From contig NZ_FXYY01000003.1 in NCBI RefSeq assembly GCF_900169165.1, positions 1 to 64,000 on the forward strand: DNA of 64,000 nt. The letters run 5' to 3'. Positions 1 through 64,000 of the stretch are shown piece by piece. The notes under the pieces are model-generated. The model worked only from the letters and a program-made list of their open reading frames with translations, did not search any database and was not told the DNA's origin. Within the stretch, counting starts at the first letter, position 1, and the number at the start of each line of letters is the position of its first letter. This stretch comes from Brevibacterium linens ATCC 9172. Its GTDB lineage: Bacteria; Actinomycetota; Actinomycetes; Actinomycetales; Brevibacteriaceae. A program made the translations under genes and the position numbers.

Positions 1-1
1 A

Positions 2-127
2 GACCTTCGCGAGTGGGTTAAGGCGTGGAACGAGGACCCGCAACCATTCGTGTGGACGAAAACCGCGGAAGAGATACTGGAATCTCTCTCACGACTAATG
101 CAACGAACTACCGGCGCAGGACACTAG
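2..127 (+). mobile_element. 3' end of an IS630-family transposase
   Basis: The first 41 codons of the window are open and end in TAG. They read like the C-terminal tail of IS630-type DDE transposases, with the characteristic NEDPQPFVWTKTAEEI stretch followed by a short basic tail. The catalytic part lies upstream of the window, so intactness cannot be judged. A broken MFS gene starts about 50 bases downstream, which fits an insertion-prone border. The family call rests on motif memory only. Confidence 0.72.
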
Positions 128-179
128 CAGCTCGCTCCCATGAGCCGCTGGTGGCGGTGCGATAGGTATTCTGGGGTGT

Positions 180-1352
180 GTGTCCCTTGGTCGTTCTTTT
201 CGTGTCCTGTGGGGAGCGAACGCCGCGTCGAACCTGGCTGACTGTTTGGCGTTCGTCTCGATCCCGCTGCTGGTAGCCTCGCTTACCGACGATCCACGCT
301 GGATCGCTGTACGCTCTCGTCCGCCTACTCGTGGCTCTGCCGATCGGCGTATGGGTCGATCGTGTCGACCGCCGCTCAATCCTGATCGCTGCGAACATTC
401 TCCGAGGAATTGCCGTCATCGCCCTCGCGCTCTGCGTGCAATTGGGCGTCGGAGGTCTCGTCCTCCTCTACGCCGCCTACGCGGTCATCGGCACACTCGA
501 GAGCGCTGCTGATAACGCCGCGGTCTCTCTCGTTCCCGGCCTTGTCCAGAAGGGCAAGCTGGACACGGCAAATGGTCGGATCTCGGCCGCGCAACTCATA
601 GCCGACGAATTCGCTGGTCCGCCACTCGGCGGGTTCCTCTTCGCGATCGCTGCAGCTGCCCCCGTCTACGCAATGGGCGGGCTTTGGGCAGCTGCGGGCT
701 TGATCGCGCTTGCACTACCAGACCATCTGAGGCGGTTGTGCCCACGGCGCGCGCCTCGGTATGGCGAGAAGCCGTGGCGGGAGCAACGTGGCTCGCGCAC
801 CACCGCCTCGTCGGGGGATTGGCATTGATTGGAGCCTTGGCGAGCATCGGCTACATGCTTCCGTTCTCCATCCTCGTCATTTTCGCTCAGGAGCAGCTGG
901 GGGTCGATGGCGTTGGGTACGGGCTCATCCTGGCCGTGTCCGCGCTCGGTGGGCTCGTCGGCTCCTTCGCGACAGCTCGTATCCGCTCGCGGATCGGCTA
1001 CCGCTGGACGATCGTTGCAAGTTTGCTCACCGGGGCCGCCTCATTGCTGGCCCTCGCTGTAACCGGCAATGCAGTGGTTGCCTCGGTGCTACTGGCGATC
1101 TACATTCTCCACGCCGTGGTGTGGGGGATCTGTGCGACGTCGCTTCGCCAGCGTCTCGCGCCAGATGCGCTCCTCGGGCGGGTCAATGCCGCGTCGCGCG
1201 TCCTTGGGTTGATCGCCCTTGCCCTTGGATCATTAATCGGCGGGCTTCTCGCTGGCGTGCATCTCGCGTTGCCCGTGGCGATGGGTGGTGCGGTGTTCGT
1301 GATCTGCGCCGGCTTTGCTCTCGCCGTCGTCCGGACCATCGATACCGACTGA
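180..1352 (+). pseudogene. MFS transporter, broken by two frameshifts
   Basis: Three overlapping reading frames together spell one major-facilitator transporter. A GTG start at 180 leads into the first helix (frame 3). The protein continues in frame 1 from about 305 (motif ALPIGVWVDRVDRRS, the conserved loop between helices 2 and 3), and returns to frame 3 at about 710-730 through to the stop at 1352. Joined, this gives a protein of roughly 390 residues with about 10-12 hydrophobic helices, close to normal for this family of putative drug or metabolite exporters. Two independent frame changes make a working product unlikely unless they are sequencing errors. It lies directly behind an IS630 remnant, in a decayed region. 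Confidence 0.85.
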
Positions 1353-1447
1353 ACCGTATGTTTGTGCGTGGTGTGGTCTAGCGCGCGGAGGCTTCTCTGC
1401 CGCCGTTGCGAAACCGGTTCAATCAGAGGTTGCTATCTGCGGCGACG

Positions 1448-1473
1448 TGGTTGAGTTCCGGTTCAATGTATAG
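1448..1473 (+). repeat. IS-end-like motif, copy A
   Basis: The stretch contains GTTCCGGTTCAATGTATAGG and is closely matched at 7385-7410 (copy B), at 9267-9290 (copy C) and, inverted, at 13171-13194 (copy D). A second half-match (GTTCCGATCCAACGTCTGG) lies at 1531-1549. Multiple copies of a 20-bp motif close to an end resemble IS21-type terminal repeats, but no transposase is left, so the family is a guess. It sits at the left border of a GC-richer block. Confidence 0.5.
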
Positions 1474-1480
1474 GGAGCCG

Positions 1481-1559
1481 GCCTGACCAGGGGTTGTGTT
1501 GCTTGGGCCCTGCGGGCAAGGGGTCTGAGTGTTCCGATCCAACGTCTGGCGATAGGTCC
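1481..1559 (+). repeat. Block shared with 9241-9306 (IS-end relic)
   Basis: This segment begins GCCTGACCAGGGG and ends with GTTCCGATCCAACGTCTGG followed by GATAGGT. The same ordered elements, with a shorter spacer, occur right after the aldo/keto reductase stop codon at 9241-9306. The shared order suggests two decayed copies of the same mobile-element end. No coding potential was recognised between 1353 and about 1640. Confidence 0.4.
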
Positions 1560-1644
1560 ATAGATGCCTTCTGCGCCCCGAACACGTCTCTCGTTGTCGG
1601 TGGCCATAGCTAAGATTCCGATGGACCTGCTCCACTGTGAAGGG

Positions 1645-2121
1645 ACCACGATGGGGCGGACATCGCGGTGGCCGCCGCGCGTGAGCTGTGGGACGCCGGC
1701 CTCACCACCCCCGGCGCACATGCGCGCCTCGACGCACCGCCAGCGCGTCGCCGCGCTGGGCCGCGCCGGCTACCGCCGCTACGACGAGAGCACTGCGACC
1801 AGCCTGGGCCGCATGTCCGAGCACCTGCTCGCGGACTACGGCGGTGACCTGCGCCGGCTGCGTGTAGCGGGGCACGCGGAGCCCGCGGCCCTGAGCCGCC
1901 TGCTGCGCGCCTTTCCCGGCATCGGGCCCGCCGGGGCGCAGATCTTCCTGCGCGAGGTCCAGGGGATCTGGTCCCTCCCGCCGGTCTTCGATGCCAAGGT
2001 GCTCGAGGGCGCGCGCCGGGCGAGGCTGCCAGCCGAGCCCGAGGCGCTGGCCGGGCTGGTTGCCCCCGCCGACCGGGCGCGGTTCGCCGCCGCGCTCGTG
2101 CGCCGCGCGCTGCGGAGGTAG
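1645..2121 (+). pseudogene. HhH-GPD (endonuclease III-like) remnant, 5'-truncated and frameshifted
   Basis: The 3' two-thirds (from about 1725) read as a helix-hairpin-helix DNA-repair protein: AFPGIGPAGAQIFLREVQ is the HhH-GPD hairpin, followed by a segment containing VFDAKVLEGARRARLP. Just upstream, the expected preceding residues (ADIAVAAARELWDAGL) are present in another frame at about 1651-1700, so a frameshift lies near 1715-1730. Homology stops at about 1645, leaving no N-terminal half and no start codon. The break coincides with the IS-end motifs to the left, so the gene was probably cut by a rearrangement. Confidence 0.75.
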
Positions 2122-2246
2122 CCCCGGACGCGAGGGGAGCGGGCGCCGGGCCCCGCCCTTGCCGAGCGCGGAAAAATGAGTAAGCTCGAAAATAGGCGCG
2201 CAGGTTGCGCGGCTGCCGCCCCGGCGGCCCATCGAGGAGGAACACC

Positions 2247-3107
2247 ATGAGCGACATTGCCCGCGTCACCGTGCTGGGCGCCGGAGTGCTCGGCGCCCAG
2301 ATCGCCTACCAGACCGCCTACTCCGGCTTCGACGTCACCGTCTACGACATCGGCGACGAGGCCCTGAGTGCCGGCCGCAAGCGCCTGGACGCGCTCGTCA
2401 CCGCCTACCGGGCCGAGGTCGAGGGCGCCACCGAGGCCAGCACGCAGGCAGCGCTCGAGCGCCTGGCGACGACGACGGACCTCGCGCAGGCCGCGGGGAA
2501 TGCCGATCTCATCATCGAGGCCGTCCCGGAGCGCCTCGACATCAAGCGCGAGACCTACGAGAAGCTCGCGGCGCTCGCCCCCGAGCACACGATCTTCGCG
2601 ACGAACTCCTCGACCCTGCTGCCCAGCGACATGAAGGACTTCACGGGGCGGCCCGACCGCTTCCTCGCCCTGCACTTCGCCAACCAGATCTGGAAGTTCA
2701 ACACCGCCGAGGTCATGGGCACGGCGGAGACGAGCCCCGCGGTCTTCGACACGGTCGTGGAGTTCGCCCGCGCCATCGGCATGGTGCCCATCCCCGTGCT
2801 CAAGGAGCGCCCCGGCTACGTGCTCAACTCGCTGCTCGTGCCCTTCCTCAATGCGGCCCTCGACCTGGCGGCGGGCGGCTACGCACAGCCAGAGGACGTC
2901 GACAACGTCTGGCGGATAGCCACGGGCGCGCCCATGGGACCGTTCCAGATCTACGACGTCGTGGGCCTCGGCACTGCCTACAACATCCTCTCGAGCGGCG
3001 ATGAGCACAGCCAGCGCCTCGCCGCCTGGCTCAAGGAGCACTACATCGACCGCGGCCGCATGGGCGCCGGCGCGGGCGGCGGCTTCTACGACGACCCCCA
3101 GGGCTGA
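2247..3107 (+). CDS. 3-hydroxyacyl-CoA dehydrogenase family protein
   Basis: A predicted NAD-dependent dehydrogenase of 286 residues. The N-terminal Rossmann motif GAGVLGAQIA (residues about 9-18) and the acidic residue ending the second strand (VYDIGDEA) mark the NAD-binding domain. NSSTLLPSD and ALHFANQIWKFNTAEV carry the family's active-site Ser/Asn and His region, and the C-terminal all-helical dimer domain is complete. The start is fixed by a strong GAGGAGG site 6 bases before ATG. Family members oxidise 3-hydroxyacyl-CoA in beta-oxidation or act on small 3-hydroxyacids; the substrate cannot be read here. It is the first intact gene of the GC-rich block that also carries oleate hydratase, so a fatty-acid role is plausible. 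Confidence 0.87.
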   Translation: MSDIARVTVLGAGVLGAQIAYQTAYSGFDVTVYDIGDEALSAGRKRLDALVTAYRAEVEGATEASTQAALERLATTTDLAQAAGNADLIIEAVPERLDIKRETYEKLAALAPEHTIFATNSSTLLPSDMKDFTGRPDRFLALHFANQIWKFNTAEVMGTAETSPAVFDTVVEFARAIGMVPIPVLKERPGYVLNSLLVPFLNAALDLAAGGYAQPEDVDNVWRIATGAPMGPFQIYDVVGLGTAYNILSSGDEHSQRLAAWLKEHYIDRGRMGAGAGGGFYDDPQG

Positions 3108-3212
3108 GTCCCGCCCGCTCTGTGGTGGAGGTGGGCCGCGCTCGGTAGGCTAGCCCTGTCGCGCCACGGGTGCGGCGGTCGCGCCGCCGGGCGGCCCCGC
3201 GAGGAGGTCCGT

Positions 3213-4145
3213 GTGGGTGCAGCGCTGAGGGACGGCGATTCCGAGGCGGGCCCGGCCCGCCGGGAGACCGCCGCCGACCGCCGCGAATGGGCGGCCATGT
3301 GCCGCCAGGTCCGCGTGCCCACGATGTGGGGCATCCCCCTGCGCCTCTTCCTGCTCGCCCTCGGCGCCGTGCTGCCTGCCCTCGACCGCGCGCTCGCGCC
3401 GCCGCACACGGTCGCGGTGCGCCGGCGCCGCCGCGCCCCGCGGGGGGACGTTGTGCTCGCCGTCAACATCCCGCGCCTGCTCGACTGCGAGGGTGCGTGG
3501 GGCATGCGCATCGAGCTCGTGCCCAGCCTGGGCACCCCCGTGCCGAGCGGCGGGTTCCTCTTCCGGACCTCGGCGCCGGTGGGCCGGGCCCAGTGCCGCG
3601 CGCTCGAATCGGCGCTGGCGTTCGGCGACGTGCTCGCGCCCGCCAGCGGGCCCTTCGGCGCGATCCGCGCCATGGTCGACATCGCGCTCAAGGCGCTCTC
3701 GCCCGCGGTCAACGATCCCAGCCGCGCCGCCCAGGCGCTCGAGGAGATCGAGGACATCCTCGCCGAACCCGGCCCGGACATCGCCAAGCGCGAGGCGCTC
3801 CTGGCCGCCCACCCCGACGCGTCGGTGCTGCGCGAATGGACGCGCAGCTGGGCCGAGTACGTGGCCGCGGCCACCGACGAGATCCGCCAGTACGGCACCG
3901 GCAGCGTCCAGATCCAGCGGCGGCTGCGGGCGCTCTTCGACACGCTCGCCGGGCGGTGCGAGCTCCAGCAGCGAGCGGCCCTGCTCGAGCGCCGCGCGGC
4001 GCTTCACCGTGGGCTCGAGCGCTGGTGGCCCGATCCGCTCGACCGCAGGCTGGCCGGCTGCGCGGATCCGCAGGGCCTGGGCCGGGCGCTCGGCACAGCG
4101 GCGCGCGCCGAGCAGGCCCCCGAGCCCGAGGCTCCGCCGGCCTGA
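3213..4145 (+). CDS. DUF2254-like membrane-associated protein, apparently N-terminally shortened
   Basis: The gene encodes 310 residues from a GTG with an AGGAGG site 5 bases upstream. The middle part matches the DUF2254 core, notably AIRAMVDIALKALSPAVNDP (residues about 150-169) and the following QALEEIEDIL helix. Typical DUF2254 proteins are longer and have several N-terminal membrane helices. Here only one hydrophobic segment (about residues 38-55) precedes the soluble domain, and an Arg-rich stretch follows it. The gene may be a deleted relative that is still translated, or a real short variant. Function of the family is unknown. Confidence 0.62.
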   Translation: MGAALRDGDSEAGPARRETAADRREWAAMCRQVRVPTMWGIPLRLFLLALGAVLPALDRALAPPHTVAVRRRRRAPRGDVVLAVNIPRLLDCEGAWGMRIELVPSLGTPVPSGGFLFRTSAPVGRAQCRALESALAFGDVLAPASGPFGAIRAMVDIALKALSPAVNDPSRAAQALEEIEDILAEPGPDIAKREALLAAHPDASVLREWTRSWAEYVAAATDEIRQYGTGSVQIQRRLRALFDTLAGRCELQQRAALLERRAALHRGLERWWPDPLDRRLAGCADPQGLGRALGTAARAEQAPEPEAPPA

Positions 4146-4155
4146 GCGCGGCGGC

Positions 4156-4567
4156 TCAGCCCCGCAGGGAGGCGGGCGGGGCGCCGATGGCCGCCCACAC
4201 CTCCCGCCACTTCTGCGCCAGCGTCGAGGCGGTCTCATGGGCGTTGAGCCCGCTGGGGTTGGGCAGCGCCCACAGGGCCACCCCGTCCGGCCACCCCGAG
4301 CACCGCACCGGGACGGTCGAAGGCCTGACGGCATGCGGTGATGCCCACCACCGCGACGGCGCAGGGCCGCAGCACCGCGGCGCGCCCGATCAGGCGCAGC
4401 CCGCCCGCGCGCAGCTCCGCGCGGGTCAGCTGGGCGGCGCGCGCCGTGGTCCGTCCCACGAGGTTGGCGATCCCGATCCCGCGCTCGGCCAGCGGCGAGG
4501 GCCGGCGCCAGGGCCGCCAGGCGGCGGGCAGGCGGGATTCGGAGCCGAGGGGAGCGGTGGGCGACAT
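4156..4567 (-). pseudogene. Mismatch-specific DNA glycosylase (mug) remnant
   Basis: The minus strand shows the second half of a Mug/TDG-type glycosylase. ERGIGIANLVGRTTARA and AVVGITA are in one frame; PNPSGLNAHE and KWREVWAAIGAP follow in another frame, reaching a TGA at 4156. A frameshift therefore lies near 4285-4300. The N-terminal GINPG catalytic loop and about 60 residues are missing, so the product cannot work. An intact homologue of the same family is present at 35498-36166, so this copy is redundant and lies in the GC-rich acquired-looking block. Confidence 0.8.
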
Positions 4568-4626
4568 GGGAACAGCCTAGGCGCGCCTCGGGGCCGGGCC
4601 CGAGGCGCACCCGCGGTGGGCGGGGC

Positions 4627-6384
4627 TCAGATGAGACCGTGCTCCTCGAGGAGCTGGCCGATCTCCCCGTGCTCGAGCCTGCCGCGCAGGTAGCCGCGCA
4701 GAGCGGCCGGGCCGGGCATCTCCACCTTCTTGCCGTCGCGCATGCGCGCCGAGGCCTCGAGCAGGTCGCGCACATCGTACGTGGAGCCCCAGGTCTCCGG
4801 CACGCCGCGCTCCACGTCGAGGAGTTCGTAGACGGCCTCCATGCCGGTGCGCACCGAGTATTCGGTCGTGAAGATCGTGTCGCGGCCGGTCTCCGCGAAC
4901 TGCCCGAGGAACGCGAAGTTCGCCGCCCCCTCCGGCACGACCTGCGGCCGGTCACCCGCGCGGCGGGGCATGAAGAAGCTCGTCACGTAGGGCATCATGA
5001 CCGGCACGCACCGGGCGCCGGTCGCCGCGAGCTCGGGGATCTCCTCGACAGGCACGCCCAGGTGGTAGAGCCACTCCTGGGTGATCTCCTCGCCGGTGCA
5101 CTGCGCCAGGGGCTTCTTCACGTAGTCGCCGTCGACGTCGACGAACAGACCGTAGACCCAGACAACGATCTGATCCTTCGGCTGCTTCTTGAAGTGCGGC
5201 TGGCGATTGACCGTCCAGCTCAGCAGCCAGGAGGAGTCCTCGGCGGTGACGATGCCGCCGGTGACCACGCGGCCGCTGAACGGATCGCGCTGGGCGATGC
5301 GCTCGATGTAGGCGGGGATGCGCTCATCGAGCGTCGTGACGGTGGCCGATTCCCACTTCGTCTCCTCGATCGAGGAGCAGAAGACCTCCGGGCGCCCGAA
5401 CGCCGGGTCCTTCTTCGCGATGCGCTTCCACAGGTCCCAGGCCGGGGCCGGGCCCTCGTTGAGGGCTGCGGGCGTGTGGTGGTCGCCGTCATCGGAGTTG
5501 TCCACGAGCGAGCCGATCGTCATGAGCGCGAGGTCGTGCTCGCCGAGCTCGATGGTCTCTTCGGCGCCGTCGCGGCGGCAGCGGATCGCGGTGGCGCGGA
5601 TCTCGCCGTTGCGGTGGGCGAAGTCCACATCGAGGACCTCGGTGCCGGAGCGGAAGACGACGCCGTGCTCGGTGAGGTAGTGCATGAGCGGCAGGACGAA
5701 GGACTCGTACTGGTTGTACTTCGTGAACTTCAGCGCCGTGAAGTCGGGCAGCCCGCCGATGTGGTGGATGAAGCGGTGGAGGTAGAGCTTGAACTCGAGC
5801 GCGGAGTGCCACTCCTCGAAGGCGAACATCGTCCGCCAGTACATCCAGAACGGCGAGTCGAGGAACTCGCGGCCCATCACCTCGTCGATGCGCTTGCCCT
5901 CCATCTCCGCACGCTCGGCGAGGAAGATCTTCAACAGGTCCTTCTGCGCCCGCTTCGGCAGGTCGAAGCGGCCCTCGTGGCCGGCGTCCTCGCCCCGGCG
6001 CACGGTGGCGCGGCGCAGCGAGTAGTTGGGGTCGTCCTTGTTGAGCCAGTAGAACTCGTCGAGCACGGAGGCGTCCTCGAGCTCCAGGGAGGGGATGGAG
6101 CGCATCATGTCCCACAGGCACTCCATGTGGTTCTCCAGCTCCCGGCCGCCGCGGATGACGAAGCCCTTCTCCGGGACGTCGAGGCCGTCGAGCGCACCGC
6201 CGGCGATCTCGCCCTTCTCGAGGATCGTGACGTTGGCGCCGGGGACCCCGGCGTCGCGGATGAGGAAGACGGCCGCCGCGAGCCCGGCCAGCCCGCTGCC
6301 GACGATGTAGGCCTTCGTCTCCTGCGCGTGCTGTGCGGGGCGGGGACGCGCGAACGCCTCGTAGTTACCTGCCGTGTGCTGCAT
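4627..6384 (-). CDS. ohyA: Oleate hydratase
   Basis: A 585-residue flavoprotein of the oleate hydratase family, which adds water across the cis-9 double bond of oleic acid to give 10-hydroxystearate. It has an FAD-binding GSGLAGLAAA motif (about residues 29-38), the family signature RGGRELENHMECLWD, a YNQYES substrate-channel segment, and a C-terminal NFAFLGQFAE motif. The length is normal. The start follows AAGGATGGATC. It is transcribed divergently from a TetR gene with a palindromic operator between them, so repression relieved by a fatty acid or acyl ligand is likely. In bacteria these enzymes detoxify free unsaturated fatty acids. Confidence 0.93.
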   Translation of the reverse strand: MQHTAGNYEAFARPRPAQHAQETKAYIVGSGLAGLAAAVFLIRDAGVPGANVTILEKGEIAGGALDGLDVPEKGFVIRGGRELENHMECLWDMMRSIPSLELEDASVLDEFYWLNKDDPNYSLRRATVRRGEDAGHEGRFDLPKRAQKDLLKIFLAERAEMEGKRIDEVMGREFLDSPFWMYWRTMFAFEEWHSALEFKLYLHRFIHHIGGLPDFTALKFTKYNQYESFVLPLMHYLTEHGVVFRSGTEVLDVDFAHRNGEIRATAIRCRRDGAEETIELGEHDLALMTIGSLVDNSDDGDHHTPAALNEGPAPAWDLWKRIAKKDPAFGRPEVFCSSIEETKWESATVTTLDERIPAYIERIAQRDPFSGRVVTGGIVTAEDSSWLLSWTVNRQPHFKKQPKDQIVVWVYGLFVDVDGDYVKKPLAQCTGEEITQEWLYHLGVPVEEIPELAATGARCVPVMMPYVTSFFMPRRAGDRPQVVPEGAANFAFLGQFAETGRDTIFTTEYSVRTGMEAVYELLDVERGVPETWGSTYDVRDLLEASARMRDGKKVEMPGPAALRGYLRGRLEHGEIGQLLEEHGLI

Positions 6385-6426
6385 GATCCATCCTTCCCAT
6401 CGCGTGCCGGATGCCGATCACCCGGC

Positions 6427-6455
6427 CTCAATATTGAGTGTACTCAGAATTGAGT
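6427..6455. promoter_or_regulatory. Palindromic operator between ohyA and its TetR regulator
   Basis: CTCAATATTGAG (6427-6438) is a perfect 12-bp inverted repeat, and ACTCAGAATTGAGT (6442-6455) is a near-perfect second copy. The two share the half-site CTCA/TGAG and overlap the region expected to hold both divergent promoters. This AT-rich island is striking inside the GC-rich block. It is the obvious binding site for the adjacent TetR protein. Confidence 0.7.
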
Positions 6456-6459
6456 CGAC

Positions 6460-6465
6460 TACAAT
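6460..6465 (+). promoter_or_regulatory. -10 element for a leaderless TetR transcript
   Basis: TACAAT ends 6 bases before the ATG at 6472, and no Shine-Dalgarno sequence is present. This spacing is typical of leaderless actinobacterial mRNAs that begin at the start codon. The element lies next to the operator palindromes, which would make the regulator autoregulated. Confidence 0.5.
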
Positions 6466-6471
6466 GGCCGC

Positions 6472-7194
6472 ATGGAAACTCGGGATGACACGGAGCTGGC
6501 GCCCTCGGCGACGCTGGGCAGGCGCGAGCGGGCGAAGGCGGAGAAGCGCGCCCGCATCCTCGCCGCGGCGCGCGCACTGTTCGAGGAGGGCGGTTTCGAG
6601 CGGACCTCGATGAGCGAGGTCGCGCGCGCGGCAGATGTGGCCGAGGGCACTGTCTTCCAGTACGCGGCGACGAAGGTCGAGCTGCTCATGATGGTCGTCG
6701 ATGCGCTCTGGGGAGCCCACGAGCGCGCGACGACCACCCCTTCGCTCTCTGCGTTCGTCGCGCCCGGCGCCGCGACGGCGGGCGGGGAGACCGCGGACCG
6801 GATCGCGGAGCTGATCTCGCCGCTCGTCACCGCGATGCGGCGCTGGTCCGAGCTTGCGACGTGGGTCGCCCGCGAGATCCTCTTCGGTGCGGACATGCCG
6901 CATCGCCGGCGGGTCCTCGACCACGTCGATCGCCTCGAAGAGCAGATCGCCGCGCGCCTGCAGGACGGTCAGGCCGACGCTTCCGGTGCTATCGGAGCGG
7001 CGCGGGACGGTGCGACAGGCACTGCCGGCGAGGAGCCCGGTGCGGCTGCGGCAACCGGCGCCCGGCTCATCGTCGCCGGGGTGCTGGCCGAGCTCAACCG
7101 CTCCCGGCAGGGGCGCATCGACGGCGAGGACGTCGATGTTGTGCTCCGCAGGCTCATCGACCTCGTGGTGGCGGGGGCGGGCGCCGCCCGGTGA
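6472..7194 (+). CDS. TetR/AcrR-family regulator, likely controlling ohyA
   Basis: A 240-residue repressor with a clear N-terminal TetR helix-turn-helix (RILAAARALFEEGGFERTSM...VARAADVAEGTVFQY, about residues 28-66). The ligand domain is variable and contains a low-complexity Ala/Gly stretch near residues 165-195. It starts at ATG with a -10 box 6 bases upstream and no ribosome site. Position opposite oleate hydratase and the palindromes at 6427-6455 make it the probable fatty-acid-responsive regulator of that gene; the ligand is inferred, not seen. Confidence 0.88.
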   Translation: METRDDTELAPSATLGRRERAKAEKRARILAAARALFEEGGFERTSMSEVARAADVAEGTVFQYAATKVELLMMVVDALWGAHERATTTPSLSAFVAPGAATAGGETADRIAELISPLVTAMRRWSELATWVAREILFGADMPHRRRVLDHVDRLEEQIAARLQDGQADASGAIGAARDGATGTAGEEPGAAAATGARLIVAGVLAELNRSRQGRIDGEDVDVVLRRLIDLVVAGAGAAR

Positions 7195-7502
7195 TCCGGA
7201 AGCCGTCCGGGCCGTTCGGGCCGCCGCTGGTACCGGCCGGCGCCGCCGCGATTGCCCACCGCGCGGCCGGCAGGCGCGTGCCCGCCGCGGTCGTGTAGGG
7301 CCCCACGGTCAGGTCCTCGCCCAGTAGGGCGGGGGCAGCACTCGTGGAGTCAATCTACGTCAAAGGTTATTCGGCTACCGAACGTGGTCGAGTTCCGCTT
7401 CAATGTCTAAACCCCAGGTCAGAGGCCTAACTCGTGCTACAGAATCACGTAGCGACACGCCGTCTGGTAGCACTTCTGTAGCACGGCGGAGAGGAGAAGA
7501 AC
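7195..7502. other. Gene-free stretch at the right border of the GC-rich block
   Basis: No gene is recognised here. GC-rich sequence continues to about 7320 and then gives way to less GC-rich DNA carrying motif copy B (7385-7410). The last bases hold a good ribosome site (GGAGAGGAGAAG) for the short frame at 7503. Confidence 0.5.
7385..7410 (+). repeat. IS-end-like motif, copy B
   Basis: The stretch contains GAGTTCCGCTTCAATGTCTA and is a direct repeat of copy A at 1448-1473: both share TGGTnGAGTTCCGnTTCAATGT. The two direct copies bracket the GC-rich block carrying oleate hydratase, as expected for a composite insertion or for recombination between two element ends. Confidence 0.5.
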
Positions 7503-7613
7503 ATGGCTCGCAATGAGGCGCTGGGCAACCGCAACAGGAACTCCGCCGACGAGTTCTACGGTTACAAGCTGGTCGAGGTGCGCATCGACCTGGAGCCGTC
7601 CCAGATGCACTGA
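7503..7613 (+). CDS. Very short reading frame, unknown
   Basis: An ATG preceded by GGAGAGGAGAAG opens 36 codons ending in TGA at 7611. The peptide is polar (it starts MARNEALGNRNRNSADEF) and no family is recognised. It may be the surviving 5' end of a larger gene cut by rearrangement, because unrelated fragments follow at once. The good ribosome site is the only support for translation. Confidence 0.3.
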   Translation: MARNEALGNRNRNSADEFYGYKLVEVRIDLEPSQMH

Positions 7614-7669
7614 CCGGCGACGACGGTACCCGCCAGCAGGCGAGGACTATTCTTCGCAGACCCCGCTGA

Positions 7670-7983
7670 TCATCCGGTTCGGCGAAGAGTTCGCCGCGTG
7701 TCCTGTGAAATGTTCGATGCCTCTCGACAGGCGATCAGCAGGCGAAGAACCTCGAGCTCGCGGTAGGCTAGCCCGTGTAGGTCCTCGCAGGGTGAGAGCA
7801 CGACGACCAGGCTCAGGTGGCGGGGAGCGTCTTGAGGCATGCCCAGAGCCATGACGCGCAGGTAGCCGCCGGGTTCGGTTGGCGCGGGCAGCAGGAACGA
7901 GGTCTGCGGCCCGCCGAGCATCGCGCGGGGCCGCGGCCAGTACTGGCGAGCGGGGGCGTAAGGCGGGGTGGTCGGGAAGTCCG
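7670..7983 (-). pseudogene. LuxR-type regulator fragment
   Basis: On the minus strand an open frame contains MLGGPQTSFLLPAPTEPGGY, a strand-rich sensory segment, and then GLAYRELEVLRLL, the start of a LuxR helix-turn-helix. The frame ends at 7670 soon after, before the recognition helix is complete, and no start codon or N-terminal domain remains upstream of about 7983. This is a decayed piece from a larger regulator, next to an integrase-like fragment. Confidence 0.6.
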
Positions 7984-7996
7984 GGCAGGGCCATGA

Positions 7997-8164
7997 CGTC
8001 TCGTGACCGGCTGGACCCTGACCTCATTCCCCAGCATCCGCACCGACCTGCGCAACACCGTCGCGAACGTGGTGGACCAAGAGGCGGCCCGAGACGGGGA
8101 CCTGGCCACCAGCCGCTCACCCGATGATCTCTTCTTTTTGTTCCGTCGTGGGAGTATTGTTTAG
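7997..8164 (+). pseudogene. Possible tyrosine-recombinase (integrase) fragment
   Basis: A frame open between the TGA at 7994 and the TAG at 8162 reads TDLRNTVANVVDQEAARDGD followed by LATSR. This resembles the segment of actinobacterial site-specific integrases just before the catalytic His-x-x-Arg box. The box and the catalytic Tyr are absent, and there is no start codon. The assignment is tentative. Confidence 0.35.
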
Positions 8165-8406
8165 TCCACTGACGCCGGAAACTGCTCGTGAGCAGCCCGG
8201 TACGCCACATGGCGCAGGCGGGGCTGACTAGCAGCTCGACACCCGGCACCTCGGTACCAAGAACAAGTAGCACGGCTGCGTCTGGGCCGTCTTCCAACTC
8301 GACCGATGCCCCACGCAGTAAGCCAGCACCGATCGCGGACGCGCTGGCCCTTCGAGGATCTCGGCCCACGTCCCACCTCAGGACAACCAGAAGGAAGTGA
8401 TCGCGG
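8165..8406. other. Gap upstream of the aldo/keto reductase
   Basis: No gene is recognised. One minus-strand frame has a protein-like composition (ASAIGAGLLRGASVELEDGP near 8300) but no start and no identifiable family, so it may be another gene fragment. The bases before 8407 hold GAAGGAAGTG as a possible ribosome site. Confidence 0.35.
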
Positions 8407-9240
8407 ATGCGACGGATAACGCTGCCGAGCGGGGAGTCCATCCCTGTGCTGAGCCAGGGCACCTGGGGCTGGGGTGAGGACCCCGGCCGCCGCGGCGACG
8501 AGGTCGCCGCGCTGCACGCCGGCCTCGAGCTGGGCATGACGCTGGTCGACACCGCCGAGATGTACGCCGACGGCGGCGCGGAGGAGGTGGTCGGTGAAGC
8601 ATTGGCGGGTCGCCGCGACGAGGCATTCGTGGTCAGCAAGGTCCTTCCGTCCCACGCCTCCCGTTCCGGCACGATCGCGGCCTGCGAACGCAGCCTGAAA
8701 CGCCTGGGCACCGATCGGATCGACCTCTACCTGCTGCACTGGCAGGGCAGGTACCCGCTACAGGACACCGTCGCGGCCTTCCAACAGCTCGTCGAGGACG
8801 GGAAAATCCGATACTGGGGCGTCAGCAACTTCGACCACCGGGCCCTCGCTGACCTGCAGGACGTGCCGGGCAGCAGCGGGCTGGCCACGGATCAGGTGCT
8901 GTACAACCTGTCGAGGCGAGGGCCGGAGTACGACCTCCTGCCGTGGTGCGCCGACCACCAGCTGCCGGTCATGGCGTATTCGCCGATCGAGCAGGGCCGC
9001 ATCCTTCACGACACGACGCTGAACGACGTCGCGGCGCGTCACAGCGTCAGCGCCGCGGCGGCCGCCATCGCCTGGGTGCTGCGCCGCGACTCGCTCTGCA
9101 CGATCCCCAAAGCGAGCAGCCCGCAGCACGTGCGAGACAACGCCACAGCACTGGACGTGGAGCTGACCCGCGAAGACCTGGATGCTCTGGACCGTGCGTT
9201 CCCGCCCCCGAGCGGACCGCGACCACTAGAAATGCTGTGA
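8407..9240 (+). CDS. Aldo/keto reductase
   Basis: A complete 277-residue NADPH-dependent aldo/keto reductase. The catalytic tetrad is visible: Asp48 and Tyr53 (DTAEMY), Lys78 (VSKVLP) and His111 (LLHWQG). The cofactor-binding segment TIPKASSPQHVRDN is present near the C-terminus. The length is normal and it ends with the usual PPPSGPRPLEML tail. Substrates of such enzymes are small aldehydes or ketones and cannot be specified. It is the only intact gene in a patchwork of fragments between motif copies B and C, and the shared insertion-end block begins at the first base after its stop codon. Confidence 0.92.
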   Translation: MRRITLPSGESIPVLSQGTWGWGEDPGRRGDEVAALHAGLELGMTLVDTAEMYADGGAEEVVGEALAGRRDEAFVVSKVLPSHASRSGTIAACERSLKRLGTDRIDLYLLHWQGRYPLQDTVAAFQQLVEDGKIRYWGVSNFDHRALADLQDVPGSSGLATDQVLYNLSRRGPEYDLLPWCADHQLPVMAYSPIEQGRILHDTTLNDVAARHSVSAAAAAIAWVLRRDSLCTIPKASSPQHVRDNATALDVELTREDLDALDRAFPPPSGPRPLEML

Positions 9241-9306
9241 GCCTGACCAAGGGCGCAGCCTCTGCTGAAGGTTCCGCTTCAACGTCTGAGGCAAGCGGTG
9301 ATAGGT
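9241..9306 (+). repeat. IS-end-like motif block, copy C
   Basis: The block starts with GCCTGACCAAGGG and contains GGTTCCGCTTCAACGTCTGA at about 9270-9289 and GATAGGT at about 9300, in the same order as at 1481-1559. The inverted match at 13171-13194 (copy D) places C and D as inverted repeats around the methionine-synthesis locus. No coding sequence is seen between 9241 and the end of mesD at 9463. Confidence 0.45.
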
Positions 9307-9462
9307 GGGCGCTCTCCGTTCTGCCCGGCGTCTGCGGCAGAGGCTGGTGCACTGTGGCAACGACAGCTCGAGCTGTCACTGTGCTTCCCGGGCTCAGAAC
9401 GCCCGAATCATTGCCCAGGGGCCCGACGGCTCGAAACATGTGTGGATGGAGTGCGGCCGCGG

Positions 9463-10503
9463 TCAGACCCCTGACGCAGCCAGCTCCTCGCGGACGATCG
9501 CTGTTCCCGCGCTCAAGGCGCTCATCTTCGCGAGGGCGACGTCGCGCGCGAAGGGGGCCATGCCGCAGTTCGTACTCGGAATGAGCTTGTCCGCGTCGGC
9601 GAACTTCAGCGCCTTACGCAAAGTGGCGGCGACCTCTTCGGGTGTCTCGATGGTCTCGTTTGCCACGTCGATGGCGCCGAGCATGACCTTCTTGCCGCGG
9701 ATCAGTTCGATGAGGTCCATCGGGACATGGGAGTTGTGGCATTCGAGTGAGACGATGTCGAGGCTCGAGCGCTGCAGGAGCGGGAACGATTCCTCGTATT
9801 GGCGCCACTCGGACCCGAGAGTCGTTTTCCAGTCGTTGTTCGCCTTGATCCCATAGCCATAGCAGATATGTACCGCGGTCTCGGCCCGCAGACCTTCCGC
9901 GGCTCGTTCGAGCGCGGCGACTCCCCAGTCCTTCATCTCCTCGAAGAAGACATTGAATGCGGGCTCGTCGAACTGGATGATATCCACTCCCGCCGCCTCC
10001 AGGTCCTTTGCCTCCTGATTGAGGACCGTGGCGAATTCCCAGGCCAGCTTCTCGCGGCTCTTGTAGTGGTCGTCATAAAGTGTGTCGATCATCGTCATCG
10101 GACCCGGCAGCGCCCACTTGATCGGCTGATCGGTCTGCTGGCGGAGGAACTTCGCATCGTCGACGAAGACCGGTTTCTCACGGCTCACGGCGCTGAAGAC
10201 TGTGGGCACGCTTGCGTCGTAGCGATCGCGGATCCGAACCGTCTTGCGCTTCTCGAAATCGACTCCGCTGAGATGCTCGATGAACGTCGTCACGAAATGT
10301 TGGCGGGTCTGCTCTCCGTCGCTGACGATGTCGATGCCGCGGTTGGACTGCTCATGAGTTGAGATGCGCAGGGCATCGCGCTTGCCCTCGACCAAGGCAT
10401 CGCCCTGCAGGCTCCAGGGGGACCAGAGGGTTTCGGGCTGCGCGAGCCAGGACGGCTTCGGCAGACTGCCGACGATTGAGGTGGGCAACAGCGGCTGCGT
10501 CAT
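9463..10503 (-). CDS. mesD: Core methionine synthase, MesD type
   Basis: A 346-residue protein matching only the C-terminal catalytic barrel of cobalamin-independent methionine synthase (MetE), not its N-terminal folate-binding half. All zinc ligands are present: His212 and Cys214 (VHICYG), Glu254 (SLECHNS) and Cys313 (STNCGM), with the FDEPA motif at 178-182. The start at 10503 is set by GCAGGAGAAGAAACG. It lies 17 bases behind a DUF1852 gene. That pairing defines the MesD/MesX class of folate-independent methionine synthases, in which MesD methylates homocysteine and needs MesX. The natural methyl donor is not settled. A standard annotation would call it a metE-like protein. Confidence 0.88.
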   Translation of the reverse strand: MTQPLLPTSIVGSLPKPSWLAQPETLWSPWSLQGDALVEGKRDALRISTHEQSNRGIDIVSDGEQTRQHFVTTFIEHLSGVDFEKRKTVRIRDRYDASVPTVFSAVSREKPVFVDDAKFLRQQTDQPIKWALPGPMTMIDTLYDDHYKSREKLAWEFATVLNQEAKDLEAAGVDIIQFDEPAFNVFFEEMKDWGVAALERAAEGLRAETAVHICYGYGIKANNDWKTTLGSEWRQYEESFPLLQRSSLDIVSLECHNSHVPMDLIELIRGKKVMLGAIDVANETIETPEEVAATLRKALKFADADKLIPSTNCGMAPFARDVALAKMSALSAGTAIVREELAASGV

Positions 10504-10520
10504 CGTTTCTTCTCCTGCGG

Positions 10521-11513
10521 TCATGCGACTGGGACGGGTCGGTCGGAAGCCCACTGCTCGAGCATCTCTCGGTGCGGGTTGACGAAGAACTTCTCCGTGA
10601 ACTTTCCCTGTCTGATGCCGAGCTGGTTGCGTTCGACGCGATCATATGTGACGGGCATCTCCGAGAAGTCGTGCCGGTCCAGCGTCGGCCGGTAGACCTC
10701 TCCGGCGGCGGTATTCGCGTTGTAGATCTCGGGCCGATAGATCTTCTGGAAAGTCTCCATCGTGCTGATCGTGCCGATGAGCGCCAGATCGGAATAGTCG
10801 CCGAGGAGGTCGCCGCGATGGTAGAAGGCCAGCGGTGCGACGCTGCCCGGCGGCATGAAATACCTCACCTGGAGTCCCATCTTCGCGAAGTAGTCATCTG
10901 TCAGCGAGTACTCGTCCTGCTGGTATTCGAACCCGAGAATCGGGTGGTGATTCTCGGTTCGACGGTACGACTTGCTCGTGGAGACGCTGATGCAGATCAC
11001 GGGTGCCGTCTGGAACCGTTCCCGATAGGCAGCAGAATCGAGGAAGTGTTGGAACAGTTTGCCATGCAGATCACCGAAGTCATCGGGGACCGTGAACTCG
11101 GTTGCGGCCTCATTGGCAGCCGGCAGCCGCACGCTGAAATCGAAATCGCGGACGAAGGACGAGAAATTGTTCCCCACGATCCCGGGGTGACGTTTTCCGG
11201 TCTGTCTGTCGATGATCTGGATATCCAGGACTTCGAGCAGGGGGAACTCCTGTTCCCGGCCGCCAGTGGTGAAGTGAAGTCCTCCGGAGACGATGTCGAG
11301 TTCGAGGACATAGCGATCCCGGTCGGGATTGTCCCAGGACGCGAGTTCGTTGAAGCGGCGATGGATGATGCTCAGAGCAGTGCGGAGGTTCTGCCGACGG
11401 TCCTCGCCCCTGGCGAGGTTGGCGAAGTTCGTCGTCGCTCGGGTGCTCTCCGATGGCGAGTAGTCCTCGTCGAATCGAGTCGTGGTGATGCTGAATGAGA
11501 ACTCAGGTGTCAT
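10521..11513 (-). CDS. mesX: DUF1852 protein, MesX-type partner of MesD
   Basis: A 330-residue DUF1852 protein with the family opening EFSFSITTTRFDEDYSPS, then TRATTNFANLARG, and an NHHPILGFEYQQDEYSLTD segment. The ATG at 11513 is preferred over an upstream frame extension because family proteins begin at this point. It is the first gene of a two-gene operon with mesD. Published work on folate-independent methionine synthases found DUF1852 proteins (MesX) are required for MesD activity; the biochemical role is unclear, and both may need oxygen. It is transcribed away from a LysR gene. Confidence 0.88.
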   Translation of the reverse strand: MTPEFSFSITTTRFDEDYSPSESTRATTNFANLARGEDRRQNLRTALSIIHRRFNELASWDNPDRDRYVLELDIVSGGLHFTTGGREQEFPLLEVLDIQIIDRQTGKRHPGIVGNNFSSFVRDFDFSVRLPAANEAATEFTVPDDFGDLHGKLFQHFLDSAAYRERFQTAPVICISVSTSKSYRRTENHHPILGFEYQQDEYSLTDDYFAKMGLQVRYFMPPGSVAPLAFYHRGDLLGDYSDLALIGTISTMETFQKIYRPEIYNANTAAGEVYRPTLDRHDFSEMPVTYDRVERNQLGIRQGKFTEKFFVNPHREMLEQWASDRPVPVA

Positions 11514-11636
11514 GGACGTCCAATTCGGTGGGTGTTCGGCCGGTTGCGGTCGTTTGCATATCTGTGATCCATCCTGCCCGTCCCCGGCGGTCATCGGGTA
11601 ACTCGGGGGAACTATGGATTCCTATAGCCTTAGACT

Positions 11637-12584
11637 ATGTCTCGAGGTCTGAAGAACATCACGCTGCTGCAACTCCAGTACTTCATCGAGGTCGCCTCGG
11701 AGGGGTCGTTCACCGCCGCAGCCGATCTCCTCTATGTCTCCCAGCCGACCATGTCTGCCGCGATGAAGGACCTGGAGACTCGTGTGGATCGCGCTCTGCT
11801 CATCCGATCCGCCCGCGGGGTGACTTTGACTGACGACGGTGTGGAGTTCCTCGGCTATGCCCGGCAGGTCGTCGAACAGGTGGAACTCCTCGAACATCAC
11901 TACTTAGGGCGCCCACCGTCACGGCGTCTGCTCGGAGTCTCGGCGCAGCACTACTCGTTCGTCGTCGATGCTTTCGTTCGGATGGTCAAGGCCAGCGATG
12001 CTGCCGAGTACGAGTTCTCACTGCGAGAGACGCGTACCTGGGACATCATCGAAGACGTTCGCACGCTCCGCAGTGAGCTCGGCATCCTCTACCGCAACGA
12101 TTTCAACAGGAAGGTCATCGACAAACTGCTGCGAGACTCCGGGCTTGCGTTCCACCCGCTCTTCCTCGCCTCTCCGCACATCTTCATCTCTCGTACGAAC
12201 CCGCTTGCCTCCCGCCACCGCGTCACCCTTGACGACCTCGCCGCCCTGCCGCGGCTCACTTTCGACCAGGGGGCGAACAACTCATTCTCCTTCGCCGAGG
12301 AGATTCTCTCCACCCTGTCGAGCAAGCAGGAGATCCGGGTCTCTGACCGTGCGACCATCTTCAACCTGATGATCGGACTCGACGGCTACACCATCTCGAC
12401 GGGCATCATCAGCGACGATCTCGATCCGGCCATCGTCGCGATTCCACTCGAGGTCGAGGAACGCATCGAGATCGGCTGGATCGATCATTCCGGGATCCCT
12501 CTGACCGAACAGGCGCAACGCTACCTCGACGAAGTGCGGGCCGTCGTCGGCGGTTTCGGCATTGCGGTGCTCGACCGGCCTTGA
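11637..12584 (+). CDS. LysR-family regulator, divergent from mesXD
   Basis: A 315-residue LysR-type regulator. The N-terminal winged helix-turn-helix is plain (LQYFIEVASEGSFTAAADLL...VSQPTMSAAMKDLE, about residues 12-46), followed by a two-lobed effector domain. It starts 123 bases from mesX on the other strand, the usual geometry for a LysR protein that controls its neighbour and itself. A role in methionine or sulfur control is inferred from position. No ribosome site is evident, but an AT-rich stretch (TATGGATTCCTATAGCC) precedes the ATG and may hold a promoter for a leaderless transcript. Confidence 0.88.
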   Translation: MSRGLKNITLLQLQYFIEVASEGSFTAAADLLYVSQPTMSAAMKDLETRVDRALLIRSARGVTLTDDGVEFLGYARQVVEQVELLEHHYLGRPPSRRLLGVSAQHYSFVVDAFVRMVKASDAAEYEFSLRETRTWDIIEDVRTLRSELGILYRNDFNRKVIDKLLRDSGLAFHPLFLASPHIFISRTNPLASRHRVTLDDLAALPRLTFDQGANNSFSFAEEILSTLSSKQEIRVSDRATIFNLMIGLDGYTISTGIISDDLDPAIVAIPLEVEERIEIGWIDHSGIPLTEQAQRYLDEVRAVVGGFGIAVLDRP

Positions 12585-13170
12585 CCGAGGGCAGCGCCGA
12601 GGCGGTTCCCTCGACCCGCGAGATCGTCAGTTCGTCAGCGCTCCCGCGGCAAAGGCCGCCGACGCCGCTGTGCGGCAGACGCTCTGCTGTGGCATGTTTG
12701 AGGAGCACCGGAGTCGGGCTAGTCGATCCGCGGTGGAAGATCAACTGATGACGCCTCGCACGATCGATGTCGTCGCCCGTCAGGATCCCGCGTCAGCTGA
12801 TCTGACCGAGTTCCGGCCGATGTTCAACCGAGAGAACTCGATGGTTCCGGCGAGTGGGTTTTCGAATAGCCGTACGGCTAGTCTTCGCTTGGTCTCCACG
12901 TCAAGGCGCGGATCGAACAGTGCGTGCGGGATCGGTGGCGGGTATGGCAGCTGGTGAGTGGTGGCAGGCCGACGACTCGCCGCGCCCCTCGCTTGAAGAC
13001 CACCTCGGTGCAGGGGCCGTGCTCTCTGGGGTTGCAGATCGCGGCATCCGCGAGGCGATGAGTCCTGTAGCCTCAGCTGCCGCCGACCTAGTCGAGGCAG
13101 CGAGGCCACGTCTGACTCTGGCCCTAGCCGAATGCGTCAGGGCTCGAGAGCTGGGAGCGATGGGATTTCA
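12585..13170. other. Gene-poor debris
   Basis: No gene is recognised in nearly 600 bases. Several frames stay open by chance on both strands, but none has family motifs or a good ribosome site. The stretch ends at the inverted IS-end-like motif (copy D). Confidence 0.5.
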
Positions 13171-13234
13171 CTCCGACGTTGAAGCGGCACCCTCGTCGGA
13201 CGTCTCATGGGTGAAACTCAGATTCGACGTCTAG
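13171..13234 (-). repeat. IS-end-like motif, copy D (inverted)
   Basis: On the minus strand 13194-13171 reads GAGGGTGCCGCTTCAACGTC followed by GGAG, matching copy C. A further related stretch on the plus strand (GTGAAACTCAGATTCGACGT at about 13210-13229) abuts the point where an NmrA-like gene fragment loses its homology. This supports the idea that the motif marks an element boundary. Confidence 0.42.
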
Positions 13235-13473
13235 TGGACGGTGACCGTGTCGGCGTCGGCCACCCATTTTTCGTCGTCCACGACGACGCGCTCGATTCGG
13301 CGTCCGCCGATTTCGGACGCGGAAGCGGCGAAGTCCGCGAGGGTGACCGGCTCGGGCAGCGTCAGGTCGATCGGGCCCTCAAATGGTTCGACCATCTTCT
13401 GAAGCGGATTCCGCCTGGGCAGATCGGCGTCAGTGCCCGCGATCCCTCGCGTGCGACCCATTTGGCCGATCAA
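13231..13473 (-). pseudogene. NmrA-like NAD(P)-binding oxidoreductase fragment
   Basis: The minus-strand frame contains PIDLTLPEPVTLADFAASAS then EIGGRRIERVVVDDEKWVA, typical of the C-terminal part of NmrA/SDR-type NAD(P)-binding proteins (the TGPE-LT-D-A--ASELTGR-I pattern). Neither the N-terminal Rossmann domain nor the real C-terminus is present, and the similarity stops at about 13250, next to motif copy D. It is a relic. Confidence 0.6.
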
Positions 13474-13903
13474 GGAGCCCGCGTCCGGCAGGGGTTCTCC
13501 TCCAGGAGTATCGCGGCTCCGAGCAGTTGCTGGCCCTGTGCCAAACCGGAACGGATTCCACGACAGCCTTGTCGCTCAGGGGCACGACGCCGGCGTATTG
13601 GTCCCCGACTTCACAGCAGAAGACTTCCAATCACTTGCCCGCGACAATGCTCTCGTCCTCAAACACGGGGGCCGACCGCCTCGAGCCGACAATGACCGCC
13701 GAACAGCATTCCAGCTCGGTGGGATCTGCCGATCGTCCAGCGTGCCCGACTAGCCTCGCGACATCGATGAGGCTGACTCAGTGCAGGGATTCTCTGCTGA
13801 CCTCGGCTGCCCTCCCACGGCCGTGGGCGCAGGCCGATTCATCTGGGTTGTGAGAATCGGACTGCGTTAAAGTGGCCCCTGGCGTCAGGAGGTGACCGCC
13901 ACG
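13474..13903. other. Intergenic debris before the alpha/beta hydrolase
   Basis: No gene is recognised. A minus-strand frame near 13510-13630 looks protein-like (DQYAGVVPLSDKAVVESVPV) but has no family and stops in both directions. The last bases carry the AGGAGG ribosome site of the next gene. Confidence 0.4.
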
Positions 13904-15190
13904 ATGAGATCTGCTGCAGCGGGAATCTCAACCCGACAGGTCGGAAAGCGAGGACCGAAGGTGACAGCCAGCAAGCGTTCGTCACAGCCCGCGGTGCCCC
14001 AACGCGCGGCCAATACAGTTCGGGCAACGGGCGTCCTCCTCGCGCTCGTGTTCGGTGCGATCGCTGTAGTCAACGGCCTGGCATCGCTCATTCCCGGGCT
14101 TGGCCCGGTCAGTTCCGCTGCGGCCCGGTTTGCGCCGACGATTGCGCCGATGGCAACTGTGGTCGGAGCGATTGTGCTTGGGTTCGGAATCGTCTGGCTG
14201 CGCCGAGGCCGTCGATGGACCGGAGCTGCAATGACAGGATTCGGAGTGGTGAGCACGATCGCGAATCTGGCGGTCGTCATTGTGCTCCTCGTCGCCATCA
14301 CCTCGGCCGGTGGTTCGGTGAACTTGTTCACTGCGACGTTCGGGCTCTCGGCGATCGACTCGGCATCGCCTGATCGCAAGGAAGTGTACGACAAATCCAG
14401 CTCAGGCGATGACCTCTCCGTATCGATCTACGAACCTGAGAGAGCGAAGGGTTCAGCCCCGACGATCATGCACGTCCACGGAGGCGGTTGGATCGCAGGC
14501 GACCCGAACGCAGCGAGTTCAGAACTCCGTGAACTCGCTGATCACGGCTACCTGGTCGTATCGGTCGAATACGAACTCGCCACCCTGGATAACGCAACCT
14601 GGCAGAGCGCACCGTCGCAGGTGGCCTGTGCGGCAAGCTGGATTCAGACCCACGCAGACACGATCGGTGCAGATACCGATCGCCTTGCGTTCTGGGGCGA
14701 GAGTTCGGGCAGCAACATGGTCGCCAACACCGCCGGTGCCGCAGCGCAAGGCGACGCCGAATCGTCCTGCGGTGGGAAGGTTCCGGTTCCGGCGGCGGTC
14801 ATTGCCGACTACCCCGCATTCGACGTGACAGGTCTCTACGAGAACGCCCCCACCGGGCCAGGTGCGGGATCCGGCACGCGCCTATTCGCGACCAGCTACA
14901 CGGGTGGCACACCAAAGGAATATCCGGACCGCTACTCAGTGGCCGATTCCGTCACGCATCTGAAAGCACCCGCGCCGCCGATGCTTATGATGACAGCGAT
15001 GCGCGATGACGTGATCACCCCAACCGACCAGCTTTCATGGGCCGAATCGGCCCGAAGCCGCGGAGTCGACGTCAAGACCGTAAAAGTTCCCCTCGCCAAT
15101 CATGCGTACACGCAGAAGGCGAAGAACTCAATCGGCAGCCAGGGACACCTGAGCATCGCGGAGGCCTACTTATCCGAGCAACTTCGCTAG
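13904..15190 (+). CDS. Membrane-anchored alpha/beta hydrolase (HSL/esterase type)
   Basis: The N-terminal third (428 residues in all) has about three hydrophobic helices (near residues 40-65, 77-97 and 105-135). The rest is an alpha/beta hydrolase with the HGGGW oxyanion motif (about residues 190-194), nucleophile elbow GESSG (Ser about 266), an RDDVIT acid motif and a C-terminal NHAYT histidine. The catalytic domain probably faces outward. The ATG at 13904 has AGGAGG 11 bases upstream; the GTG at 13892 overlaps that site and is rejected. The family hydrolyses carboxyl esters; the substrate is unknown. It stands alone, flanked by relics. Confidence 0.85.
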   Translation: MRSAAAGISTRQVGKRGPKVTASKRSSQPAVPQRAANTVRATGVLLALVFGAIAVVNGLASLIPGLGPVSSAAARFAPTIAPMATVVGAIVLGFGIVWLRRGRRWTGAAMTGFGVVSTIANLAVVIVLLVAITSAGGSVNLFTATFGLSAIDSASPDRKEVYDKSSSGDDLSVSIYEPERAKGSAPTIMHVHGGGWIAGDPNAASSELRELADHGYLVVSVEYELATLDNATWQSAPSQVACAASWIQTHADTIGADTDRLAFWGESSGSNMVANTAGAAAQGDAESSCGGKVPVPAAVIADYPAFDVTGLYENAPTGPGAGSGTRLFATSYTGGTPKEYPDRYSVADSVTHLKAPAPPMLMMTAMRDDVITPTDQLSWAESARSRGVDVKTVKVPLANHAYTQKAKNSIGSQGHLSIAEAYLSEQLR

Positions 15191-15411
15191 CCACACGTCT
15201 GTTGTGGATCTCGGCTGTCCTGGTGGGGAGGCGTGGATGCAAGTATCGTGGAAATCGGCAGCACGTACGGTTGCCAGCACTTCCAGGTACCTAAGCCTGA
15301 ATCATTGCGGAGAGCTCCGGTCTGCCCGGAACATGTCCAGATGGGGTGCGGCGCATTCTTGCGCCGTCTTCAACCGCCGGTGCGACACAGCGGCTGACGT
15401 AAGGACATGAT
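15191..15411. other. Intergenic stretch with a block resembling 9405-9459
   Basis: No gene is recognised. From about 15299 the sequence GAATCATTGC, then a GC-rich spacer, then AACATGT and GATGGGGTGCGGC, resembles 9408-9455 (GAATCATTGC ... AACATGT ... GATGGAGTGCGGC). This suggests one more shared relic between the two areas. The gap ends with the GTAAGGACATGAT ribosome site for the next frame. Confidence 0.35.
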
Positions 15412-15764
15412 ATGACGACCAAAGATAAGAAGAACCTGTCCCAGGTGACCGACAAAATCACGAAGATGGACGAACCGGAACGATCGCTCATGCAGCGAGC
15501 GCACGAGATCATCGTGACCGTCGCCCCAGTCTCAAGCCGCGGATCTGGTACGGCATGCCGGCCTATGCTCTGTTCGCGAGCACTCCTGCACTGGTGACAC
15601 TGCGCAATGACGAGCGGGTCAACCTGGCCCTCACGGAAAAGGTCGAACTCACCCCAGCCGGTGGTTCCGACGGATCGCTGATGCCCACCGCATGGTACTT
15701 CAAGACTATTGACGAGGTCGCCGAGAAGCGCATCGCCGAGATCGTCAGGACGGCAACCTCCTGA
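15412..15764 (+). pseudogene. DUF1801 (YdhG-like) protein, frameshifted
   Basis: A frame from ATG 15412 begins with a region like DUF1801/YdhG proteins (MDEPERSLMQRAHEIIVTVAP). The sequence then continues one frame over from about 15525 (SLKPRIWYGMPAYAL ... RNDERVN ... GSLMPTAWYFKTIDE ... IVRTA), ending at 15764. One missing base after GTCGCCCC explains the break. The domain is otherwise almost full length (about 117 residues), so the mutation looks recent or is a sequence error. The family is small and cytosolic, with uncertain roles proposed in iron or ligand binding. Confidence 0.75.
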
Positions 15765-15927
15765 CGGTGACGATCGCCGGGGCTGAGCCCGCAGCCGTCA
15801 CTTCGTGCGAAGTCTGTGTCCGGGGCTCGGCCGCGCGGTCAGCGCTGAGCGTCTGAGTTCCGATTGGCTATGGTGGTGCTTGAAGGGAAAGCAGTCCCAT
15901 CTGCCGTAAGTTTGAGGAGTGATCGAC

Positions 15928-16368
15928 ATGAGTTTCTCTGTCTACCTGTCCGGTGAGATCCACACCGAGTGGCGCGATGAGATCAAGCGCGGCGCCGAGG
16001 CGGCCGGCCTGGATATCGATTTCACCGCCCCGGTGACGGACCATCCCGCCAGCGATGCCGCCGGTGACCACCTCGGCGAGAACGACAGCTCCTTCTGGCG
16101 CGACCACCAGTCGTCAAAGGTCAATGCCATCCCCACCCGCACCCTGATCGCAAAGGCCGATATGGTCGTCGTGCGCTTCGGCGACAAGTACAAGCAGTGG
16201 AACGCCGCCTTCGACGCCGGCTACTGCGCAGCACTCGGCACACCCTATGTGACCCTCCACGATGCCGACATCATTCATCCGCTCAAAGAGGTCGACGCTG
16301 AAGCCCAAGCCTGGTGCCAGACGACCGATCAGGTGGTCGAAACCCTGAAGTACCTCCTCAGAGACTGA
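15928..16368 (+). CDS. ytoQ: YtoQ family protein
   Basis: A 146-residue protein matching YtoQ from start to end: MSFSVYLSGEIHTEWR opens the family, and FTAPVTDHPASD, IAKADMVVVRFGDKYKQWNA and DAGYCAALGTPY follow. The fold resembles nucleoside 2-deoxyribosyltransferases, but the function is unknown. ATG 15928 follows GAGGAG by 8 bases; the in-frame GTG at 15919 overlaps that site and is rejected. A strong hairpin follows 30 bases after the stop. Confidence 0.9.
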   Translation: MSFSVYLSGEIHTEWRDEIKRGAEAAGLDIDFTAPVTDHPASDAAGDHLGENDSSFWRDHQSSKVNAIPTRTLIAKADMVVVRFGDKYKQWNAAFDAGYCAALGTPYVTLHDADIIHPLKEVDAEAQAWCQTTDQVVETLKYLLRD

Positions 16369-16399
16369 ACCTGAAAAGGACTGAACCTGATGAGCTGAG

Positions 16400-16436
16400 G
16401 CCGCGAACGACCACCTGCCAAAGGGTCGCTCGCGGC
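16400..16436. terminator. Hairpin terminator after ytoQ
   Basis: GCCGCGAACGACC (16400-16412) pairs with GGTCGCTCGCGGC (16424-16436) around an 11-base loop, with a single mismatch. It lies between ytoQ and a decayed convergent gene, so it probably served both directions. Confidence 0.75.
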
Positions 16437-16449
16437 TTCAGCTATTGCG

Positions 16450-16932
16450 TGGCGTGATGCTACAGGAGGGGGGTCTCCCTTGATCTTGAAGAAAGATCCC
16501 CGGATCTCCCCGGCCAGTTTCGACTTCTGACGGGCGAACTTGAACGCCGACAGCTCGGGCGGCACGTCCATGCCCTCCGAGAGTTTGAAACCGACGGCGC
16601 GCTTGCCATCGTCGGCCAGGGTCCACAGTACGTTGATCGCCAGACCGGACTGATAGAAGACGTGCACCCAGTCGATGCCGTCGATATCGTTGATGCTGAT
16701 TTCGAGCGCGGGCGAGGTCGGAACGATCTCGCGTTCGGACACGAGGATCTCCTCGACCCAGTCCAGAACGTCCTGTGCTTCAGCAGCCGGGGCCACGGTG
16801 AACGTGTGCTTGTACTTATTGGAGAACTACCGTGCCTCGTTGGCACGTAGGCCCGCCAGCGCCTCGGCGACGGGGGGAGGACTCGAGACCTTCGGTGGAG
16901 ACCTCGGTGAATGACACGGCTTCGAACAGCAT
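16450..16932 (-). pseudogene. Unknown protein, disrupted by a stop and frameshifts
   Basis: Read on the minus strand from ATG 16932, AVSFTEVSTEGLESS is in one frame. PVAEALAGLRANEAR follows in a second, then a TAG at about 16826, then NKYKHTFTVAPAAEAQDVLD and a continuous strand-rich stretch to KSKLAGEIRGSFFKIKG near 16485. A run of C bases near 16880 and another near 16475 could each explain a frame change, and the TAG stands where an aromatic codon would fit. The family is not recognised. The domain of about 115 residues downstream of the stop is well preserved, so loss appears recent. Confidence 0.6.
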
Positions 16933-16969
16933 GGATCAAGGATATGCCCGCTGTGATTGGATGAGGAGC

Positions 16970-17467
16970 ATGGAACCTCAACTTGATCTCAATGATGATG
17001 ACCGCAGATTCCTCACCCGCTGCGTCGACCTGGCTCGCGAAGCCCTTGATGCCGGAGACGAACCATTCGGGTCCCTGCTCGTCGACGCCGACGGTCGTGA
17101 ACTCTTCGCCGACCGCAACCGGGTGGCCGGCGGCGACCACACCCGTCACCCCGAATTCGAAATCGCTCGCTGGGCAGCCGACCATCTCACACCCCAGCAG
17201 CGAGCCGAAACCGTCGTCTTCACCTCCGGCGAACACTGCCCGATGTGCTCAGCGGCGCACGCGTGGGTGGGCCTCGGCCGCATCGTCTACGCCAGCAGCA
17301 GCCAGCAGCTGAGCGCCTGGCACAAGGAATGGGGTCTGGCCCACGGTCCCATACTGCCGCTGCCCGTTCAGGACGTCGCCCCGGGAATCGAAGTCGCCGG
17401 ACCCGATCCGGAATTGAGCACCCAGGTGCGGAATCTGCACGCCCGTCTGCACGGAGTCGATGCCTGA
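16970..17467 (+). CDS. Cytidine/guanine-deaminase-family nucleoside deaminase
   Basis: A 165-residue zinc deaminase. The zinc ligands are the His in TRHPEFEIAR (with Glu as proton shuttle) and two cysteines in GEHCPMCSAAHAW. PFGSLLVDADGREL is the usual substrate-pocket strand. Members deaminate nucleobases, nucleosides or tRNA adenosine; the exact substrate is not readable, and the HPE instead of the common HAE is a subgroup trait. The start at 16970 is chosen by family length. GAGGAG is only one base from it, so ATG 16961 or another upstream start is possible. Confidence 0.82.
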   Translation: MEPQLDLNDDDRRFLTRCVDLAREALDAGDEPFGSLLVDADGRELFADRNRVAGGDHTRHPEFEIARWAADHLTPQQRAETVVFTSGEHCPMCSAAHAWVGLGRIVYASSSQQLSAWHKEWGLAHGPILPLPVQDVAPGIEVAGPDPELSTQVRNLHARLHGVDA

Positions 17468-17566
17468 GATCCGCGGTACAGTATCTGCATCATCTGCATC
17501 TCAGCGATTGTTCTGCCCGCACCGAAATCACGGGGCCGGCAGCGAAACTGACAAAGGAGTCCGGCC

Positions 17567-18511
17567 TTGGCCCTGCATGAAATCACGTTCCCCTCGAGCA
17601 ACGATCGCGACACGATCAACGCGTGGCTCCACAATCCCACGACGGCGCCGAACGGCATCGTGCAGATCATCCACGGCCTCGGCGAACATTCCCGCCGCTA
17701 CCTCCACCTCATCAGCACCTTGCTCGATGCCGGCTTCGCCGTCGTCGCCAGTGACCACGCAGGGCACGGGCGCACTGCCATGGAGTCGGGCGTCTGGGCC
17801 GACGCCGGAGACGAGGCCGCGCGCGTCGTCGTCGACGACGAGGTGACTCTGCAGGCGAAGGCGCGTGAGATCCTGCCCGGACTGCCCTATATCGTCTTCG
17901 GCCACAGCTGGGGGTCGATGATCGCCCGCTCCATGGCATCCCGCCCTGAAGCCGAACTCACCGGGCTGGCGCTGTGCGGAATCGCCGCGCAGATGAAGGG
18001 AATCGAACAGACCATTGACCGCGCTGAACTCGCCGAGGCGGCCGCTGGCGACCATCGTGCGGAACCTGCTGCAGACCATCTGGTGGGACAGCTCTTCGAC
18101 GGGTTCCTCGACCGCTGCGGTCCCGATGCAGGTCCCACTGCATGGGTTGCCCTCGACGAGGCGGTCGTCGCCGATCACGGCCGTGACCCGTTCAATAATT
18201 TCGGTGCCCCGATGAGTGCGCGGTTCCTGCAGGGGTTCGTCGACATCTATGACGAAGCCAATGCCGATTCCTGGTATGAGACGATCTCAAGCGATCTGCC
18301 GGTGCTCATCCTCGCGGGTGACCAGGATCCGGTCGCGAACTACGGCGAAGGCGCTTACCACGTGGCCAACAGGCTGCGAGAGACCGGTCACGCAGACGTG
18401 CGCACACGAGTCTTCTCAGGAGTCCGGCACGAAGTCCACAATGAACCGACGACTCGCGCCGAGGCGGAAGCGGAGATCGTCGAATTCGCAACCCGCGTCA
18501 TCGCAGGTTAA
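17567..18511 (+). CDS. Alpha/beta hydrolase, monoacylglycerol-lipase type
   Basis: A 314-residue soluble hydrolase of the serine aminopeptidase S33/lysophospholipase group. IIHGLGEHSRRY is the oxyanion and lid signature, GHSWGSM is the nucleophile elbow, and GDQDPVANYG and RHEVHNEP hold the acid and histidine. These enzymes usually cleave monoacylglycerols or related esters. Translation starts at TTG 17567, supported by AAAGGAG 8 bases before it; no in-frame ATG fits the family N-terminus. It follows the deaminase and is 19 bases ahead of a GNAT gene, so the two may share a transcript. Confidence 0.87.
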   Translation: MALHEITFPSSNDRDTINAWLHNPTTAPNGIVQIIHGLGEHSRRYLHLISTLLDAGFAVVASDHAGHGRTAMESGVWADAGDEAARVVVDDEVTLQAKAREILPGLPYIVFGHSWGSMIARSMASRPEAELTGLALCGIAAQMKGIEQTIDRAELAEAAAGDHRAEPAADHLVGQLFDGFLDRCGPDAGPTAWVALDEAVVADHGRDPFNNFGAPMSARFLQGFVDIYDEANADSWYETISSDLPVLILAGDQDPVANYGEGAYHVANRLRETGHADVRTRVFSGVRHEVHNEPTTRAEAEAEIVEFATRVIAG

Positions 18512-18530
18512 AGATCGAGGCTGGCCCACC

Positions 18531-19382
18531 ATGATGATTCCGTCCGCCGAGGACCTTTCGAACATCATCGATGCTGTCGCGTCCGGGCAGCGCGAGGGGC
18601 TGCCCGTCCAAGTCCATCCTGGCGACTTCGGCTGGTATCAGCGCTTCGGCTCGCAAGCGCTTGCCTCGGGACTGCGGGTGTGGACGCGCGACGGCGAGAT
18701 CGCAGCCGTCGGATTCCTCGACGAAACCGAACTCATTCGCATGGCGATCTCGCCCGACCATGCCGCGGATGAAACCCTCGCCGAGGCGGTCGTGACTGAT
18801 ATCGAGACCACTCTGTCCGATCTCCTCCCACCGGGGACAGGAATCGTCGAGGCTCGCTTCGGGGCCGAGTTGCAGCACACCCTCACCCAGGCGCGATGGA
18901 CACCCGACGAACCCTGGACCGTCCTGCACCGCGCACTGTCAGATTCTGTCCCACCGACCTCGTTGAGGTTCGAGACTGTCGAAGCGGACGACATCGCTGA
19001 CCGGGTCAGCGTCGAATCCGCCGCATTCCCCGGCGCATCACTGACCGCTGAGCGATGGCAGCTGATGGCTGCAGGACACGCCTACCAACAGGGTCGGTGT
19101 CTCGTCGGCTATTCCACGGACGGTGCTGCCGTCGGCGCCACCACCGTCTGGTCCGCTGGACACGGTCGCCCCGGCATCATCGAACCTCTCGGAGTTCATG
19201 GTGACCACCGCGGCCTCGGGTATGGCACGGAAATGGCGCTCGGTGCTGCAAGCGCACTGCGGTCGATGGGAGCGTCGAGTGTCAACGTGGCCACTCCGTC
19301 ATCGAACACCGCCGCCGTCGCCACCTATCGAGCGGCCGGGATGGACAGCCTCGGCGAGGTCAGGGACTTCCGCCGCCCCTGA
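18531..19382 (+). CDS. GNAT-family N-acetyltransferase (two-domain)
   Basis: A 283-residue protein with a degenerate N-terminal GNAT-like half. The C-terminal GNAT domain is clear: LGVHGDHRGLGYGTEMALGA is motif A for acetyl-CoA binding (about residues 220-240), followed by VATPSSNTAAVATYRAAGM (motif B). The acceptor is unknown. ATG 18531 starts 20 bases after the preceding hydrolase, with a modest GAGG upstream. Tandem GNAT proteins of this length are common in actinobacteria. Confidence 0.85.
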   Translation: MMIPSAEDLSNIIDAVASGQREGLPVQVHPGDFGWYQRFGSQALASGLRVWTRDGEIAAVGFLDETELIRMAISPDHAADETLAEAVVTDIETTLSDLLPPGTGIVEARFGAELQHTLTQARWTPDEPWTVLHRALSDSVPPTSLRFETVEADDIADRVSVESAAFPGASLTAERWQLMAAGHAYQQGRCLVGYSTDGAAVGATTVWSAGHGRPGIIEPLGVHGDHRGLGYGTEMALGAASALRSMGASSVNVATPSSNTAAVATYRAAGMDSLGEVRDFRRP

Positions 19383-19383
19383 C

Positions 19384-19451
19384 CGGCGTTGGAGAACAGA
19401 CCGGAGCGGCGTTGGAGGTCAGGACAGCCGACGTCGGAGGTCAGGCCGGAG
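19384..19451. repeat. Three degenerate ~22-bp tandem units
   Basis: Units starting CGGCGTTGGAGAACAG, CGGCGTTGGAGGTCAG and CGACGTCGGAGGTCAG lie end to end in the gap after the GNAT gene. The last runs into the 3' end of the convergent DinB gene. No function is apparent; slipped-strand expansion is the simplest explanation. Confidence 0.5.
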
Positions 19452-19935
19452 CGCCGGCGATGAACGCCGCCTGCGCGACGTGCTGAATCGCATCATCGAT
19501 GATCGAGACCATGCGGACGCCGCGAGTGACTGCCGGCGTCCAGTTCTCATCGATGATTTCGTCGAAGTCGTCCTCCGACAGCGTCTCCAGGTACTCGGTG
19601 AACGCGTTCAATGTAGCGTTGAGATAGGCGACGAGCAGCTGCTGATCGTCGACGCGGATCTCGGCTGCCTGTTCCGGGGTGTGCCCGAGCCCGAACCCAT
19701 CGCCCATCTCGCCGAGGTCGAAACGGTCGCGGAAGTCCTCCCACTGTTGAGGGCCTCCGGTGAGGTCGGAGAGCTGCACGTCGATCTCGCGGCCGCTGTG
19801 CCACAGCAGCCAGGCGATAGAGTTCGGATGCCCGCCGAGGTGGCGGTTGAGTTCTTCGGGGGAGAGGTCGGGCAGCGCCTGTGCCGCTTGGAGGGGGCGC
19901 TGGGACAGGTCGGTGAGAATGTCGATGCTGTTCAT
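19441..19935 (-). CDS. DinB-superfamily protein (mycothiol-transferase-like)
   Basis: A 164-residue four-helix protein with the DinB metal-site pattern: a His in WLLWHSGREID and a His in AIQHVAQAAFIAG, plus NRHLGGHPNS near the N-terminus. Actinobacterial DUF664/DinB relatives act as mycothiol-dependent transferases in detoxification; this activity is inferred from the family. The start is uncertain: 19935 gives the usual N-terminus, and 19944 or 19962 are possible. It is convergent with the GNAT gene. Confidence 0.75.
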   Translation of the reverse strand: MNSIDILTDLSQRPLQAAQALPDLSPEELNRHLGGHPNSIAWLLWHSGREIDVQLSDLTGGPQQWEDFRDRFDLGEMGDGFGLGHTPEQAAEIRVDDQQLLVAYLNATLNAFTEYLETLSEDDFDEIIDENWTPAVTRGVRMVSIIDDAIQHVAQAAFIAGAPA

Positions 19936-19980
19936 GTCGCCCATTCTGCTCTTTGCGACCATCTCTGTCACCAGCGGGAC

Positions 19981-20424
19981 TCAGTCGAGGCGCGGCCTGC
20001 GGCGATTGCGTTTGATCTCCGACCGCCGCTGTTCGGACTGCACTCGCCGGCGGCGGGAATTGCGGGACGGCTTCGTTGCTCGCCTCTGCACCGGCGGAGC
20101 CAACGCTTCACGCAGCAACTGCGCCAGACGCATGCGCGCATCCTGACGATTCTTCAGCTGCGACCGCTGCCTCTCCGAAGTCACGGTGACCACGGTGCCG
20201 GACAGGCGCGGTGCCAACCGGCTGAGCACCCGCTCGCGCTGAGGTTCGGTGAGGAAGGTCGCCGCAGCCAGGTCGAGGCTCAGCTGTACTCGGGAGTCAG
20301 AAGTGTTGACGTGCTGGCCTCCGGGTCCCGATGACCGGGAGAACTGTTCGGACAGTTCGGAGGCGGGGATGATCAGCCCGGCAGGGATCCCCGGTCCGGC
20401 GGGGACGCGCAGATCACCGTCCAT
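19981..20424 (-). CDS. arfB: Ribosome-rescue peptidyl-tRNA hydrolase ArfB
   Basis: A 147-residue release-factor-like protein with the catalytic GGQ loop in SRSSGPGGQHVNTSDSRV and a long basic C-terminal tail (KPSRNSRRRRVQSEQRR), which in ArfB/YaeJ enters the empty mRNA channel of stalled ribosomes. It hydrolyses peptidyl-tRNA on non-stop ribosomes. The ATG at 20424 lies two bases after the stop of the upstream acyltransferase gene, so the two are probably translationally coupled. Length and motif are complete. Confidence 0.93.
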   Translation of the reverse strand: MDGDLRVPAGPGIPAGLIIPASELSEQFSRSSGPGGQHVNTSDSRVQLSLDLAAATFLTEPQRERVLSRLAPRLSGTVVTVTSERQRSQLKNRQDARMRLAQLLREALAPPVQRRATKPSRNSRRRRVQSEQRRSEIKRNRRRPRLD

Positions 20425-20425
20425 C

Positions 20426-21031
20426 TCAGGTCGGCTCCGCTTCGCCTTCGCGATCGTCACCGGCGAAGCCTTCTTCGCGCAGCCTCGGCGTGATCTGCAG
20501 GTGCGGCCGGATGCCGTGCTTGTCGGCATAGAACTCGCGGATCCGATCCATGTCGCTGACCAGGTCATCGGTCATCTCCAAGGTCGGACCCAGGCCTGTG
20601 GTGTGAGTGGCCGAGTCCACGTAGCCCAAGGTGACAGGAAGGCCCGTCTGACGGGCGATGCGATGGAACCCGGATTTCCAATGTGTGTGCCCGCCGCGGG
20701 TTCCGTCTGGAGTGATGACGAGAGCGAAGACCTCACCGTCACGCATTCGGTCGACCACCTCGGTGACGATCTTGCTCGGATCCGAGCGATCAACGGGAAT
20801 CCCGCCGAGTCCCCGCATGATCGGCCCCCGCCAGCCGGTGAACAGGGAATGCTTACCCAGCCAATGGACATCGACGCGCATGCGCCACGCGATCGCGAGC
20901 ATGACGACGAAGTCCCAGTTCGAAGTGTGCGGAGCTCCGACGAGGATGGTCGGACGGTTCGGAGCGGGCTCGGTGACGAGCGTCCACTTGCTGAAGGTCC
21001 AGAAGGCGCGGGCGAGGAGGCGTCGGATCAT
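20426..21031 (-). CDS. 1-acylglycerol-3-phosphate acyltransferase-like protein
   Basis: A 201-residue PlsC-fold acyltransferase. The catalytic HTSNWD (H-x4-D) motif follows the N-terminal helix, GGIPVDRSDP is the second motif, and ITPDGTRGGHTHWKSG is the third, with Pro and Thr in the acceptor pocket. The Asn-Trp between His and Asp is typical of the subgroup with unknown physiological acceptor. It probably works at the inner membrane face. It is immediately upstream of, and coupled to, arfB. Confidence 0.85.
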   Translation of the reverse strand: MIRRLLARAFWTFSKWTLVTEPAPNRPTILVGAPHTSNWDFVVMLAIAWRMRVDVHWLGKHSLFTGWRGPIMRGLGGIPVDRSDPSKIVTEVVDRMRDGEVFALVITPDGTRGGHTHWKSGFHRIARQTGLPVTLGYVDSATHTTGLGPTLEMTDDLVSDMDRIREFYADKHGIRPHLQITPRLREEGFAGDDREGEAEPT

Positions 21032-21064
21032 GATCTCAACGGTAGAGCACGCGAGGGGGCGAAC

Positions 21065-21292
21065 CTACCAGCGTCCCTGGGACTGTGTCGAGAACCGGGC
21101 ATGAGCGGCCCTCAGGACCGGGAAGAGTCGGCGGTGGCTGAGGACGAATCCGTTGCGGACAACGATGCGGGGATTGAGCCCCCGTCTGCGCAACCGGCGG
21201 GTCGCTTCCTCGGTGAGGATGTAGGCGAGCATCTTCGGGCCGCGGGAGACGGCACGTTCGAACACGACCATCTTGATGTCATGCCACGGCAA
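21065..21292 (-). CDS. Small basic protein, unknown
   Basis: A 75-residue Arg-rich protein (MPWHDIKMVVFERAVSRG, then TRRLRRRGLNPRIVVRNGFV). The upstream membrane-protein gene ends inside its first codons (14-base overlap), so the two are likely co-translated. No family is recognised. It has no signal peptide or membrane segment. Confidence 0.5.
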   Translation of the reverse strand: MPWHDIKMVVFERAVSRGPKMLAYILTEEATRRLRRRGLNPRIVVRNGFVLSHRRLFPVLRAAHARFSTQSQGRW

Positions 21293-21647
21293 GAACGTCT
21301 CTGGCAGGATACGGCCGTTTCGGGCCAGGGGAGACTCCTTCAGGAAAGAGGACGAGGGATTCCCGTCGGTGCAGTCGCACGAACACGCCGATCGGAGCGA
21401 CGACGAGGCAGCCGATGATGCCGACGACGACGGCCCACATGCGCAGATTGGCGATGATGAGCCACCAGCTGCGGCCGTCGCTGATCGTGGCGGTGACGAT
21501 CCACACGAAGGCGGCGAGCAGCCCGAATCCGATGATGAGAGCGAGGACCAATGTGAGGACGATGTGTCGCGTCGACGAGGGGATCGATACGGGTCGTCCG
21601 CGCTCCAACCGGTGCACGACGGCGGCAGGCGAATAGTCCTCGGGCAT
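21279..21647 (-). CDS. Small membrane protein, two helices
   Basis: A 122-residue protein with two strong transmembrane segments (IVLTLVLALIIGFGLLAAFV and a second around LRMWAVVVGIIGCLVVAPIG) and a short charged tail. The ATG at 21647 gives a natural N-terminus, and a CTGAAG site precedes it. No family is recognised. It overlaps the next gene by 14 bases. Confidence 0.6.
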   Translation of the reverse strand: MPEDYSPAAVVHRLERGRPVSIPSSTRHIVLTLVLALIIGFGLLAAFVWIVTATISDGRSWWLIIANLRMWAVVVGIIGCLVVAPIGVFVRLHRRESLVLFPEGVSPGPKRPYPARDVLAVA

Positions 21648-21860
21648 AGGCTTCAGCGTACCGGCCGCCGTGACCGACCTGAGCATTCGGACACAATCCC
21701 CACGGGCAGGCTTCAGCCAGTCCCCGTCCTCGACGGTGGTCAGGCGCTGAGTCCAACACTTCTCCGCTGAGCCTGCGATCTCGGGTCGAGTCCGGCGGGA
21801 ATAATCGCAGCAGCTTGATCGCTGTGCGAGGTACGACCATCACCAACAGCAGAGGAAGAT

Positions 21861-22547
21861 ATGTCTGATTCAGCTCGTGTCGTCATTCTCGGCGGCCATG
21901 GAAAGATCGCACTTCTGGCCGCGCCCAAGCTCAAGGCCGCAGGCTTCGCCGTCGACTCGGTGATCCGCAACCCCGACCAGTCATCCGATGTCAAAACCGC
22001 TGGGGCCAACCCAGTCGTCCTCGACATCGAAACCGCCGACACCCAGGCGCTCGCCGACCTGTTCGCAGGAGCCCAGGCTGTCGTGTTCTCCGCCGGAGCC
22101 GGCGGCGGCAGCCCGGAGCGGACTAGGGCCGTCGACCTCGAAGCAGCCAAGCGATCCATCGACGCCGCCGAACAGGCCGGGGTCAAGCGCTTCGTCATGG
22201 TCTCTTACGCCAGCGCCTCCGTCGACTCGGAGCGCGTCGACCCGGAGAGCTCCTTCTACCCCTACGTGCAGGCCAAGAGCGGCGCCGATGAGCACCTGCG
22301 AGCCAGCTCGTTGGACTTCACGATCCTCGGACCCGGCGGTCTGACCCTCGAGCCCTCCAGCGGCAAGGTTCTCATCGCCGATGCGGCCGGCGACCTCGAT
22401 GGGCAGACGCCGGCCGACGATGTGCGGGTGACCTCACGCGACCTCGTCGCCGACGTCATCACCCACGTCATCGCCGAGTCCGCTGCGGTGCGCGAGACCG
22501 TGAACTTCTATGACGGGCAGACCCCCATCGCCGAGGCGATCCGCTGA
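21861..22547 (+). CDS. NAD(P)-binding oxidoreductase, YwnB/NmrA-like
   Basis: A 228-residue atypical short-chain dehydrogenase. VVILGGHGKIALLAAPKL is the GxxGxxG dinucleotide site at the N-terminus. VVFSAGAGGGSPERTRAVDL, MVSYASAS and YPYVQAKSGADE complete the SDR fold, with a Tyr-x3-Lys-like YVQAK. Relatives act as stress-linked reductases or nucleotide sensors; the substrate is unknown. AGAGGAAGAT gives a good ribosome site, and a perfect 16-bp hairpin follows. Confidence 0.88.
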   Translation: MSDSARVVILGGHGKIALLAAPKLKAAGFAVDSVIRNPDQSSDVKTAGANPVVLDIETADTQALADLFAGAQAVVFSAGAGGGSPERTRAVDLEAAKRSIDAAEQAGVKRFVMVSYASASVDSERVDPESSFYPYVQAKSGADEHLRASSLDFTILGPGGLTLEPSSGKVLIADAAGDLDGQTPADDVRVTSRDLVADVITHVIAESAAVRETVNFYDGQTPIAEAIR

Positions 22548-22600
22548 CCTGAGTCCGGCCGCTCCGAGCCGTCACCCGGGTCCGAGCGGCCCACTGACCC

Positions 22601-22637
22601 GATGGCCCGCCGTTCCGTTAGGGAACGGCGGGCCATC
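22601..22637. terminator. Strong bidirectional hairpin terminator
   Basis: GATGGCCCGCCGTTCC (22601-22616) pairs perfectly over 16 bp with its reverse complement at 22622-22637 around a 5-base loop. It lies between two convergent genes, the YwnB-like oxidoreductase and the RibD-like reductase. There is no U-tract, as is common in actinobacteria. Confidence 0.85.
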
Positions 22638-22684
22638 GGCATTGTCGCACCCGCAGGGACCGGACCCCTGAGTCCTCGGGCAGA

Positions 22685-23323
22685 TCAGCCTCGGTGATTC
22701 CACAATTGATGGGTCAGGCCGCTGGCCGTGGTGAGGCTCTCGATCGTGAAATCCTTCTCAAGTCCCTCGAGGCCCTCCCAGAGCCAGACCCCGCGGCCGA
22801 GGGTGACCGGGACGATGACGAGGTGCATGAAGTCGACGAAGCCATCCGGAAGGAACTGCCTGACCATCGATGGACCGCCGCCGATGCGGACATTGCCGCC
22901 GTCAGCGGCAGCGCTCGCCTCGGCCAGTGCCTCCGCGGGCGAGGCGTCGATGAAGTGGAAACTCGTGCCGTTGTCGAACTCCATCGGCTCCCGCGGATGA
23001 TGGGTGAGGACGAAGCACGGGGTCTTGAACGGCGGCTCCTCACCCCACCAGCCACGCCAGCCGTCATCGGGCCACGGTCCCGTCTGCGGACCGAACTTCT
23101 TCCGGCCCATGATCTCGGCTCCGATGCCCTGTCCCCACATGGCGAACAGAGCGCGGTCTGCGGTCACCGGGGCGTCGACCTTGTCCACTCCCTCGATGCC
23201 GCGGCCGTCAAAGAAAGAGAACAGTGCTTGGGCTTCGCCGATCGGCTGATCGAAGGTGACGAACTCGCCGGCAGCGAATCCGTCGAGGGAGACGAAGAGG
23301 TTGTTGACACACGCTTTGGCCAT
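22685..23323 (-). CDS. Dihydrofolate-reductase-like (RibD C-terminal) protein
   Basis: A 212-residue protein of the RibD C-terminal/DHFR-fold group: NLFVSLDGFAAGE at the N-terminus, IMGRKKFGP, and VRIGGGPSMVRQFLPDGFVD as the NADPH-binding Gly-rich segment. These proteins are NADPH-dependent reductases of unknown substrate and are not true DHFR. The ATG at 23323 has GGAG 6 bases upstream. It is divergent from an HxlR regulator, which probably controls it. Confidence 0.87.
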   Translation of the reverse strand: MAKACVNNLFVSLDGFAAGEFVTFDQPIGEAQALFSFFDGRGIEGVDKVDAPVTADRALFAMWGQGIGAEIMGRKKFGPQTGPWPDDGWRGWWGEEPPFKTPCFVLTHHPREPMEFDNGTSFHFIDASPAEALAEASAAADGGNVRIGGGPSMVRQFLPDGFVDFMHLVIVPVTLGRGVWLWEGLEGLEKDFTIESLTTASGLTHQLWNHRG

Positions 23324-23443
23324 GTGCACTCCAATGTGATGGTTCGGCTGATGTCGTCAGTCCGACGGATTGCGTGGGTTCCGGGGAAGTGGACCCAGTG
23401 TAAGATTAAGTAGTTTCAGAATGCAATCACTGGAGGTGGGGCA

Positions 23444-23965
23444 ATGCCTGCACAGCCGCGTTCAGGATGTGCGATCAATGCCGCCGTCGAGGTCCTCGGT
23501 GACAACTGGTCGCTCATCGTCCTGCGCGACATCATCTTCGGCGATCGCCGCCACTTCCGTGAGCTGCTCCTCCGCAATGACGAGGGCATAGCGTCGAACA
23601 TGCTCTCCAGTCGTCTGAGGAAGCTCATCGACGAAGGGCTGTTGACAAAGGCGGAAGCCGCACGCGGGCAGCGAGCCCAGTACACCCTCACCGAGGCTGG
23701 AATCCAGACTCTGCCGGTCATGGTCGCCCTCGGAACGTGGGGGATGACCCACCGGGAGACCTCACCGGAGCTGACGATCCGATCCAGAATCATGGCCGAT
23801 GACCCCCAACTCGTCGGCGGTCTCATGGATGAGCTTCGAGAGACCCACCTCGGGGTGCCGCGCCCGAATCCTGACGAACCGCGTTCCTCGGAGCGACTGC
23901 AGGCCGCCTACGAGGCGGAGATCTCGGCCCCAAGCGGACACGAGGAGGTGTTTTTCGGTGAGTGA
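23444..23965 (+). CDS. HxlR-family transcriptional regulator
   Basis: A 173-residue HxlR/MarR-like winged-helix regulator. The diagnostic Cys near the N-terminus (SGCAINAAVEVLGDNWSLIV) and HFRELLLRNDEGIASNMLSSRL recognition helix are clear. A single Cys at this position often makes HxlR proteins redox- or aldehyde-responsive. GGAGGTGGGGC precedes ATG. It overlaps the following SRPBCC gene by 8 bases and faces the RibD-like reductase, so it likely controls both. Confidence 0.9.
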   Translation: MPAQPRSGCAINAAVEVLGDNWSLIVLRDIIFGDRRHFRELLLRNDEGIASNMLSSRLRKLIDEGLLTKAEAARGQRAQYTLTEAGIQTLPVMVALGTWGMTHRETSPELTIRSRIMADDPQLVGGLMDELRETHLGVPRPNPDEPRSSERLQAAYEAEISAPSGHEEVFFGE

Positions 23966-24428
23966 AACAGCATCCGATCAGCGCGCGCCGGTGACCGCGA
24001 CGATCCGCCTCGGCGCTGATTTCGAGCACCCGATCTCGGTGGTGTGGAGCGCTTTCGCCGATACCGGGCAGCGCGTGCAGTGGGGAGTCCCCGAAGGTGA
24101 GGACATGGTCTGTGACATCGACGAATTCCGTCCAGGCGGAGCGATCCGCGCCCGCTGTGGATCACGAGGAGTGCTGGAATTCGTTTCCACCGGTCAGTAC
24201 TGTTCATTGGAACCGGAGCGTCATATCGTGACCACCGAGACTCTCACCAAAGACGATGAGATCCTGTCGACGGCCATCATCACCTGGACCCTGACCGCCA
24301 TCCCGACAGGCACCCGGGTCGAGCTCGTCGACCAAGTCGTGTCCTTCGTCGGTGAGGGAATGGTCGACGGGCACCGCAACGGCCACGACATCTGCTTGCG
24401 ACAGCTCGGCGAGTTCCTCAGTTCGTGA
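23958..24428 (+). CDS. SRPBCC/Aha1-type ligand-binding protein
   Basis: A 156-residue START-like protein (ADFEHPISVVWSAFADTGQR, then DIDEFRPGGAIRARCGSRG), typical of Aha1/SRPBCC proteins that pair with ArsR or HxlR regulators. The start is GTG 23958, eight bases inside the HxlR gene, with AGGAGG 8 bases before it. Ligand and role are unknown; co-translation with the regulator is the main clue. Its end overlaps the convergent PfkB gene by 11 bases. Confidence 0.85.
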   Translation: MSETASDQRAPVTATIRLGADFEHPISVVWSAFADTGQRVQWGVPEGEDMVCDIDEFRPGGAIRARCGSRGVLEFVSTGQYCSLEPERHIVTTETLTKDDEILSTAIITWTLTAIPTGTRVELVDQVVSFVGEGMVDGHRNGHDICLRQLGEFLSS

Positions 24429-25338
24429 GATCCGCGGCCCACGGAAGATCTGCGCCGCTGCGGCCGACGGTGATCCCGGCCAGCGCAGATGCACGATCTC
24501 CCAGGGCCATGAGCTCTGCCGCACCGAGGGAGGCCATCGGTGATGTCGAGGCGTGCAGATCGTGGATGAGGGAGACCATGAACGTGTCCCCGGCTCCGAT
24601 CGTATCCGTCACGTCGACCCGAGCCGAATCCACCGTCACCCGCGCCGAGGCGGTCGCCAAGATCGCTCCGTCACCGCCGCGAGTCATCGCCACCAGACCC
24701 GGACCAAGATCGAGCAGACGATCGACCTGTGCTTCCTCAGTAAGATCGGGATAGAGCCAATCGGCATCGACATCGCTGAGTTTGAGGACGTCGACCCGAC
24801 TCGCCAACTCCTCGAATCGTGGCAGCACATCCTCGTGGGAACCGACGATCGACGGCCGGATGTTCGGGTCGAAGGAGATGAGCGTCCCTGCTCTCTGCAG
24901 GCCTGCCGTCTGCGGATCTGACTGTTCCGGGACAGCGTCGAGGAGTCGGTCGATCACGGCGGAGCCCGGCTCGAGGAATGCTGCAATCGATCCGAAATGC
25001 AGGGCCGAACGGCCGCTGCTTCCGAGCAGCGACGAATCGGGATCCCACCGCAGCTGGAACTCGTACTCGGCCGAACCGTCATCGGCCAGGCGGGCCAGCG
25101 CTGTGGAGGTGCCGCCTCGAGGGGTGGCGAGCACGTCAACCTGGGACTCCCGCAGGTGAGCGAGAAGGAATCCGCCGTGGAAGTCATCACCGACATCGGT
25201 GAGGAACTGGACCTCGTCGCCGAGGCGGCCCAAACCGAGAGCGACATTGGCCGGCGCTCCACCCGGTGCATAACGGTCGGGAACCCCGGGCGAACTGACG
25301 ATGTCGATGAGGGCTTCACCGATGACGAGAATGCTCAT
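24418..25338 (-). CDS. PfkB-family carbohydrate kinase (fructokinase-like)
   Basis: A 306-residue sugar kinase of the ribokinase fold. GGAPANVALGLGRLG is the N-terminal PfkB signature with substrate-binding Gly/Asn. VTDTIGAGDTFMVSL carries the catalytic Asp and anion hole (GAGDTF). Similarity to fructokinases is best, but 2-keto-3-deoxygluconate or ribose kinases cannot be excluded. No ribosome site is clear; the start may be leaderless at ATG 25338 or at GTG 25344. Confidence 0.9.
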   Translation of the reverse strand: MSILVIGEALIDIVSSPGVPDRYAPGGAPANVALGLGRLGDEVQFLTDVGDDFHGGFLLAHLRESQVDVLATPRGGTSTALARLADDGSAEYEFQLRWDPDSSLLGSSGRSALHFGSIAAFLEPGSAVIDRLLDAVPEQSDPQTAGLQRAGTLISFDPNIRPSIVGSHEDVLPRFEELASRVDVLKLSDVDADWLYPDLTEEAQVDRLLDLGPGLVAMTRGGDGAILATASARVTVDSARVDVTDTIGAGDTFMVSLIHDLHASTSPMASLGAAELMALGDRASALAGITVGRSGADLPWAADLTN

Positions 25339-25457
25339 GGACACGATTCTAGGCTGAAAATCTTTTCAGGGTGCTGACCTGCAGAAATAGGACAAAAATC
25401 GGTGAATGCTAGGAATCGATCTCATTTCATGTCAGTGCCGTCTGCAACGGTGTGGTC

Positions 25458-25916
25458 ATGGACAAGAACACCATTGACAACGACGTCAGAACGATCATCG
25501 ATGAGGAAACCGCCCGCGTCTTCGCCCCGCGGCCGGGGGAATGCCTGGCCTGCTATGTGTTCCGCCAGCTCGGGGAATTCGGCTGCAACGGCACACACCG
25601 GTTCGCAGAGGGCTTCCGCGACCGTACGGCTCCACGTGCCACGGCGCTGATCGCGCGGCTGAGCAGTATGGGTGCCTGCTGCTGTGACTGTGAGATGTTC
25701 CTCAATGCCTTCACCTTCGCCGCCAAACCGTGGATCACCAGCATGCCGTTCGGCGAGCTTATCGGCACTCCCTTCGGGAATGAGGAAGCCATCGACATGA
25801 GAGAGAGATTCGGAATCGACGAACCTCCTTCGACGAAGCTCTACCTCTGCTGTCGACTGGTGAGGAGGGGATCCACGCAAGCCTGCGGAAACTGGGCCCG
25901 CATCCGACGATGGTGA
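25458..25916 (+). CDS. DUF2695 family protein
   Basis: A 152-residue protein with two cysteine clusters: CLACYVFRQLGEFGCNGTHR and, after an Arg/Ala-rich linker, SSMGACCCDCEMFLNAF. These match DUF2695 proteins, whose cysteines probably bind zinc. The stretch after about residue 85 is extra to the usual short domain and includes another Cys pair (LYLCCRL). Function is unknown. The GTG at 25452 is an alternative start. It ends 26 bases before the nucleoside hydrolase gene but has no obvious functional link to it. Confidence 0.7.
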   Translation: MDKNTIDNDVRTIIDEETARVFAPRPGECLACYVFRQLGEFGCNGTHRFAEGFRDRTAPRATALIARLSSMGACCCDCEMFLNAFTFAAKPWITSMPFGELIGTPFGNEEAIDMRERFGIDEPPSTKLYLCCRLVRRGSTQACGNWARIRRW

Positions 25917-25942
25917 GTGCACGCGTCCGGCAGAATAGAACC

Positions 25943-27103
25943 ATGCCTGCCACTCTGCCGCTCTTCCTCGACTGCGACCCCGGAATCGACGATGCCATTG
26001 CACTGGCCTACCTGTGCTGCCAAGACGACGTCGACGTCGTCGGCATTGCCGCATCCGGAGGCAACGTGGCCACCGCCCAGGTCGTCGAGAACACCCGCGG
26101 TTGGCTGACGCTGGCCGGGCGCAGCGACGTTCCCGTCCACGCCGGCCACAGTCTTCCAGTGGCACGGCAGGCCCTGCAGGCGGAATCGCAGGCATCGGAG
26201 ACGGCAACGGGCGAAGTCCTGGAATACGCCGACCTCACTCATGGCGAGACCGGACGCGGATATGCGCGGCTGCCGGACCCGAGCGCCCCGGCGAGTTCGG
26301 TATCGGCTGCTCAAGCGTGGGTCGATGCTGCCCACGCCCATCCCGGACAGCTCCTCGGGGTCGTCATCGGTCCGGCCACGAATCTCGCCTCGGCCCTCGA
26401 GATCGACCCGGATCTGCCGAGTCTGTTCAAGCGCCTCTTCATCATGGGCGGAGCATTCAACTACCGCGGCAACACCCACCCGACGACGGAATGGAACGTC
26501 ACCTTCGACCCCGAGTCCGCGGCCCGAGTGCTCGAGGCATTCGGCACAGCGCATGCGAGCGGTCACCTCGGACACCTGCCGGTCATCGCCCCCATCGAAG
26601 CGACCGAAGCCGTTGAGATGACACCTGAGCGCCTCACCGCGATCCTCGACGGAGCCCCTGCCGACGGTGCCGACGACCACTGGCAGTCGGTCCTCGAACA
26701 GCTTTCCGAAGCTCTGCGCTTCTACTTCGAGTTCCACGAATCCGACGGACTCGGTTATCTCGCCCACATCCACGACCCTTTCGTCCTCGCCTGCGCCCTG
26801 TCCTGGGCACGACAGAACACCGCTGAGTCGCTCGGGACAGCGCCCAAAGATCCGAACACCAACGTCTCGGAGGCGGCCGCCTCGGTGCCCGAACGAGGAT
26901 CTGCGGGGGAGCTGCCGTGGGCGTCGACGCTGTGGGCACCAGTCGATGTCGAACTCACGGGTACACTCACACGAGGCGAAACCGTCGCCGATTGGCTGGG
27001 ACGGTGGAGCCGCCCCGTGAATGCAGAGATCATCCGCACCATCGACGCTCCTGCCTTCCTCGACCACCTCAGTTCCACCCTGATGAAAGGACCACCAGCA
27101 TGA
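25943..27103 (+). CDS. Nucleoside hydrolase (inosine-uridine preferring family)
   Basis: A 386-residue N-ribosyl hydrolase that splits nucleosides to base plus ribose. The calcium/ribose site LFLDCDPGIDDAIAL (DxDxxxDD) is at residues 6-20. GPATNLASALE and IMGGAFNYRGNTHPTTEWNV are the family's substrate loops, and HIHDPFVLACAL holds the active-site Asp. It is longer than typical members (about 310-330), with an insert near residues 285-320. The stop overlaps the start of an ECF S-component gene (ATGA), so hydrolase and transporter are made together. This ties the transporter to nucleosides. Confidence 0.93.
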   Translation: MPATLPLFLDCDPGIDDAIALAYLCCQDDVDVVGIAASGGNVATAQVVENTRGWLTLAGRSDVPVHAGHSLPVARQALQAESQASETATGEVLEYADLTHGETGRGYARLPDPSAPASSVSAAQAWVDAAHAHPGQLLGVVIGPATNLASALEIDPDLPSLFKRLFIMGGAFNYRGNTHPTTEWNVTFDPESAARVLEAFGTAHASGHLGHLPVIAPIEATEAVEMTPERLTAILDGAPADGADDHWQSVLEQLSEALRFYFEFHESDGLGYLAHIHDPFVLACALSWARQNTAESLGTAPKDPNTNVSEAAASVPERGSAGELPWASTLWAPVDVELTGTLTRGETVADWLGRWSRPVNAEIIRTIDAPAFLDHLSSTLMKGPPA

Positions 27104-27981
27104 CCGCACACTCCAGACAGTCTGGGCAGGGGCCGACCACCACGGTCGGTCCCGGACAAAAACGCAACCGCACCCTAGCTCTCGCCCTCACTCTGCTCGG
27201 CACCCTCATCGTCATCGGCACCTACGTCGCCGTGCTGCTGACCCAACCGGCCAACCTCGGTGTCGACCTCGGCCATACCACTCTGTGGGTCATGCTCGGC
27301 TATCTGGTCGGAGGCATTCTGCTCGCCGCCGGTACCCTCCCGCTGATTCCCCGCAGCGTTCTCGCCCTCATTCCGGTCGCCATTGCCCTCAACATCGTCA
27401 TCGGGCAGATCATCGGCAACTACACCCCCGTACCCCTCTACCTCGACTCCATCGGAACGGTGCTCATCGGCGTCCTGGCAGGGCCCGCCGCAGGCGCCTT
27501 CACGGGAATCATCTCGAACCTTATCTGGGGCGTGACCCTGAGCCCCAGCGTCATCGCCTTCAGCTCCGGGGCCGCCTTCATCGGAGCTGCCGCCGGCTGG
27601 GCAGCACGACTCGGGGTCTTCCGCACACCCTGGACGGCGGTCATCGTCGGCGCCGTCGCCGGGGTTCCCGCCGGTGCCATCGGAGCACCCGTAGCCGCCT
27701 ACGTCTTCGGCGGCGGACTCGGAGCCGGAACCGGGGGAGTGGTGGCCATCCTCCAAGCCGCGGGCCTCGAGATGTTCAACGCCACCTTCGCTCAGAGCAT
27801 GGTCTCCGACATCGTCGATAAGGCGCTCATCTTCACCCTCGCCTATGTCGTCATCCGGTCGCTGCCCAAACGCATCATCGGTCGCTACCCCTTCGCCCTG
27901 CACAGCCGCCCGAAGACAGCGTCGACTGAGAGCACAACGCCAGCCGAAGCGACGGCCGAGTCGGCGCCCGCGGCGGAATGA
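27100..27981 (+). CDS. ECF transporter substrate-binding (S) component, probably for nucleosides
   Basis: A 293-residue polytopic membrane protein with about six to eight helices. It includes NYTPVPLYLDSIGTVLIGVLAGPAAGAFTG, the typical ECF S-component helix with a DSIGT loop, and the Ala/Gly-rich packing helices used to contact the T subunit. Its ATG overlaps the hydrolase stop, and its own stop overlaps the T-subunit start. AAAGGA precedes ATG. Specificity is inferred from the operon: a nucleoside or its base. The charged Ala/Thr/Glu-rich tail (residues about 268-293) is unusual. Confidence 0.85.
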   Translation: MTAHSRQSGQGPTTTVGPGQKRNRTLALALTLLGTLIVIGTYVAVLLTQPANLGVDLGHTTLWVMLGYLVGGILLAAGTLPLIPRSVLALIPVAIALNIVIGQIIGNYTPVPLYLDSIGTVLIGVLAGPAAGAFTGIISNLIWGVTLSPSVIAFSSGAAFIGAAAGWAARLGVFRTPWTAVIVGAVAGVPAGAIGAPVAAYVFGGGLGAGTGGVVAILQAAGLEMFNATFAQSMVSDIVDKALIFTLAYVVIRSLPKRIIGRYPFALHSRPKTASTESTTPAEATAESAPAAE

Positions 27982-28832
27982 TCGCCTCCGGTCCCAAGAC
28001 CCCCGGCGCAGGAGGCGCCGCCGTATCTCCAGACGACGGTCGCACTGATCTCGGTCGCCGGCTGCATCCGGCGACCGAGATCGTCATCCTCTTCAGCAGC
28101 CTCCTGCTCGTCTTCGGGGTGCCTTCACCCGTGGTGCCCATGGCCGTCATCGTCGCCACCGTGCTCACAGTCGTCGTCTCACCGGCGCTGCGTCTGCGGT
28201 CGTGGGCTCTCGGTGTCGCCGTGCTGTGCCTGCCGACGCTGCTCGTGCTCGTCATCGTGCAGGGATTCTTCTACCCGGGCGCCGAGGTGCATGTCCTCTG
28301 GGAGGCAGCACCGGCGCATCTCAGCGTCGAAGGACTGAGCATTGCAATCCAGATCTGGCTGCGCGTGACCGCACTCATCGGCCTGTGTGCCCTCTTCGGC
28401 CTCGGCGCCGATTCGGCTCGACTCTTCGATGGTCTGCGCATGCTCCGACTGCCCGACAGCATCGCCTATGTGTGTGCCTCCGCAATCGGACTCATCCCTC
28501 TCATCGGCGCCCGAACCCGCCACGTCACCGAAGCCCGCAAGGCCCGAGGCTGGGCGACGCAGCGCTGGCGCGTGCGGATGCGGCTGCTGCCGGGCATCGT
28601 CACGGGCTTGTTCACCTCGGTGCTCATCGAGGTTGAACAGCGCCACGAGGTGCTCGAGCAGAGCGGCCTCGGAGCGAACAGCCGCCGTGTCGAACTGCAC
28701 GACTACCGCAACGGTCGCGGACAGGGACTGCTCCGTATCACCATCGCTGTCGTCGCGGTCGGTCTCGTCGCCGCCTCGGTGGCCGGTGTGCTGCCGCTGC
28801 CGAACTCCTCTCAACTGATCGGTGTCCGCTGA
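27978..28832 (+). CDS. ecfT: ECF transporter transmembrane (T) component
   Basis: A 284-residue energy-coupling T subunit. It has about five membrane helices and a long cytoplasmic coupling region with the ARKARGW motif (residues about 187-193), the Ala-Arg-Gly coupling box that docks in the ATPase groove. A second ARG-like motif is not obvious. It starts on ATGA with the S-component gene. It would join one S and the fused double ATPase encoded next. Confidence 0.88.
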   Translation: MIASGPKTPGAGGAAVSPDDGRTDLGRRLHPATEIVILFSSLLLVFGVPSPVVPMAVIVATVLTVVVSPALRLRSWALGVAVLCLPTLLVLVIVQGFFYPGAEVHVLWEAAPAHLSVEGLSIAIQIWLRVTALIGLCALFGLGADSARLFDGLRMLRLPDSIAYVCASAIGLIPLIGARTRHVTEARKARGWATQRWRVRMRLLPGIVTGLFTSVLIEVEQRHEVLEQSGLGANSRRVELHDYRNGRGQGLLRITIAVVAVGLVAASVAGVLPLPNSSQLIGVR

Positions 28833-28842
28833 GGTGAGGGCG

Positions 28843-30324
28843 ATGACAGGTTTCGGATTCACCTACGCCGGTGAAGAGACTCAGGCACTGACCGATGTCG
28901 TCCTGTCGCTGCCGGCAGGATCGATGACCGCCGTTGTCGGTCCCGTCGGATCGGGCACATCGACCCTGGCTCGGGCGTTGGCCGGTCTGCTCGGGACCAG
29001 AGGAACTTCGACCGGGCACGTCGATGCCGCTGGGACGGCCGGGCTCCTCGGCGATGATCCGGAAGCCCAGCTGAGCGGAATGACCAGCCACGTCGAGGAT
29101 GAGGTCCAGTTGGCGTGCAGATTGCGCGGCATTGCTGGGGTCGAGTCAGAGGAGCGGGCGCGGACTGCACTGGCACGGTTGGGGATCGATGGCCTGTGGG
29201 CCCGCCGTCTCGATACGCTCTCCGGCGGTCAGCGCCAATTGGTGGCGTTGTCGAGGATCACCGCACTCGACCCCGATCTGCTCATTCTGGACCAGCCCTC
29301 GCAGTCACTCGATCCCGATATGCGTCGATGTCTGGCGTCGGCCCTGCGGGAAACCTGTGATCGTGGGCGTTCGGTGCTCATCACCGGACACCAGATCGAC
29401 GAGCTTGCTCTCTGCTGCCACAAGGTGCGCTTCCTCGACGCGGGTAGGCTGAGGCCGGCTCACGTCGCGCCCGGGGATTCCGGGGTCGACACCGAATCCG
29501 ACGCCGACGCCGACGCTTTCGCAGGTACACGTGACGAACTGGGCCGTTTCGCACAGCTGCAGGGAGTCTGGGACACCCGTCCCGTTGACCCGCCCGGTCC
29601 GGTCATTCCGACCGCACCCGTGAGTACCGAGACCGTGCTTAAGGTGAGGGACTTCGGCGTGGACCGCGCAGGCACAGTTGTGCTCAAAGGCGTCGACTTC
29701 GACCTTCACCCCGGTGAGCTGAGCACCCTCACCGGCGCCAACGGAGCGGGGAAGTCGACTCTGCTGCGCGGGCTCATCGGACTCCTCGACCGGTCGGCTG
29801 ACTGCGCGGGCACGGTCACGGCGAGCCGCCTCGGCGAAGGGACGAATCTGCTGGACCTGCCCGCCCACGTGCGCAGCGCTCATCTGGGATGGGTCGGACA
29901 GGACCCCGGTGTCCAGCTCTCGGCGGCGACCGTGCGATCCGAACTCATGCGTGCGGCTCCGCTGCCGCGCCACCGGCGGCGCGACCGGCCGGAGATGATC
30001 GAACAGCGTCGCCGCATCGTCGACACGGCGTTGGACGAGGCCGATCTGGCTGCCGTGTGTGAGGAGCATCCATTCGACCTCGACACGCCCCGGCGCAAAG
30101 ACCTCGTCATCGCCTCGGCCCTTGTCACAGGCGCAGAAGTCCTGCTTCTCGACGAACCCACGATCGGTCGCGACCGGACAGGAATGGACCGACTGAGCGC
30201 GATCATCGATGGCTTCCTGGCTCGAGGCGGCGCCGTCCTCGCGACAACCCACGACCACCGGTGGGCCCAGGAATCCTCTCATCGTCGATTTCGCCTTGCT
30301 GATGGACGAGTGAATCTGTGCTGA
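28843..30324 (+). CDS. Fused double ECF ATPase with one degenerate site
   Basis: A 493-residue protein with two ABC ATPase domains that powers the ECF transporter. Domain 1 (residues 1-about 225) has a mutated Walker A, GPVGSGTST, with Thr39 in place of the essential Lys. Its signature LSGGQ (about 126) is intact, and its Walker B is LLILDQPS with Gln151 replacing the catalytic Glu. Domain 2 has a normal Walker A (GANGAGKST, about 298) and Walker B (LLLDEPT, about 433-439), but its signature is replaced by DTPRRKD. In the folded dimer this leaves exactly one complete ATP site. ATG 28843 with GAGGTGAGGGCG upstream is preferred to GTG 28822. Confidence 0.9.
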   Translation: MTGFGFTYAGEETQALTDVVLSLPAGSMTAVVGPVGSGTSTLARALAGLLGTRGTSTGHVDAAGTAGLLGDDPEAQLSGMTSHVEDEVQLACRLRGIAGVESEERARTALARLGIDGLWARRLDTLSGGQRQLVALSRITALDPDLLILDQPSQSLDPDMRRCLASALRETCDRGRSVLITGHQIDELALCCHKVRFLDAGRLRPAHVAPGDSGVDTESDADADAFAGTRDELGRFAQLQGVWDTRPVDPPGPVIPTAPVSTETVLKVRDFGVDRAGTVVLKGVDFDLHPGELSTLTGANGAGKSTLLRGLIGLLDRSADCAGTVTASRLGEGTNLLDLPAHVRSAHLGWVGQDPGVQLSAATVRSELMRAAPLPRHRRRDRPEMIEQRRRIVDTALDEADLAAVCEEHPFDLDTPRRKDLVIASALVTGAEVLLLDEPTIGRDRTGMDRLSAIIDGFLARGGAVLATTHDHRWAQESSHRRFRLADGRVNLC

Positions 30325-30410
30325 AGCGGCACGGCCCCCGCGACAACGGACCTCCGAAGCGATTGTGTGGTGCAATGAGTCTGTGAGTTGTGTCGTCTGA
30401 AGGGAACGCA

Positions 30411-30719
30411 ATGCGCGGACCAATCATGCTGTTCGCCGCTTGGGCTCTCCACGACGCGGAGGAGGCACTGACCTTCCTCGCGACGACCGACTACATCGCC
30501 GATCTCACTGGAATCGACGCTGTGCGGATGTCGACGAAGCAGAGCGTGGCCGCGATCGGAGTGGTCGGGGCCGGGCTCGCCGCACTCGGCAGACCGCTGA
30601 CCGCCGGCGACTGGGCCCGCGGTGCACCGACGATGGGCGCGGTGGCGGTGGCCGCCCACGTCCTCGTCAGGATCGACTGGTCGTCCCTGCTCAGAAGTCG
30701 TATCCCGAGTCGGCGGTGA
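30411..30719 (+). CDS. HXXEE-domain membrane protein, C-terminally short
   Basis: A 102-residue membrane protein starting with the HXXEE motif in AAWALHDAEEALTF, where His and two Glu lie in the first helix. Two further hydrophobic segments follow. Full members are around 140-160 residues and have a conserved His later on; here the frame ends earlier in a polar tail overlapping the convergent YrhK gene by 29 bases. It may be truncated. AAGGGAACGC precedes ATG. Function of the family is unknown; di-metal membrane chemistry has been suggested. Confidence 0.6.
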   Translation: MRGPIMLFAAWALHDAEEALTFLATTDYIADLTGIDAVRMSTKQSVAAIGVVGAGLAALGRPLTAGDWARGAPTMGAVAVAAHVLVRIDWSSLLRSRIPSRR

Positions 30720-30981
30720 CGCCACTGGATCCGCGGAACCTCTGCAGATGCAGGTGCCGGATGAGTCGGATGACCGGGCGGATGAGCATCTCGATGCTGC
30801 CGATGACGAACAGCCAGGTGCCGGTGGTCATCAGAGCGTCGGAGAAGAACATGAAGCTGCCGATGAGGAACCACACGCCGATGAGCACATCATTGGCGAT
30901 GCTGATGACCTGGTAGCGCTGGCGGATGACAAGCTCTTCGGGCCCGATATGCAGGTGAATGTCGCCGTTGTTCTCAGCCAT
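30691..30981 (-). CDS. YrhK family membrane protein
   Basis: A 96-residue protein with two membrane helices in a hairpin (ANDVLIGVWFLIGSFMFFSD and TGTWLFVIGSIEMLIRPVIR), matching YrhK-domain proteins. AGGAGAGTCAC gives a strong ribosome site. The domain has no known function. It is convergent with the HXXEE gene. Confidence 0.8.
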   Translation of the reverse strand: MAENNGDIHLHIGPEELVIRQRYQVISIANDVLIGVWFLIGSFMFFSDALMTTGTWLFVIGSIEMLIRPVIRLIRHLHLQRFRGSSGVTADSGYDF

Positions 30982-31161
30982 GTGACTCTCCTCTTCCGTC
31001 GCCGGGACTTCGCCCTGCTCAGTTCCTCAGTCCCTTATTCCTGGGATCTCGGCGGAGCTCTGCCACTGTCCATGCAGTGCGAGCCTACTGCCCGACCGGC
31101 ATGTCGTGCAGGTCCGAGGTTCGCCTAATCTCACGTCAGTGTCGAGTCCTAGATTGAGCGT

Positions 31162-31857
31162 ATGGACGTAAACCCGCACTCATTCGACGCCCTCTACAGC
31201 GAGCCACGCGAGCGCAGCTCACTCCTGTCGTGGGACGAGCTGCTCTGTGCTGTCCGCCGGTCTCCCCAGCTCACAGCACTCGATGCGGCGGTAGTCTCCC
31301 GATCCTGCCCGGAAGCGTCAGTCCCTTCCGCTGCGGAACCGTCAGTCCCTCCCGCTGCGGGATCGACGGCCTCCACCGAGGCGGCCGGCCCCGACACCGC
31401 GAACCGTGCCCCGACCTGGGACGGCCTCAACACGGTCATCGCCGCCCTGCGCGGAAAGGATCTGCTGCCCGAGACGCTGCCGACGACCCGCAGCCCCACA
31501 GTTATGCTCGTGCACCTGATCGAGGAGTTGGCCCTCGTCTTCGCAGGTCACCGTGGCGACCGGCCGAAGCTCGGCGTCATCGGCAGTGAGCCCGGGATCG
31601 ACAGGGCCCAGGTGCGTTTCGAAACCGAATGCATCACATGGTCCATCGCCGGTCGCCTCGGGTTGAGGGCAGCGGCGACCGGCTCACTCAAGCGCTACCT
31701 CAAGGACGGCGACCTCATGCCCCCGATCTCACGCGATCGAGTGCTGTACACCGTCGATGCGGTCGAAGGACTCTTCGGCGGGGCGCTCACCTTCGGGGAG
31801 ACGATCAGGCACGAGATCCCGAGTCTGTTCTCCCTCGACGAGCAGTTGGCTGTCTGA
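31162..31857 (+). CDS. Unknown 231-residue protein with an internal duplicated linker
   Basis: No family is recognised. The N-terminal 45 residues are polar, then a Pro/Ala/Ser linker (about residues 50-75) contains a near-exact 27-bp tandem repeat in the DNA (31317-31370, coding SVPSAAEP/SVPPAAGS). A soluble alpha/beta-looking domain follows. LVHLIEELALVFAGHRGDRP and FETECITWSIAGRLGLRAAATG are the most regular parts. There is no signal peptide. Codon use is like its neighbours, so it is likely a real gene. It stands alone between two small genes. Confidence 0.55.
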   Translation: MDVNPHSFDALYSEPRERSSLLSWDELLCAVRRSPQLTALDAAVVSRSCPEASVPSAAEPSVPPAAGSTASTEAAGPDTANRAPTWDGLNTVIAALRGKDLLPETLPTTRSPTVMLVHLIEELALVFAGHRGDRPKLGVIGSEPGIDRAQVRFETECITWSIAGRLGLRAAATGSLKRYLKDGDLMPPISRDRVLYTVDAVEGLFGGALTFGETIRHEIPSLFSLDEQLAV

Positions 31858-31982
31858 TCCGGTGCTGGTCGTTCTGACGAACAGGGAGGATGATGGGACC
31901 TGTGCGGTCCGGAAACCGGTGACTGGTCGGTGATGACACCGCTGGTCGGCGCGCGACCCGTATTCAGAGAGGAGAGACTGAG

Positions 31983-32190
31983 ATGAGCAGAAGAGTCCAA
32001 GTCACTTTCGACTGCCATGACCCGGTGAAGACGGTGCGGCTCTGGGCATCGGACCCCGCCTGTTCTTCCAGATCGTCCCCGAAGACAAAGCGGTGAAGAA
32101 CCGCATCCATCCGGACGTCCGATCGGCACCGGGCCTCGAGGATGAGGCATGCTCCGAGCTCGCCCGAGAATCGGCGTTCGCCCAGATGAG
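31983..32190 (+). pseudogene. VOC/glyoxalase-family gene with internal deletion
   Basis: A good ribosome site (AGAGGAGAGACTGAG) precedes ATG 31983, which opens with the VOC start RRVQVTFDCHDPVK. The frame soon jumps to the C-terminal VOC half in another frame (GPRLFFQIVPEDKAVKNRIH, then PDVRSAPGLEDE), so about 40-50 central residues are gone. No product of normal size can be made. The remnant runs into the leader of the lipoprotein gene. Confidence 0.7.
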
Positions 32191-32242
32191 AACTTTCTCA
32201 GAAACTCAGGGGCCTGACGCGTTCGCTGCTAGCGTGAGCCCC

Positions 32243-32932
32243 ATGAAGACGAACCGTATGGCATTGAGCGCAGTGGCAGGACTCGCGGCTCTTTCTCTCG
32301 GCTTGGCCGGGTGTACCGGAAGCGGCTCCGAGAACGGCAGTGACGGCACTCAAGACACTCCCGCCGCCGACTCGTCGTCGGGCAACGCCGCTGAGGCCAC
32401 GGACGACAAGGATCAGAATGCCGGCGACGACAGCGCGCAGGACTCCGAGCAGGATTCGACGCAGGACGCGTCCGGACAAGGGCTCCCCGCCGATGCCGAT
32501 CTGAGCAAGGATGCGCCGGCGGTCAGTGCCGACGACGCGATCGAGACGGCGAAGAAGGAAGTCGGAGACGGAATCGTCTACGGCATCGAACTCGACTGGG
32601 ACGAGAAGGACGGGGCCTGGCAGTACGACGTCTCGATCCTCGACGGCACCACCGACCACGACGTCGAAATCGACGCCGACTCCGGGGAGATCGTCGAACA
32701 CGAGCAGGATTCGACCGACGACAAAGAAGAGCCCATCGACCTCAACGACCCGATGACCGTCGACGACGCACTCGAACTCGCGCAGGAGAAGGCTTCCGGC
32801 AAGCTCGTCGGCTGGACGCTCGAATACGATGACACCATGCAGGAATACCAATTCGAATTCTCCGACGGCGGGGAGGAGACGGAAATCACCGTCGACACCG
32901 ACACCAAACGCGTCACCGTCGACGATGACTGA
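32243..32932 (+). CDS. PepSY-domain lipoprotein
   Basis: A 229-residue exported lipoprotein. The N-terminus has a signal peptide ending in a lipobox LAGC (about Cys23), so it is anchored to the outer face of the membrane. A long acidic Asp/Glu/Ser linker (residues 26-85) follows. Two PepSY repeats come next, around SADDAIETAKKEV...GIELDW...DVSILDG and TVDDALELAQEKA...WTLEYDD...QFEFSDG. PepSY domains often inhibit or regulate extracellular proteases; two secreted proteases occur in this window, but a link is speculative. The last 8 bases overlap the thymidine kinase gene. Confidence 0.9.
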   Translation: MKTNRMALSAVAGLAALSLGLAGCTGSGSENGSDGTQDTPAADSSSGNAAEATDDKDQNAGDDSAQDSEQDSTQDASGQGLPADADLSKDAPAVSADDAIETAKKEVGDGIVYGIELDWDEKDGAWQYDVSILDGTTDHDVEIDADSGEIVEHEQDSTDDKEEPIDLNDPMTVDDALELAQEKASGKLVGWTLEYDDTMQEYQFEFSDGGEETEITVDTDTKRVTVDDD

Positions 32933-33584
32933 CACCGGTCGCCTCACCGTCATCGCCGGGCCCATGTTCTCCGGCAAGTCCGAGGAGCTCATGCGCCGGG
33001 TGAGGAGGGCGACCATCGCCGGCGTGGGCGTCCTCGTGGTGTCCCATTCGCTCGACACCCGCTCGCCGATCTCGACGATCACCTCACATATCGGAGCTCA
33101 TATCCCCGCGGTGCCGCTGTCGGACGTGGACTCCCTCGCCGAGGCGGCCCGCTCTGCCGACTATGATCTCGTCGCCATCGATGAGGCTCAGTTCTTCGGA
33201 CCCGATCTCGTCCCCGTTGTCGATGGACTCCTCCGCGACGGAGTCGACGTCATCGTCGAGGGACTGTGCGTGACCTTCGACGGAGAGCCCTTCGAGCCGC
33301 TGCCGAGTCTCATGGCCGTGGCCGAAGAAGTGCTCAGGCTCACCGCGGTCTGCACGATCTGCGGTCGCGACGCCGTCTTCCACCAACGGCTCAAGGACTC
33401 GCAGCGCGGATCGGGTGCGGCAGAGGTATCGGAGGCGGCCTCGGATGAGGACTCGCCGAGTCCTGTCGCCACCGCCATCGATGCCAGCCACGTCGGGGGC
33501 CTCGACGCCTATGTCGCCCGCTGCCGCGAACACTTCAAACGGGATGGTGCCACAATGTCATCTGTCAGCAGTTCTCCGACATAG
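32925..33584 (+). CDS. tdk: Thymidine kinase
   Basis: A 219-residue type II thymidine kinase of the nucleotide salvage pathway, phosphorylating thymidine to dTMP. GPMFSGKSEEL is the P-loop (residues 10-20), DEAQFFGPD is the Walker B/catalytic Glu region, and the zinc lasso has CTICGRD and a C-terminal CREH. An acidic Ser/Glu-rich insert sits between the zinc pairs (about residues 165-185). The ATG overlaps the lipoprotein stop by 8 bases. The nucleoside hydrolase operon lies 5.8 kb upstream, so the window carries two nucleoside-salvage functions. Confidence 0.93.
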   Translation: MTDTGRLTVIAGPMFSGKSEELMRRVRRATIAGVGVLVVSHSLDTRSPISTITSHIGAHIPAVPLSDVDSLAEAARSADYDLVAIDEAQFFGPDLVPVVDGLLRDGVDVIVEGLCVTFDGEPFEPLPSLMAVAEEVLRLTAVCTICGRDAVFHQRLKDSQRGSGAAEVSEAASDEDSPSPVATAIDASHVGGLDAYVARCREHFKRDGATMSSVSSSPT

Positions 33585-33703
33585 CCGGTGACAGGACTCT
33601 CGCCTTCGCCGCGCTAGCGCTCTTGAACCTGCACAATCGGCTCTGACCAGCGACAACGTCGATCTGGATTCTTGTGTCAGTGGCGACCGATAATGTTTTG
33701 GGT

Positions 33704-35476
33704 ATGGAAGCAGAGCAGGTTCCAGACGTTCTCACCGAGATCCGTCGGTGGCGTGTCAGCCTGTCCGAACTGCCCCCGGCGAAGACCGAGGAAGAAACCA
33801 TCGATCGCATCACTGCACTCGAGGAACTCACGTCGGCGAGTGCGGCGGCGCAGGCCCGTGAGACCCTGACGTTCGACATGCTCCGCCGCAACCGCGAAGC
33901 CGAAGACGGTGTCGCCAGCAAGAAGCAGGGACGTGGCATCGGAGCCGAGGTGGCCCTGGCGAGGAAGGTCTCGCGCTCCCGCGGAGACACACTGGTGAAG
34001 TTCTCCCGGACTCTGCTCATGGACCTGCCGAGGACGTTTGCGGCGATGAAGGGCGGTGACATCTCGGAAGAGAAGGCGCGGGTTGTCGCCAAGGAGTCCG
34101 ACTGGCTGCCGCGGGAGAAGAAGCATGAGCTCGATGAGAACATGGCCGAACGCCTTTCCGAGGTGGGTGTCAGGCGACTCGGCAACGAGGTGCGAGCGCT
34201 TGCGCAGAAGCTCGACCAGCAGGCCGCGGTCGACCACCTGGAGCGTTGCGTCGAAGAGCGTTCGGTGAGCGTGCGTCCGGCTCCGGGGAACATGGCCTAC
34301 CTGACCGCACTGCTGCCGATGCCGCAGGCGGTTGCCGCCTGTGCGAACCTGACGAAATCGGCACAGTCTGTCATCGCCACGGGCGAAGCCGACGGTCGCT
34401 CGCAGAGTCAGATCGCGGCGGACCTCCTTGTCGAACGCCTGACCGGGCAGGAATCGGCCAAGGCCGTGCCGACGGAGGTGCACCTGATCATGCAGGCGAG
34501 CAGTCTGTTCGCACCGGGGGAGGATCCGGCATGGTTCCCCGGAGTCGGACCGATCCCGGCCAAGGCAGCCAGGGATTTCGTGGCCGAGAGTGATGCTGCG
34601 GTGTTCCTGCGTCGCCTGTACACGCGGCCGGAGGACGGACAGCTTGTGCGGATGGATTCTCGCCGTAGGGAGTTTGCCGGACTGCTCCGGCGCATGATTG
34701 TTATGCGTGATGATGTGTGCCGCTCACCTTGGTGCGACGCGCCGATCAAGCAGGCCGATCACGCGGTCTCCTTCGCCGCCGGCGGAGACACCGAATGGGA
34801 GAACTCCTCCGGCCTGTGCGCGGCCTGCAATTATGCGAAGGAACTCGCGGGGTGGCGGCATAGGGCAACGCCGGATGCGCTCGAAGTGGTCACGCCCACG
34901 GGCCACCGCTACCGCTCGCGCACCAAACCGATCAGCGAGCCCGACCCGGGTCTGGTTCGCGGCGAAAGCGTCGCCGAGACGACTGCGCCGCCGGGTATTC
35001 TCGCGGGAACCGGTCCGTCGAACCCGGCAGTCGGTTCCGACCCACCAACTGTTGAGGGTGGACCAACACCACCGGCCGCCACGGCCGAAGACAGCACAGC
35101 TGCAGGCCCTGTAGCTGCAGACACCGCACCTGGGGCTGGTGTGCCTGCATCGGGCGCGTCGCCTGCATCAGGCGAGGTCGAGGGTGCTGACACGGGGCCA
35201 GACGACCAGCAGCGGCAGATCTTCCTACCATGGCGGTACATTCGCCGGGCCGAGCAGCCGCCACCGCTGAGAATCGGGAGCACCACCGTCAGCGTTGATG
35301 TCTACGACGCGGACTTCGAGCCGTTGAGCACGGTCGAGGAGCTGCTGCTCACCGGCATCCGGGAGCATGTCGGAACCCGGCGAGCCGAGGCAGCGGCGGA
35401 AGGCCATGGAGGCAGCCAACCTGCATTCAGCTACTCGTTCCACAATTCTGCTGGGCGGAAGTCCAAAGGCGAATGA
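33704..35476 (+). CDS. DUF222 HNH-endonuclease-domain protein (13E12 type)
   Basis: A 590-residue protein of the actinobacterial DUF222-HNH family. The N-terminal helical DUF222 domain spans roughly residues 20-330 (ERCVEERSVSVRPAP, then ADLLVERLTG). The HNH motif is at about 345-385: CRSPWCDAPIKQADHAVSFA followed by NSSGLCAACNYAKE, with paired Cys for zinc and the His of the nuclease. A Pro/Ala/Thr-rich linker (about 420-500) and a conserved C-terminal segment follow. GATAAT lies 12 bases before ATG 33704, suggesting a leaderless start; an upstream GTG at 33674 is the alternative. Such genes are highly multicopy in this group; the role is unknown. Confidence 0.88.
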   Translation: MEAEQVPDVLTEIRRWRVSLSELPPAKTEEETIDRITALEELTSASAAAQARETLTFDMLRRNREAEDGVASKKQGRGIGAEVALARKVSRSRGDTLVKFSRTLLMDLPRTFAAMKGGDISEEKARVVAKESDWLPREKKHELDENMAERLSEVGVRRLGNEVRALAQKLDQQAAVDHLERCVEERSVSVRPAPGNMAYLTALLPMPQAVAACANLTKSAQSVIATGEADGRSQSQIAADLLVERLTGQESAKAVPTEVHLIMQASSLFAPGEDPAWFPGVGPIPAKAARDFVAESDAAVFLRRLYTRPEDGQLVRMDSRRREFAGLLRRMIVMRDDVCRSPWCDAPIKQADHAVSFAAGGDTEWENSSGLCAACNYAKELAGWRHRATPDALEVVTPTGHRYRSRTKPISEPDPGLVRGESVAETTAPPGILAGTGPSNPAVGSDPPTVEGGPTPPAATAEDSTAAGPVAADTAPGAGVPASGASPASGEVEGADTGPDDQQRQIFLPWRYIRRAEQPPPLRIGSTTVSVDVYDADFEPLSTVEELLLTGIREHVGTRRAEAAAEGHGGSQPAFSYSFHNSAGRKSKGE

Positions 35477-35497
35477 ACGTGCCCGCCATCCCCGAAA

Positions 35498-36166
35498 TCA
35501 GGTCTCCACGACCTCATCGTCGATGCTCTCCCACACCTCGCGCCAGATCCGGGCGAGGTCGGCGACCTGGTAGTGGGCGTTGAGCCCGCTGGGCTGCGGC
35601 ACCACATGCAGGGCCACCTCATCGGGCCACTCTTCGATCAGCGTCGTATCCTGCTGACCGAGCTGAGCCTTCGGCTGTGCGAAACCAGTCCTGAACGCGG
35701 TGATCCCGGCGATCGCCACGGCACGGGGGCGGACATCGGCAAGACGCCCGATGAGGTGGGCCGCTCCCTCACGCAGCTCCTGCCGGGAGAGTTCGTCGGC
35801 CCGGACGGTGGCTCGCCCGATGAGGTTGGTCAGGCCGATGCCGCGACGCAGCAGCTGCTGTTCATCGCCAGGTGCGAGCCCACGAGAGGCATCGACCTGG
35901 TGATCGGTCAGGCCCGCCTGATGCAGAGACGGCCAGAACCGATTGCCGGGACGTGCGAACGGCGCATTCACCGCCGCCGTCCACAGCCCCGGGTTGATGC
36001 CGACGATGAGCAGCTTCAGCCCTGAGGAATCGCTCGGCAGAATATCGTCGATCGCATTCGGAACATCCGTCGCGAAAGCCGCAAGATCGTCCTTGGTCGG
36101 TTTGCGGCCGCCCAGAGGCGATGGCCGACGATTACTGACGAATTTGTCCTCACTCACACCTTGCAC
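35498..36166 (-). CDS. mug: Mismatch-specific uracil/thymine DNA glycosylase
   Basis: A 222-residue Mug/TDG-type glycosylase that removes uracil or thymine from G:U/G:T mismatches. The catalytic loop LLIVGINPGLWTAA (motif GINPG, about residues 55-59), the NRFWPSLHQAG helix and the DNA-intercalating VPQPSGLNAHY motif are all present. The usual active-site Asn is in GINPGLW. Start GTG 36166 is only 14 bases from the divergent SRPBCC gene, so both promoters must overlap coding sequence. A decayed second mug copy is at 4156-4567. Confidence 0.9.
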   Translation of the reverse strand: MQGVSEDKFVSNRRPSPLGGRKPTKDDLAAFATDVPNAIDDILPSDSSGLKLLIVGINPGLWTAAVNAPFARPGNRFWPSLHQAGLTDHQVDASRGLAPGDEQQLLRRGIGLTNLIGRATVRADELSRQELREGAAHLIGRLADVRPRAVAIAGITAFRTGFAQPKAQLGQQDTTLIEEWPDEVALHVVPQPSGLNAHYQVADLARIWREVWESIDDEVVET

Positions 36167-36180
36167 ACTACCGTCGTACC

Positions 36181-36666
36181 ATGAGCCACGATCATGTCAC
36201 CCCACTGGCTGGAGAATCTGCCGCCTTCCATTTCGATGAACGGTGGATCGTCGACGCCGGAATCGAGTCGGTATGGGCGGTTCTGGAACGGGTCGACGAG
36301 TGGCCGGGGTGGTGGCCGGGACTGACAGCTGCCGAGAAGGTCGGGGCCGCGCAGGCGGACGTTGATGCAGCCGATCTGCCGGTGATCCCAGGCAGCCGAG
36401 CCCGCCTTCTGGTCCACGCCCCGATCGGGTGGTCCCTGCGCTTCTCCATCGAAGTCGACGAGGTCGATGCTCCCCATCTCATCCGCTTCCGGGCGAATGG
36501 TGATCTGCGCGGCGAAGGCCGATGGGCCCTGACCGCCTTCGACGGGGTGACGACCATCGATTCTCTGTGGTGTGTGACGACGAGCAGAACGATCATCAGA
36601 GCGATGCGACCGCTGTCCGGACTCATGCACGGAGCAGTGATGAGAGCCGGTGAACGGGGACTGCGG

Positions 36667-36696
<30 letters not shown>
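36181..36696 (+). CDS. SRPBCC family protein (polyketide cyclase/dehydrase type)
   Basis: A 171-residue START-like protein: HFDERWIVDAGIESVWAVLE, then VDEWPGWWPGLTAAE at the N-terminus is the characteristic cyclase/dehydrase motif, and a long amphipathic C-terminal helix (MHGAVMRAGERGLRSRLAD) closes the ligand cavity. The ligand is unknown. It begins at ATG without a ribosome site and is probably leaderless. Its last 30 bases overlap the convergent thiF gene. Confidence 0.85.
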
Positions 36697-38963
<2,267 letters not shown>

Positions 38964-38967
<4 letters not shown>

Positions 38968-40124
38968 GAGTTGCTCCTCATCAGGTGGGCAGTGGTGTGG
39001 TCTGTGGCGAAGCGGTGCGGGGACACGGACTCGAGCGCTCCGTCAGGAGGCCAGTCGGAGGCGACACCCAGGGCGAGCTCGGCGCCGAGGCGGCCGCCGA
39101 ACGGGGCCAAGAGGATGCCATGGCGGAAGTACCCCGTGCTCACAACGCAGCCGGGATCGATGCGCCCGATCATCGGCAGGTCGTCGGGAGAACCGGGGCG
39201 AGCGCGGGTGGTGATGTCGGTGATCTCCGCGTCGACGATGCCCGGGACCAATCGCTGCCCGTCAGAGAGCAGCCGGTGGATCGCCCCGGCAGGGGTGCCG
39301 GAGAGTCCGTCCTCGCGGGAACTGGCACCGAGCACGATCTCACCGTCGGGGCGGGGGACCAGGTAGACGGGGCGACCGTTGACCAGCCCGCGGATGGTCC
39401 GAGTCAGCAGGGGAGTCGCCTCGGCGGGGGCACGCAGGCGCAGCACATCACCCCAGACTTCCCGGATCGGCAGCGGCGGGACACCGGCGATCTCGGTGAT
39501 GGCGCTGCCGGCGCAGACGACCACCTGATCGGCTTCCAACAGGCGGCCGTCTCCCAGCGTGACGCCGGTCGTCGCCGCACCATCGCCCAGCAGCTCGGTC
39601 ACCCGCTGCCGAATAAGAAGCGACTCTGAGCCGGCCGTAAGAGCAGACAACAGTCCCGCCGATACACGACGGGGGTCGATCGAGTGATCACCGGGAATGT
39701 GCACGGCCCCGGCCACGGCAGGCGACAGCGACGGTTCGATACGGCGGGCGGCACTGCCGGTGATGAGCTCGGTGGCGAAACCCGATCGCGATTGTGCTTC
39801 GCGCAGCTCCCGCAGAGCCTGCAGATCAGCCCGGTCACCCGCACACACCACGGTCCCGGCATCTGTGAAACCGAGATCGGTGCCGGTGGCGCTCGCCACC
39901 TCTGCGGCGAATTCCGGATACATCTGAGCCGAGGTCCGCATCAGCGGATACAGGGGAGTCTGCCCCCAGACCACCTCGGCGGCGGGAGCGATCATCCCCG
40001 CGGCGGCATGGCTCGCACCCTGGGCGGGGGCAGGATCGACGATGGTGACTTCGGCACCGAAACGGCGCAGATACCAGGCCGTGGACAGGCCGATGATCCC
40101 GGCGCCGACGACGATGACTCTCAC
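38964..40124 (-). CDS. thiO: Glycine oxidase for thiamine synthesis
   Basis: A 386-residue FAD enzyme that oxidises glycine to the imine used by ThiG. VIVVGAGIIGLSTAWYLRRF is the FAD site at the N-terminus, GASHAAAGMIAPAAEV the glycine-oxidase motif, and GYFRHGILLAP the C-terminal FAD/active-site motif. GTG 40124 is chosen because GGAGGGAGAAGCT precedes it; an earlier ATG lies inside the riboswitch. As first gene behind the TPP riboswitch it shows the aerobic, ThiO-type pathway rather than ThiH. Confidence 0.93.
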
Positions 40125-40137
40125 AGCTTCTCCCTCC

Positions 40138-40210
40138 GGCGGCATGATCCGCATCAGGTCTGACGGTCGGCTCCTACGCCCTCTCAGCCTCGTTGGGAGG
40201 CTCCCGCGAA
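40138..40210 (-). promoter_or_regulatory. TPP (THI-box) riboswitch
   Basis: The minus-strand leader of thiO contains the conserved GGCTGAGAGGG (about 40189-40179) and ACCTGATGCGGATCATGCC (about 40159-40141), the two TPP-binding elements, with GCGGGAGCC at the 5' end. The 3' side runs straight into the thiO ribosome site (GGAGGGAG, 40126-40137), so TPP binding would hide it and block translation of thiOSGF. The 5' end lies about 13 bases from the divergent thiE start. Confidence 0.93.
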
Positions 40211-40222
40211 CTTCTCTACTCT

Positions 40223-40912
40223 ATGACCATGACCACACAGATGCCACCGCGCACCGCAGCGCGGCAGAAAAAGAGGACCTGGAGGCAGGCCCGATTGGCC
40301 GAAGCGTCGCTCTACCTGTGCACCGATGCCCGAACCGCTCAAGGCGACCTCGCCGAGTTCCTCGACGCCGCCTACCGTGGGGGAGTCGACATCATACAGC
40401 TGAGGGACAAGAGCCTCGAGGCCCGCGCCGAGATCGCCGCATTGGAAGTCCTCAGGGATGCCGCCGCACGCCACGGCAAGCTCTTCTCCGTCAACGACCG
40501 CGCCGATGTCGCGCTGCTGACCGACGCCGACGTCTTCCACGTCGGTCAGGGAGATCTCACCAGTGCTCAGGCCAGAGCCGTGCTCGGCCCCGACGTCATC
40601 CTCGGCCGCTCCACCCATTCCCTCGAGCAGGCGCTCGCCGCCGAGGCGGACCCGGAGACCGACTATTTCTGTGTCGGGCCGGTCTGGGAGACCCCGACGA
40701 AACCCGGCCGTGCCGCTGTGGGGACGGCACTGCTGACCGCTGCCGCCGCCGAGGCGAGCAAACCGTGGTTCGCGATCGGCGGCATCGCGGCAGGGGAGAG
40801 ACTGGACGCGATCCGGCAGGCGGGCGCGAACCGTGCCGTCGTCGTCCGTGCGATAACCTCGGCAGACGACCCCGCTGCGGCCGCACGGGTGCTCAAGGAG
40901 GAGTTGGAATGA
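40223..40912 (+). CDS. thiE: Thiamine-phosphate synthase
   Basis: A 229-residue TIM-barrel enzyme coupling hydroxymethylpyrimidine diphosphate with thiazole phosphate. [52 protein letters not shown] and [15 protein letters not shown] are the standard phosphate and pyrophosphate sites. The ATG at 40223 (or 40229) has no ribosome site and is probably leaderless. It diverges from thiO, and the thiO promoter must lie within its first codons. It ends on ATGA with a PanE-like gene. Confidence 0.94.
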
Positions 40913-41874
40913 CCCCAGCAGCTGACAGCGCATCCGACGGAATCGATGCAGGTGCCGGCCTGTCGATTCTCATCGCCGGGGCAGGCGCCACCGGCGGAGC
41001 GTTCGGCACCTATCTGCAGGAGGCCGGACGCGATGTCACGTTCCTGCTCCGGCAGGCTCGGGCGGCGACGGTCCGCGCGAACGGACTGCGCTTCACCGCT
41101 CCCGGTGCCGATCGGACGAACCAGGTCGATGTCATCACCGCCGAGGAGCTCAGCGCCTCACCGAGGATCTTCGACATCGTCATCGTCGCGATCAAAGCGG
41201 GTGGACTCGACTCGGTCATCGACGATATCGGACCGGCTGTGGGGGAGCAGACGACGATCATCCCGTTCCTCAACGGCATGGCTCAGATCGAGAAGCTGCA
41301 GCACAGGTACCCCGGTCAGGTGCTCGGTGGGTTCGTCAAGATCGTCGGCACGATCAGAGACGGAGCCGTCGTCCAGCTCACCGACCTTGCGGTGATGACC
41401 ATCGGCGACCTTCACGCCGCGGCCGTACCCACGCGAATCTCCGCGGCTCTCGACGTCCCCGGATTCAAGCTCCAGATCGTCGACGGAATTATCGACGGGC
41501 TGTGGGAGAAGTGGACCTTCATCGCCGCGGCGGGAGTCGTCACATGCCTGTTCCGCGCTCCCGTCGGGGCGATCATGGCGGCCGGCGGCAGATCGCACGT
41601 GCATGCCATCATCGACGAACTCGAAGCCGTGGCGACCGCGGCCGGACACCCGGTGTCGGAGGCCTCCCACGACATGACGCTGCAGATGCTCACCGCGGAC
41701 GGTTCGGCCTTCACCTCATCCCTCTACCGGGATGTGACGGCAGGGCTGCCGAGCGAAACGGAGCACATCCTCGGCGATCTGTCGGCCAAGGCAGAGGAGT
41801 TAGGAGTCGCGACTCCGCTGCTCGACCTCACGCTTGTGCAGCTGCGGGCCGGGGAAGCCCAGAAGCGGCTCTGA
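40909..41874 (+). CDS. Ketopantoate reductase family protein (ApbA/PanE)
   Basis: A 321-residue 6-phosphogluconate-dehydrogenase-like reductase. [20 protein letters not shown] is the NADPH loop near residue 20, NGMAQIEKL and [14 protein letters not shown] contain the catalytic Lys and Asn region, and the C-terminal helical domain is complete. PanE makes pantoate for coenzyme A; ApbA was first tied to thiamine supply. Its ATGA coupling to thiE with AAGGAGGAG fits co-expression. Strict PanE function is not proven from sequence. Confidence 0.88.
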
Positions 41875-42403
41875 CCTCGGCCGTGCCCGTGCGCAGCATC
41901 GCCAGATACGGCTCCTGCGGCTGAGTGTGTTCGATGTCGGTCGAACTGTGGGCAGCGGTGAATGTGACCATGGGGACGTCGTCGGCATCATCGAGGGCGA
42001 GCAGCGTTTCGTAGCCGCCCGGACCCAGAGAATGGGAGCTGCCTGCCGGCAGGTCGAAGACGAGGCGTTCGAGCGGACTGTCGGGCTCGGGCGGACGGTT
42101 CATCTCCTGGGCGGCCACATCGGCGAACTGTTCGGCCGTGATGAGGTAGGCCTTGGCCGGGGTCGGTCCGGGGGCGGAATGATCATAGAAGGCCATGCCG
42201 CCGCCCCACACCGTCGATTCGCCGGCGAAGTAGATCGTTCCGGGCAGTTCGATCCCGGCTTCGGCGCGGGGAAGTGTGCCGTCTCTGGCGCCCGGGTAGG
42301 TCACCTTAGCGCCGGGCGGTCGCCCGCCCTGCAGATAGCAGGCGAGCCGATCGCGAGCCATGTTCGATCCGTAGCTGACGTACCACACATGTGTTTGAGA
42401 CAT
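41828..42403 (-). CDS. Gamma-glutamylcyclotransferase-fold protein
   Basis: A 191-residue protein beginning VWYVSYGSNMARDRLACYLQ, the YGSN loop of the GGCT/AIG2 fold. GTIYFAGESTVWGGGMAFYD and AYLITAEQFADVAAQEMN fit the rest. Such proteins are often mislabelled as histone deacetylase in actinobacterial genomes; nothing here supports that. The substrate is unknown. The start could be ATG 42415 instead. Its 3' end overlaps the PanE-like gene by 47 bases in convergent orientation. Confidence 0.7.
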   Translation of the reverse strand: MSQTHVWYVSYGSNMARDRLACYLQGGRPPGAKVTYPGARDGTLPRAEAGIELPGTIYFAGESTVWGGGMAFYDHSAPGPTPAKAYLITAEQFADVAAQEMNRPPEPDSPLERLVFDLPAGSSHSLGPGGYETLLALDDADDVPMVTFTAAHSSTDIEHTQPQEPYLAMLRTGTAEVRAASGLPRPAAAQA

Positions 42404-42499
42404 CCCCTCCATCATGACATCTCGGGCTCGGAGTTCGTCGGATCGGCATCCGCCGCGTCCGGCGCGTCGGCTGCGTTCGCCTCCGCTGCGACTGAGGCG

Positions 42500-42645
42500 G
42501 CGAACGGCTCTTCGTCTCGGTCAGCTCCGTCGAAAAGGCGATCAGCTCCATCTTCGATAAACTCGGCCTCCAGGCAGGGGAGACCATGAGCCGACGTGTC
42601 GCGGCAGTGCTCGCCTACCTCAACCGAGAACGAGGAGAGAAATGA
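42500..42645 (+). pseudogene. 3' remnant of a LuxR-type response regulator
   Basis: After an in-frame TGA near 42497 the frame reads GERLFVSVSSVEKAISSIFD, then KLGLQAGETMSRRVAAVLAY. This is the C-terminal recognition helix and tail of a LuxR/NarL response regulator. All of the receiver domain and half the helix-turn-helix are lost. The stop overlaps the lldD start as ATGA, so the ancestral regulator gene was translationally coupled to the dehydrogenase gene. Confidence 0.65.
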
Positions 42646-43898
42646 AGCGCCGACTGCCCGATCTGAGAGAACTCGCCCCCTTGCTGCAGTTCGACCTGCC
42701 CCGACTCGACCGGGTTGCAGCCAGATTGGAGTCGGCCGCGGACATCTGGGACCTTCGCCGCATCGCCAAGCGCGTGACACCGACCGCACCGTTCGACTAT
42801 GTCGACGGTGCGGCTCTGGATGAGCGGACCCTGGCGAAGAACCGTGAGGCGCTCGGCACCGTCGAGCTCCTTCCCCGCATCCTCCACGGCGTCGATGCGC
42901 CGGATACGTCGACGACGATCGCCGGCGCCCGAGCCCGGCTGCCCTTCGGCATCGCCCCGACCGGCTACACGCGTATGATGCACTCCGCAGGCGAGGTCGC
43001 CGGAGTCCGAGCGGCGGCGAAGGCCGGAATTCCGTTCTCGCTGTCGACGATGGGCACGACCTCGGTCGAAGACGTCGCGCAGGCGGCACCGGATTCCACC
43101 CGGTGGTTCCAGCTCTACCTGTGGAAGGACCGGCAGCGCAGCCTCGACCTGATCCAGCGGGCCGCCGCCAGCGGATACGAGACCCTGCTGGTCACCGTCG
43201 ACACCCCGATCACCGGTCAGCGTCTGCGCGATCACCGCAACGGGCTGACGATCCCGCCCCGTCTGACACTGGGAACGATCCTCGACGCCTCCTATCGTCC
43301 CGGCTGGTGGTTCAACTTCCTCACCACCGAACCGCCGAAATACGCGTCGCTGTCGAACACCTCCCAGTCCCTGGCGGAGATGACGAAGACGATGTTCGAC
43401 CCGACCCTCGACCTCGATGACCTGCGGTGGATCCGCGACCAATGGAACGGACGCCTGTTCGTCAAGGGGATCCTCACCGCCGAGGATGCCCGGCGCGCCC
43501 GATCCGTCGGAGCCGATGGACTCGTCGTCTCCAACCACGGCGGCCGCCAGCTCGATCGGGCCCCCGATTCGCTGACCTCCCTGGCCGAAGTCCGTGCGGA
43601 GGTCGGACCGGAGATGGAGCTCATCTTCGACTCCGGCATCATGTCCGGCACCGATGTCGTCGCCGCGCTGTGCGCCGGAGCCGACTTCGTACTCATCGGC
43701 CGGGCGTACCTGTACGGGCTCATGGCCGGCGGCCAACGAGGCGTCGAGAGGGCGATCGCCCTCATCCAGCAGGAGATCCTCACCGCCATGGGGCTCATGG
43801 GCGCCCGGAGCATCTCCGATCTGGGCCCCGACCTCGTCCGCGGCCTGCCTCAGTCACCGGTCTCGGACCGGGAGCTGCCGGTCGTCGACTCTGTGTGA
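42642..43898 (+). CDS. lldD: FMN-dependent alpha-hydroxy-acid (L-lactate) dehydrogenase
   Basis: A 418-residue flavoenzyme of the glycolate oxidase/L-lactate dehydrogenase family. The substrate Arg and catalytic His are in VVSNHGGRQLDRAPDSL, FVKGILTAEDARRA holds the FMN Lys, and LPFGIAPTGYTRMMH and IFDSGIMSGTDVVAAL bind FMN. It probably oxidises L-lactate to pyruvate at the membrane, feeding the respiratory chain; mandelate or other 2-hydroxy acids remain possible. A GAGGAGAGAA site precedes ATG, within a relic of a regulator gene. Confidence 0.9.
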   Translation: MKRRLPDLRELAPLLQFDLPRLDRVAARLESAADIWDLRRIAKRVTPTAPFDYVDGAALDERTLAKNREALGTVELLPRILHGVDAPDTSTTIAGARARLPFGIAPTGYTRMMHSAGEVAGVRAAAKAGIPFSLSTMGTTSVEDVAQAAPDSTRWFQLYLWKDRQRSLDLIQRAAASGYETLLVTVDTPITGQRLRDHRNGLTIPPRLTLGTILDASYRPGWWFNFLTTEPPKYASLSNTSQSLAEMTKTMFDPTLDLDDLRWIRDQWNGRLFVKGILTAEDARRARSVGADGLVVSNHGGRQLDRAPDSLTSLAEVRAEVGPEMELIFDSGIMSGTDVVAALCAGADFVLIGRAYLYGLMAGGQRGVERAIALIQQEILTAMGLMGARSISDLGPDLVRGLPQSPVSDRELPVVDSV

Positions 43899-43905
43899 GC
43901 CCGTC

Positions 43906-44514
43906 TCAGGCACTCAGCAGACGCGTGAGCAGCCTGAACTGATGGACTGAGATCTCCTCAGGGCCGACGGTTGGGCTATCGCTTTCCGTCAGGTGCAGAG
44001 CCCATTCGTCGAACGTCCGCAGCAGTGAGAACACCGCCAGAGTCTGGAGCTCGAGCGGACACTCGACATCGATCGCTGCGGCTTCACGTCCGGCGATGAG
44101 CACGGCGCGCACCCATTCTTCGACGCGGTCGGCAAGGCGTCGCACAGCCGGACTGTCCGTATTCGCATAGACGATGTGCCACAGGAGCGTGAGCTCAGGG
44201 CTGCCGGGCCATGTTCGCGCAATGTCGTCCCAGACCGAGCGCGCACGGTCCCAGAACCCGTCCGAAAAGCTGTCCGGAGCAGGCGGAGTCCAGAACCCGC
44301 GGGCAGCCGCAGCGAGATCGGTGACGACGAGGGCGAAGAGGTCGTCCTTCGAGTCGACGACATGGTAGAAGGAGCTCTTGCTCATCCCGCAGGTGGAGAT
44401 GATGCGATTGAGCGACGCCTCCTCGAACGTCCGCGAAGCGAATTCTCGCGCGGCGGCATCGATGAGCGCGGCGCGCTTCTCGGGGCGCATACGCGCCAAC
44501 GCAGTCTCGGACAC
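43906..44514 (-). CDS. TetR-family regulator of the adjacent monooxygenase
   Basis: A 202-residue TetR repressor: RAALIDAAAREFASRTFEEA, then SLNRIISTCGMSKSSFYHVV is the DNA-binding domain at residues 13-55, followed by a helical ligand domain. The GTG start at 44514 is chosen by the domain border, as no ATG fits. Two identical-arm palindromes lie upstream, between this gene and the monooxygenase, and are the obvious operators. It ends 8 bases from the convergent lldD stop. Confidence 0.88.
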   Translation of the reverse strand: MSETALARMRPEKRAALIDAAAREFASRTFEEASLNRIISTCGMSKSSFYHVVDSKDDLFALVVTDLAAAARGFWTPPAPDSFSDGFWDRARSVWDDIARTWPGSPELTLLWHIVYANTDSPAVRRLADRVEEWVRAVLIAGREAAAIDVECPLELQTLAVFSLLRTFDEWALHLTESDSPTVGPEEISVHQFRLLTRLLSA

Positions 44515-44544
44515 GCCGTCAGTGTAGCAATGCTCGACACGATT

Positions 44545-44595
44545 GTGGACCATGCGGTCCACTCGGTGATACCGTGTGTGGACCAGCCGGTCCAC
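44545..44595. promoter_or_regulatory. Twin palindromic TetR operators
   Basis: GTGGACCATGCGGTCCAC (44545-44562) and GTGGACCAGCCGGTCCAC (44578-44595) share perfect 7-bp arms GTGGACC/GGTCCAC around 4-base centres. Their centres are 33 bp apart, about three helical turns, which favours cooperative binding of two dimers on one face. They fill the space between the TetR gene and the flavin monooxygenase. Confidence 0.85.
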
Positions 44596-44637
44596 TTGGG
44601 TCGGCACACTGGAACGGCCCGACGAAGGAGACCACGC

Positions 44638-45957
44638 ATGATCATCGCGGCAATGGTCGACGACCAGCTGAAGCACGTGAGCCCGGAAGAGCCGCGTATT
44701 CTCATCGTCGGAGCCGGAATCGCCGGCATCACCCTGGCTCAGCTCCTGCGGGCCCGCGGGATGCACCCGGTCCTCATCGACCGGTCGCCGGATTCCCGTC
44801 GGATGATCGGTGACAACCGGGCCGGATACATGCTCGCACTCATGCCCATGGTCGATCCCATCATCGACGAACTCGAGTGCCGGGAGGCTTACCTCGGGGC
44901 CAGCGTCGGCATCGATCGCTATATCGCCCATGCGCACAACGGAAAAGTCCTCCGACAGGACCACCTCGGTGATCTGCTGGCCGACTTCGGCGACTATCGC
45001 GGAATCTCCCGCTCCGCATTGCTCGACGTGCTCACCGACGACGACTGCCCGATCGCCTTCGGCACCACAGTGACCGGACTGTCCGACGACGGTGCCACTG
45101 TGAATCTGGTCCAGGACAGCCGATCCGAACAGCACCGTGGGCGACGGCAGCGGAACCTGGGTCAGGAGGCAGCACTCGCATTCGATGCCGTCGTCATCGC
45201 CGACGGCATGAACTCCCGCACCCGCAGACTCGTGACCGGTGGGCCTGCCGCAACCGCCACGAGCGAATCAGGCAGCACTGCCGCTGCCGTCTCCGGCGAG
45301 ACCTCCCCGGAGTCGTCAGTGGACACGACCTGGGGCGGATGGGTCTGCTGGGCCGAGGCCGATGGTGATCAGAGCGCCGTCGATGAGATCTGGGGCGATG
45401 GATTCTTCCTCGGCATGTACCCGGTCAAGGGAGCCGTCGGAGTCTTCCTCGGTTGTCCCGACACCCGGCAGCCGCTCGGCCCCCGGCGACTCGCAGCCGA
45501 GGTTCGCAGGCGGCTGTCGGTGCTGACTCCGCGGATCGACGCCTGCCTCACCGCGGTCGAGGAGGCCGAAGCGCCGTTCTTCTGGCCGCTGCGGGATTCC
45601 CGGGCATTGAAGTGGAGCCATGGTCGCACCGTTCTGCTCGGCGATGCGGCCGCAGGGTTCCTTCCGACTGCCGGAATCGGCGCCGGTATGGCGATGGAAT
45701 CGGCCGGGGTGCTCGCCGACGAACTCTCCGCCTCAGCGGTTGGGACGAGCGCAGCCGCCGCACTCGAACGCTTCGAAGCCCGCCAGCGGCCACGTGTCGA
45801 GGCTGCTCACGACAACTCGCGGTCCCTGGCGCGGCTGATGTTCGGCCGGTCCCGGCTCTTCGCGTTCGTCCGCGACCAGGCGTTTCGCGTCATCAGCATC
45901 CGGTCGGCGCTCAAGCCGATACTGCAGCTGCTCGAATCCCCGCCTCGGCGGATGTGA
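44638..45957 (+). CDS. FAD-dependent monooxygenase (aromatic hydroxylase type)
   Basis: A 439-residue flavin hydroxylase-like enzyme. ILIVGAGIAGITLAQLLRARG is the FAD/NADH loop (about residues 21-41), and LLGDAAAGFLPTAGIGAGMAMES is the second FAD motif near residue 345. A stretch between about 165 and 225 is low-complexity (Gln/Arg, then Thr/Ser/Ala) and looks inserted. Family members hydroxylate phenols, tetracyclines or other small aromatics; the substrate here is unknown. AAGGAG precedes ATG. Control by the divergent TetR through the twin palindromes suggests an inducible detoxification or catabolic step. Confidence 0.88.
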   Translation: MIIAAMVDDQLKHVSPEEPRILIVGAGIAGITLAQLLRARGMHPVLIDRSPDSRRMIGDNRAGYMLALMPMVDPIIDELECREAYLGASVGIDRYIAHAHNGKVLRQDHLGDLLADFGDYRGISRSALLDVLTDDDCPIAFGTTVTGLSDDGATVNLVQDSRSEQHRGRRQRNLGQEAALAFDAVVIADGMNSRTRRLVTGGPAATATSESGSTAAAVSGETSPESSVDTTWGGWVCWAEADGDQSAVDEIWGDGFFLGMYPVKGAVGVFLGCPDTRQPLGPRRLAAEVRRRLSVLTPRIDACLTAVEEAEAPFFWPLRDSRALKWSHGRTVLLGDAAAGFLPTAGIGAGMAMESAGVLADELSASAVGTSAAAALERFEARQRPRVEAAHDNSRSLARLMFGRSRLFAFVRDQAFRVISIRSALKPILQLLESPPRRM

Positions 45958-46063
45958 CCCTCCTCCCACCCGGCGCCTGCAGCGGCCGGGGCCGACCCCG
46001 ATTGTGGTAGGAATGGCCAGGCCCCTCGTGCGCGGACCTGCCGAACCACGAACGAGGATGACC

Positions 46064-47543
46064 ATGGGAATGCCAGCCGCCTCGGCGAACGACGAACGCC
46101 GACTCCGGCGGGGACTGAAGTCTCGCCACCTGCAGATGATCGCCATCGGCGGCGCAATCGGCACCGGACTCTTCCTCGGCTCCGGCGGCACGATCTCACA
46201 GGCCGGCCCCGGCGGTGCCCTGGTGGCCTACGCCGCGATCGGGATCATGGTCCTCTTCGTCATGCAGTCCCTCGGTGAGATGTCGGCCCACCTGCCCGTG
46301 GCCGGATCGTTCCACACCTACGGCACCAAATACGTCAGTCCCTCATTCGGCTTCGCCATGGGCTGGAACTACTGGTTCAACTGGGCGATCACCCTGGCCG
46401 CCGAACTCGTCGCCGCCGGCGTCATCATGTCCTTCTGGTTCCCCGACGTGCCGTCGTGGATCTGGGCGGCGGTCTTCCTCATCCTGCTGGCCGGGCTGAA
46501 CTTCCTGTCCGCGAAGGCCTTCGGCGAAGGCGAATTCTGGTTCGCGGCCATCAAGGTCACCGCCGTGCTCGCATTCCTCGTCCTCGGAGTGCTCATGATC
46601 GCCGGCATCCTCGGCGGAACCGCACCCGGGATGAACAACTGGACGACGGGAGAGGCTCCGTTCGTCGGCGGATGGGTGTCGGTCATCAGCGTCTTCATGA
46701 TCGCCGGATTCTCCTTCCAGGGCACCGAACTCGTCGGCGTCACCGCGGGGGGAGTCGGAGAACCCGCGCAAGGACATGCCGCGCGCCATCCGCACCGTAT
46801 TCTGGCGCATCATGCTCTTCTACATCGGCGCCATCGCCGTCATCGGCTTCCTCCTGCCCTATACCGACCCCTCCCTGCTGGCCTCGGCGAACAATGAGGA
46901 CATCACGGCCTCACCGTTCACCCTCGTCTTCGAACGCGCCGGCATCGCCGTGGCCGCCGGAATGATGAACGCCGTCATCCTCACCGCCATCCTCTCCGCC
47001 GGCAACTCCGGCCTCTACGCCTCCACCCGCATGCTCTACGCCATGGCGAAAGAGGGGACCGCGCCGAGGCTGTTCGCCCGCCTCAACGAACGCGGAGTCC
47101 CCGTCATGGCCCTGCTGGCCACCGCCATGATCGGACTGTTCGGATTCCTCACCGAGATCATGGGCGACGGTGGGGCCTACACCTGGCTGATCAACGTCTC
47201 CGGGCTCTCCGGCTTCATCGTCTGGGTCGGCATCGCCTGGTGCCACTTCCGGTTCCGCAGGGCCTATGTGCGTCAGGGCCATGCCGTTGCGGACCTGCCC
47301 TACCGGGCTCCGCTGTTCCCGATCGGCCCGATCATCGCGCTCATCATGCTCATCGTCGTCATCATCGGCCAGAATGTGCAGGCTGTCGTGGCCGGGCAGC
47401 TGCTCCAGGTCGCCAGCGCCTATGCCGGGCTTCCGGCGTTCCTGCTTCTGTGGCTCATCCACCGCATCGTCACCGGTCGCCGCTCACGCATGGTCGCCCT
47501 CGATGAGATGGATGTCGAGGGGCTCGAGATCAAGGCTTCCTGA
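46064..47543 (+). pseudogene. Amino-acid permease (APC family), +1 frameshift in a G6 run
   Basis: The first part reads as an APC permease (LKSRHLQMIAIGGAIGTGLF, then LGSGGTISQAGPGGALVAYA) through to ELVGVTAG. At 46747-46752 a run of six G bases puts the frame out by one. The expected ESENPRKDMPRAIRTVFWRI continues in the next frame to 47543, with all remaining helices and no other damage. Joined, it is about 490 residues with 12 helices, like LysP/GabP-type transporters. One extra G explains everything: a sequencing error, a recent loss, or slippage at a homopolymer. Start 46064 is set by GAGG 6 bases upstream. Confidence 0.85.
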
Positions 47544-47606
47544 TTCGATGGTCGGTCCCTCGCCGAGGCGGCCGCGCGGGGACGATCACGACATCCGGAA
47601 AATGAG

Positions 47607-47625
47607 TTAAGCTAGGCTCGCCTAA
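47607..47625. promoter_or_regulatory. DtxR/IdeR iron box upstream of the siderophore-binding protein
   Basis: TTAAGCTAGGCTCGCCTAA matches the DtxR-type consensus TTAGGTTAGGCTAACCTAA at 15 of 19 positions by eye. It ends 18 bases before the ATG at 47644, so an iron-loaded DtxR-type repressor should block transcription when iron is plentiful. Confidence 0.82.
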
Positions 47626-47643
47626 CTACTCAAGAAGGATTTC

Positions 47644-48597
47644 ATGCGCCGTATTCTCGCCCCAGTGATCGCCTCCGTCCTCGTCCTCGCCGGCTGCGGC
47701 GGAGGAGGTGCCGCCGAGGAGGCATCCGGGCCCACCGTTGACACGAAGTTCGGTGCCGTCGAGTTGCCCGCCGACCCGCAGAAGGTCGTGGCGCTGGGAT
47801 GGGGCGATGCCGAGACCGCGCTGGCGCTCGGAGTCCAGCCCGTCGGCGCCTCCGACTGGGTCGAATTCGGCGGCAAGGGAGTCGGCCCGTGGGCCGAAGA
47901 TCTCTACGACGAAGCACCGGAGATCATCGCGACGATGGAACCCGACTACGAGGCCATTGCCGCACTCGAGCCCGACGTCATCCTCGATACGAACAGTTCG
48001 GGTGAGAAAGAGCGCTACGACCGTCTCTCCGAGATCGCCCCGACGGTCGGAGTTCCCGAAGGCGGCGACAACTACCTGACGACCATGGACCAGCAGGTCG
48101 ACCTCGTCTCTCAGGCACTGGGCAAGGACGACGACGGGAAGAAGCTGCTCGACGACCTCGACAAGTTCTACGCGGATGCGCGCGAAGCTCATCCCGAGTT
48201 CCAGGACAAGTCCGTGACCGTGGCGGCGAAGACCGCCGACGGATGGGCCGCCTACGTCGAGGAATCAGGTCGCGTGCAGGTCATGAAGCAGCTCGGCTTC
48301 AAGCAGTCCGAGACGATAGCCGGAATGAAACCCGAGGGCTTCTCCGTGCCGATCTCCGAGGAGAACCTCGATCAGCTCGACGCGGACCTGCTTCTGACGT
48401 TCCCGATCTACATCGAGGACGCCGATGTCACCGGCGATGCCGCCTACAAGCGGATCCCGGCCGTCAAGGACGGGCACGACCTCGTTCTGACCAACGAGAA
48501 CGACGACATCCGCAAGGCATTCTCGCTCAACTCGATCCTCTCGGCACAGTACACGGCGGAGAAGCTCCCGGATCTCATCGCCGACAAGGTGAAGTGA
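47644..48597 (+). CDS. Iron-siderophore ABC transporter substrate-binding lipoprotein
   Basis: A 317-residue class III binding protein. The signal peptide ends in lipobox LAGC (Cys19). VVALGWGDAETALALGVQPV and ALEPDVILDTNS are typical of FepB/FecB-like Fe(III)-siderophore receptors, joined by a long backbone helix. AGAAGGATTTC precedes ATG, and an iron box lies just upstream. Its partner permeases and ATPase are at 51535-54526, separated by four genes of other function, an unusual layout. Confidence 0.92.
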   Translation: MRRILAPVIASVLVLAGCGGGGAAEEASGPTVDTKFGAVELPADPQKVVALGWGDAETALALGVQPVGASDWVEFGGKGVGPWAEDLYDEAPEIIATMEPDYEAIAALEPDVILDTNSSGEKERYDRLSEIAPTVGVPEGGDNYLTTMDQQVDLVSQALGKDDDGKKLLDDLDKFYADAREAHPEFQDKSVTVAAKTADGWAAYVEESGRVQVMKQLGFKQSETIAGMKPEGFSVPISEENLDQLDADLLLTFPIYIEDADVTGDAAYKRIPAVKDGHDLVLTNENDDIRKAFSLNSILSAQYTAEKLPDLIADKVK

Positions 48598-48633
48598 CCG
48601 GCGACAGTACGCCGCTGCGCCGTTGCGCAGAAC

Positions 48634-49092
48634 TCACACGGCGGCACGCCACGCATCGAGGCCGATGTCGATGATGCGGGCGTGCCGGACGTTCGGCAGC
48701 GAAGTGATCGGCAGCCATTCCGCCCGATCCGTCGTCCCATCGACTTCGAGGGTGCCCAAGGTGCCGCCGATGATCCGCGCCTCGTAGACGACCCGTACGC
48801 CTTTGAAGGGACGATCCGTCGAATCGCTGAAGGCCGGATTGCGGCGAGGCTCTGTGAAGGAATGAGTGGCCAAGGGGCGGACCAGTTCGGCGTCGAACCC
48901 GGTCTCCTCTTTGATCTCCCGGAGTGTGCCCGCTTCGATGCTTTCGTCGAACTCGATTCCGCCTCCGGGCAGCGTCCAGATCGCGTGCAGGCGGTCCTTG
49001 CCGCCGTTGAACCAGCTGAGGAGGATTTCGTCGTCGTCATTGACGATGACCGCGTAACCGGCAAGTCGAGTGTCATATTCGGAGAAGTGCAT
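48634..49092 (-). CDS. NUDIX hydrolase
   Basis: A 152-residue NUDIX enzyme with a perfect box, GGGIEFDESIEAGTLREIKE followed by ETG (about residues 43-65), which binds Mg2+ and cleaves nucleoside diphosphates linked to another moiety. It lies alone on the minus strand between the siderophore-binding protein and the rest of the iron system. GGTGAGGTC precedes ATG. The substrate cannot be told. Confidence 0.92.
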   Translation of the reverse strand: MHFSEYDTRLAGYAVIVNDDDEILLSWFNGGKDRLHAIWTLPGGGIEFDESIEAGTLREIKEETGFDAELVRPLATHSFTEPRRNPAFSDSTDRPFKGVRVVYEARIIGGTLGTLEVDGTTDRAEWLPITSLPNVRHARIIDIGLDAWRAAV

Positions 49093-49186
49093 GACCTCAC
49101 CCTACCCGCGCTGTCAGCCGATGCCGACGGGACCGGAGGCGTTGGGTCGCACTGGCAGAAACTCACCCGACCGATAGGCTGGGATC

Positions 49187-49975
49187 GTGACCACCATCAA
49201 CAGCACTCGAATCGGCGAATCCGGGCGCCTGGTCGTCTTCCTCCACGGTCTGTTCGGCCGAGGCAAGAACTTCACCCGCATCGCCAAGGACATCGAGCCA
49301 GAATTCTCCAGCCTGCTGGTCGACCTGCCCAACCACGGCGAGTCCGAATGGACCGAGACCTTCGACTACGTCGAGCTCGCCGATGCCGTGGCGGCCCATA
49401 TCGCCGAGGCTGTCGCCCCCGATGATCAGCCCGTGCACCTGGTCGGACATTCCCTGGGTGGAAAGGTCGCGATGGTGCTCGCGCTGCGTCACCCGGATCT
49501 CATCGACCGCCTCGTCGTCGTCGACATCGGCCCCAATGCCGGCGGGTCCACCGGAGCCTTCGACCACCTGCTCTCCAGCCTCGCCGCCCTCGATCTCGAT
49601 CGGATCGAATCGCGCACCGAGGCTGATGAGGCACTTCGGGACCCGATCCCGGAGGCTGCGATCAGGGGATTCCTGCTGCAGAACCTGCGCCCCACCTCGG
49701 CGGGGTATTCCTGGCAGCCCAACCTGGCGCTGCTGGACTCGAGCCTCGATGCCATCGGGGACTTCCCGGACATGGGCGATGCCGTGTTCGACCATCGCGT
49801 CCTCTGGGTCGCCGGTGAGAAATCGGACTACGTCGACCGTGACGACCTGCCGCAGATGCGCCGTCTGTTCCCACGCACCACACTCCTCACGGTCAAAGGC
49901 TCGGGACACTGGGTGCATTCTGAGAAACCGCGGGAGTTCGTCTCAGCGCTGACGGCATTCCTCAGCCGCCCCTGA
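49187..49975 (+). CDS. Alpha/beta hydrolase, YbfF-like
   Basis: A 262-residue esterase: VVFLHGLFGRGKNF (oxyanion), LVDLPNHGESEW, LVGHSLGGKVAM (Ser nucleophile at about residue 90) and KGSGHWVHSEKP (His). The LPNHG and HGLFG pair is typical of YbfF/acyl-CoA-esterase-like hydrolases. The GTG start has no ribosome site, but TAGGCT lies 7 bases upstream, suggesting a leaderless transcript. Confidence 0.88.
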   Translation: MTTINSTRIGESGRLVVFLHGLFGRGKNFTRIAKDIEPEFSSLLVDLPNHGESEWTETFDYVELADAVAAHIAEAVAPDDQPVHLVGHSLGGKVAMVLALRHPDLIDRLVVVDIGPNAGGSTGAFDHLLSSLAALDLDRIESRTEADEALRDPIPEAAIRGFLLQNLRPTSAGYSWQPNLALLDSSLDAIGDFPDMGDAVFDHRVLWVAGEKSDYVDRDDLPQMRRLFPRTTLLTVKGSGHWVHSEKPREFVSALTAFLSRP

Positions 49976-50047
49976 AAAGGAATATGCTGAACGCGCTCGA
50001 CGTTGCCACATCGAGCACAATTGGACTCAAACTCTCAGGAGGAATGC

Positions 50048-50956
50048 GTGAGCACTGCGATCCCGGCCGATCCCGCACAGAAGTTCGCCGAATACGCGGA
50101 CGGAACCCGACTGGTCAGCACCGACTGGGTGGCCCAGCATGCAGGCGCTCCCGGACTCGTCATCGTCGAAAGCGATGAAGACGTGCTGCTCTACGAAACC
50201 GGACACATTCCGGGAGCGGTCAAGGTCGATTGGCACACGGAACTCAACGATCCCGTCACCCGTGACTACGTCGACGGTGAGGGATTCGCCGCGCTCATGT
50301 CCGCCAAGGGCATCTCCCGCGATGACACCATCGTCGTCTACGGCGACAAGTCCAACTGGTGGGCGGCCTACGCGCTGTGGGTCTTCACTCTCTTCGGCCA
50401 CGAAGACGTCCGGCTCATGGACGGCGGTCGTGCGAAATGGCAGGCCGAAGGCCGTGAGATGACCACGGAGAAGCCGCAGCCCGCACCCACCGAATACCCT
50501 GTCGTCGACCGCGACGATTCCGTCATCCGCGCCTTCCTGCCCGAGGTTCGCAGCAGCCTCGGCGATGTCCCGCTCATCGATGTGCGCAGCCCGGAGGAAT
50601 ACACCGGCGAACGCACCCATATGCCCGCCTACCCGGAGGAAGGCGCACTGCGCGGCGGCCATATCCCCGGCGCGAAGTCGATGCCGTGGGGCAAGGCAGC
50701 CAACGAAGACGGCACCTTCAAGTCCGCAGCCGAACTCAAGGCGCTCTACACCGAAGAAGCGGGACTGGGCACCAGCGATGAGGTCATCGCCTACTGCCGG
50801 ATCGGCGAACGCTCCAGCCACACCTGGTTCGTCCTCAAGCACCTCCTCGGGTACAGCAACGTGCGCAACTATGACGGCTCCTGGACCGAATGGGGCAATG
50901 TCGTCGGCGTGCCGATCGTCACCGGAGCCGAACCCGGAGAGGTGCCCGGACGCTGA
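50048..50956 (+). CDS. Thiosulfate sulfurtransferase (two-domain rhodanese)
   Basis: A 302-residue tandem rhodanese. The C-terminal domain has the catalytic Cys250 in [13 protein letters not shown]. The N-terminal domain carries Asp-Lys ([13 protein letters not shown]) where a Cys would be, the normal inactive partner. [20 protein letters not shown] and [13 protein letters not shown] are actinobacterial CysA2/SseA-type signatures. AGGAGGAATGC sits before GTG 50048. The stop shares a base with the sufE start, so sulfurtransferase and SufE are coupled: probably a sulfur-delivery pair. Confidence 0.92.
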
Positions 50957-51438
50957 TGACCGAGACGACACCCAAGACCGACGACCTGCCGGAGGCGCTG
51001 GCAGAGATCGTCACGGACTTCGCCGACACTCCGGCCGACGACCGGCTGCAGGTGCTGTTGGAGTTCGCCACGGACCTGCCCGACCTGCCGGAGAAGTACA
51101 CCGACCACCCGGAGCTGCTCGAGCCCGTGCCCGAGTGCCAGTCTCCGATCTTCCTCGTCACCGAGGTGGCCGACCCCGAGGCGGGGGAGCAGGCGGAAGT
51201 GCGCCTGCACTTCTCCGCTCCTCCGGAAGCGCCGACGACACGAGGCTTCGCCGGGATCCTGCACGAAGGGCTCGACGGTGCCAGCGCCGAGGCGATCCTG
51301 TCGGTTCCCGCCGACCTGCCCCTGCGGCTGTCGATGTCGGAGGTCGTCAGCCCGCTGAGGCTGCGCGGAATGAGTGGAATGCTCTCCCGGATCCAGCGAC
51401 AGGTGTCCGAGAGGATCGGCAAGGTCACAGCCGAGTGA
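50956..51438 (+). CDS. sufE: SufE-family sulfur acceptor
   Basis: A 160-residue SufE-like protein. The reactive Cys61 is in VPECQSPIFLVTE, and the fold-typical ALAEIVTDFADTP, RLQVLLEFATDLPDLPEKY and RLSMSEVVSPLRLRGMSGML segments are present. SufE accepts persulfide sulfur and passes it to cluster or thiol acceptors. Its ATG overlaps the rhodanese stop (TGATG), so rhodanese may be its donor instead of SufS, which is not in this window. An iron box and siderophore permeases follow. Confidence 0.9.
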   Translation: MTETTPKTDDLPEALAEIVTDFADTPADDRLQVLLEFATDLPDLPEKYTDHPELLEPVPECQSPIFLVTEVADPEAGEQAEVRLHFSAPPEAPTTRGFAGILHEGLDGASAEAILSVPADLPLRLSMSEVVSPLRLRGMSGMLSRIQRQVSERIGKVTAE

Positions 51439-51478
51439 GACCTCTCTCGCTTGGCTGAGGTGGTCCGGTGAGTTACAG

Positions 51479-51497
51479 TGTGGTTAGCCTGCCCTTA
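51479..51497. promoter_or_regulatory. Probable DtxR iron box upstream of the siderophore permeases
   Basis: TGTGGTTAGCCTGCCCTTA matches the DtxR consensus at 13 of 19 positions by eye, with the core GGTTAG and CCTTA intact. It lies 38 bases before the ATG of the first permease. It is weaker than the box at 47607, so control may be looser. Confidence 0.6.
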
Positions 51498-51534
51498 GTC
51501 ACCTGACCGCCATTTCACTCAAAGGACCACCTCG

Positions 51535-52602
51535 ATGACCGGTTCCGCCACCTCTGCCGAGGCGAAACCGCATACCGACACCAGTCATCCGGCCGGTGGC
51601 AGCCTGCGGATCAGGCGAGTGCTGGGCCTGGTCGCGGCGATCATCGCACTGATTCTCGTGATCGCAGCGTCTCTGGCCATCGGCGCCAGGGACATGCCGA
51701 TCTCGGAGGTCCTCGGAGCCTTCTTCGCCCCCACCGGCAGCGACGATCAGCTCGTCGTCCTCGAACTGCGCCTGCCGCGCACAGTGCTCGGCATCCTCGT
51801 CGGCATGGGGCTGGGTCTGGCCGGTGGACTCATCCAAGCTCTCACGCGCAACCCGCTGGCCGATCCTGGCATCCTCGGCGTCAATGCCGGAGCGTCCCTG
51901 GCGATCACGATCGGGGTCGCGTTCTTCGGGATCTCCTCGATCACCGGATACATCTGGTTCGCCTTCGCCGGTGCCCTCGTCGCCACCGTCGGGGTCTATG
52001 TCATCGGGTCCGCGGGCCGCAGCCGCACGGTCGATCCGATCCGCCTGACTCTGGCCGGAGTCGCCGTCGCCGCGGTCCTCACCGGACTGACCAAAGCGAT
52101 CCTGCTGACCAACGAACGCGCCTTCGACGCATTCCGATCCTGGGATGTCGGTGCGATCGCCGGCCGTGATTTCGATACGATCACCGCCATTCTGCCGTTC
52201 ATCGGCATCGGCACCGTGCTCGCTCTGGCGCTGTCCCACTCACTCAACGCCGTGGCCCTCGGCGATGATCTGGCCGCCAGCCTCGGCACCTCGGTCAACC
52301 GCACCCGAGTGCTCTCCATCATCGCCGTGACCCTCCTGGCCGGAGCGGCCACGGCCGCGGCCGGGCCGATCGGATTCATCGGTCTGATGATTCCGCACAT
52401 CGCGCGGTGGATCGTCGGTCCCGACCAGCGCTGGATCCTCGGCTACTCACTCGTCCTGGCACCCATTCTGCTCCTGGCCTCGGACGTCATCGGCAGAGTC
52501 GTGATGAAGCCCGGCGAACTCCAAGTCGGAGTCGTCACCGCGTTCGTCGGTGCTCCGGTGCTCATCGCCCTTGTCCGTCGAAAGAAGGCGAGCGGCCTGT
52601 GA
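51535..52602 (+). CDS. Iron-siderophore ABC permease (FecCD family), first subunit
   Basis: A 355-residue polytopic permease with about nine to ten helices. LRLPRTVLGILVGMGLGLAG, then LIQALTRNPLADPGILGVNA is the classic FecCD coupling and pore motif, and AGPIGFIGLMIPHIARWIVG the second. CAAAGGACCACCTCG precedes ATG. It heads a three-gene operon of two permeases and an ATPase, all joined by 4-base overlaps, behind a likely iron box. Confidence 0.93.
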   Translation: MTGSATSAEAKPHTDTSHPAGGSLRIRRVLGLVAAIIALILVIAASLAIGARDMPISEVLGAFFAPTGSDDQLVVLELRLPRTVLGILVGMGLGLAGGLIQALTRNPLADPGILGVNAGASLAITIGVAFFGISSITGYIWFAFAGALVATVGVYVIGSAGRSRTVDPIRLTLAGVAVAAVLTGLTKAILLTNERAFDAFRSWDVGAIAGRDFDTITAILPFIGIGTVLALALSHSLNAVALGDDLAASLGTSVNRTRVLSIIAVTLLAGAATAAAGPIGFIGLMIPHIARWIVGPDQRWILGYSLVLAPILLLASDVIGRVVMKPGELQVGVVTAFVGAPVLIALVRRKKASGL

Positions 52603-53702
52603 AGACCACCAACCTCGCGGTTGCCGATCGCACCCTCACCGCGCATCCGAACGCACTGCCGGGGGAGAGGGTCGACTTCGGTCGGCCCATGCTGCGCGTC
52701 TTCGGATTCCGCATCGACATGAGGGTCATCATCACTGCCGGCATCATCACGCTTCTCGCTCTGGCCTGCGGTTTCGCCGGTCTCATGCTCGGCAAGTTCT
52801 CGGTGACTCCGACCGAAGTCTTCCAAGGGCTGTTCGGGGCAGCAGACAAGCGCATCGTCAACACCGTCGTCGGAGAATGGCGGGCGCCGCGCATCATCGC
52901 CGGAATCGTCCTGGGCGCCGGACTCGGAGTCTCCGGGGCAGTGTTCCAATCGCTGACGCGCAACCCTCTCGGCTCTCCGGACATCATCGGCTTCTCCACC
53001 GGTGCCTACACCGGAGGCATCGTCACGATCATCGTCTTCGGCACGAGCTTCGTCTCCACCGCGGCAGGAGCGATCATCGGCGGGCTGCTCACCGCACTGG
53101 TCGTCTACCTGCTCACCTGGAAAGGCGGAGTGCAGGGGTTCCGGCTCATCATCGTCGGAATCGCTCTGACAGCGATGCTCAACGCCTTCAACACCTGGCT
53201 GATCATGCGTGCCGATCTCGAGCTCGCGATGGCCGCGGCCACCTGGGGTGCCGGCACCCTCAACGGAATGAGCTGGTCGACGATCGCCCCTGCGGCTGTG
53301 GCCGTGATCGTCCTCGGACTGGCCTGCGGACTCTTCTCCAGAGATCTCCGAACCTTGGAACTCGGCGATGACACGGCGAAGGCACTGGGTGTGCGCAATG
53401 AGCCCATCCGTGCCGTGCTCATCGTCATCGCCGTCGCCCTCGTCGCAGTTGTCACGGCCGCCGCCGGCCCGATCGCCTTCGTGGCCCTGGCCGCCCCGCA
53501 GATCGGACGCAGGATCGCGCGGGCACAAGGCACCAGCCTGCTGACGTCGGCGGCTGTCGGAGCGCTGCTCCTCGTCGCCGCCGATCTCGTTGCCCAGCAT
53601 GCGTTCGGCGACATCCAGCTGCCCGTCGGCGTGATCACCGTGAGCATCGGCGGCATCTACCTCATCTGGCTCCTCATCCAAGAAGCTCGGAAGGCATCAT
53701 GA
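52599..53702 (+). CDS. Iron-siderophore ABC permease (FecCD family), second subunit
   Basis: A 367-residue permease paralogous to the preceding one: WRAPRIIAGIVLGAGLGVSG, then AVFQSLTRNPLGSPDIIGFS and AGPIAFVALAAPQIGRRIAR match the same motifs. The GTG start overlaps the previous stop (GTGA). Together with the first permease it forms a heterodimeric channel. Confidence 0.93.
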   Translation: MKTTNLAVADRTLTAHPNALPGERVDFGRPMLRVFGFRIDMRVIITAGIITLLALACGFAGLMLGKFSVTPTEVFQGLFGAADKRIVNTVVGEWRAPRIIAGIVLGAGLGVSGAVFQSLTRNPLGSPDIIGFSTGAYTGGIVTIIVFGTSFVSTAAGAIIGGLLTALVVYLLTWKGGVQGFRLIIVGIALTAMLNAFNTWLIMRADLELAMAAATWGAGTLNGMSWSTIAPAAVAVIVLGLACGLFSRDLRTLELGDDTAKALGVRNEPIRAVLIVIAVALVAVVTAAAGPIAFVALAAPQIGRRIARAQGTSLLTSAAVGALLLVAADLVAQHAFGDIQLPVGVITVSIGGIYLIWLLIQEARKAS

Positions 53703-54526
53703 GCAATCCCAACGCTGGGAGCACAGTCTCCCCGCTGATCGCCGAGAACCTCGACCTGGCCTATGACCAGCGCCTGATCGTCAGCGATCTCGATGTGAGC
53801 ATTCCCGATGGAAAGTTCTCGATCATCGTCGGCCCCAATGCCTGCGGCAAGTCGACACTGCTGCGCGCTCTGGCACGGCTGCTGCCGCCGGCGAAGGGCT
53901 CGGTGCTGCTCGACGGGAACAATATCGAGAAGATGAAGACGAAGAAGATCGCCCAACGGCTCGGTCTTCTCCCGCAGTCATCCATCGCCCCGGACGGGAT
54001 CACGGTCGCCGAGCTCGTCTCCCGTGGGCGGCACCCGCATCAGTCGTTCCTGCGCCAGTGGACCGACGCCGATGAAGCCGCTGTGCTGTCGGCGCTGCGG
54101 GCGACGAACACCGAAGAGCTGTCCTCACGGCTCGTCGACGAACTCTCCGGTGGTCAGCGCCAACGCGTCTGGGTGGCCATGGTGCTCGCTCAGGAGACAT
54201 CGCTCCTTTTGCTCGATGAACCGACGACCTTTCTCGACGTCGCCTACCAGATCGAGCTGCTCGACCTGTTCTCGCAGCTCAACCACGAATACGGGCATAC
54301 GCTGGTCGCCGTGCTCCACGACCTCAACCAGGCCTGCCGGTATGCCGACGAGATCATTGCGATGAAGGACGGTTCCATCGTCGCTCAGGGACCGCCTGAG
54401 GCGATCATCACCTCGGAGCTCGTCCATGAGGTCTTCGGCATCGACTGCACGGTCATCGACGATCCGGTCACGGGTGCTCCGATGATCGTGGCGGGAGCAC
54501 CGAAGAAGACCTTCGCTCAGCCCTGA
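53699..54526 (+). CDS. Iron-siderophore ABC transporter ATPase
   Basis: A 275-residue FepC/FecE-type ATPase. Walker A GPNACGKSTLL (about residues 45-55), signature LSGGQRQRVWVAMVLAQ, Walker B LLLLDEPTTFLD and switch His in AVLHDLNQACRY are all canonical. It overlaps the second permease by ATGA and ends the operon. The binding-protein partner is 3 kb upstream under its own iron box. Confidence 0.95.
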   Translation: MSNPNAGSTVSPLIAENLDLAYDQRLIVSDLDVSIPDGKFSIIVGPNACGKSTLLRALARLLPPAKGSVLLDGNNIEKMKTKKIAQRLGLLPQSSIAPDGITVAELVSRGRHPHQSFLRQWTDADEAAVLSALRATNTEELSSRLVDELSGGQRQRVWVAMVLAQETSLLLLDEPTTFLDVAYQIELLDLFSQLNHEYGHTLVAVLHDLNQACRYADEIIAMKDGSIVAQGPPEAIITSELVHEVFGIDCTVIDDPVTGAPMIVAGAPKKTFAQP

Positions 54527-54544
54527 TCGGGGTCGACCGGACGA

Positions 54545-55552
54545 CTATGTTCGGGTCTGATCCGAATGCGGCCCCGCCTCGGCGGGCGTGTGCGTCCTAT
54601 CGGAAGTGCTCTTGCCTTTGAAGAGTGCCTTGACTCCGAAGATCACGCCGACGACGATGCCTCCCCAGATCGCGCCGAGGATGAGGGAGAAGAACGTGTT
54701 GACCAGCCACCCCAGGAAACCGCCGACGGCCGCGATCGCGGCGACAGGCTCTTCGAGGTGGTGAACGACGCCGTAGAGGGCGTGGAAGCCGAGTTCATCG
54801 GTGCCGACGAGGATGATATGGCCTCCGACCCACAGCATGGCGAAGGTGCCGACGACGGAGAGGAGCGCGAGCAGCTTCGGCATGGCACGGACGAGGAACC
54901 GTCCGAACGTCTGCTGCCCGGGGGAGTCCTTCTTCGCCATATGCAGCCCGATGTCATCCATCTTCACGATGAGTGCGACGACTCCATAGACGCCGAGGGT
55001 GATCGCAACTCCGACGATGGCGAGGATGACGGCACGGCTGGTCAGGGACTCGGCGGCCACCTCGTTGAGGGCGATGACCATGATCTCGCAGCTGAGGACG
55101 AAGTCAGTGGTGATGGCCGACCGCACGACTTTCTTCTCTGCTGCCGCACCATCGGTCGCCTGCTCGGCGGCCGGGGCCTCCTTCTCATGGTGGGCGATCC
55201 ACCCGAGCTTCTCGAAGACCTTCTCGGCACCCTCAAAGCACAGGTAGGTGCCGCCCACCATGAGCAGCGGAGTCAGCAGCCAAGGAAGAAACTGGCTGAG
55301 CAGCAGAATGACCGGGAGGATGATGAGCTTGTTGAACAGCGATCCGAAGGCGATGCGTTTGATGATCGGAAGCTCGCGCTTCGGGTCCACTCCTTCGACG
55401 AACTTCGGAGTCACCGCCGCATCGTCGATGACGACGCCCGCAGCTTTGGCACTGGCTCGAGACGCACCCGCAGCGACATCGTCGAGACTGGCAGCCGAGA
55501 GCTTGACGAGTGCGGCGACGTCGTCGAGGAGCGCGATCAGACCCCCGGCCAT
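54545..55552 (-). CDS. DUF808 membrane protein (YedI-like)
   Basis: A 335-residue inner-membrane protein with the family opening MAGGLIALLDDVAALVKLSA, then SLDDVAAGASRASAKAAGVV and about six or seven helices. GDP/KR-rich loop VEGVDPKRELPIIKRIA is conserved. The function of DUF808/YedI proteins is unknown. The ATG follows the META-gene stop with no gap (TAGATG), so it is the last gene of a three-gene leftward operon with two META-domain genes. Confidence 0.9.
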   Translation of the reverse strand: MAGGLIALLDDVAALVKLSAASLDDVAAGASRASAKAAGVVIDDAAVTPKFVEGVDPKRELPIIKRIAFGSLFNKLIILPVILLLSQFLPWLLTPLLMVGGTYLCFEGAEKVFEKLGWIAHHEKEAPAAEQATDGAAAEKKVVRSAITTDFVLSCEIMVIALNEVAAESLTSRAVILAIVGVAITLGVYGVVALIVKMDDIGLHMAKKDSPGQQTFGRFLVRAMPKLLALLSVVGTFAMLWVGGHIILVGTDELGFHALYGVVHHLEEPVAAIAAVGGFLGWLVNTFFSLILGAIWGGIVVGVIFGVKALFKGKSTSDRTHTPAEAGPHSDQTRT

Positions 55553-55873
55553 CTAACGACCGCCGAGCTTGTGAGCGGCACCCGGCGGTTGACGATGCAG
55601 GTCGCCGAGGTGGTTGCCGGCAGCGTCGAAGACCCGCAAGTGGTCGCCAACCGGTTCGACTCGCCGGGCTTTGGGAACCCAGGTGACCATCCCGGGTGCG
55701 GCTTTGAGCGTCATCAGCGAGGCTTTGATCATCAAGCCCTCCGGCTCGGCTGACCATGAGGTCACGAGGTTGTTGGCGCCGTCGCTGCCGCGCAGTGAGC
55801 CGTCTTCGGAGAATTCGAGGAAGGCCCGGTCGTTCGTCTCGGCCACCCAGCGGCCGATGAGTTCCTGTGTCAT
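55553..55873 (-). CDS. META-domain protein (cytoplasmic or unprocessed)
   Basis: A 106-residue single META-type domain: LIGRWVAETNDRAFLEFSED, then GSLRGSDGANNLVTSWSAE. It lacks a signal peptide and closely resembles the lipoprotein encoded just upstream (shared FLEF-EDGSL-GSDG-N--VTSW), so the pair is a tandem duplication. META domains, as in HslJ, are linked to heat or antibiotic tolerance. AAGGAAGACAA precedes ATG, which overlaps the upstream stop. Confidence 0.8.
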   Translation of the reverse strand: MTQELIGRWVAETNDRAFLEFSEDGSLRGSDGANNLVTSWSAEPEGLMIKASLMTLKAAPGMVTWVPKARRVEPVGDHLRVFDAAGNHLGDLHRQPPGAAHKLGGR

Positions 55874-56346
55874 TTGTCTTCCTTTTCCAGTCCGCCGATG
55901 ACTTTGCCGTTGCTGTCCATGATCTTCATGACGTCGCCTTCGATGGTCGCAGTTGAGGCCTTGCTCAGCCAGGTGTCGACACCGGCGCAGGCCTTCTGAG
56001 TGGTCATGAAGGAATCGATGGCGATCTCGTCGCCTTCGACCTTCCAACTGGTGACGATCGCATTGCATCCGTCCGAGCCTTCGAGCGAGCCGTCTTCGGC
56101 GAATTCGAGGAACGGATCGCCAGCCTCGGGGGAGGTCCACTTGCCTACCGGATCGAGGTCAGAGGCCTCTTCGCCGGGCGACGCAGTTTCGCTGGATTCA
56201 GTGGGGGAGGAATCGGGGTTTCGTGGGTCGACGCCGGTGTCGCACGCTGCCAGGGGCAAAGTGAGAGCAAGTGCGGCAAGCCCGAGCGCGAGCCTCGACG
56301 CAGGTCGTGCAGGGGCCGGAGTGCGAAGGGTTGTATGGTTCGGCAT
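55870..56346 (-). CDS. META-domain lipoprotein
   Basis: A 158-residue exported lipoprotein. The signal peptide ends with LAAC, then an acidic Ser/Glu linker, then a META-type domain (DPVGKWTSPEAGDPFLEFAE, then DGSLEGSDGCNAIVTSW). Two Cys in the domain may form a disulfide. It is paralogous to the next gene. ATG 56346 follows GGGAC; the in-frame ATG at 56358 is an alternative. It diverges from the first protease gene. Confidence 0.85.
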   Translation of the reverse strand: MPNHTTLRTPAPARPASRLALGLAALALTLPLAACDTGVDPRNPDSSPTESSETASPGEEASDLDPVGKWTSPEAGDPFLEFAEDGSLEGSDGCNAIVTSWKVEGDEIAIDSFMTTQKACAGVDTWLSKASTATIEGDVMKIMDSNGKVIGGLEKEDK

Positions 56347-56592
56347 GTCCCTGATCATAACGGCACCGGTTTTGAGGCCCCTGGAAGAAGACAGGACAGC
56401 TTGTGTAGTCCGACTTCTGTAAGTTGTGTTCACCTGCGACTCTGACGGTTCTTGCACTGCGTCGTGATCAAACCGTAACCTTTCACACGGTTGGAAAGCT
56501 GACACCGAAAACACGAGCCGCCGGGCTGCGGCGAAGCCTGTTGACGGGGTCGGGCAATCGAAGCATCGACAACGATCAAGGGAATCAACCTT

Positions 56593-58542
56593 ATGCAGAA
56601 GAAACTCGTGCAGAGTTCGCTGGCCATCAGCGCCGCCGCTGCGCTGGGCCTGAGCGGCGCGCTCGTCGCCTCGCCGGCAATGGCCGACAACGCGCCGCAG
56701 AAGCTGGACCTTCAGAATGAAGCTCACGTCCAGAAGGCACTGTCCGGCATCGAAGGTGTCAACGCCTACGGCACCGACGGCGGCGAGCTCAGCATCGGCG
56801 TTGCCGAGAAGACCGACGAGATCAAGAAGCTCGAAAAGAAGTACAAGAACATCAAGGTCACCGAGGGCATCAAGGAACTGAAGCCCTATGCGAGCAACGA
56901 TCTCGTTGGCGGAGCCGGTTACCTCGTCAAGGCCGGCGACGGCGGCGGAGTCTGCTCGACCGGCTTCTCCGGCTGGGACGGAGACGGCAAGCCCGTCGTC
57001 CTCACCGCCGGACACTGCTCGAAGATCATCAACAAGCAGACCAACGAGTTCGATGGCGATACGACGGTTGACCAGACCGAGAAGCCCTCGATCGCTCAGG
57101 CCAACGGCGGAGAAGGCTTCCAGGCCTCCGGCGACGGCGTCATCGGCAAGTGGGGCTTCCACAACTTCGGCGGCGACCTGCTCGAAGGCGCCGATGAGAA
57201 CCAGTGGCCCGACCCCAGCGAGTCCGACATCGACTTCGCCGTGATCAATGTCGACGAGTCGAACTACAACGTCAAGAACGGCATCACCGACTGGACGACC
57301 GCCGATTCGGACGACCTTGCTAAGTCGACCACCGAGATCACCGAGGTGGGCGCACACAAGGAAGGTGCCATCAGCAAGTCGGGGCGCACCACCGGAGTGA
57401 CTACTGGCACGACTTTCGATGAGTACAACGACCAGTTCCAGTACGCGAACGTCGGCGGCCGCTGGGTCCACGGTTTCGGTGTCACCGCTCCGATCGACAA
57501 GCCCTTCTCGCAGCCGGGCGACTCCGGCGGCGGTGTCTACCAGGGCAACACTGCAGTCGGTGTCATCTCCGGTGGCGGCGATTACGATGACAATACTTCG
57601 TTCAGCTGGGTGGCCGACCTCGATCACTCACTGGAGCAGTCCGGTACCGATTTCCACCTCGAGAAGCCGGGCGAGGAGACCCCTGAGGCTCCTGCCGCCC
57701 CGAAGTCCGAGGACCAGACCATCGAGCCCAATGGCGAGGTCAAGGGCAAGGCCGAGGCCGGTGCGAAGGTTGAGGTGACGTGGGAAGCCAAATCCACGAC
57801 CGACGGTCAGAAGACCGAAGCTCAGGCAGCTGAAGACGGATCCGAGACTGTCACGGCCGACAAGGACGGAAACTTCTCCGTCGAAGGCCCCAAGGCAGAA
57901 GGCGATTACGCCTTCACCGCAACCGCGATCGTCGATGGACAGGAATCCAAGACGACCGAATTCGATGTGACGGTTGAGAAGGACGAGTCCGAGACTCCCG
58001 CTCCTGTCGGGCGTGAGATCAGCATCGATCCCAAGCAGATCGCCGCTTCCGACTTCGTGAAGGAAGATAAGGGCGTGACGATCACGGTCCAGGGCTTCGA
58101 CGAGGGCGAGAAGGTGACCCTTGAGGTTGCCAACGGACCCGAAGGCGTCGAAGGCATCACCCTCGATGAGACCGCCAATGAAAACGGTGCTGCCGCATTC
58201 TCCATCTACGGCACCAGCGCGTCGAACCCCGAGGCCTACCTCGGCAAGTACGACGTCGAGGTCACCGGCGCCAATGACACCGAGGATGAGTCGGCACTGA
58301 CCGGTTCGTTCGAGGTTGTCGCTGACGAAGACGGATCCGGTGGCGGATCCGGCGGCGACGATGACGGCAACAACGACGACGGCGATGCCGGCGACGGAAA
58401 CGACGATGATGGAAACGGTGACGGCGGTTCTGATCTGCCTCGCACCGGTGCCGAGCTGACCGGCCTGGCTGCCGGAGCCGGACTGCTCCTCGTAGGCGGA
58501 ACCGCAGTCGTTCTGACGATGCGTCGCAAGAGCAACAACTGA
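56593..58542 (+). CDS. Secreted, wall-anchored S1 serine protease (streptogrisin-like), copy 1
   Basis: A 649-residue surface protease. A signal peptide (1-31) and short propeptide lead to a chymotrypsin-like domain with His141 (LTAGHC), Asp214 (DIDFAVI) and Ser311 (QPGDSGGGVY); Cys121 and Cys142 can form one disulfide. An Ig-like adhesive region (about 365-470) and a second repeat domain (about 475-580) follow. A Gly/Asp/Asn-rich spacer precedes LPRTG (615-619), a hydrophobic helix and RRK: a sortase signal. It is a paralogue of the next gene. AAGGGAATCAACCTT precedes ATG, and a strong terminator follows. Confidence 0.93.
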   Translation: MQKKLVQSSLAISAAAALGLSGALVASPAMADNAPQKLDLQNEAHVQKALSGIEGVNAYGTDGGELSIGVAEKTDEIKKLEKKYKNIKVTEGIKELKPYASNDLVGGAGYLVKAGDGGGVCSTGFSGWDGDGKPVVLTAGHCSKIINKQTNEFDGDTTVDQTEKPSIAQANGGEGFQASGDGVIGKWGFHNFGGDLLEGADENQWPDPSESDIDFAVINVDESNYNVKNGITDWTTADSDDLAKSTTEITEVGAHKEGAISKSGRTTGVTTGTTFDEYNDQFQYANVGGRWVHGFGVTAPIDKPFSQPGDSGGGVYQGNTAVGVISGGGDYDDNTSFSWVADLDHSLEQSGTDFHLEKPGEETPEAPAAPKSEDQTIEPNGEVKGKAEAGAKVEVTWEAKSTTDGQKTEAQAAEDGSETVTADKDGNFSVEGPKAEGDYAFTATAIVDGQESKTTEFDVTVEKDESETPAPVGREISIDPKQIAASDFVKEDKGVTITVQGFDEGEKVTLEVANGPEGVEGITLDETANENGAAAFSIYGTSASNPEAYLGKYDVEVTGANDTEDESALTGSFEVVADEDGSGGGSGGDDDGNNDDGDAGDGNDDDGNGDGGSDLPRTGAELTGLAAGAGLLLVGGTAVVLTMRRKSNN

Positions 58543-58588
58543 GTACAGTGATGCTGATCGTCTGACGGTCTGCTGAACACTCACTGAC

Positions 58589-58618
58589 GATGCCCCCGGT
58601 CTTCTGACCGGGGGCATC
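58589..58618. terminator. Hairpin terminator after protease 1
   Basis: GATGCCCCCGGTC (58589-58601) pairs perfectly over 13 bp with GACCGGGGGCATC (58606-58618) around TTCT. It separates the transcripts of the two tandem protease genes, so the second has its own promoter. Confidence 0.88.
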
Positions 58619-58807
58619 GTCGATTCATGGGGGAGTTTCAGTGGAGGTAACAGCCAGGGGCCGTGTACAGCTCCTGAAGTTTCGTACATTAAGTTCACAG
58701 TCTTGAACGTACTTTTTTGGTAGTACCTGAGTGTGGCCCGTAACCTTATCGTGACTTAGGTCAACAACTTGTGACATTGATCCCTCAGAACAGAGAGACA
58801 ACAACTT

Positions 58808-61198
58808 ATGCAGAAGAAACTCGTGCAGAGTTCGCTGGCCATGGCGGCGGCTGCGGCATTGGGGCTCGGCGGCGCATTCGTCGCAGGGCCCGCTGCGGCT
58901 GATCAGCCAGAGGTGAAAGTCTCCAGCGAGAATGCTGTCCAGACGGCCGTCTACAAGAACCTCTCCGACAGCAGCGGAAAGCTGGTCTCGGAAGTCGGAC
59001 GATTCGGCGTGGACGGCGACGACCTCGTGGTCGGAGTGGCGAAGAAGACGGACAAGGTCAAGTCCTTTGCTTCCAAGTACGACAATGTCGAGATTGTCGT
59101 CGATCCCAAATACGTTGCGGGCGAGCCTCAGGCCAAGACCGACCTGGTCGGTGGTGCAGGATACCTGGTGTCGCATCCGCAGGGTACCGCTGCTTGCTCC
59201 ACCGGGTTCGCTGGCTGGGACGATCAGGGTAATCAGGTAGTTCTCACTGCTGGGCACTGTGCAGTCGACACCGCAGGCGGTGTTCAGAATGAGATTTTGG
59301 ACATGGAACTTCCCTCTTCGGCAGAAGCTGTAGGCGGCGAAGGCTTTGTGAAGGCCGGTGTAGGATCGATCGGTGCTTGGGGATTCAACCAGTACGGGTC
59401 GGAGATTATCGACAACGGTGACGGCACCGGCACTGTGGCTGACGAAGACAAGGCGATCGACTTCGCTGTCATCAAGGTCGATGACAAGTTCACGACCAAA
59501 GCTGAAGTGACCGATTGGACTACGGCGAAAGCAGAAAATGACCTTTCGGCCAGCACTACTAAGGTCACGAAGGTTGGTGCGGCCGTACCCGGACAGTCCA
59601 TCCAGAAGTCCGGGCGGACCACAGGTGTAACTACCGGTACCGTTCTCGACGACCCGGAAGCATTTGAGTACGCCAACATCGGCGGGCGTGCCGTTCACGG
59701 CTTCGAGGTCACCTCCGGCGGGAAGCGCTTCTCGGACCACGGTGACTCCGGCGGTGCCGTCTACCAGGGCGATACCGCTGTCGGTGTCATCTCGGGTGGA
59801 CCCGAGACTGGCGCGTGGACCTGGGTCGCCGACCTTGAAAACTCACTCACCAAATCCGATGAGTCGTTCACGCTCGACGACCCTAACGAGGAGCCGGAGG
59901 CTCCTGCAGCCCCGACGGTCGAGGACCAGACCATCGAGCCCAAGGGCGCGATCACTGGCAAGGCTGCGGCCGGTGCTGACGTGAAGGTCACCTGGACCGG
60001 CGCTGCGGAAGGCGAAGCCACCGCGAAGGCCGATGACAGCGGAAACTTCACGCTCGAGGGTCCCGAAGCAGAAGGCGACTACGAAGCGAAGGCCGTGGCG
60101 ACCGTTGACGGTCACTCCTCGGAGGCCGCTTCCTTCACCGTGACGGTCAAGGCATCGGATGACTCCGACGCCGGTGCAGCCGCTGACGGTGACGATTCGA
60201 ACGCCGAAGCTGACGCTGACAGCACGGATGCAGACGCTTCCGCAGGTGCCGACGGTAAGGACGCTGACGCCGATGCCGACGGTAAGGATGCAGATGCTTC
60301 GACCGCTGCCGACGGTGACGACGCCGACGCTTCGGCTGCAGCAGACGGCAAGGATGACGAAGCCGATTCCGACGCTGACGGTGACGAGAAGCCCGAAGCT
60401 CCCAAGGTCGGAGACCAGACGGTCGTCGAAGGCGGAAAGATCACCGGCAAGGCCGCTCCGAACGCCGAAGTGACGCTGACCTGGAAGCCTGCCGGCGCCA
60501 ATGCCGGTTCCGCTCAGGCTCAGGCCGCACCGGCTGAGGGCAGTGTCACGGTCAAGACCGATGCTGACGGAAACTTCTCCACCGAGGCCCCTGCTGAGGC
60601 TGGCGACTACAACTACACCGCAGTTGTCAGCGTCAATGGTCAGAACTCCGAAGCGGCTCAGTTTGTCGTGACCGTCGAGGCTGAAGAAGCCCCGGCCGAG
60701 CGCACGCTGACCGTCGAGCCGAAGGAAATCGCTGCTTCGGACTTCGTGAAGGAAGACAAGGGCGTGGAGATCACGGCTGAAGGCTTCGACGAGGGCGAGA
60801 AGGTCTCCCTCGAGGTTGTTGCCGGTCCCGAAAACGTCGAGGGCATCACCCTCGAAGAGACCGCCAACGCTGACGGAGTCGTCGGATTCTCGATCTACGG
60901 CACCAGCGCCTCGAACCCCGAGGCCTACCTCGGTAAGTACGACGTCGAGGTCACCGGCGCCAACGACACCGAAGAGGAAGAAGCCCTTACCGGCTCCTTC
61001 CAGGTTGTTGCCGACGAAGACGGCAACGGCGGCGGCGACGATGGTGACGACAACGGCAACGATGATGGAAACGGTGACGGCGGTTCTGATCTGCCTCGCA
61101 CCGGTGCCGAGCTGACCGGCCTGGCTGCCGGAGCCGGACTGCTCCTCGTCGGTGGAGCCGCTGTTGTTCTGACCATGCGTCGCAAGAAGAACAACTGA
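58808..61198 (+). CDS. Secreted, wall-anchored S1 serine protease (streptogrisin-like), copy 2
   Basis: A 796-residue paralogue of the preceding protease. His150 (LTAGHC), Asp218 (AIDFAVI) and Ser314 (HGDSGGAVY) form the triad; Cys130 and Cys151 pair. It has an extra Ig-like module and, between modules (about residues 450-525), a low-complexity stretch built of Asp-Ala and DADGKDADA units. It ends with the same LPRTG anchor. The first 34 bases and the last roughly 100 bases of the gene are nearly identical in DNA to copy 1, while the catalytic domains differ. Such identity at the ends suggests gene conversion. Confidence 0.93.
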   Translation: MQKKLVQSSLAMAAAAALGLGGAFVAGPAAADQPEVKVSSENAVQTAVYKNLSDSSGKLVSEVGRFGVDGDDLVVGVAKKTDKVKSFASKYDNVEIVVDPKYVAGEPQAKTDLVGGAGYLVSHPQGTAACSTGFAGWDDQGNQVVLTAGHCAVDTAGGVQNEILDMELPSSAEAVGGEGFVKAGVGSIGAWGFNQYGSEIIDNGDGTGTVADEDKAIDFAVIKVDDKFTTKAEVTDWTTAKAENDLSASTTKVTKVGAAVPGQSIQKSGRTTGVTTGTVLDDPEAFEYANIGGRAVHGFEVTSGGKRFSDHGDSGGAVYQGDTAVGVISGGPETGAWTWVADLENSLTKSDESFTLDDPNEEPEAPAAPTVEDQTIEPKGAITGKAAAGADVKVTWTGAAEGEATAKADDSGNFTLEGPEAEGDYEAKAVATVDGHSSEAASFTVTVKASDDSDAGAAADGDDSNAEADADSTDADASAGADGKDADADADGKDADASTAADGDDADASAAADGKDDEADSDADGDEKPEAPKVGDQTVVEGGKITGKAAPNAEVTLTWKPAGANAGSAQAQAAPAEGSVTVKTDADGNFSTEAPAEAGDYNYTAVVSVNGQNSEAAQFVVTVEAEEAPAERTLTVEPKEIAASDFVKEDKGVEITAEGFDEGEKVSLEVVAGPENVEGITLEETANADGVVGFSIYGTSASNPEAYLGKYDVEVTGANDTEEEEALTGSFQVVADEDGNGGGDDGDDNGNDDGNGDGGSDLPRTGAELTGLAAGAGLLLVGGAAVVLTMRRKKNN
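60150..60400 (+). repeat. Asp/Ala-coding low-complexity repeat in protease 2
   Basis: The DNA repeats short units such as GCTGACGGTGACGA, GCCGACGGTAAGGA and GATGCAGATGCTTC, coding an acidic Asp/Ala/Gly/Lys spacer. Copy 1 lacks this block. Units are unequal, so length change by slippage is likely. It would act as an extended, acidic stalk. Confidence 0.75.
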
Positions 61199-61235
61199 AA
61201 CACACTCTGACAGTCACTCGCTGACTGACTGAGAG

Positions 61236-61269
61236 AAGGTGCCCCTGGCCGGAAGGTCAGGGGCACTTT
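61236..61269. terminator. Hairpin terminator after protease 2
   Basis: AAGGTGCCCCTGGCC (61236-61250) pairs with GGTCAGGGGCACTTT (61255-61269) around GGAA; two pairs are G:U in RNA. It lies between the protease and a convergent GNAT gene. Confidence 0.85.
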
Positions 61270-61273
61270 CACG

Positions 61274-61729
61274 TCATCGAACAAAAGCACGAACCGTCGC
61301 CCCTGCCGACGGGGCGGCCTCGCTGAAGCCGAGCGACATGTAGAACGCAGTCAGTCCGGGACCGGCATCGGTGAGCAGAACGGTCTGTCGGACATCGGCG
61401 AACGGTTCGAGGACGCGAACGACGAGTTCAGCCCCGATACCGCGCCGCTGCATTCCTGGATCGACGAGGACGTCTTGGAGGTGGACAATCGTTCCGAAGT
61501 CACTGACCACGCGCGCCATTCCCACGAGCATCCCTGCCCGGCGAGCACAGACGACGTGCGCAGAGTTGAGCACACTGCGGAGCAGCCGTTCCGGATCGCT
61601 TGTATAGGCAGACCATCCGACCGAGTCATAGAGCTTGAGCAGCTCACTGCGCGAAGGCAGAGTATTCGACGAATACGTGATCCCAGATCGAGTCTGATCA
61701 CGGAAATGACGGCGATCATGCCAGCGCAA
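61274..61729 (-). CDS. GNAT-family N-acetyltransferase, start codon unclear
   Basis: About 128 residues form a compact GNAT domain: ELLKLYDSVGWSAYTSDPER, then VVSDFGTIVHLQDVLVDPGM and QRRGIGAELVVRVLEPFADV (acetyl-CoA motif), and DAGPGLTAFYMSLGFSE. The normal family start would lie just before ITYSSNTLPSR, but no ATG or GTG is there; the frame instead continues upstream through the tail of a deleted second GNAT gene, with TTG 61729 the only candidate. The domain is intact, so translation may depend on an odd start or on fusion. Confidence 0.65.
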   Translation of the reverse strand: MRWHDRRHFRDQTRSGITYSSNTLPSRSELLKLYDSVGWSAYTSDPERLLRSVLNSAHVVCARRAGMLVGMARVVSDFGTIVHLQDVLVDPGMQRRGIGAELVVRVLEPFADVRQTVLLTDAGPGLTAFYMSLGFSEAAPSAGATVRAFVR

Positions 61730-62110
61730 TTCATCCCTGACGCCTGTCTCCCATTCCTCGCGCAGGATCGCATAGCCGACCGAATCCAGAGGATCGCCAC
61801 CAATGACTGGCCACGAGCGGCGGTAGTGAGCTTATCGCGAAGCCAATCGGAGGTCGAACAGCGGAGTCTCGTCACGAAGATCCTCGAGGCGGACGATGCC
61901 GATCCGACCCAGCTCGCTGTGGACGAGCCAGAACGTTTCGGTCTCCTCACTGATGAAGTAGCCGTCCGCGATCCGTTCGCGCACTTCTTCCTTCGACCAG
62001 ACGGACAACTTGGCGTGGAAGGGGAACTCTTCCGTGGTGTAGAAATCAATAAGATGATCATCGTCGCGGCCATGTGGATCGACCCGGGTCAGCTTCACAC
62101 TCATGCGCAT
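61730..62110 (-). pseudogene. GNAT (RimJ-type) acetyltransferase with internal deletion
   Basis: From ATG 62110 the N-terminal half of a GNAT protein is clear ([20 protein letters not shown], then [20 protein letters not shown]). It ends at a TAA (61832-61834). The same frame then resumes with AHYRRSWPVIGGDPLDSVGY, then AILREEWETG, the C-terminal GNAT segment. The central acetyl-CoA-binding part, about 60 residues, is deleted and the stop sits at the junction. The frame then runs without a stop into the next GNAT gene. Confidence 0.75.
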
Positions 62111-62186
62111 AGACTAGTCGGTGCGCTCTCGCCGCGGTTCAATGAAGAGGTGCGAGAGCCTGAGCGCGCGATCAAGGAGTCCAGTC

Positions 62187-62402
62187 ATGAGCCTCGAAGG
62201 TGATCCATTCGATTACCACGTCACCGAGTCCGGGGGCCTGCTCATTCGCCGAGGCGGCCGAACCGTGATGGAACTCGGCGGGAAGAAGGCTGCCGCACTC
62301 ATCCCCAAGCTCGGCCGAGACGACGAGAGCGATCAGCAGCTGTTGGCACGGGCGACGGGAAACTACCGGCACGGCAGCGAACGGCAGCTCGGACGGCATT
62401 GA
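62187..62402 (+). CDS. Small conserved-looking protein, unknown
   Basis: A 71-residue protein (EGDPFDYHVTESGGLLIRRG, then GRTVMELGGKKAAALIPKLG). The ribosome site AAGGAGTCCAGTC is strong and fixes ATG 62187. No family is named, but the regular charge pattern and ribosome site suggest a real gene. It follows a decayed GNAT gene on the other strand. Confidence 0.6.
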   Translation: MSLEGDPFDYHVTESGGLLIRRGGRTVMELGGKKAAALIPKLGRDDESDQQLLARATGNYRHGSERQLGRH

Positions 62403-62444
62403 ATCTGGCTGGACGTTCGTTCAGCTCTTGGTACTGTATGTGAT

Positions 62445-63263
62445 ATGAGTCAAACGACCGTCAGCGAATTCTCCCGAGCCACCGCAGTCACCCGTCACGG
62501 TGACCACAGCTTCACCGCCGAGCTCGATGCCGGCTGGAAAGTCGCCGGCGCCGTCAACGGAGGCTACCTCCTCGGAGTCGCCGGGCAAGCCCTGCGTGCC
62601 GTCAACCCGAGCACTCCGGACCCTCTCGTCATCTCGACCTTCTATCTCGGGCCCAGCAGCGAGGGGTCAGTCGACATCACCACGCGCACTCTGCGCGAAG
62701 GCCGATCGACGGCGAGCTACGGCATCGAACTCGTCCAGAACGGGGCACCGACGATCTCTGCGATGGCCACGATGGGCAACCTCGGCGAGCTTCCCGACGA
62801 TGTCGGCACGACAGCCACCCCGCCCCACCTGCCACCACCGGAAGAATGCGTCGGTGTTGCCGAAGCCAGCGAGGACTTCAAGAAAGCGGCACCGCTGATC
62901 GAACGGTTCGATATGCGACTTGACCGGGCCACCGCCGGATTCGCGGTCGGCAAACCCAGCGGTCGCGGAGTGCTCCAAGGTTGGATTCGGTTCATCGATG
63001 GGAGTGACCCGGACCCTCTGTCCCTGCTGACCTTCCTCGACTCGTTCCCGCCGGTGATGTTCGACCTCGGTCGCTTCAACTGGGCACCGACGATGGAACT
63101 GACCGCGCACGTCCGCGCACTGCCCGCTCCCGGATGGATCAGCGCACGACTGTCCACTCGGAACATCGCTGGCGGCATGTTCGAAGAGGACTGCGAACTG
63201 TGGGACTCGGCCGGCCGCCTCGTCGCTCAGTCCCGGCAGTTGGCGCGCCAGCCCCGCGGGTGA
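62445..63263 (+). CDS. Thioesterase-family protein (double hotdog, TesB-like)
   Basis: A 272-residue acyl-CoA thioesterase-like protein with two hotdog halves. AELDAGWKVAGAVNGGYLLG and VISTFYLGPSSEGSVDITTR, then LREGRSTASYGIELVQNG form the N-terminal hotdog; FDLGRFNWAPTMELTAHVRA and LSTRNIAGGMFEEDCELWDS form the second. It probably cleaves an acyl-CoA thioester. The ATG has no ribosome site, but TACTGTATGTG lies just before, so it may be leaderless. Confidence 0.85.
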   Translation: MSQTTVSEFSRATAVTRHGDHSFTAELDAGWKVAGAVNGGYLLGVAGQALRAVNPSTPDPLVISTFYLGPSSEGSVDITTRTLREGRSTASYGIELVQNGAPTISAMATMGNLGELPDDVGTTATPPHLPPPEECVGVAEASEDFKKAAPLIERFDMRLDRATAGFAVGKPSGRGVLQGWIRFIDGSDPDPLSLLTFLDSFPPVMFDLGRFNWAPTMELTAHVRALPAPGWISARLSTRNIAGGMFEEDCELWDSAGRLVAQSRQLARQPRG

Positions 63264-63370
63264 CGCGTCGATGACGGCGGATAACCGACGATGACGCCTT
63301 CGATGTGCCATGTCGGTGGGGTGCTCTAGAGTCGGGTCAACACCGATCCGACTGTGAAAGGACAGCGCTC

Positions 63371-63742
63371 ATGGCATCGCTGGCATCTTTGAGCATCACC
63401 TTCGACTGCCTCGATGTGGAAGCTCAATCGATATTCTGGGCGGACCTCCTCGGCGCCGACATCGACCCCGGCGCCAACGAGTTCGTTGCGAGCATCGGGG
63501 GAGTCCACAACAGCGAGTCACCGACCCCGGGAATGCTCTTCCTCAAAGTCGACGAACGCGCGGAGGGGAAGAACCCTCTGCACATCGACCTCGACGATCC
63601 GCACTATCCGGCAGACGTCGACCGCGCGGTCGCCTTGGGCGCGCACAAGCTCGCGTCCTTCGACGAATACGGGATCGAATGGACGACCTTGAAAGATCCC
63701 GAAGGAAACCTCTTCGACATCGGCCGACGAAAACTGGACTGA
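63371..63742 (+). CDS. VOC (glyoxalase/bleomycin-resistance-fold) protein
   Basis: A 123-residue VOC protein: LSITFDCLDVEAQSIFWADL opens the fold, GMLFLKVDERAEGKNPLHID and WTTLKDPEGNLFDIG close it. The position of His in LHIDL and Glu in DPEGNLF fits metal or ligand binding. The substrate is unknown. AAAGGACAGCGCTC precedes ATG 63371. A decayed VOC gene of the same general type is at 31983. Confidence 0.88.
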   Translation: MASLASLSITFDCLDVEAQSIFWADLLGADIDPGANEFVASIGGVHNSESPTPGMLFLKVDERAEGKNPLHIDLDDPHYPADVDRAVALGAHKLASFDEYGIEWTTLKDPEGNLFDIGRRKLD

Positions 63743-63797
63743 GCCTGATGCGCCTGATCCGATCGTCAGGTCGTCTGCATGATCAGTGAGGCTCAGC

Positions 63798-63923
63798 ATG
63801 ACCCTGCCGTTGACCGATCCGAGCAATTCCCCGAACGAACGACGAGGGCTCGAAGAGTACACGCGGCACGCCGGGCATGCGGACATCTTGCGCGAGGACA
63901 TCGACGGTGAGATCGGCGACTGA
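63798..63923 (+). pseudogene. DinB/DUF664 C-terminal fragment
   Basis: An ATG at 63798 opens 41 codons ending LEEYTRHAGHADILREDIDG, which is the last helix of DUF664/DinB proteins with its metal-binding His pair. The rest of the domain is absent, so it is a relic. The preceding residues are unrelated. Confidence 0.6.
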
Positions 63924-63967
63924 GCCGCAGGCTCCCAGCCACAGGTTGATCAAATAAGCTGGGAGGT

Positions 63968-64000
63968 ATGACGAACACCCCAGTGACTGGAACCGACACT
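63968..64000 (+). CDS. 5' end of a gene running out of the window
   Basis: ATG at 63968 follows GGGAGGT at once, and the frame (MTNTPVTGTDT) stays open to the window end. Only 11 codons are visible, so identity cannot be given. The ribosome site is closer than ideal, and a leaderless start is possible. Confidence 0.35.
   Translation, partial: MTNTPVTGTDT

Follow-up and report, generated by a model that had tools for sequence, protein, structure and literature searches.

A predicted ECF importer of Brevibacterium linens whose fused ATPase has one canonical and one degenerate ATP site

The window analyzed here, a 64,000-nucleotide stretch of DNA from Brevibacterium linens ATCC 9172, contains four overlapping genes on the + strand that encode a nucleoside hydrolase, an S-component, an EcfT and a fused EcfAA' ATPase. 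The operon begins with an inosine-uridine preferring nucleoside hydrolase (IUNH; 25910..27103, +; Pfam PF01156, 7.1e-74), followed by a CD3073-like ECF S-component (27100..27981, +), an EcfT transmembrane component of the CbiQ family (27978..28832, +; PF02361, 6.8e-15) and the fused ATPase (28822..30324, +), which has two Pfam ABC_tran stretches and, by its motifs, two composite ATP sites of which one is canonical and the other degenerate. The order hydrolase, S, T, ATPase is kept in all 37 named loci, which come from Brevibacterium, Nesterenkonia, Leucobacter, Helcobacillus and Sediminivirga. An integral-membrane S-component stands in the place of a soluble binding protein, as expected of an ECF (type III) system. 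The four-gene operon likely encodes a dedicated ECF (type III ABC) importer, with a module that travels with its own S-component.

A Pfam search with the S-component at E 0.001 returned no matches, and its sole NCBIfam match at the same threshold was NF045596, the CD3073 equivalog family (7e-32). The protein is homologous to that family, its score of 110.5 bits lies under the cut-off of 180, and a shared function does not follow from the match. All three S-component relatives tested against PF12822 exceeded the cut-off of that model. The S-component probably starts at the ATG at 27100, as judged from an ATGA overlap with the hydrolase stop. Of the two Ala-Arg-Gly motifs of EcfT, the first is present and the second lacks its Arg and reads SGL. 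The same Arg-less second motif (within 27978-28832 in the window) occurs in nine named Brevibacterium loci, and the other named loci retain RG. We considered this loss as a companion of the one-site state described below and rejected it; locus L156 is its only occurrence outside the window subclade.

The ATPase open reading frame spans 500 aa from a GTG at 28822, with a second GTG at 28834 and an internal ATG at 28843 as other possible starts. A preliminary description of this DNA had placed the gene at 28843-30324; the end stands, and the start given there is the internal ATG. Among NCBIfam models, the heme-exporter model CcmA (TIGR01189) exceeded its cut-off, with its best stretch in domain 2; cbiO and ECF ATPase models were among the top matches, every ECF model shown being under its cut-off. 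We class the protein as an ECF ATPase because of its operon context.

Direct translation of the + strand revealed complementary changes in the two domains. In domain 1, the Walker A motif reads GPVGSGTST (28939..28965), with Thr in place of Lys, the Q-loop/Q-helix reads LGDDPEAQ (29047..29070), with Asp in place of Gln, and the Walker B motif reads LLILDQP (29278..29298), with Gln in place of the catalytic Glu; the signature is a perfect LSGGQ (29218..29232) and the H-loop His (29389) is retained. Domain 2 has a perfect Walker A motif (GANGAGKST, 29734..29760), a retained Q-loop Gln (29899), a perfect Walker B motif with the catalytic Glu (LLLDEP, 30142..30159) and a retained H-loop His (30250), and reads LDTPRRKD where LSGGQxxR is expected (30079..30102). 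The Walker and Q-loop residues lost from domain 1 and the signature lost from domain 2 fall in one composite site, and the reciprocal set is intact. We rejected an alignment artefact as the source of this pattern, as the motifs were read by direct translation and in three alignments. The preliminary description had reported the states of Walker A, Walker B and signature in both domains, all of which we saw in the translation; it had overlooked a further change in the same composite site, the Q-loop Gln-to-Asp change of domain 1. It had concluded that one canonical and one dead site result. The motif changes are indeed complementary, but 'dead' goes further than the sequences show for a site whose residues are almost invariant in the window clade and which may still bind a nucleotide.

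The argument that each site is built from both domains agrees with a predicted structure. AlphaFold2, run on the fused ATPase with a 19-row alignment of the window and locus proteins, gave a model with a mean pLDDT of 90.9 and a pTM of 0.89. Residues 3-500 of the model align with fused NBD pairs, best with ATP-bound DppD (8wdb_D, Z 31.9, 3.2 Å over 450 residues); other matches were ATP-bound CFTR, ATP-bound ABCC4 and outward-facing ABCB1, and also apo ABCB1 (8avy). Foldseek TM scores were 0.75 for ATP-bound DppD 8wdb and 0.67 for the apo form, with ATP-bound 8xfc also at 0.67. The only ECF-type ATPase among the best 50 structural matches listed was CbiO (5x40_A). A closed head-to-tail domain pair is the likeliest predicted state, the match being not exclusive to closed states.

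We then asked how widely the substitutions are shared. The window clade comprises 50 distinct ATPases from Brevibacterium, Nesterenkonia and others. For the motif alignment, six identical rows were removed, L155 (its last two domains) and L225 (two pieces as one domain) were set by hand, and L159 and L160 (repeats of L115 and L119) were left out together with L091 (genome G059), an unrelated, canonical protein in a 304-aa frame that is 31% identical. In domain 1, the Walker A Lys is absent from 50/50 sequences (T 44, A 3, I 2, L 1), as is the Q-loop Gln (D 48, E 2), and the catalytic Glu is replaced by Gln in 48/50, with Glu kept in L029 and L034; the SGG of the signature and the H-loop His are present in every sequence. 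The signature of domain 2 is degenerate throughout the clade (50/50), with RKD in its place nearly constant (Arg 49/50, Lys 50/50, Asp 50/50), and the Gln, Asp, Glu and His of that domain are each retained in 50/50. Its Walker A Lys is found in 49/50, the remaining row being an alignment gap. The substitutions thus co-occur across the genus and beyond, and close homologues with intact residues, which would have pointed to decay in this strain, were looked for and not found within the clade.

The residues of the degenerate site are themselves conserved. Across 17 hand-chosen columns of this site, the mean majority frequency in the window clade was 0.987, compared with 0.669 and 0.660 when every column of each domain is counted; none of 20,000 random column sets reached this figure. 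It reflects constraint on the whole site and not on the substitutions alone, because ABC proteins in general conserve several of the chosen columns. The stretches GTST, GDDPEAQ, LDQP, GHQ and RKD are near-invariant, the Lys position itself being variable (Thr in 44/50). From these alignments, the degenerate site of the window clade looks frozen rather than rotting.

Two sets of control ATPases showed a different pattern. A different fused ECF ATPase, searched by homology to L158, is present in 85/119 genomes of the order. The first controls, which consisted of the 30 loci ranked highest for a canonical query plus L158 and hence were alike by choice, were canonical at every motif position (31/31). 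The second controls were 35 weaker matches hand-picked from the same list, outside the window's family; an EcfT match was found in the stretch for 23 of them, and some of the 35 may not be ECF systems. Searching their stretches for an S-component of the window family found none. In this second set, the catalytic Glu and a Gly as fourth signature letter were present in both domains in 35/35, and the Walker A Lys was present in both domains save for a gap in L307 and another in L318. A second signature of the form LSxG with another third letter occurred in eight (L295, L299, L308, L309, L312, L315, L317 and L318), and the H-loop His was missing from both domains in two (L308 and L309), so small drift of ABC motifs occurs elsewhere too and is not special to the window's family. 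L308 and L309 belong to another kind of fused ATPase and carry LSTGE/LSSGE signatures. In sum, none of the 66 other fused ECF-like pairs lacked the Lys, the catalytic Glu or the second Gly of LSGGQ (two rows with gaps). Because the controls retain these residues, their loss in the window's family is explained neither by fusion nor by identity as an actinobacterial ECF system.

To look beyond the window clade, we searched for relatives of the S-component. NF045596 matched in 111/245 genomes of a related family and 8/197 of a distant order (both at E 1e-10), and in 11/396 genomes across the phylum (E 0.001). We took 40 regions from the related-family and distant-order matches, and 10 had been taken earlier from other searches. 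Of 44 loci (L154-L157 and L201-L240), 34 carried S, T and ATPase matches together, and for 32 of these 34 a nucleoside hydrolase match also fell within the stretch, L155 having it on the opposite strand. In the remaining ten (L201, L203-L207, L229, L232, L238 and L239), an S-like domain occurred with no EcfT match in the stretch, several of these domains lying in open frames of ~700-830 aa; they are possibly S-fold receptors or other fusions. In L156 (1524-7317), genes for a PRA-isomerase-like protein, for a PfkB kinase and for a nucleoside hydrolase come after an S-T-A1-A2 operon, and these neighbors suggest nucleoside or ribose use. In a plasmid collection, the L154 S-component matched 17 records, eight of which we examined. 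Nucleoside hydrolases accompany the S-component in three haloarchaea and Enterococcus raffinosus, the Salmonella and Cetobacterium records have ECF genes and no nucleoside hydrolase in the stretch, and in an Acetoanaerobium record the S-component was found alone. A conjugative Lacticaseibacillus plasmid (L277, 4931-6465) encodes a nucleoside hydrolase and an S-component with no ECF module in the stretch, and this S-component may borrow a chromosomal ECF module. NF045596 was the best match of all six S-component relatives tested; the Cetobacterium protein (L272) scored highest and above the cut-off, and its locus differs from the window in having a TudS-related neighbor and two canonical ATPases.

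From these searches we assembled a wider set of 39 distinct ATPase pairs, each lying next to a related S-component; Actinomycetota, Enterococcus, E. coli, Salmonella, haloarchaea and Cetobacterium are represented. The second signature is degenerate in 38/39, the exception being Cetobacterium L272 with ISGGQ, and 39/39 retain Lys, Gln, Asp, Glu and His in the second ATPase. Signature 1 reads LSGG in 38 pairs and LSSG in one. Losses from the first ATPase are patchier: Lys in two pairs (plus one gap), Glu in seven and the Walker B Asp in four, with Gln-Gln replacing Asp-Glu in the three haloarchaea. Its H-loop His is lost in 30/39, three of these being gaps, which makes it the least certain column; in L157 and L279, a His occupies the next position. 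The most degraded first domains are those of L208, L209 and L213, in all of which the H-loop is unaligned, as is Walker A in L208. Structure comparisons of the Enterococcus proteins, meant to match the domains to EcfA and EcfA', gave a split result: A2 scored higher with EcfA2 than with EcfA1 in 4huq and 9kym, the order was reversed for the entries from L. delbrueckii and T. maritima, and A1 scored close with both. In E. coli 042 (L279, 3003-5625), an S-T-A1-A2 operon with LHSAQ as second signature lies between epd and yggC, where K-12 MG1655 has no such operon annotated. DNA related to the Salmonella relative was found in 3302/5426 complete E. coli genomes, E. coli 042 being the one whose motifs were read.

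The asymmetry belongs to a wider set of systems, represented outside Actinomycetota by seven of the 39 pairs. This qualifies the preliminary description, which had called it unusual for ECF importers, where both sites are normally active: the rule of two active sites agrees with our controls and with passages of the ECF-FolT2 papers, but the exception extends past this one protein.

How the half-sites changed was examined on a tree of 68 rows, which was built without the motif columns by a quick method and leaves 21 of 65 inner branches open. Counted as minima on this one tree, with gaps scored as lost and no direction implied, the fewest changes were two for signature 2, three for Lys1, six for Glu1, seven for His1 and two for the Q-loop, and zero each for signature 1, Glu2 and His2. 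Signature 2 needs at least two changes because Cetobacterium L272, on a long branch, sits inside; a single clade of all the ATPases except L272 was not rejected (p-AU 0.112). The half-site facing the lost signature appears to have changed several times, and the reciprocal site did not. The simplest story would be that the second signature was lost early and that the facing half-site then changed repeatedly.

Several known transporters resemble the window system in part. In B. subtilis, NupO serves a nucleoside importer. NupO and RbsA, the NBD proteins of type II importers in that species, are likewise fused NBD pairs with one degenerate site according to passages of PMC11466899, but their dead half lies in the other domain, with a second Walker A motif that lacks Lys, and their membrane domains are of type II; that study states that it left out ECF transporters. 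In yeast Pdr5, passages of a review (PMC7756269) describe a single polypeptide in which one composite site is changed in its Walker A Lys, its Walker B Glu and the signature facing them, as in the window, but Pdr5 is an exporter that has also lost the H-loop His, which the window clade keeps throughout. The same review relates that putting the lost residues back into exporters had no effect or was harmful. Like ECF-FolT2 and other group II ECF transporters (EcfA, EcfA', EcfT and S), the window system has the same kinds of subunits, a CbiQ-type EcfT with an Ala-Arg-Gly motif and two ABC ATPase domains; it differs from ECF-FolT2 in that its ATPases are fused, its module travels with its own S-component and one site is degenerate. 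Both ATPases of ECF-FolT2 carry all motifs and so form two complete ATP sites, according to passages of PMC4820897, and the window ATPase does not share this property. Likewise, passages of a 2024 paper (PMC11109136) call the Walker and signature motifs of the ECF module well conserved. Among the matches listed from open-licence PMC papers, judged by titles, the starts of abstracts and passages, none reported a degenerate site in an ECF transporter. The window system would resemble Pdr5 or RbsA/NupO at its ATP sites, and its S and T subunits mark it as an ECF importer.

When ATP binds to ECF-FolT2, the ATPase dimer closes, EcfT bends and the S-component is expelled; hydrolysis then resets the system. 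A Glu-to-Gln change in either ATPase of ECF-FolT2 reduced ATPase activity to background and abolished folate transport, in the passages of PMC10368641 that report it. Because either mutant loses transport, a one-site ECF system must work differently or be inactive. An ECF ATPase with Gln for Glu, no Lys and no facing signature would, if it works at all, cycle on the other site alone. We consider it probable that the window operon encodes a dedicated ECF importer, most likely for a nucleoside, with one hydrolytic site. What the analysis shows directly is the motif changes with their conservation, the operon, the distribution across relatives and the predicted fold. In the mechanism that we infer, which covers the pairing of sites in the real complex, the ATPase behavior, the use of one ATP per cycle and the substrate, the ATPase domains would pair head to tail. 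Site 2, formed by Walker A, Walker B and the H-loop of domain 2 with the LSGGQ of domain 1, would bind and hydrolyze ATP. Site 1, formed by Walker A and Walker B of domain 1 with the former signature of domain 2, would be unable to hydrolyze ATP, its catalytic residues being lost, and might serve as a fixed hinge or a non-hydrolyzing nucleotide clamp. One ATP binding event would close the dimer and reset EcfT and the S-component, one hydrolysis would reopen the dimer, and the imported substrate, most likely a nucleoside, would be cleaved after entry. Several observations count against this reading: besides the ECF-FolT2 mutants, the ATPase diverges faster than a canonical counterpart (see below), L029 and L034 keep the Glu, the Cetobacterium relative has two canonical ATPases, some of the second controls show motif drift, and the ATPase exceeds the cut-off of CcmA while falling under those of the ECF models shown.

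A decaying pseudo-transporter, with an ATPase that is losing function in a system on its way out, could also produce lost motifs. The window ATPase diverges faster than the canonical fused ECF ATPase in 5/6 pairs from the same four species, as relaxed constraint would also give. Within the genus, the ATPase was found in 35/57 genomes (window's own included; E 1e-60 or better), the others being 50-92% identical to it, and the S-component was found in the same 35; both are missing from 22. In one genome (G020), the ATPase carries a TGA within the aligned stretch, and an open frame of 498 aa remains. Yet the two genes occur jointly or not at all, and across the other genus genomes that match the S-component in a single piece its identity is 79-98%, with G022 at 66%. 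The canonical site, moreover, is intact in all 50 sequences of the window clade and all 39 pairs of the wider set, save one alignment gap, and the residues of the degenerate site are almost invariant in the window clade. Decay in this strain alone is rejected by the conservation across that clade, and we regard decay of the system at large as very improbable. A stronger contender, though one we hold only tentatively, is that the degenerate site still binds ATP, another nucleotide or a nucleoside as a regulatory pocket that senses the imported compound or the energy state. Its near-invariant stretches would fit such a pocket, and degenerate sites of exporters can hold MgATP over many cycles, as part of the review cited above (PMC7756269) relates; the Walker A Lys and the Q-loop Gln, however, are both missing from every ATPase of the window clade.

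The identity of the substrate raises a further alternative. Because a nucleoside hydrolase adjoins the importer genes, the gene neighborhood points to nucleoside uptake, and a nucleoside is the most likely substrate. The operon could instead serve queuosine/queuine salvage, with the hydrolase acting like QueK, rather than general nucleoside import. ECF-type importers and a nucleoside hydrolase are known for Q salvage from passages of PMC11130926, and the genome has TGT and no QueA match. But the control C. glutamicum likewise has TGT without QueA, and TGT does not track the operon, being present in 34/35 genomes with it and 19/22 without. The S-component, in addition, points by its sole NCBIfam match to NF045596. 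On this evidence, queuosine salvage is a distant prospect, and import of a nucleoside through a one-site ECF system is the reading we prefer.

We give roughly even odds to a broader proposal, namely that the window system belongs to an ECF class common to bacteria and archaea that works with a single ATP site. In this class, the second signature would have been lost early, perhaps once, the facing half-site would have changed independently in several lineages with the reciprocal site unchanged, one ATP per cycle would reset EcfT and the S-component, and the degenerate site would be retained as a clamp for the structure or as a pocket for a ligand. The sequences suggest that dozens of species have natural single-site versions of ECF transporters. 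Should these complexes prove to transport, a second hydrolysis per cycle would be unnecessary in principle, and natural proteins, rather than crippled mutants, could be used to measure the minimal ATP cost of import and the role of each site.
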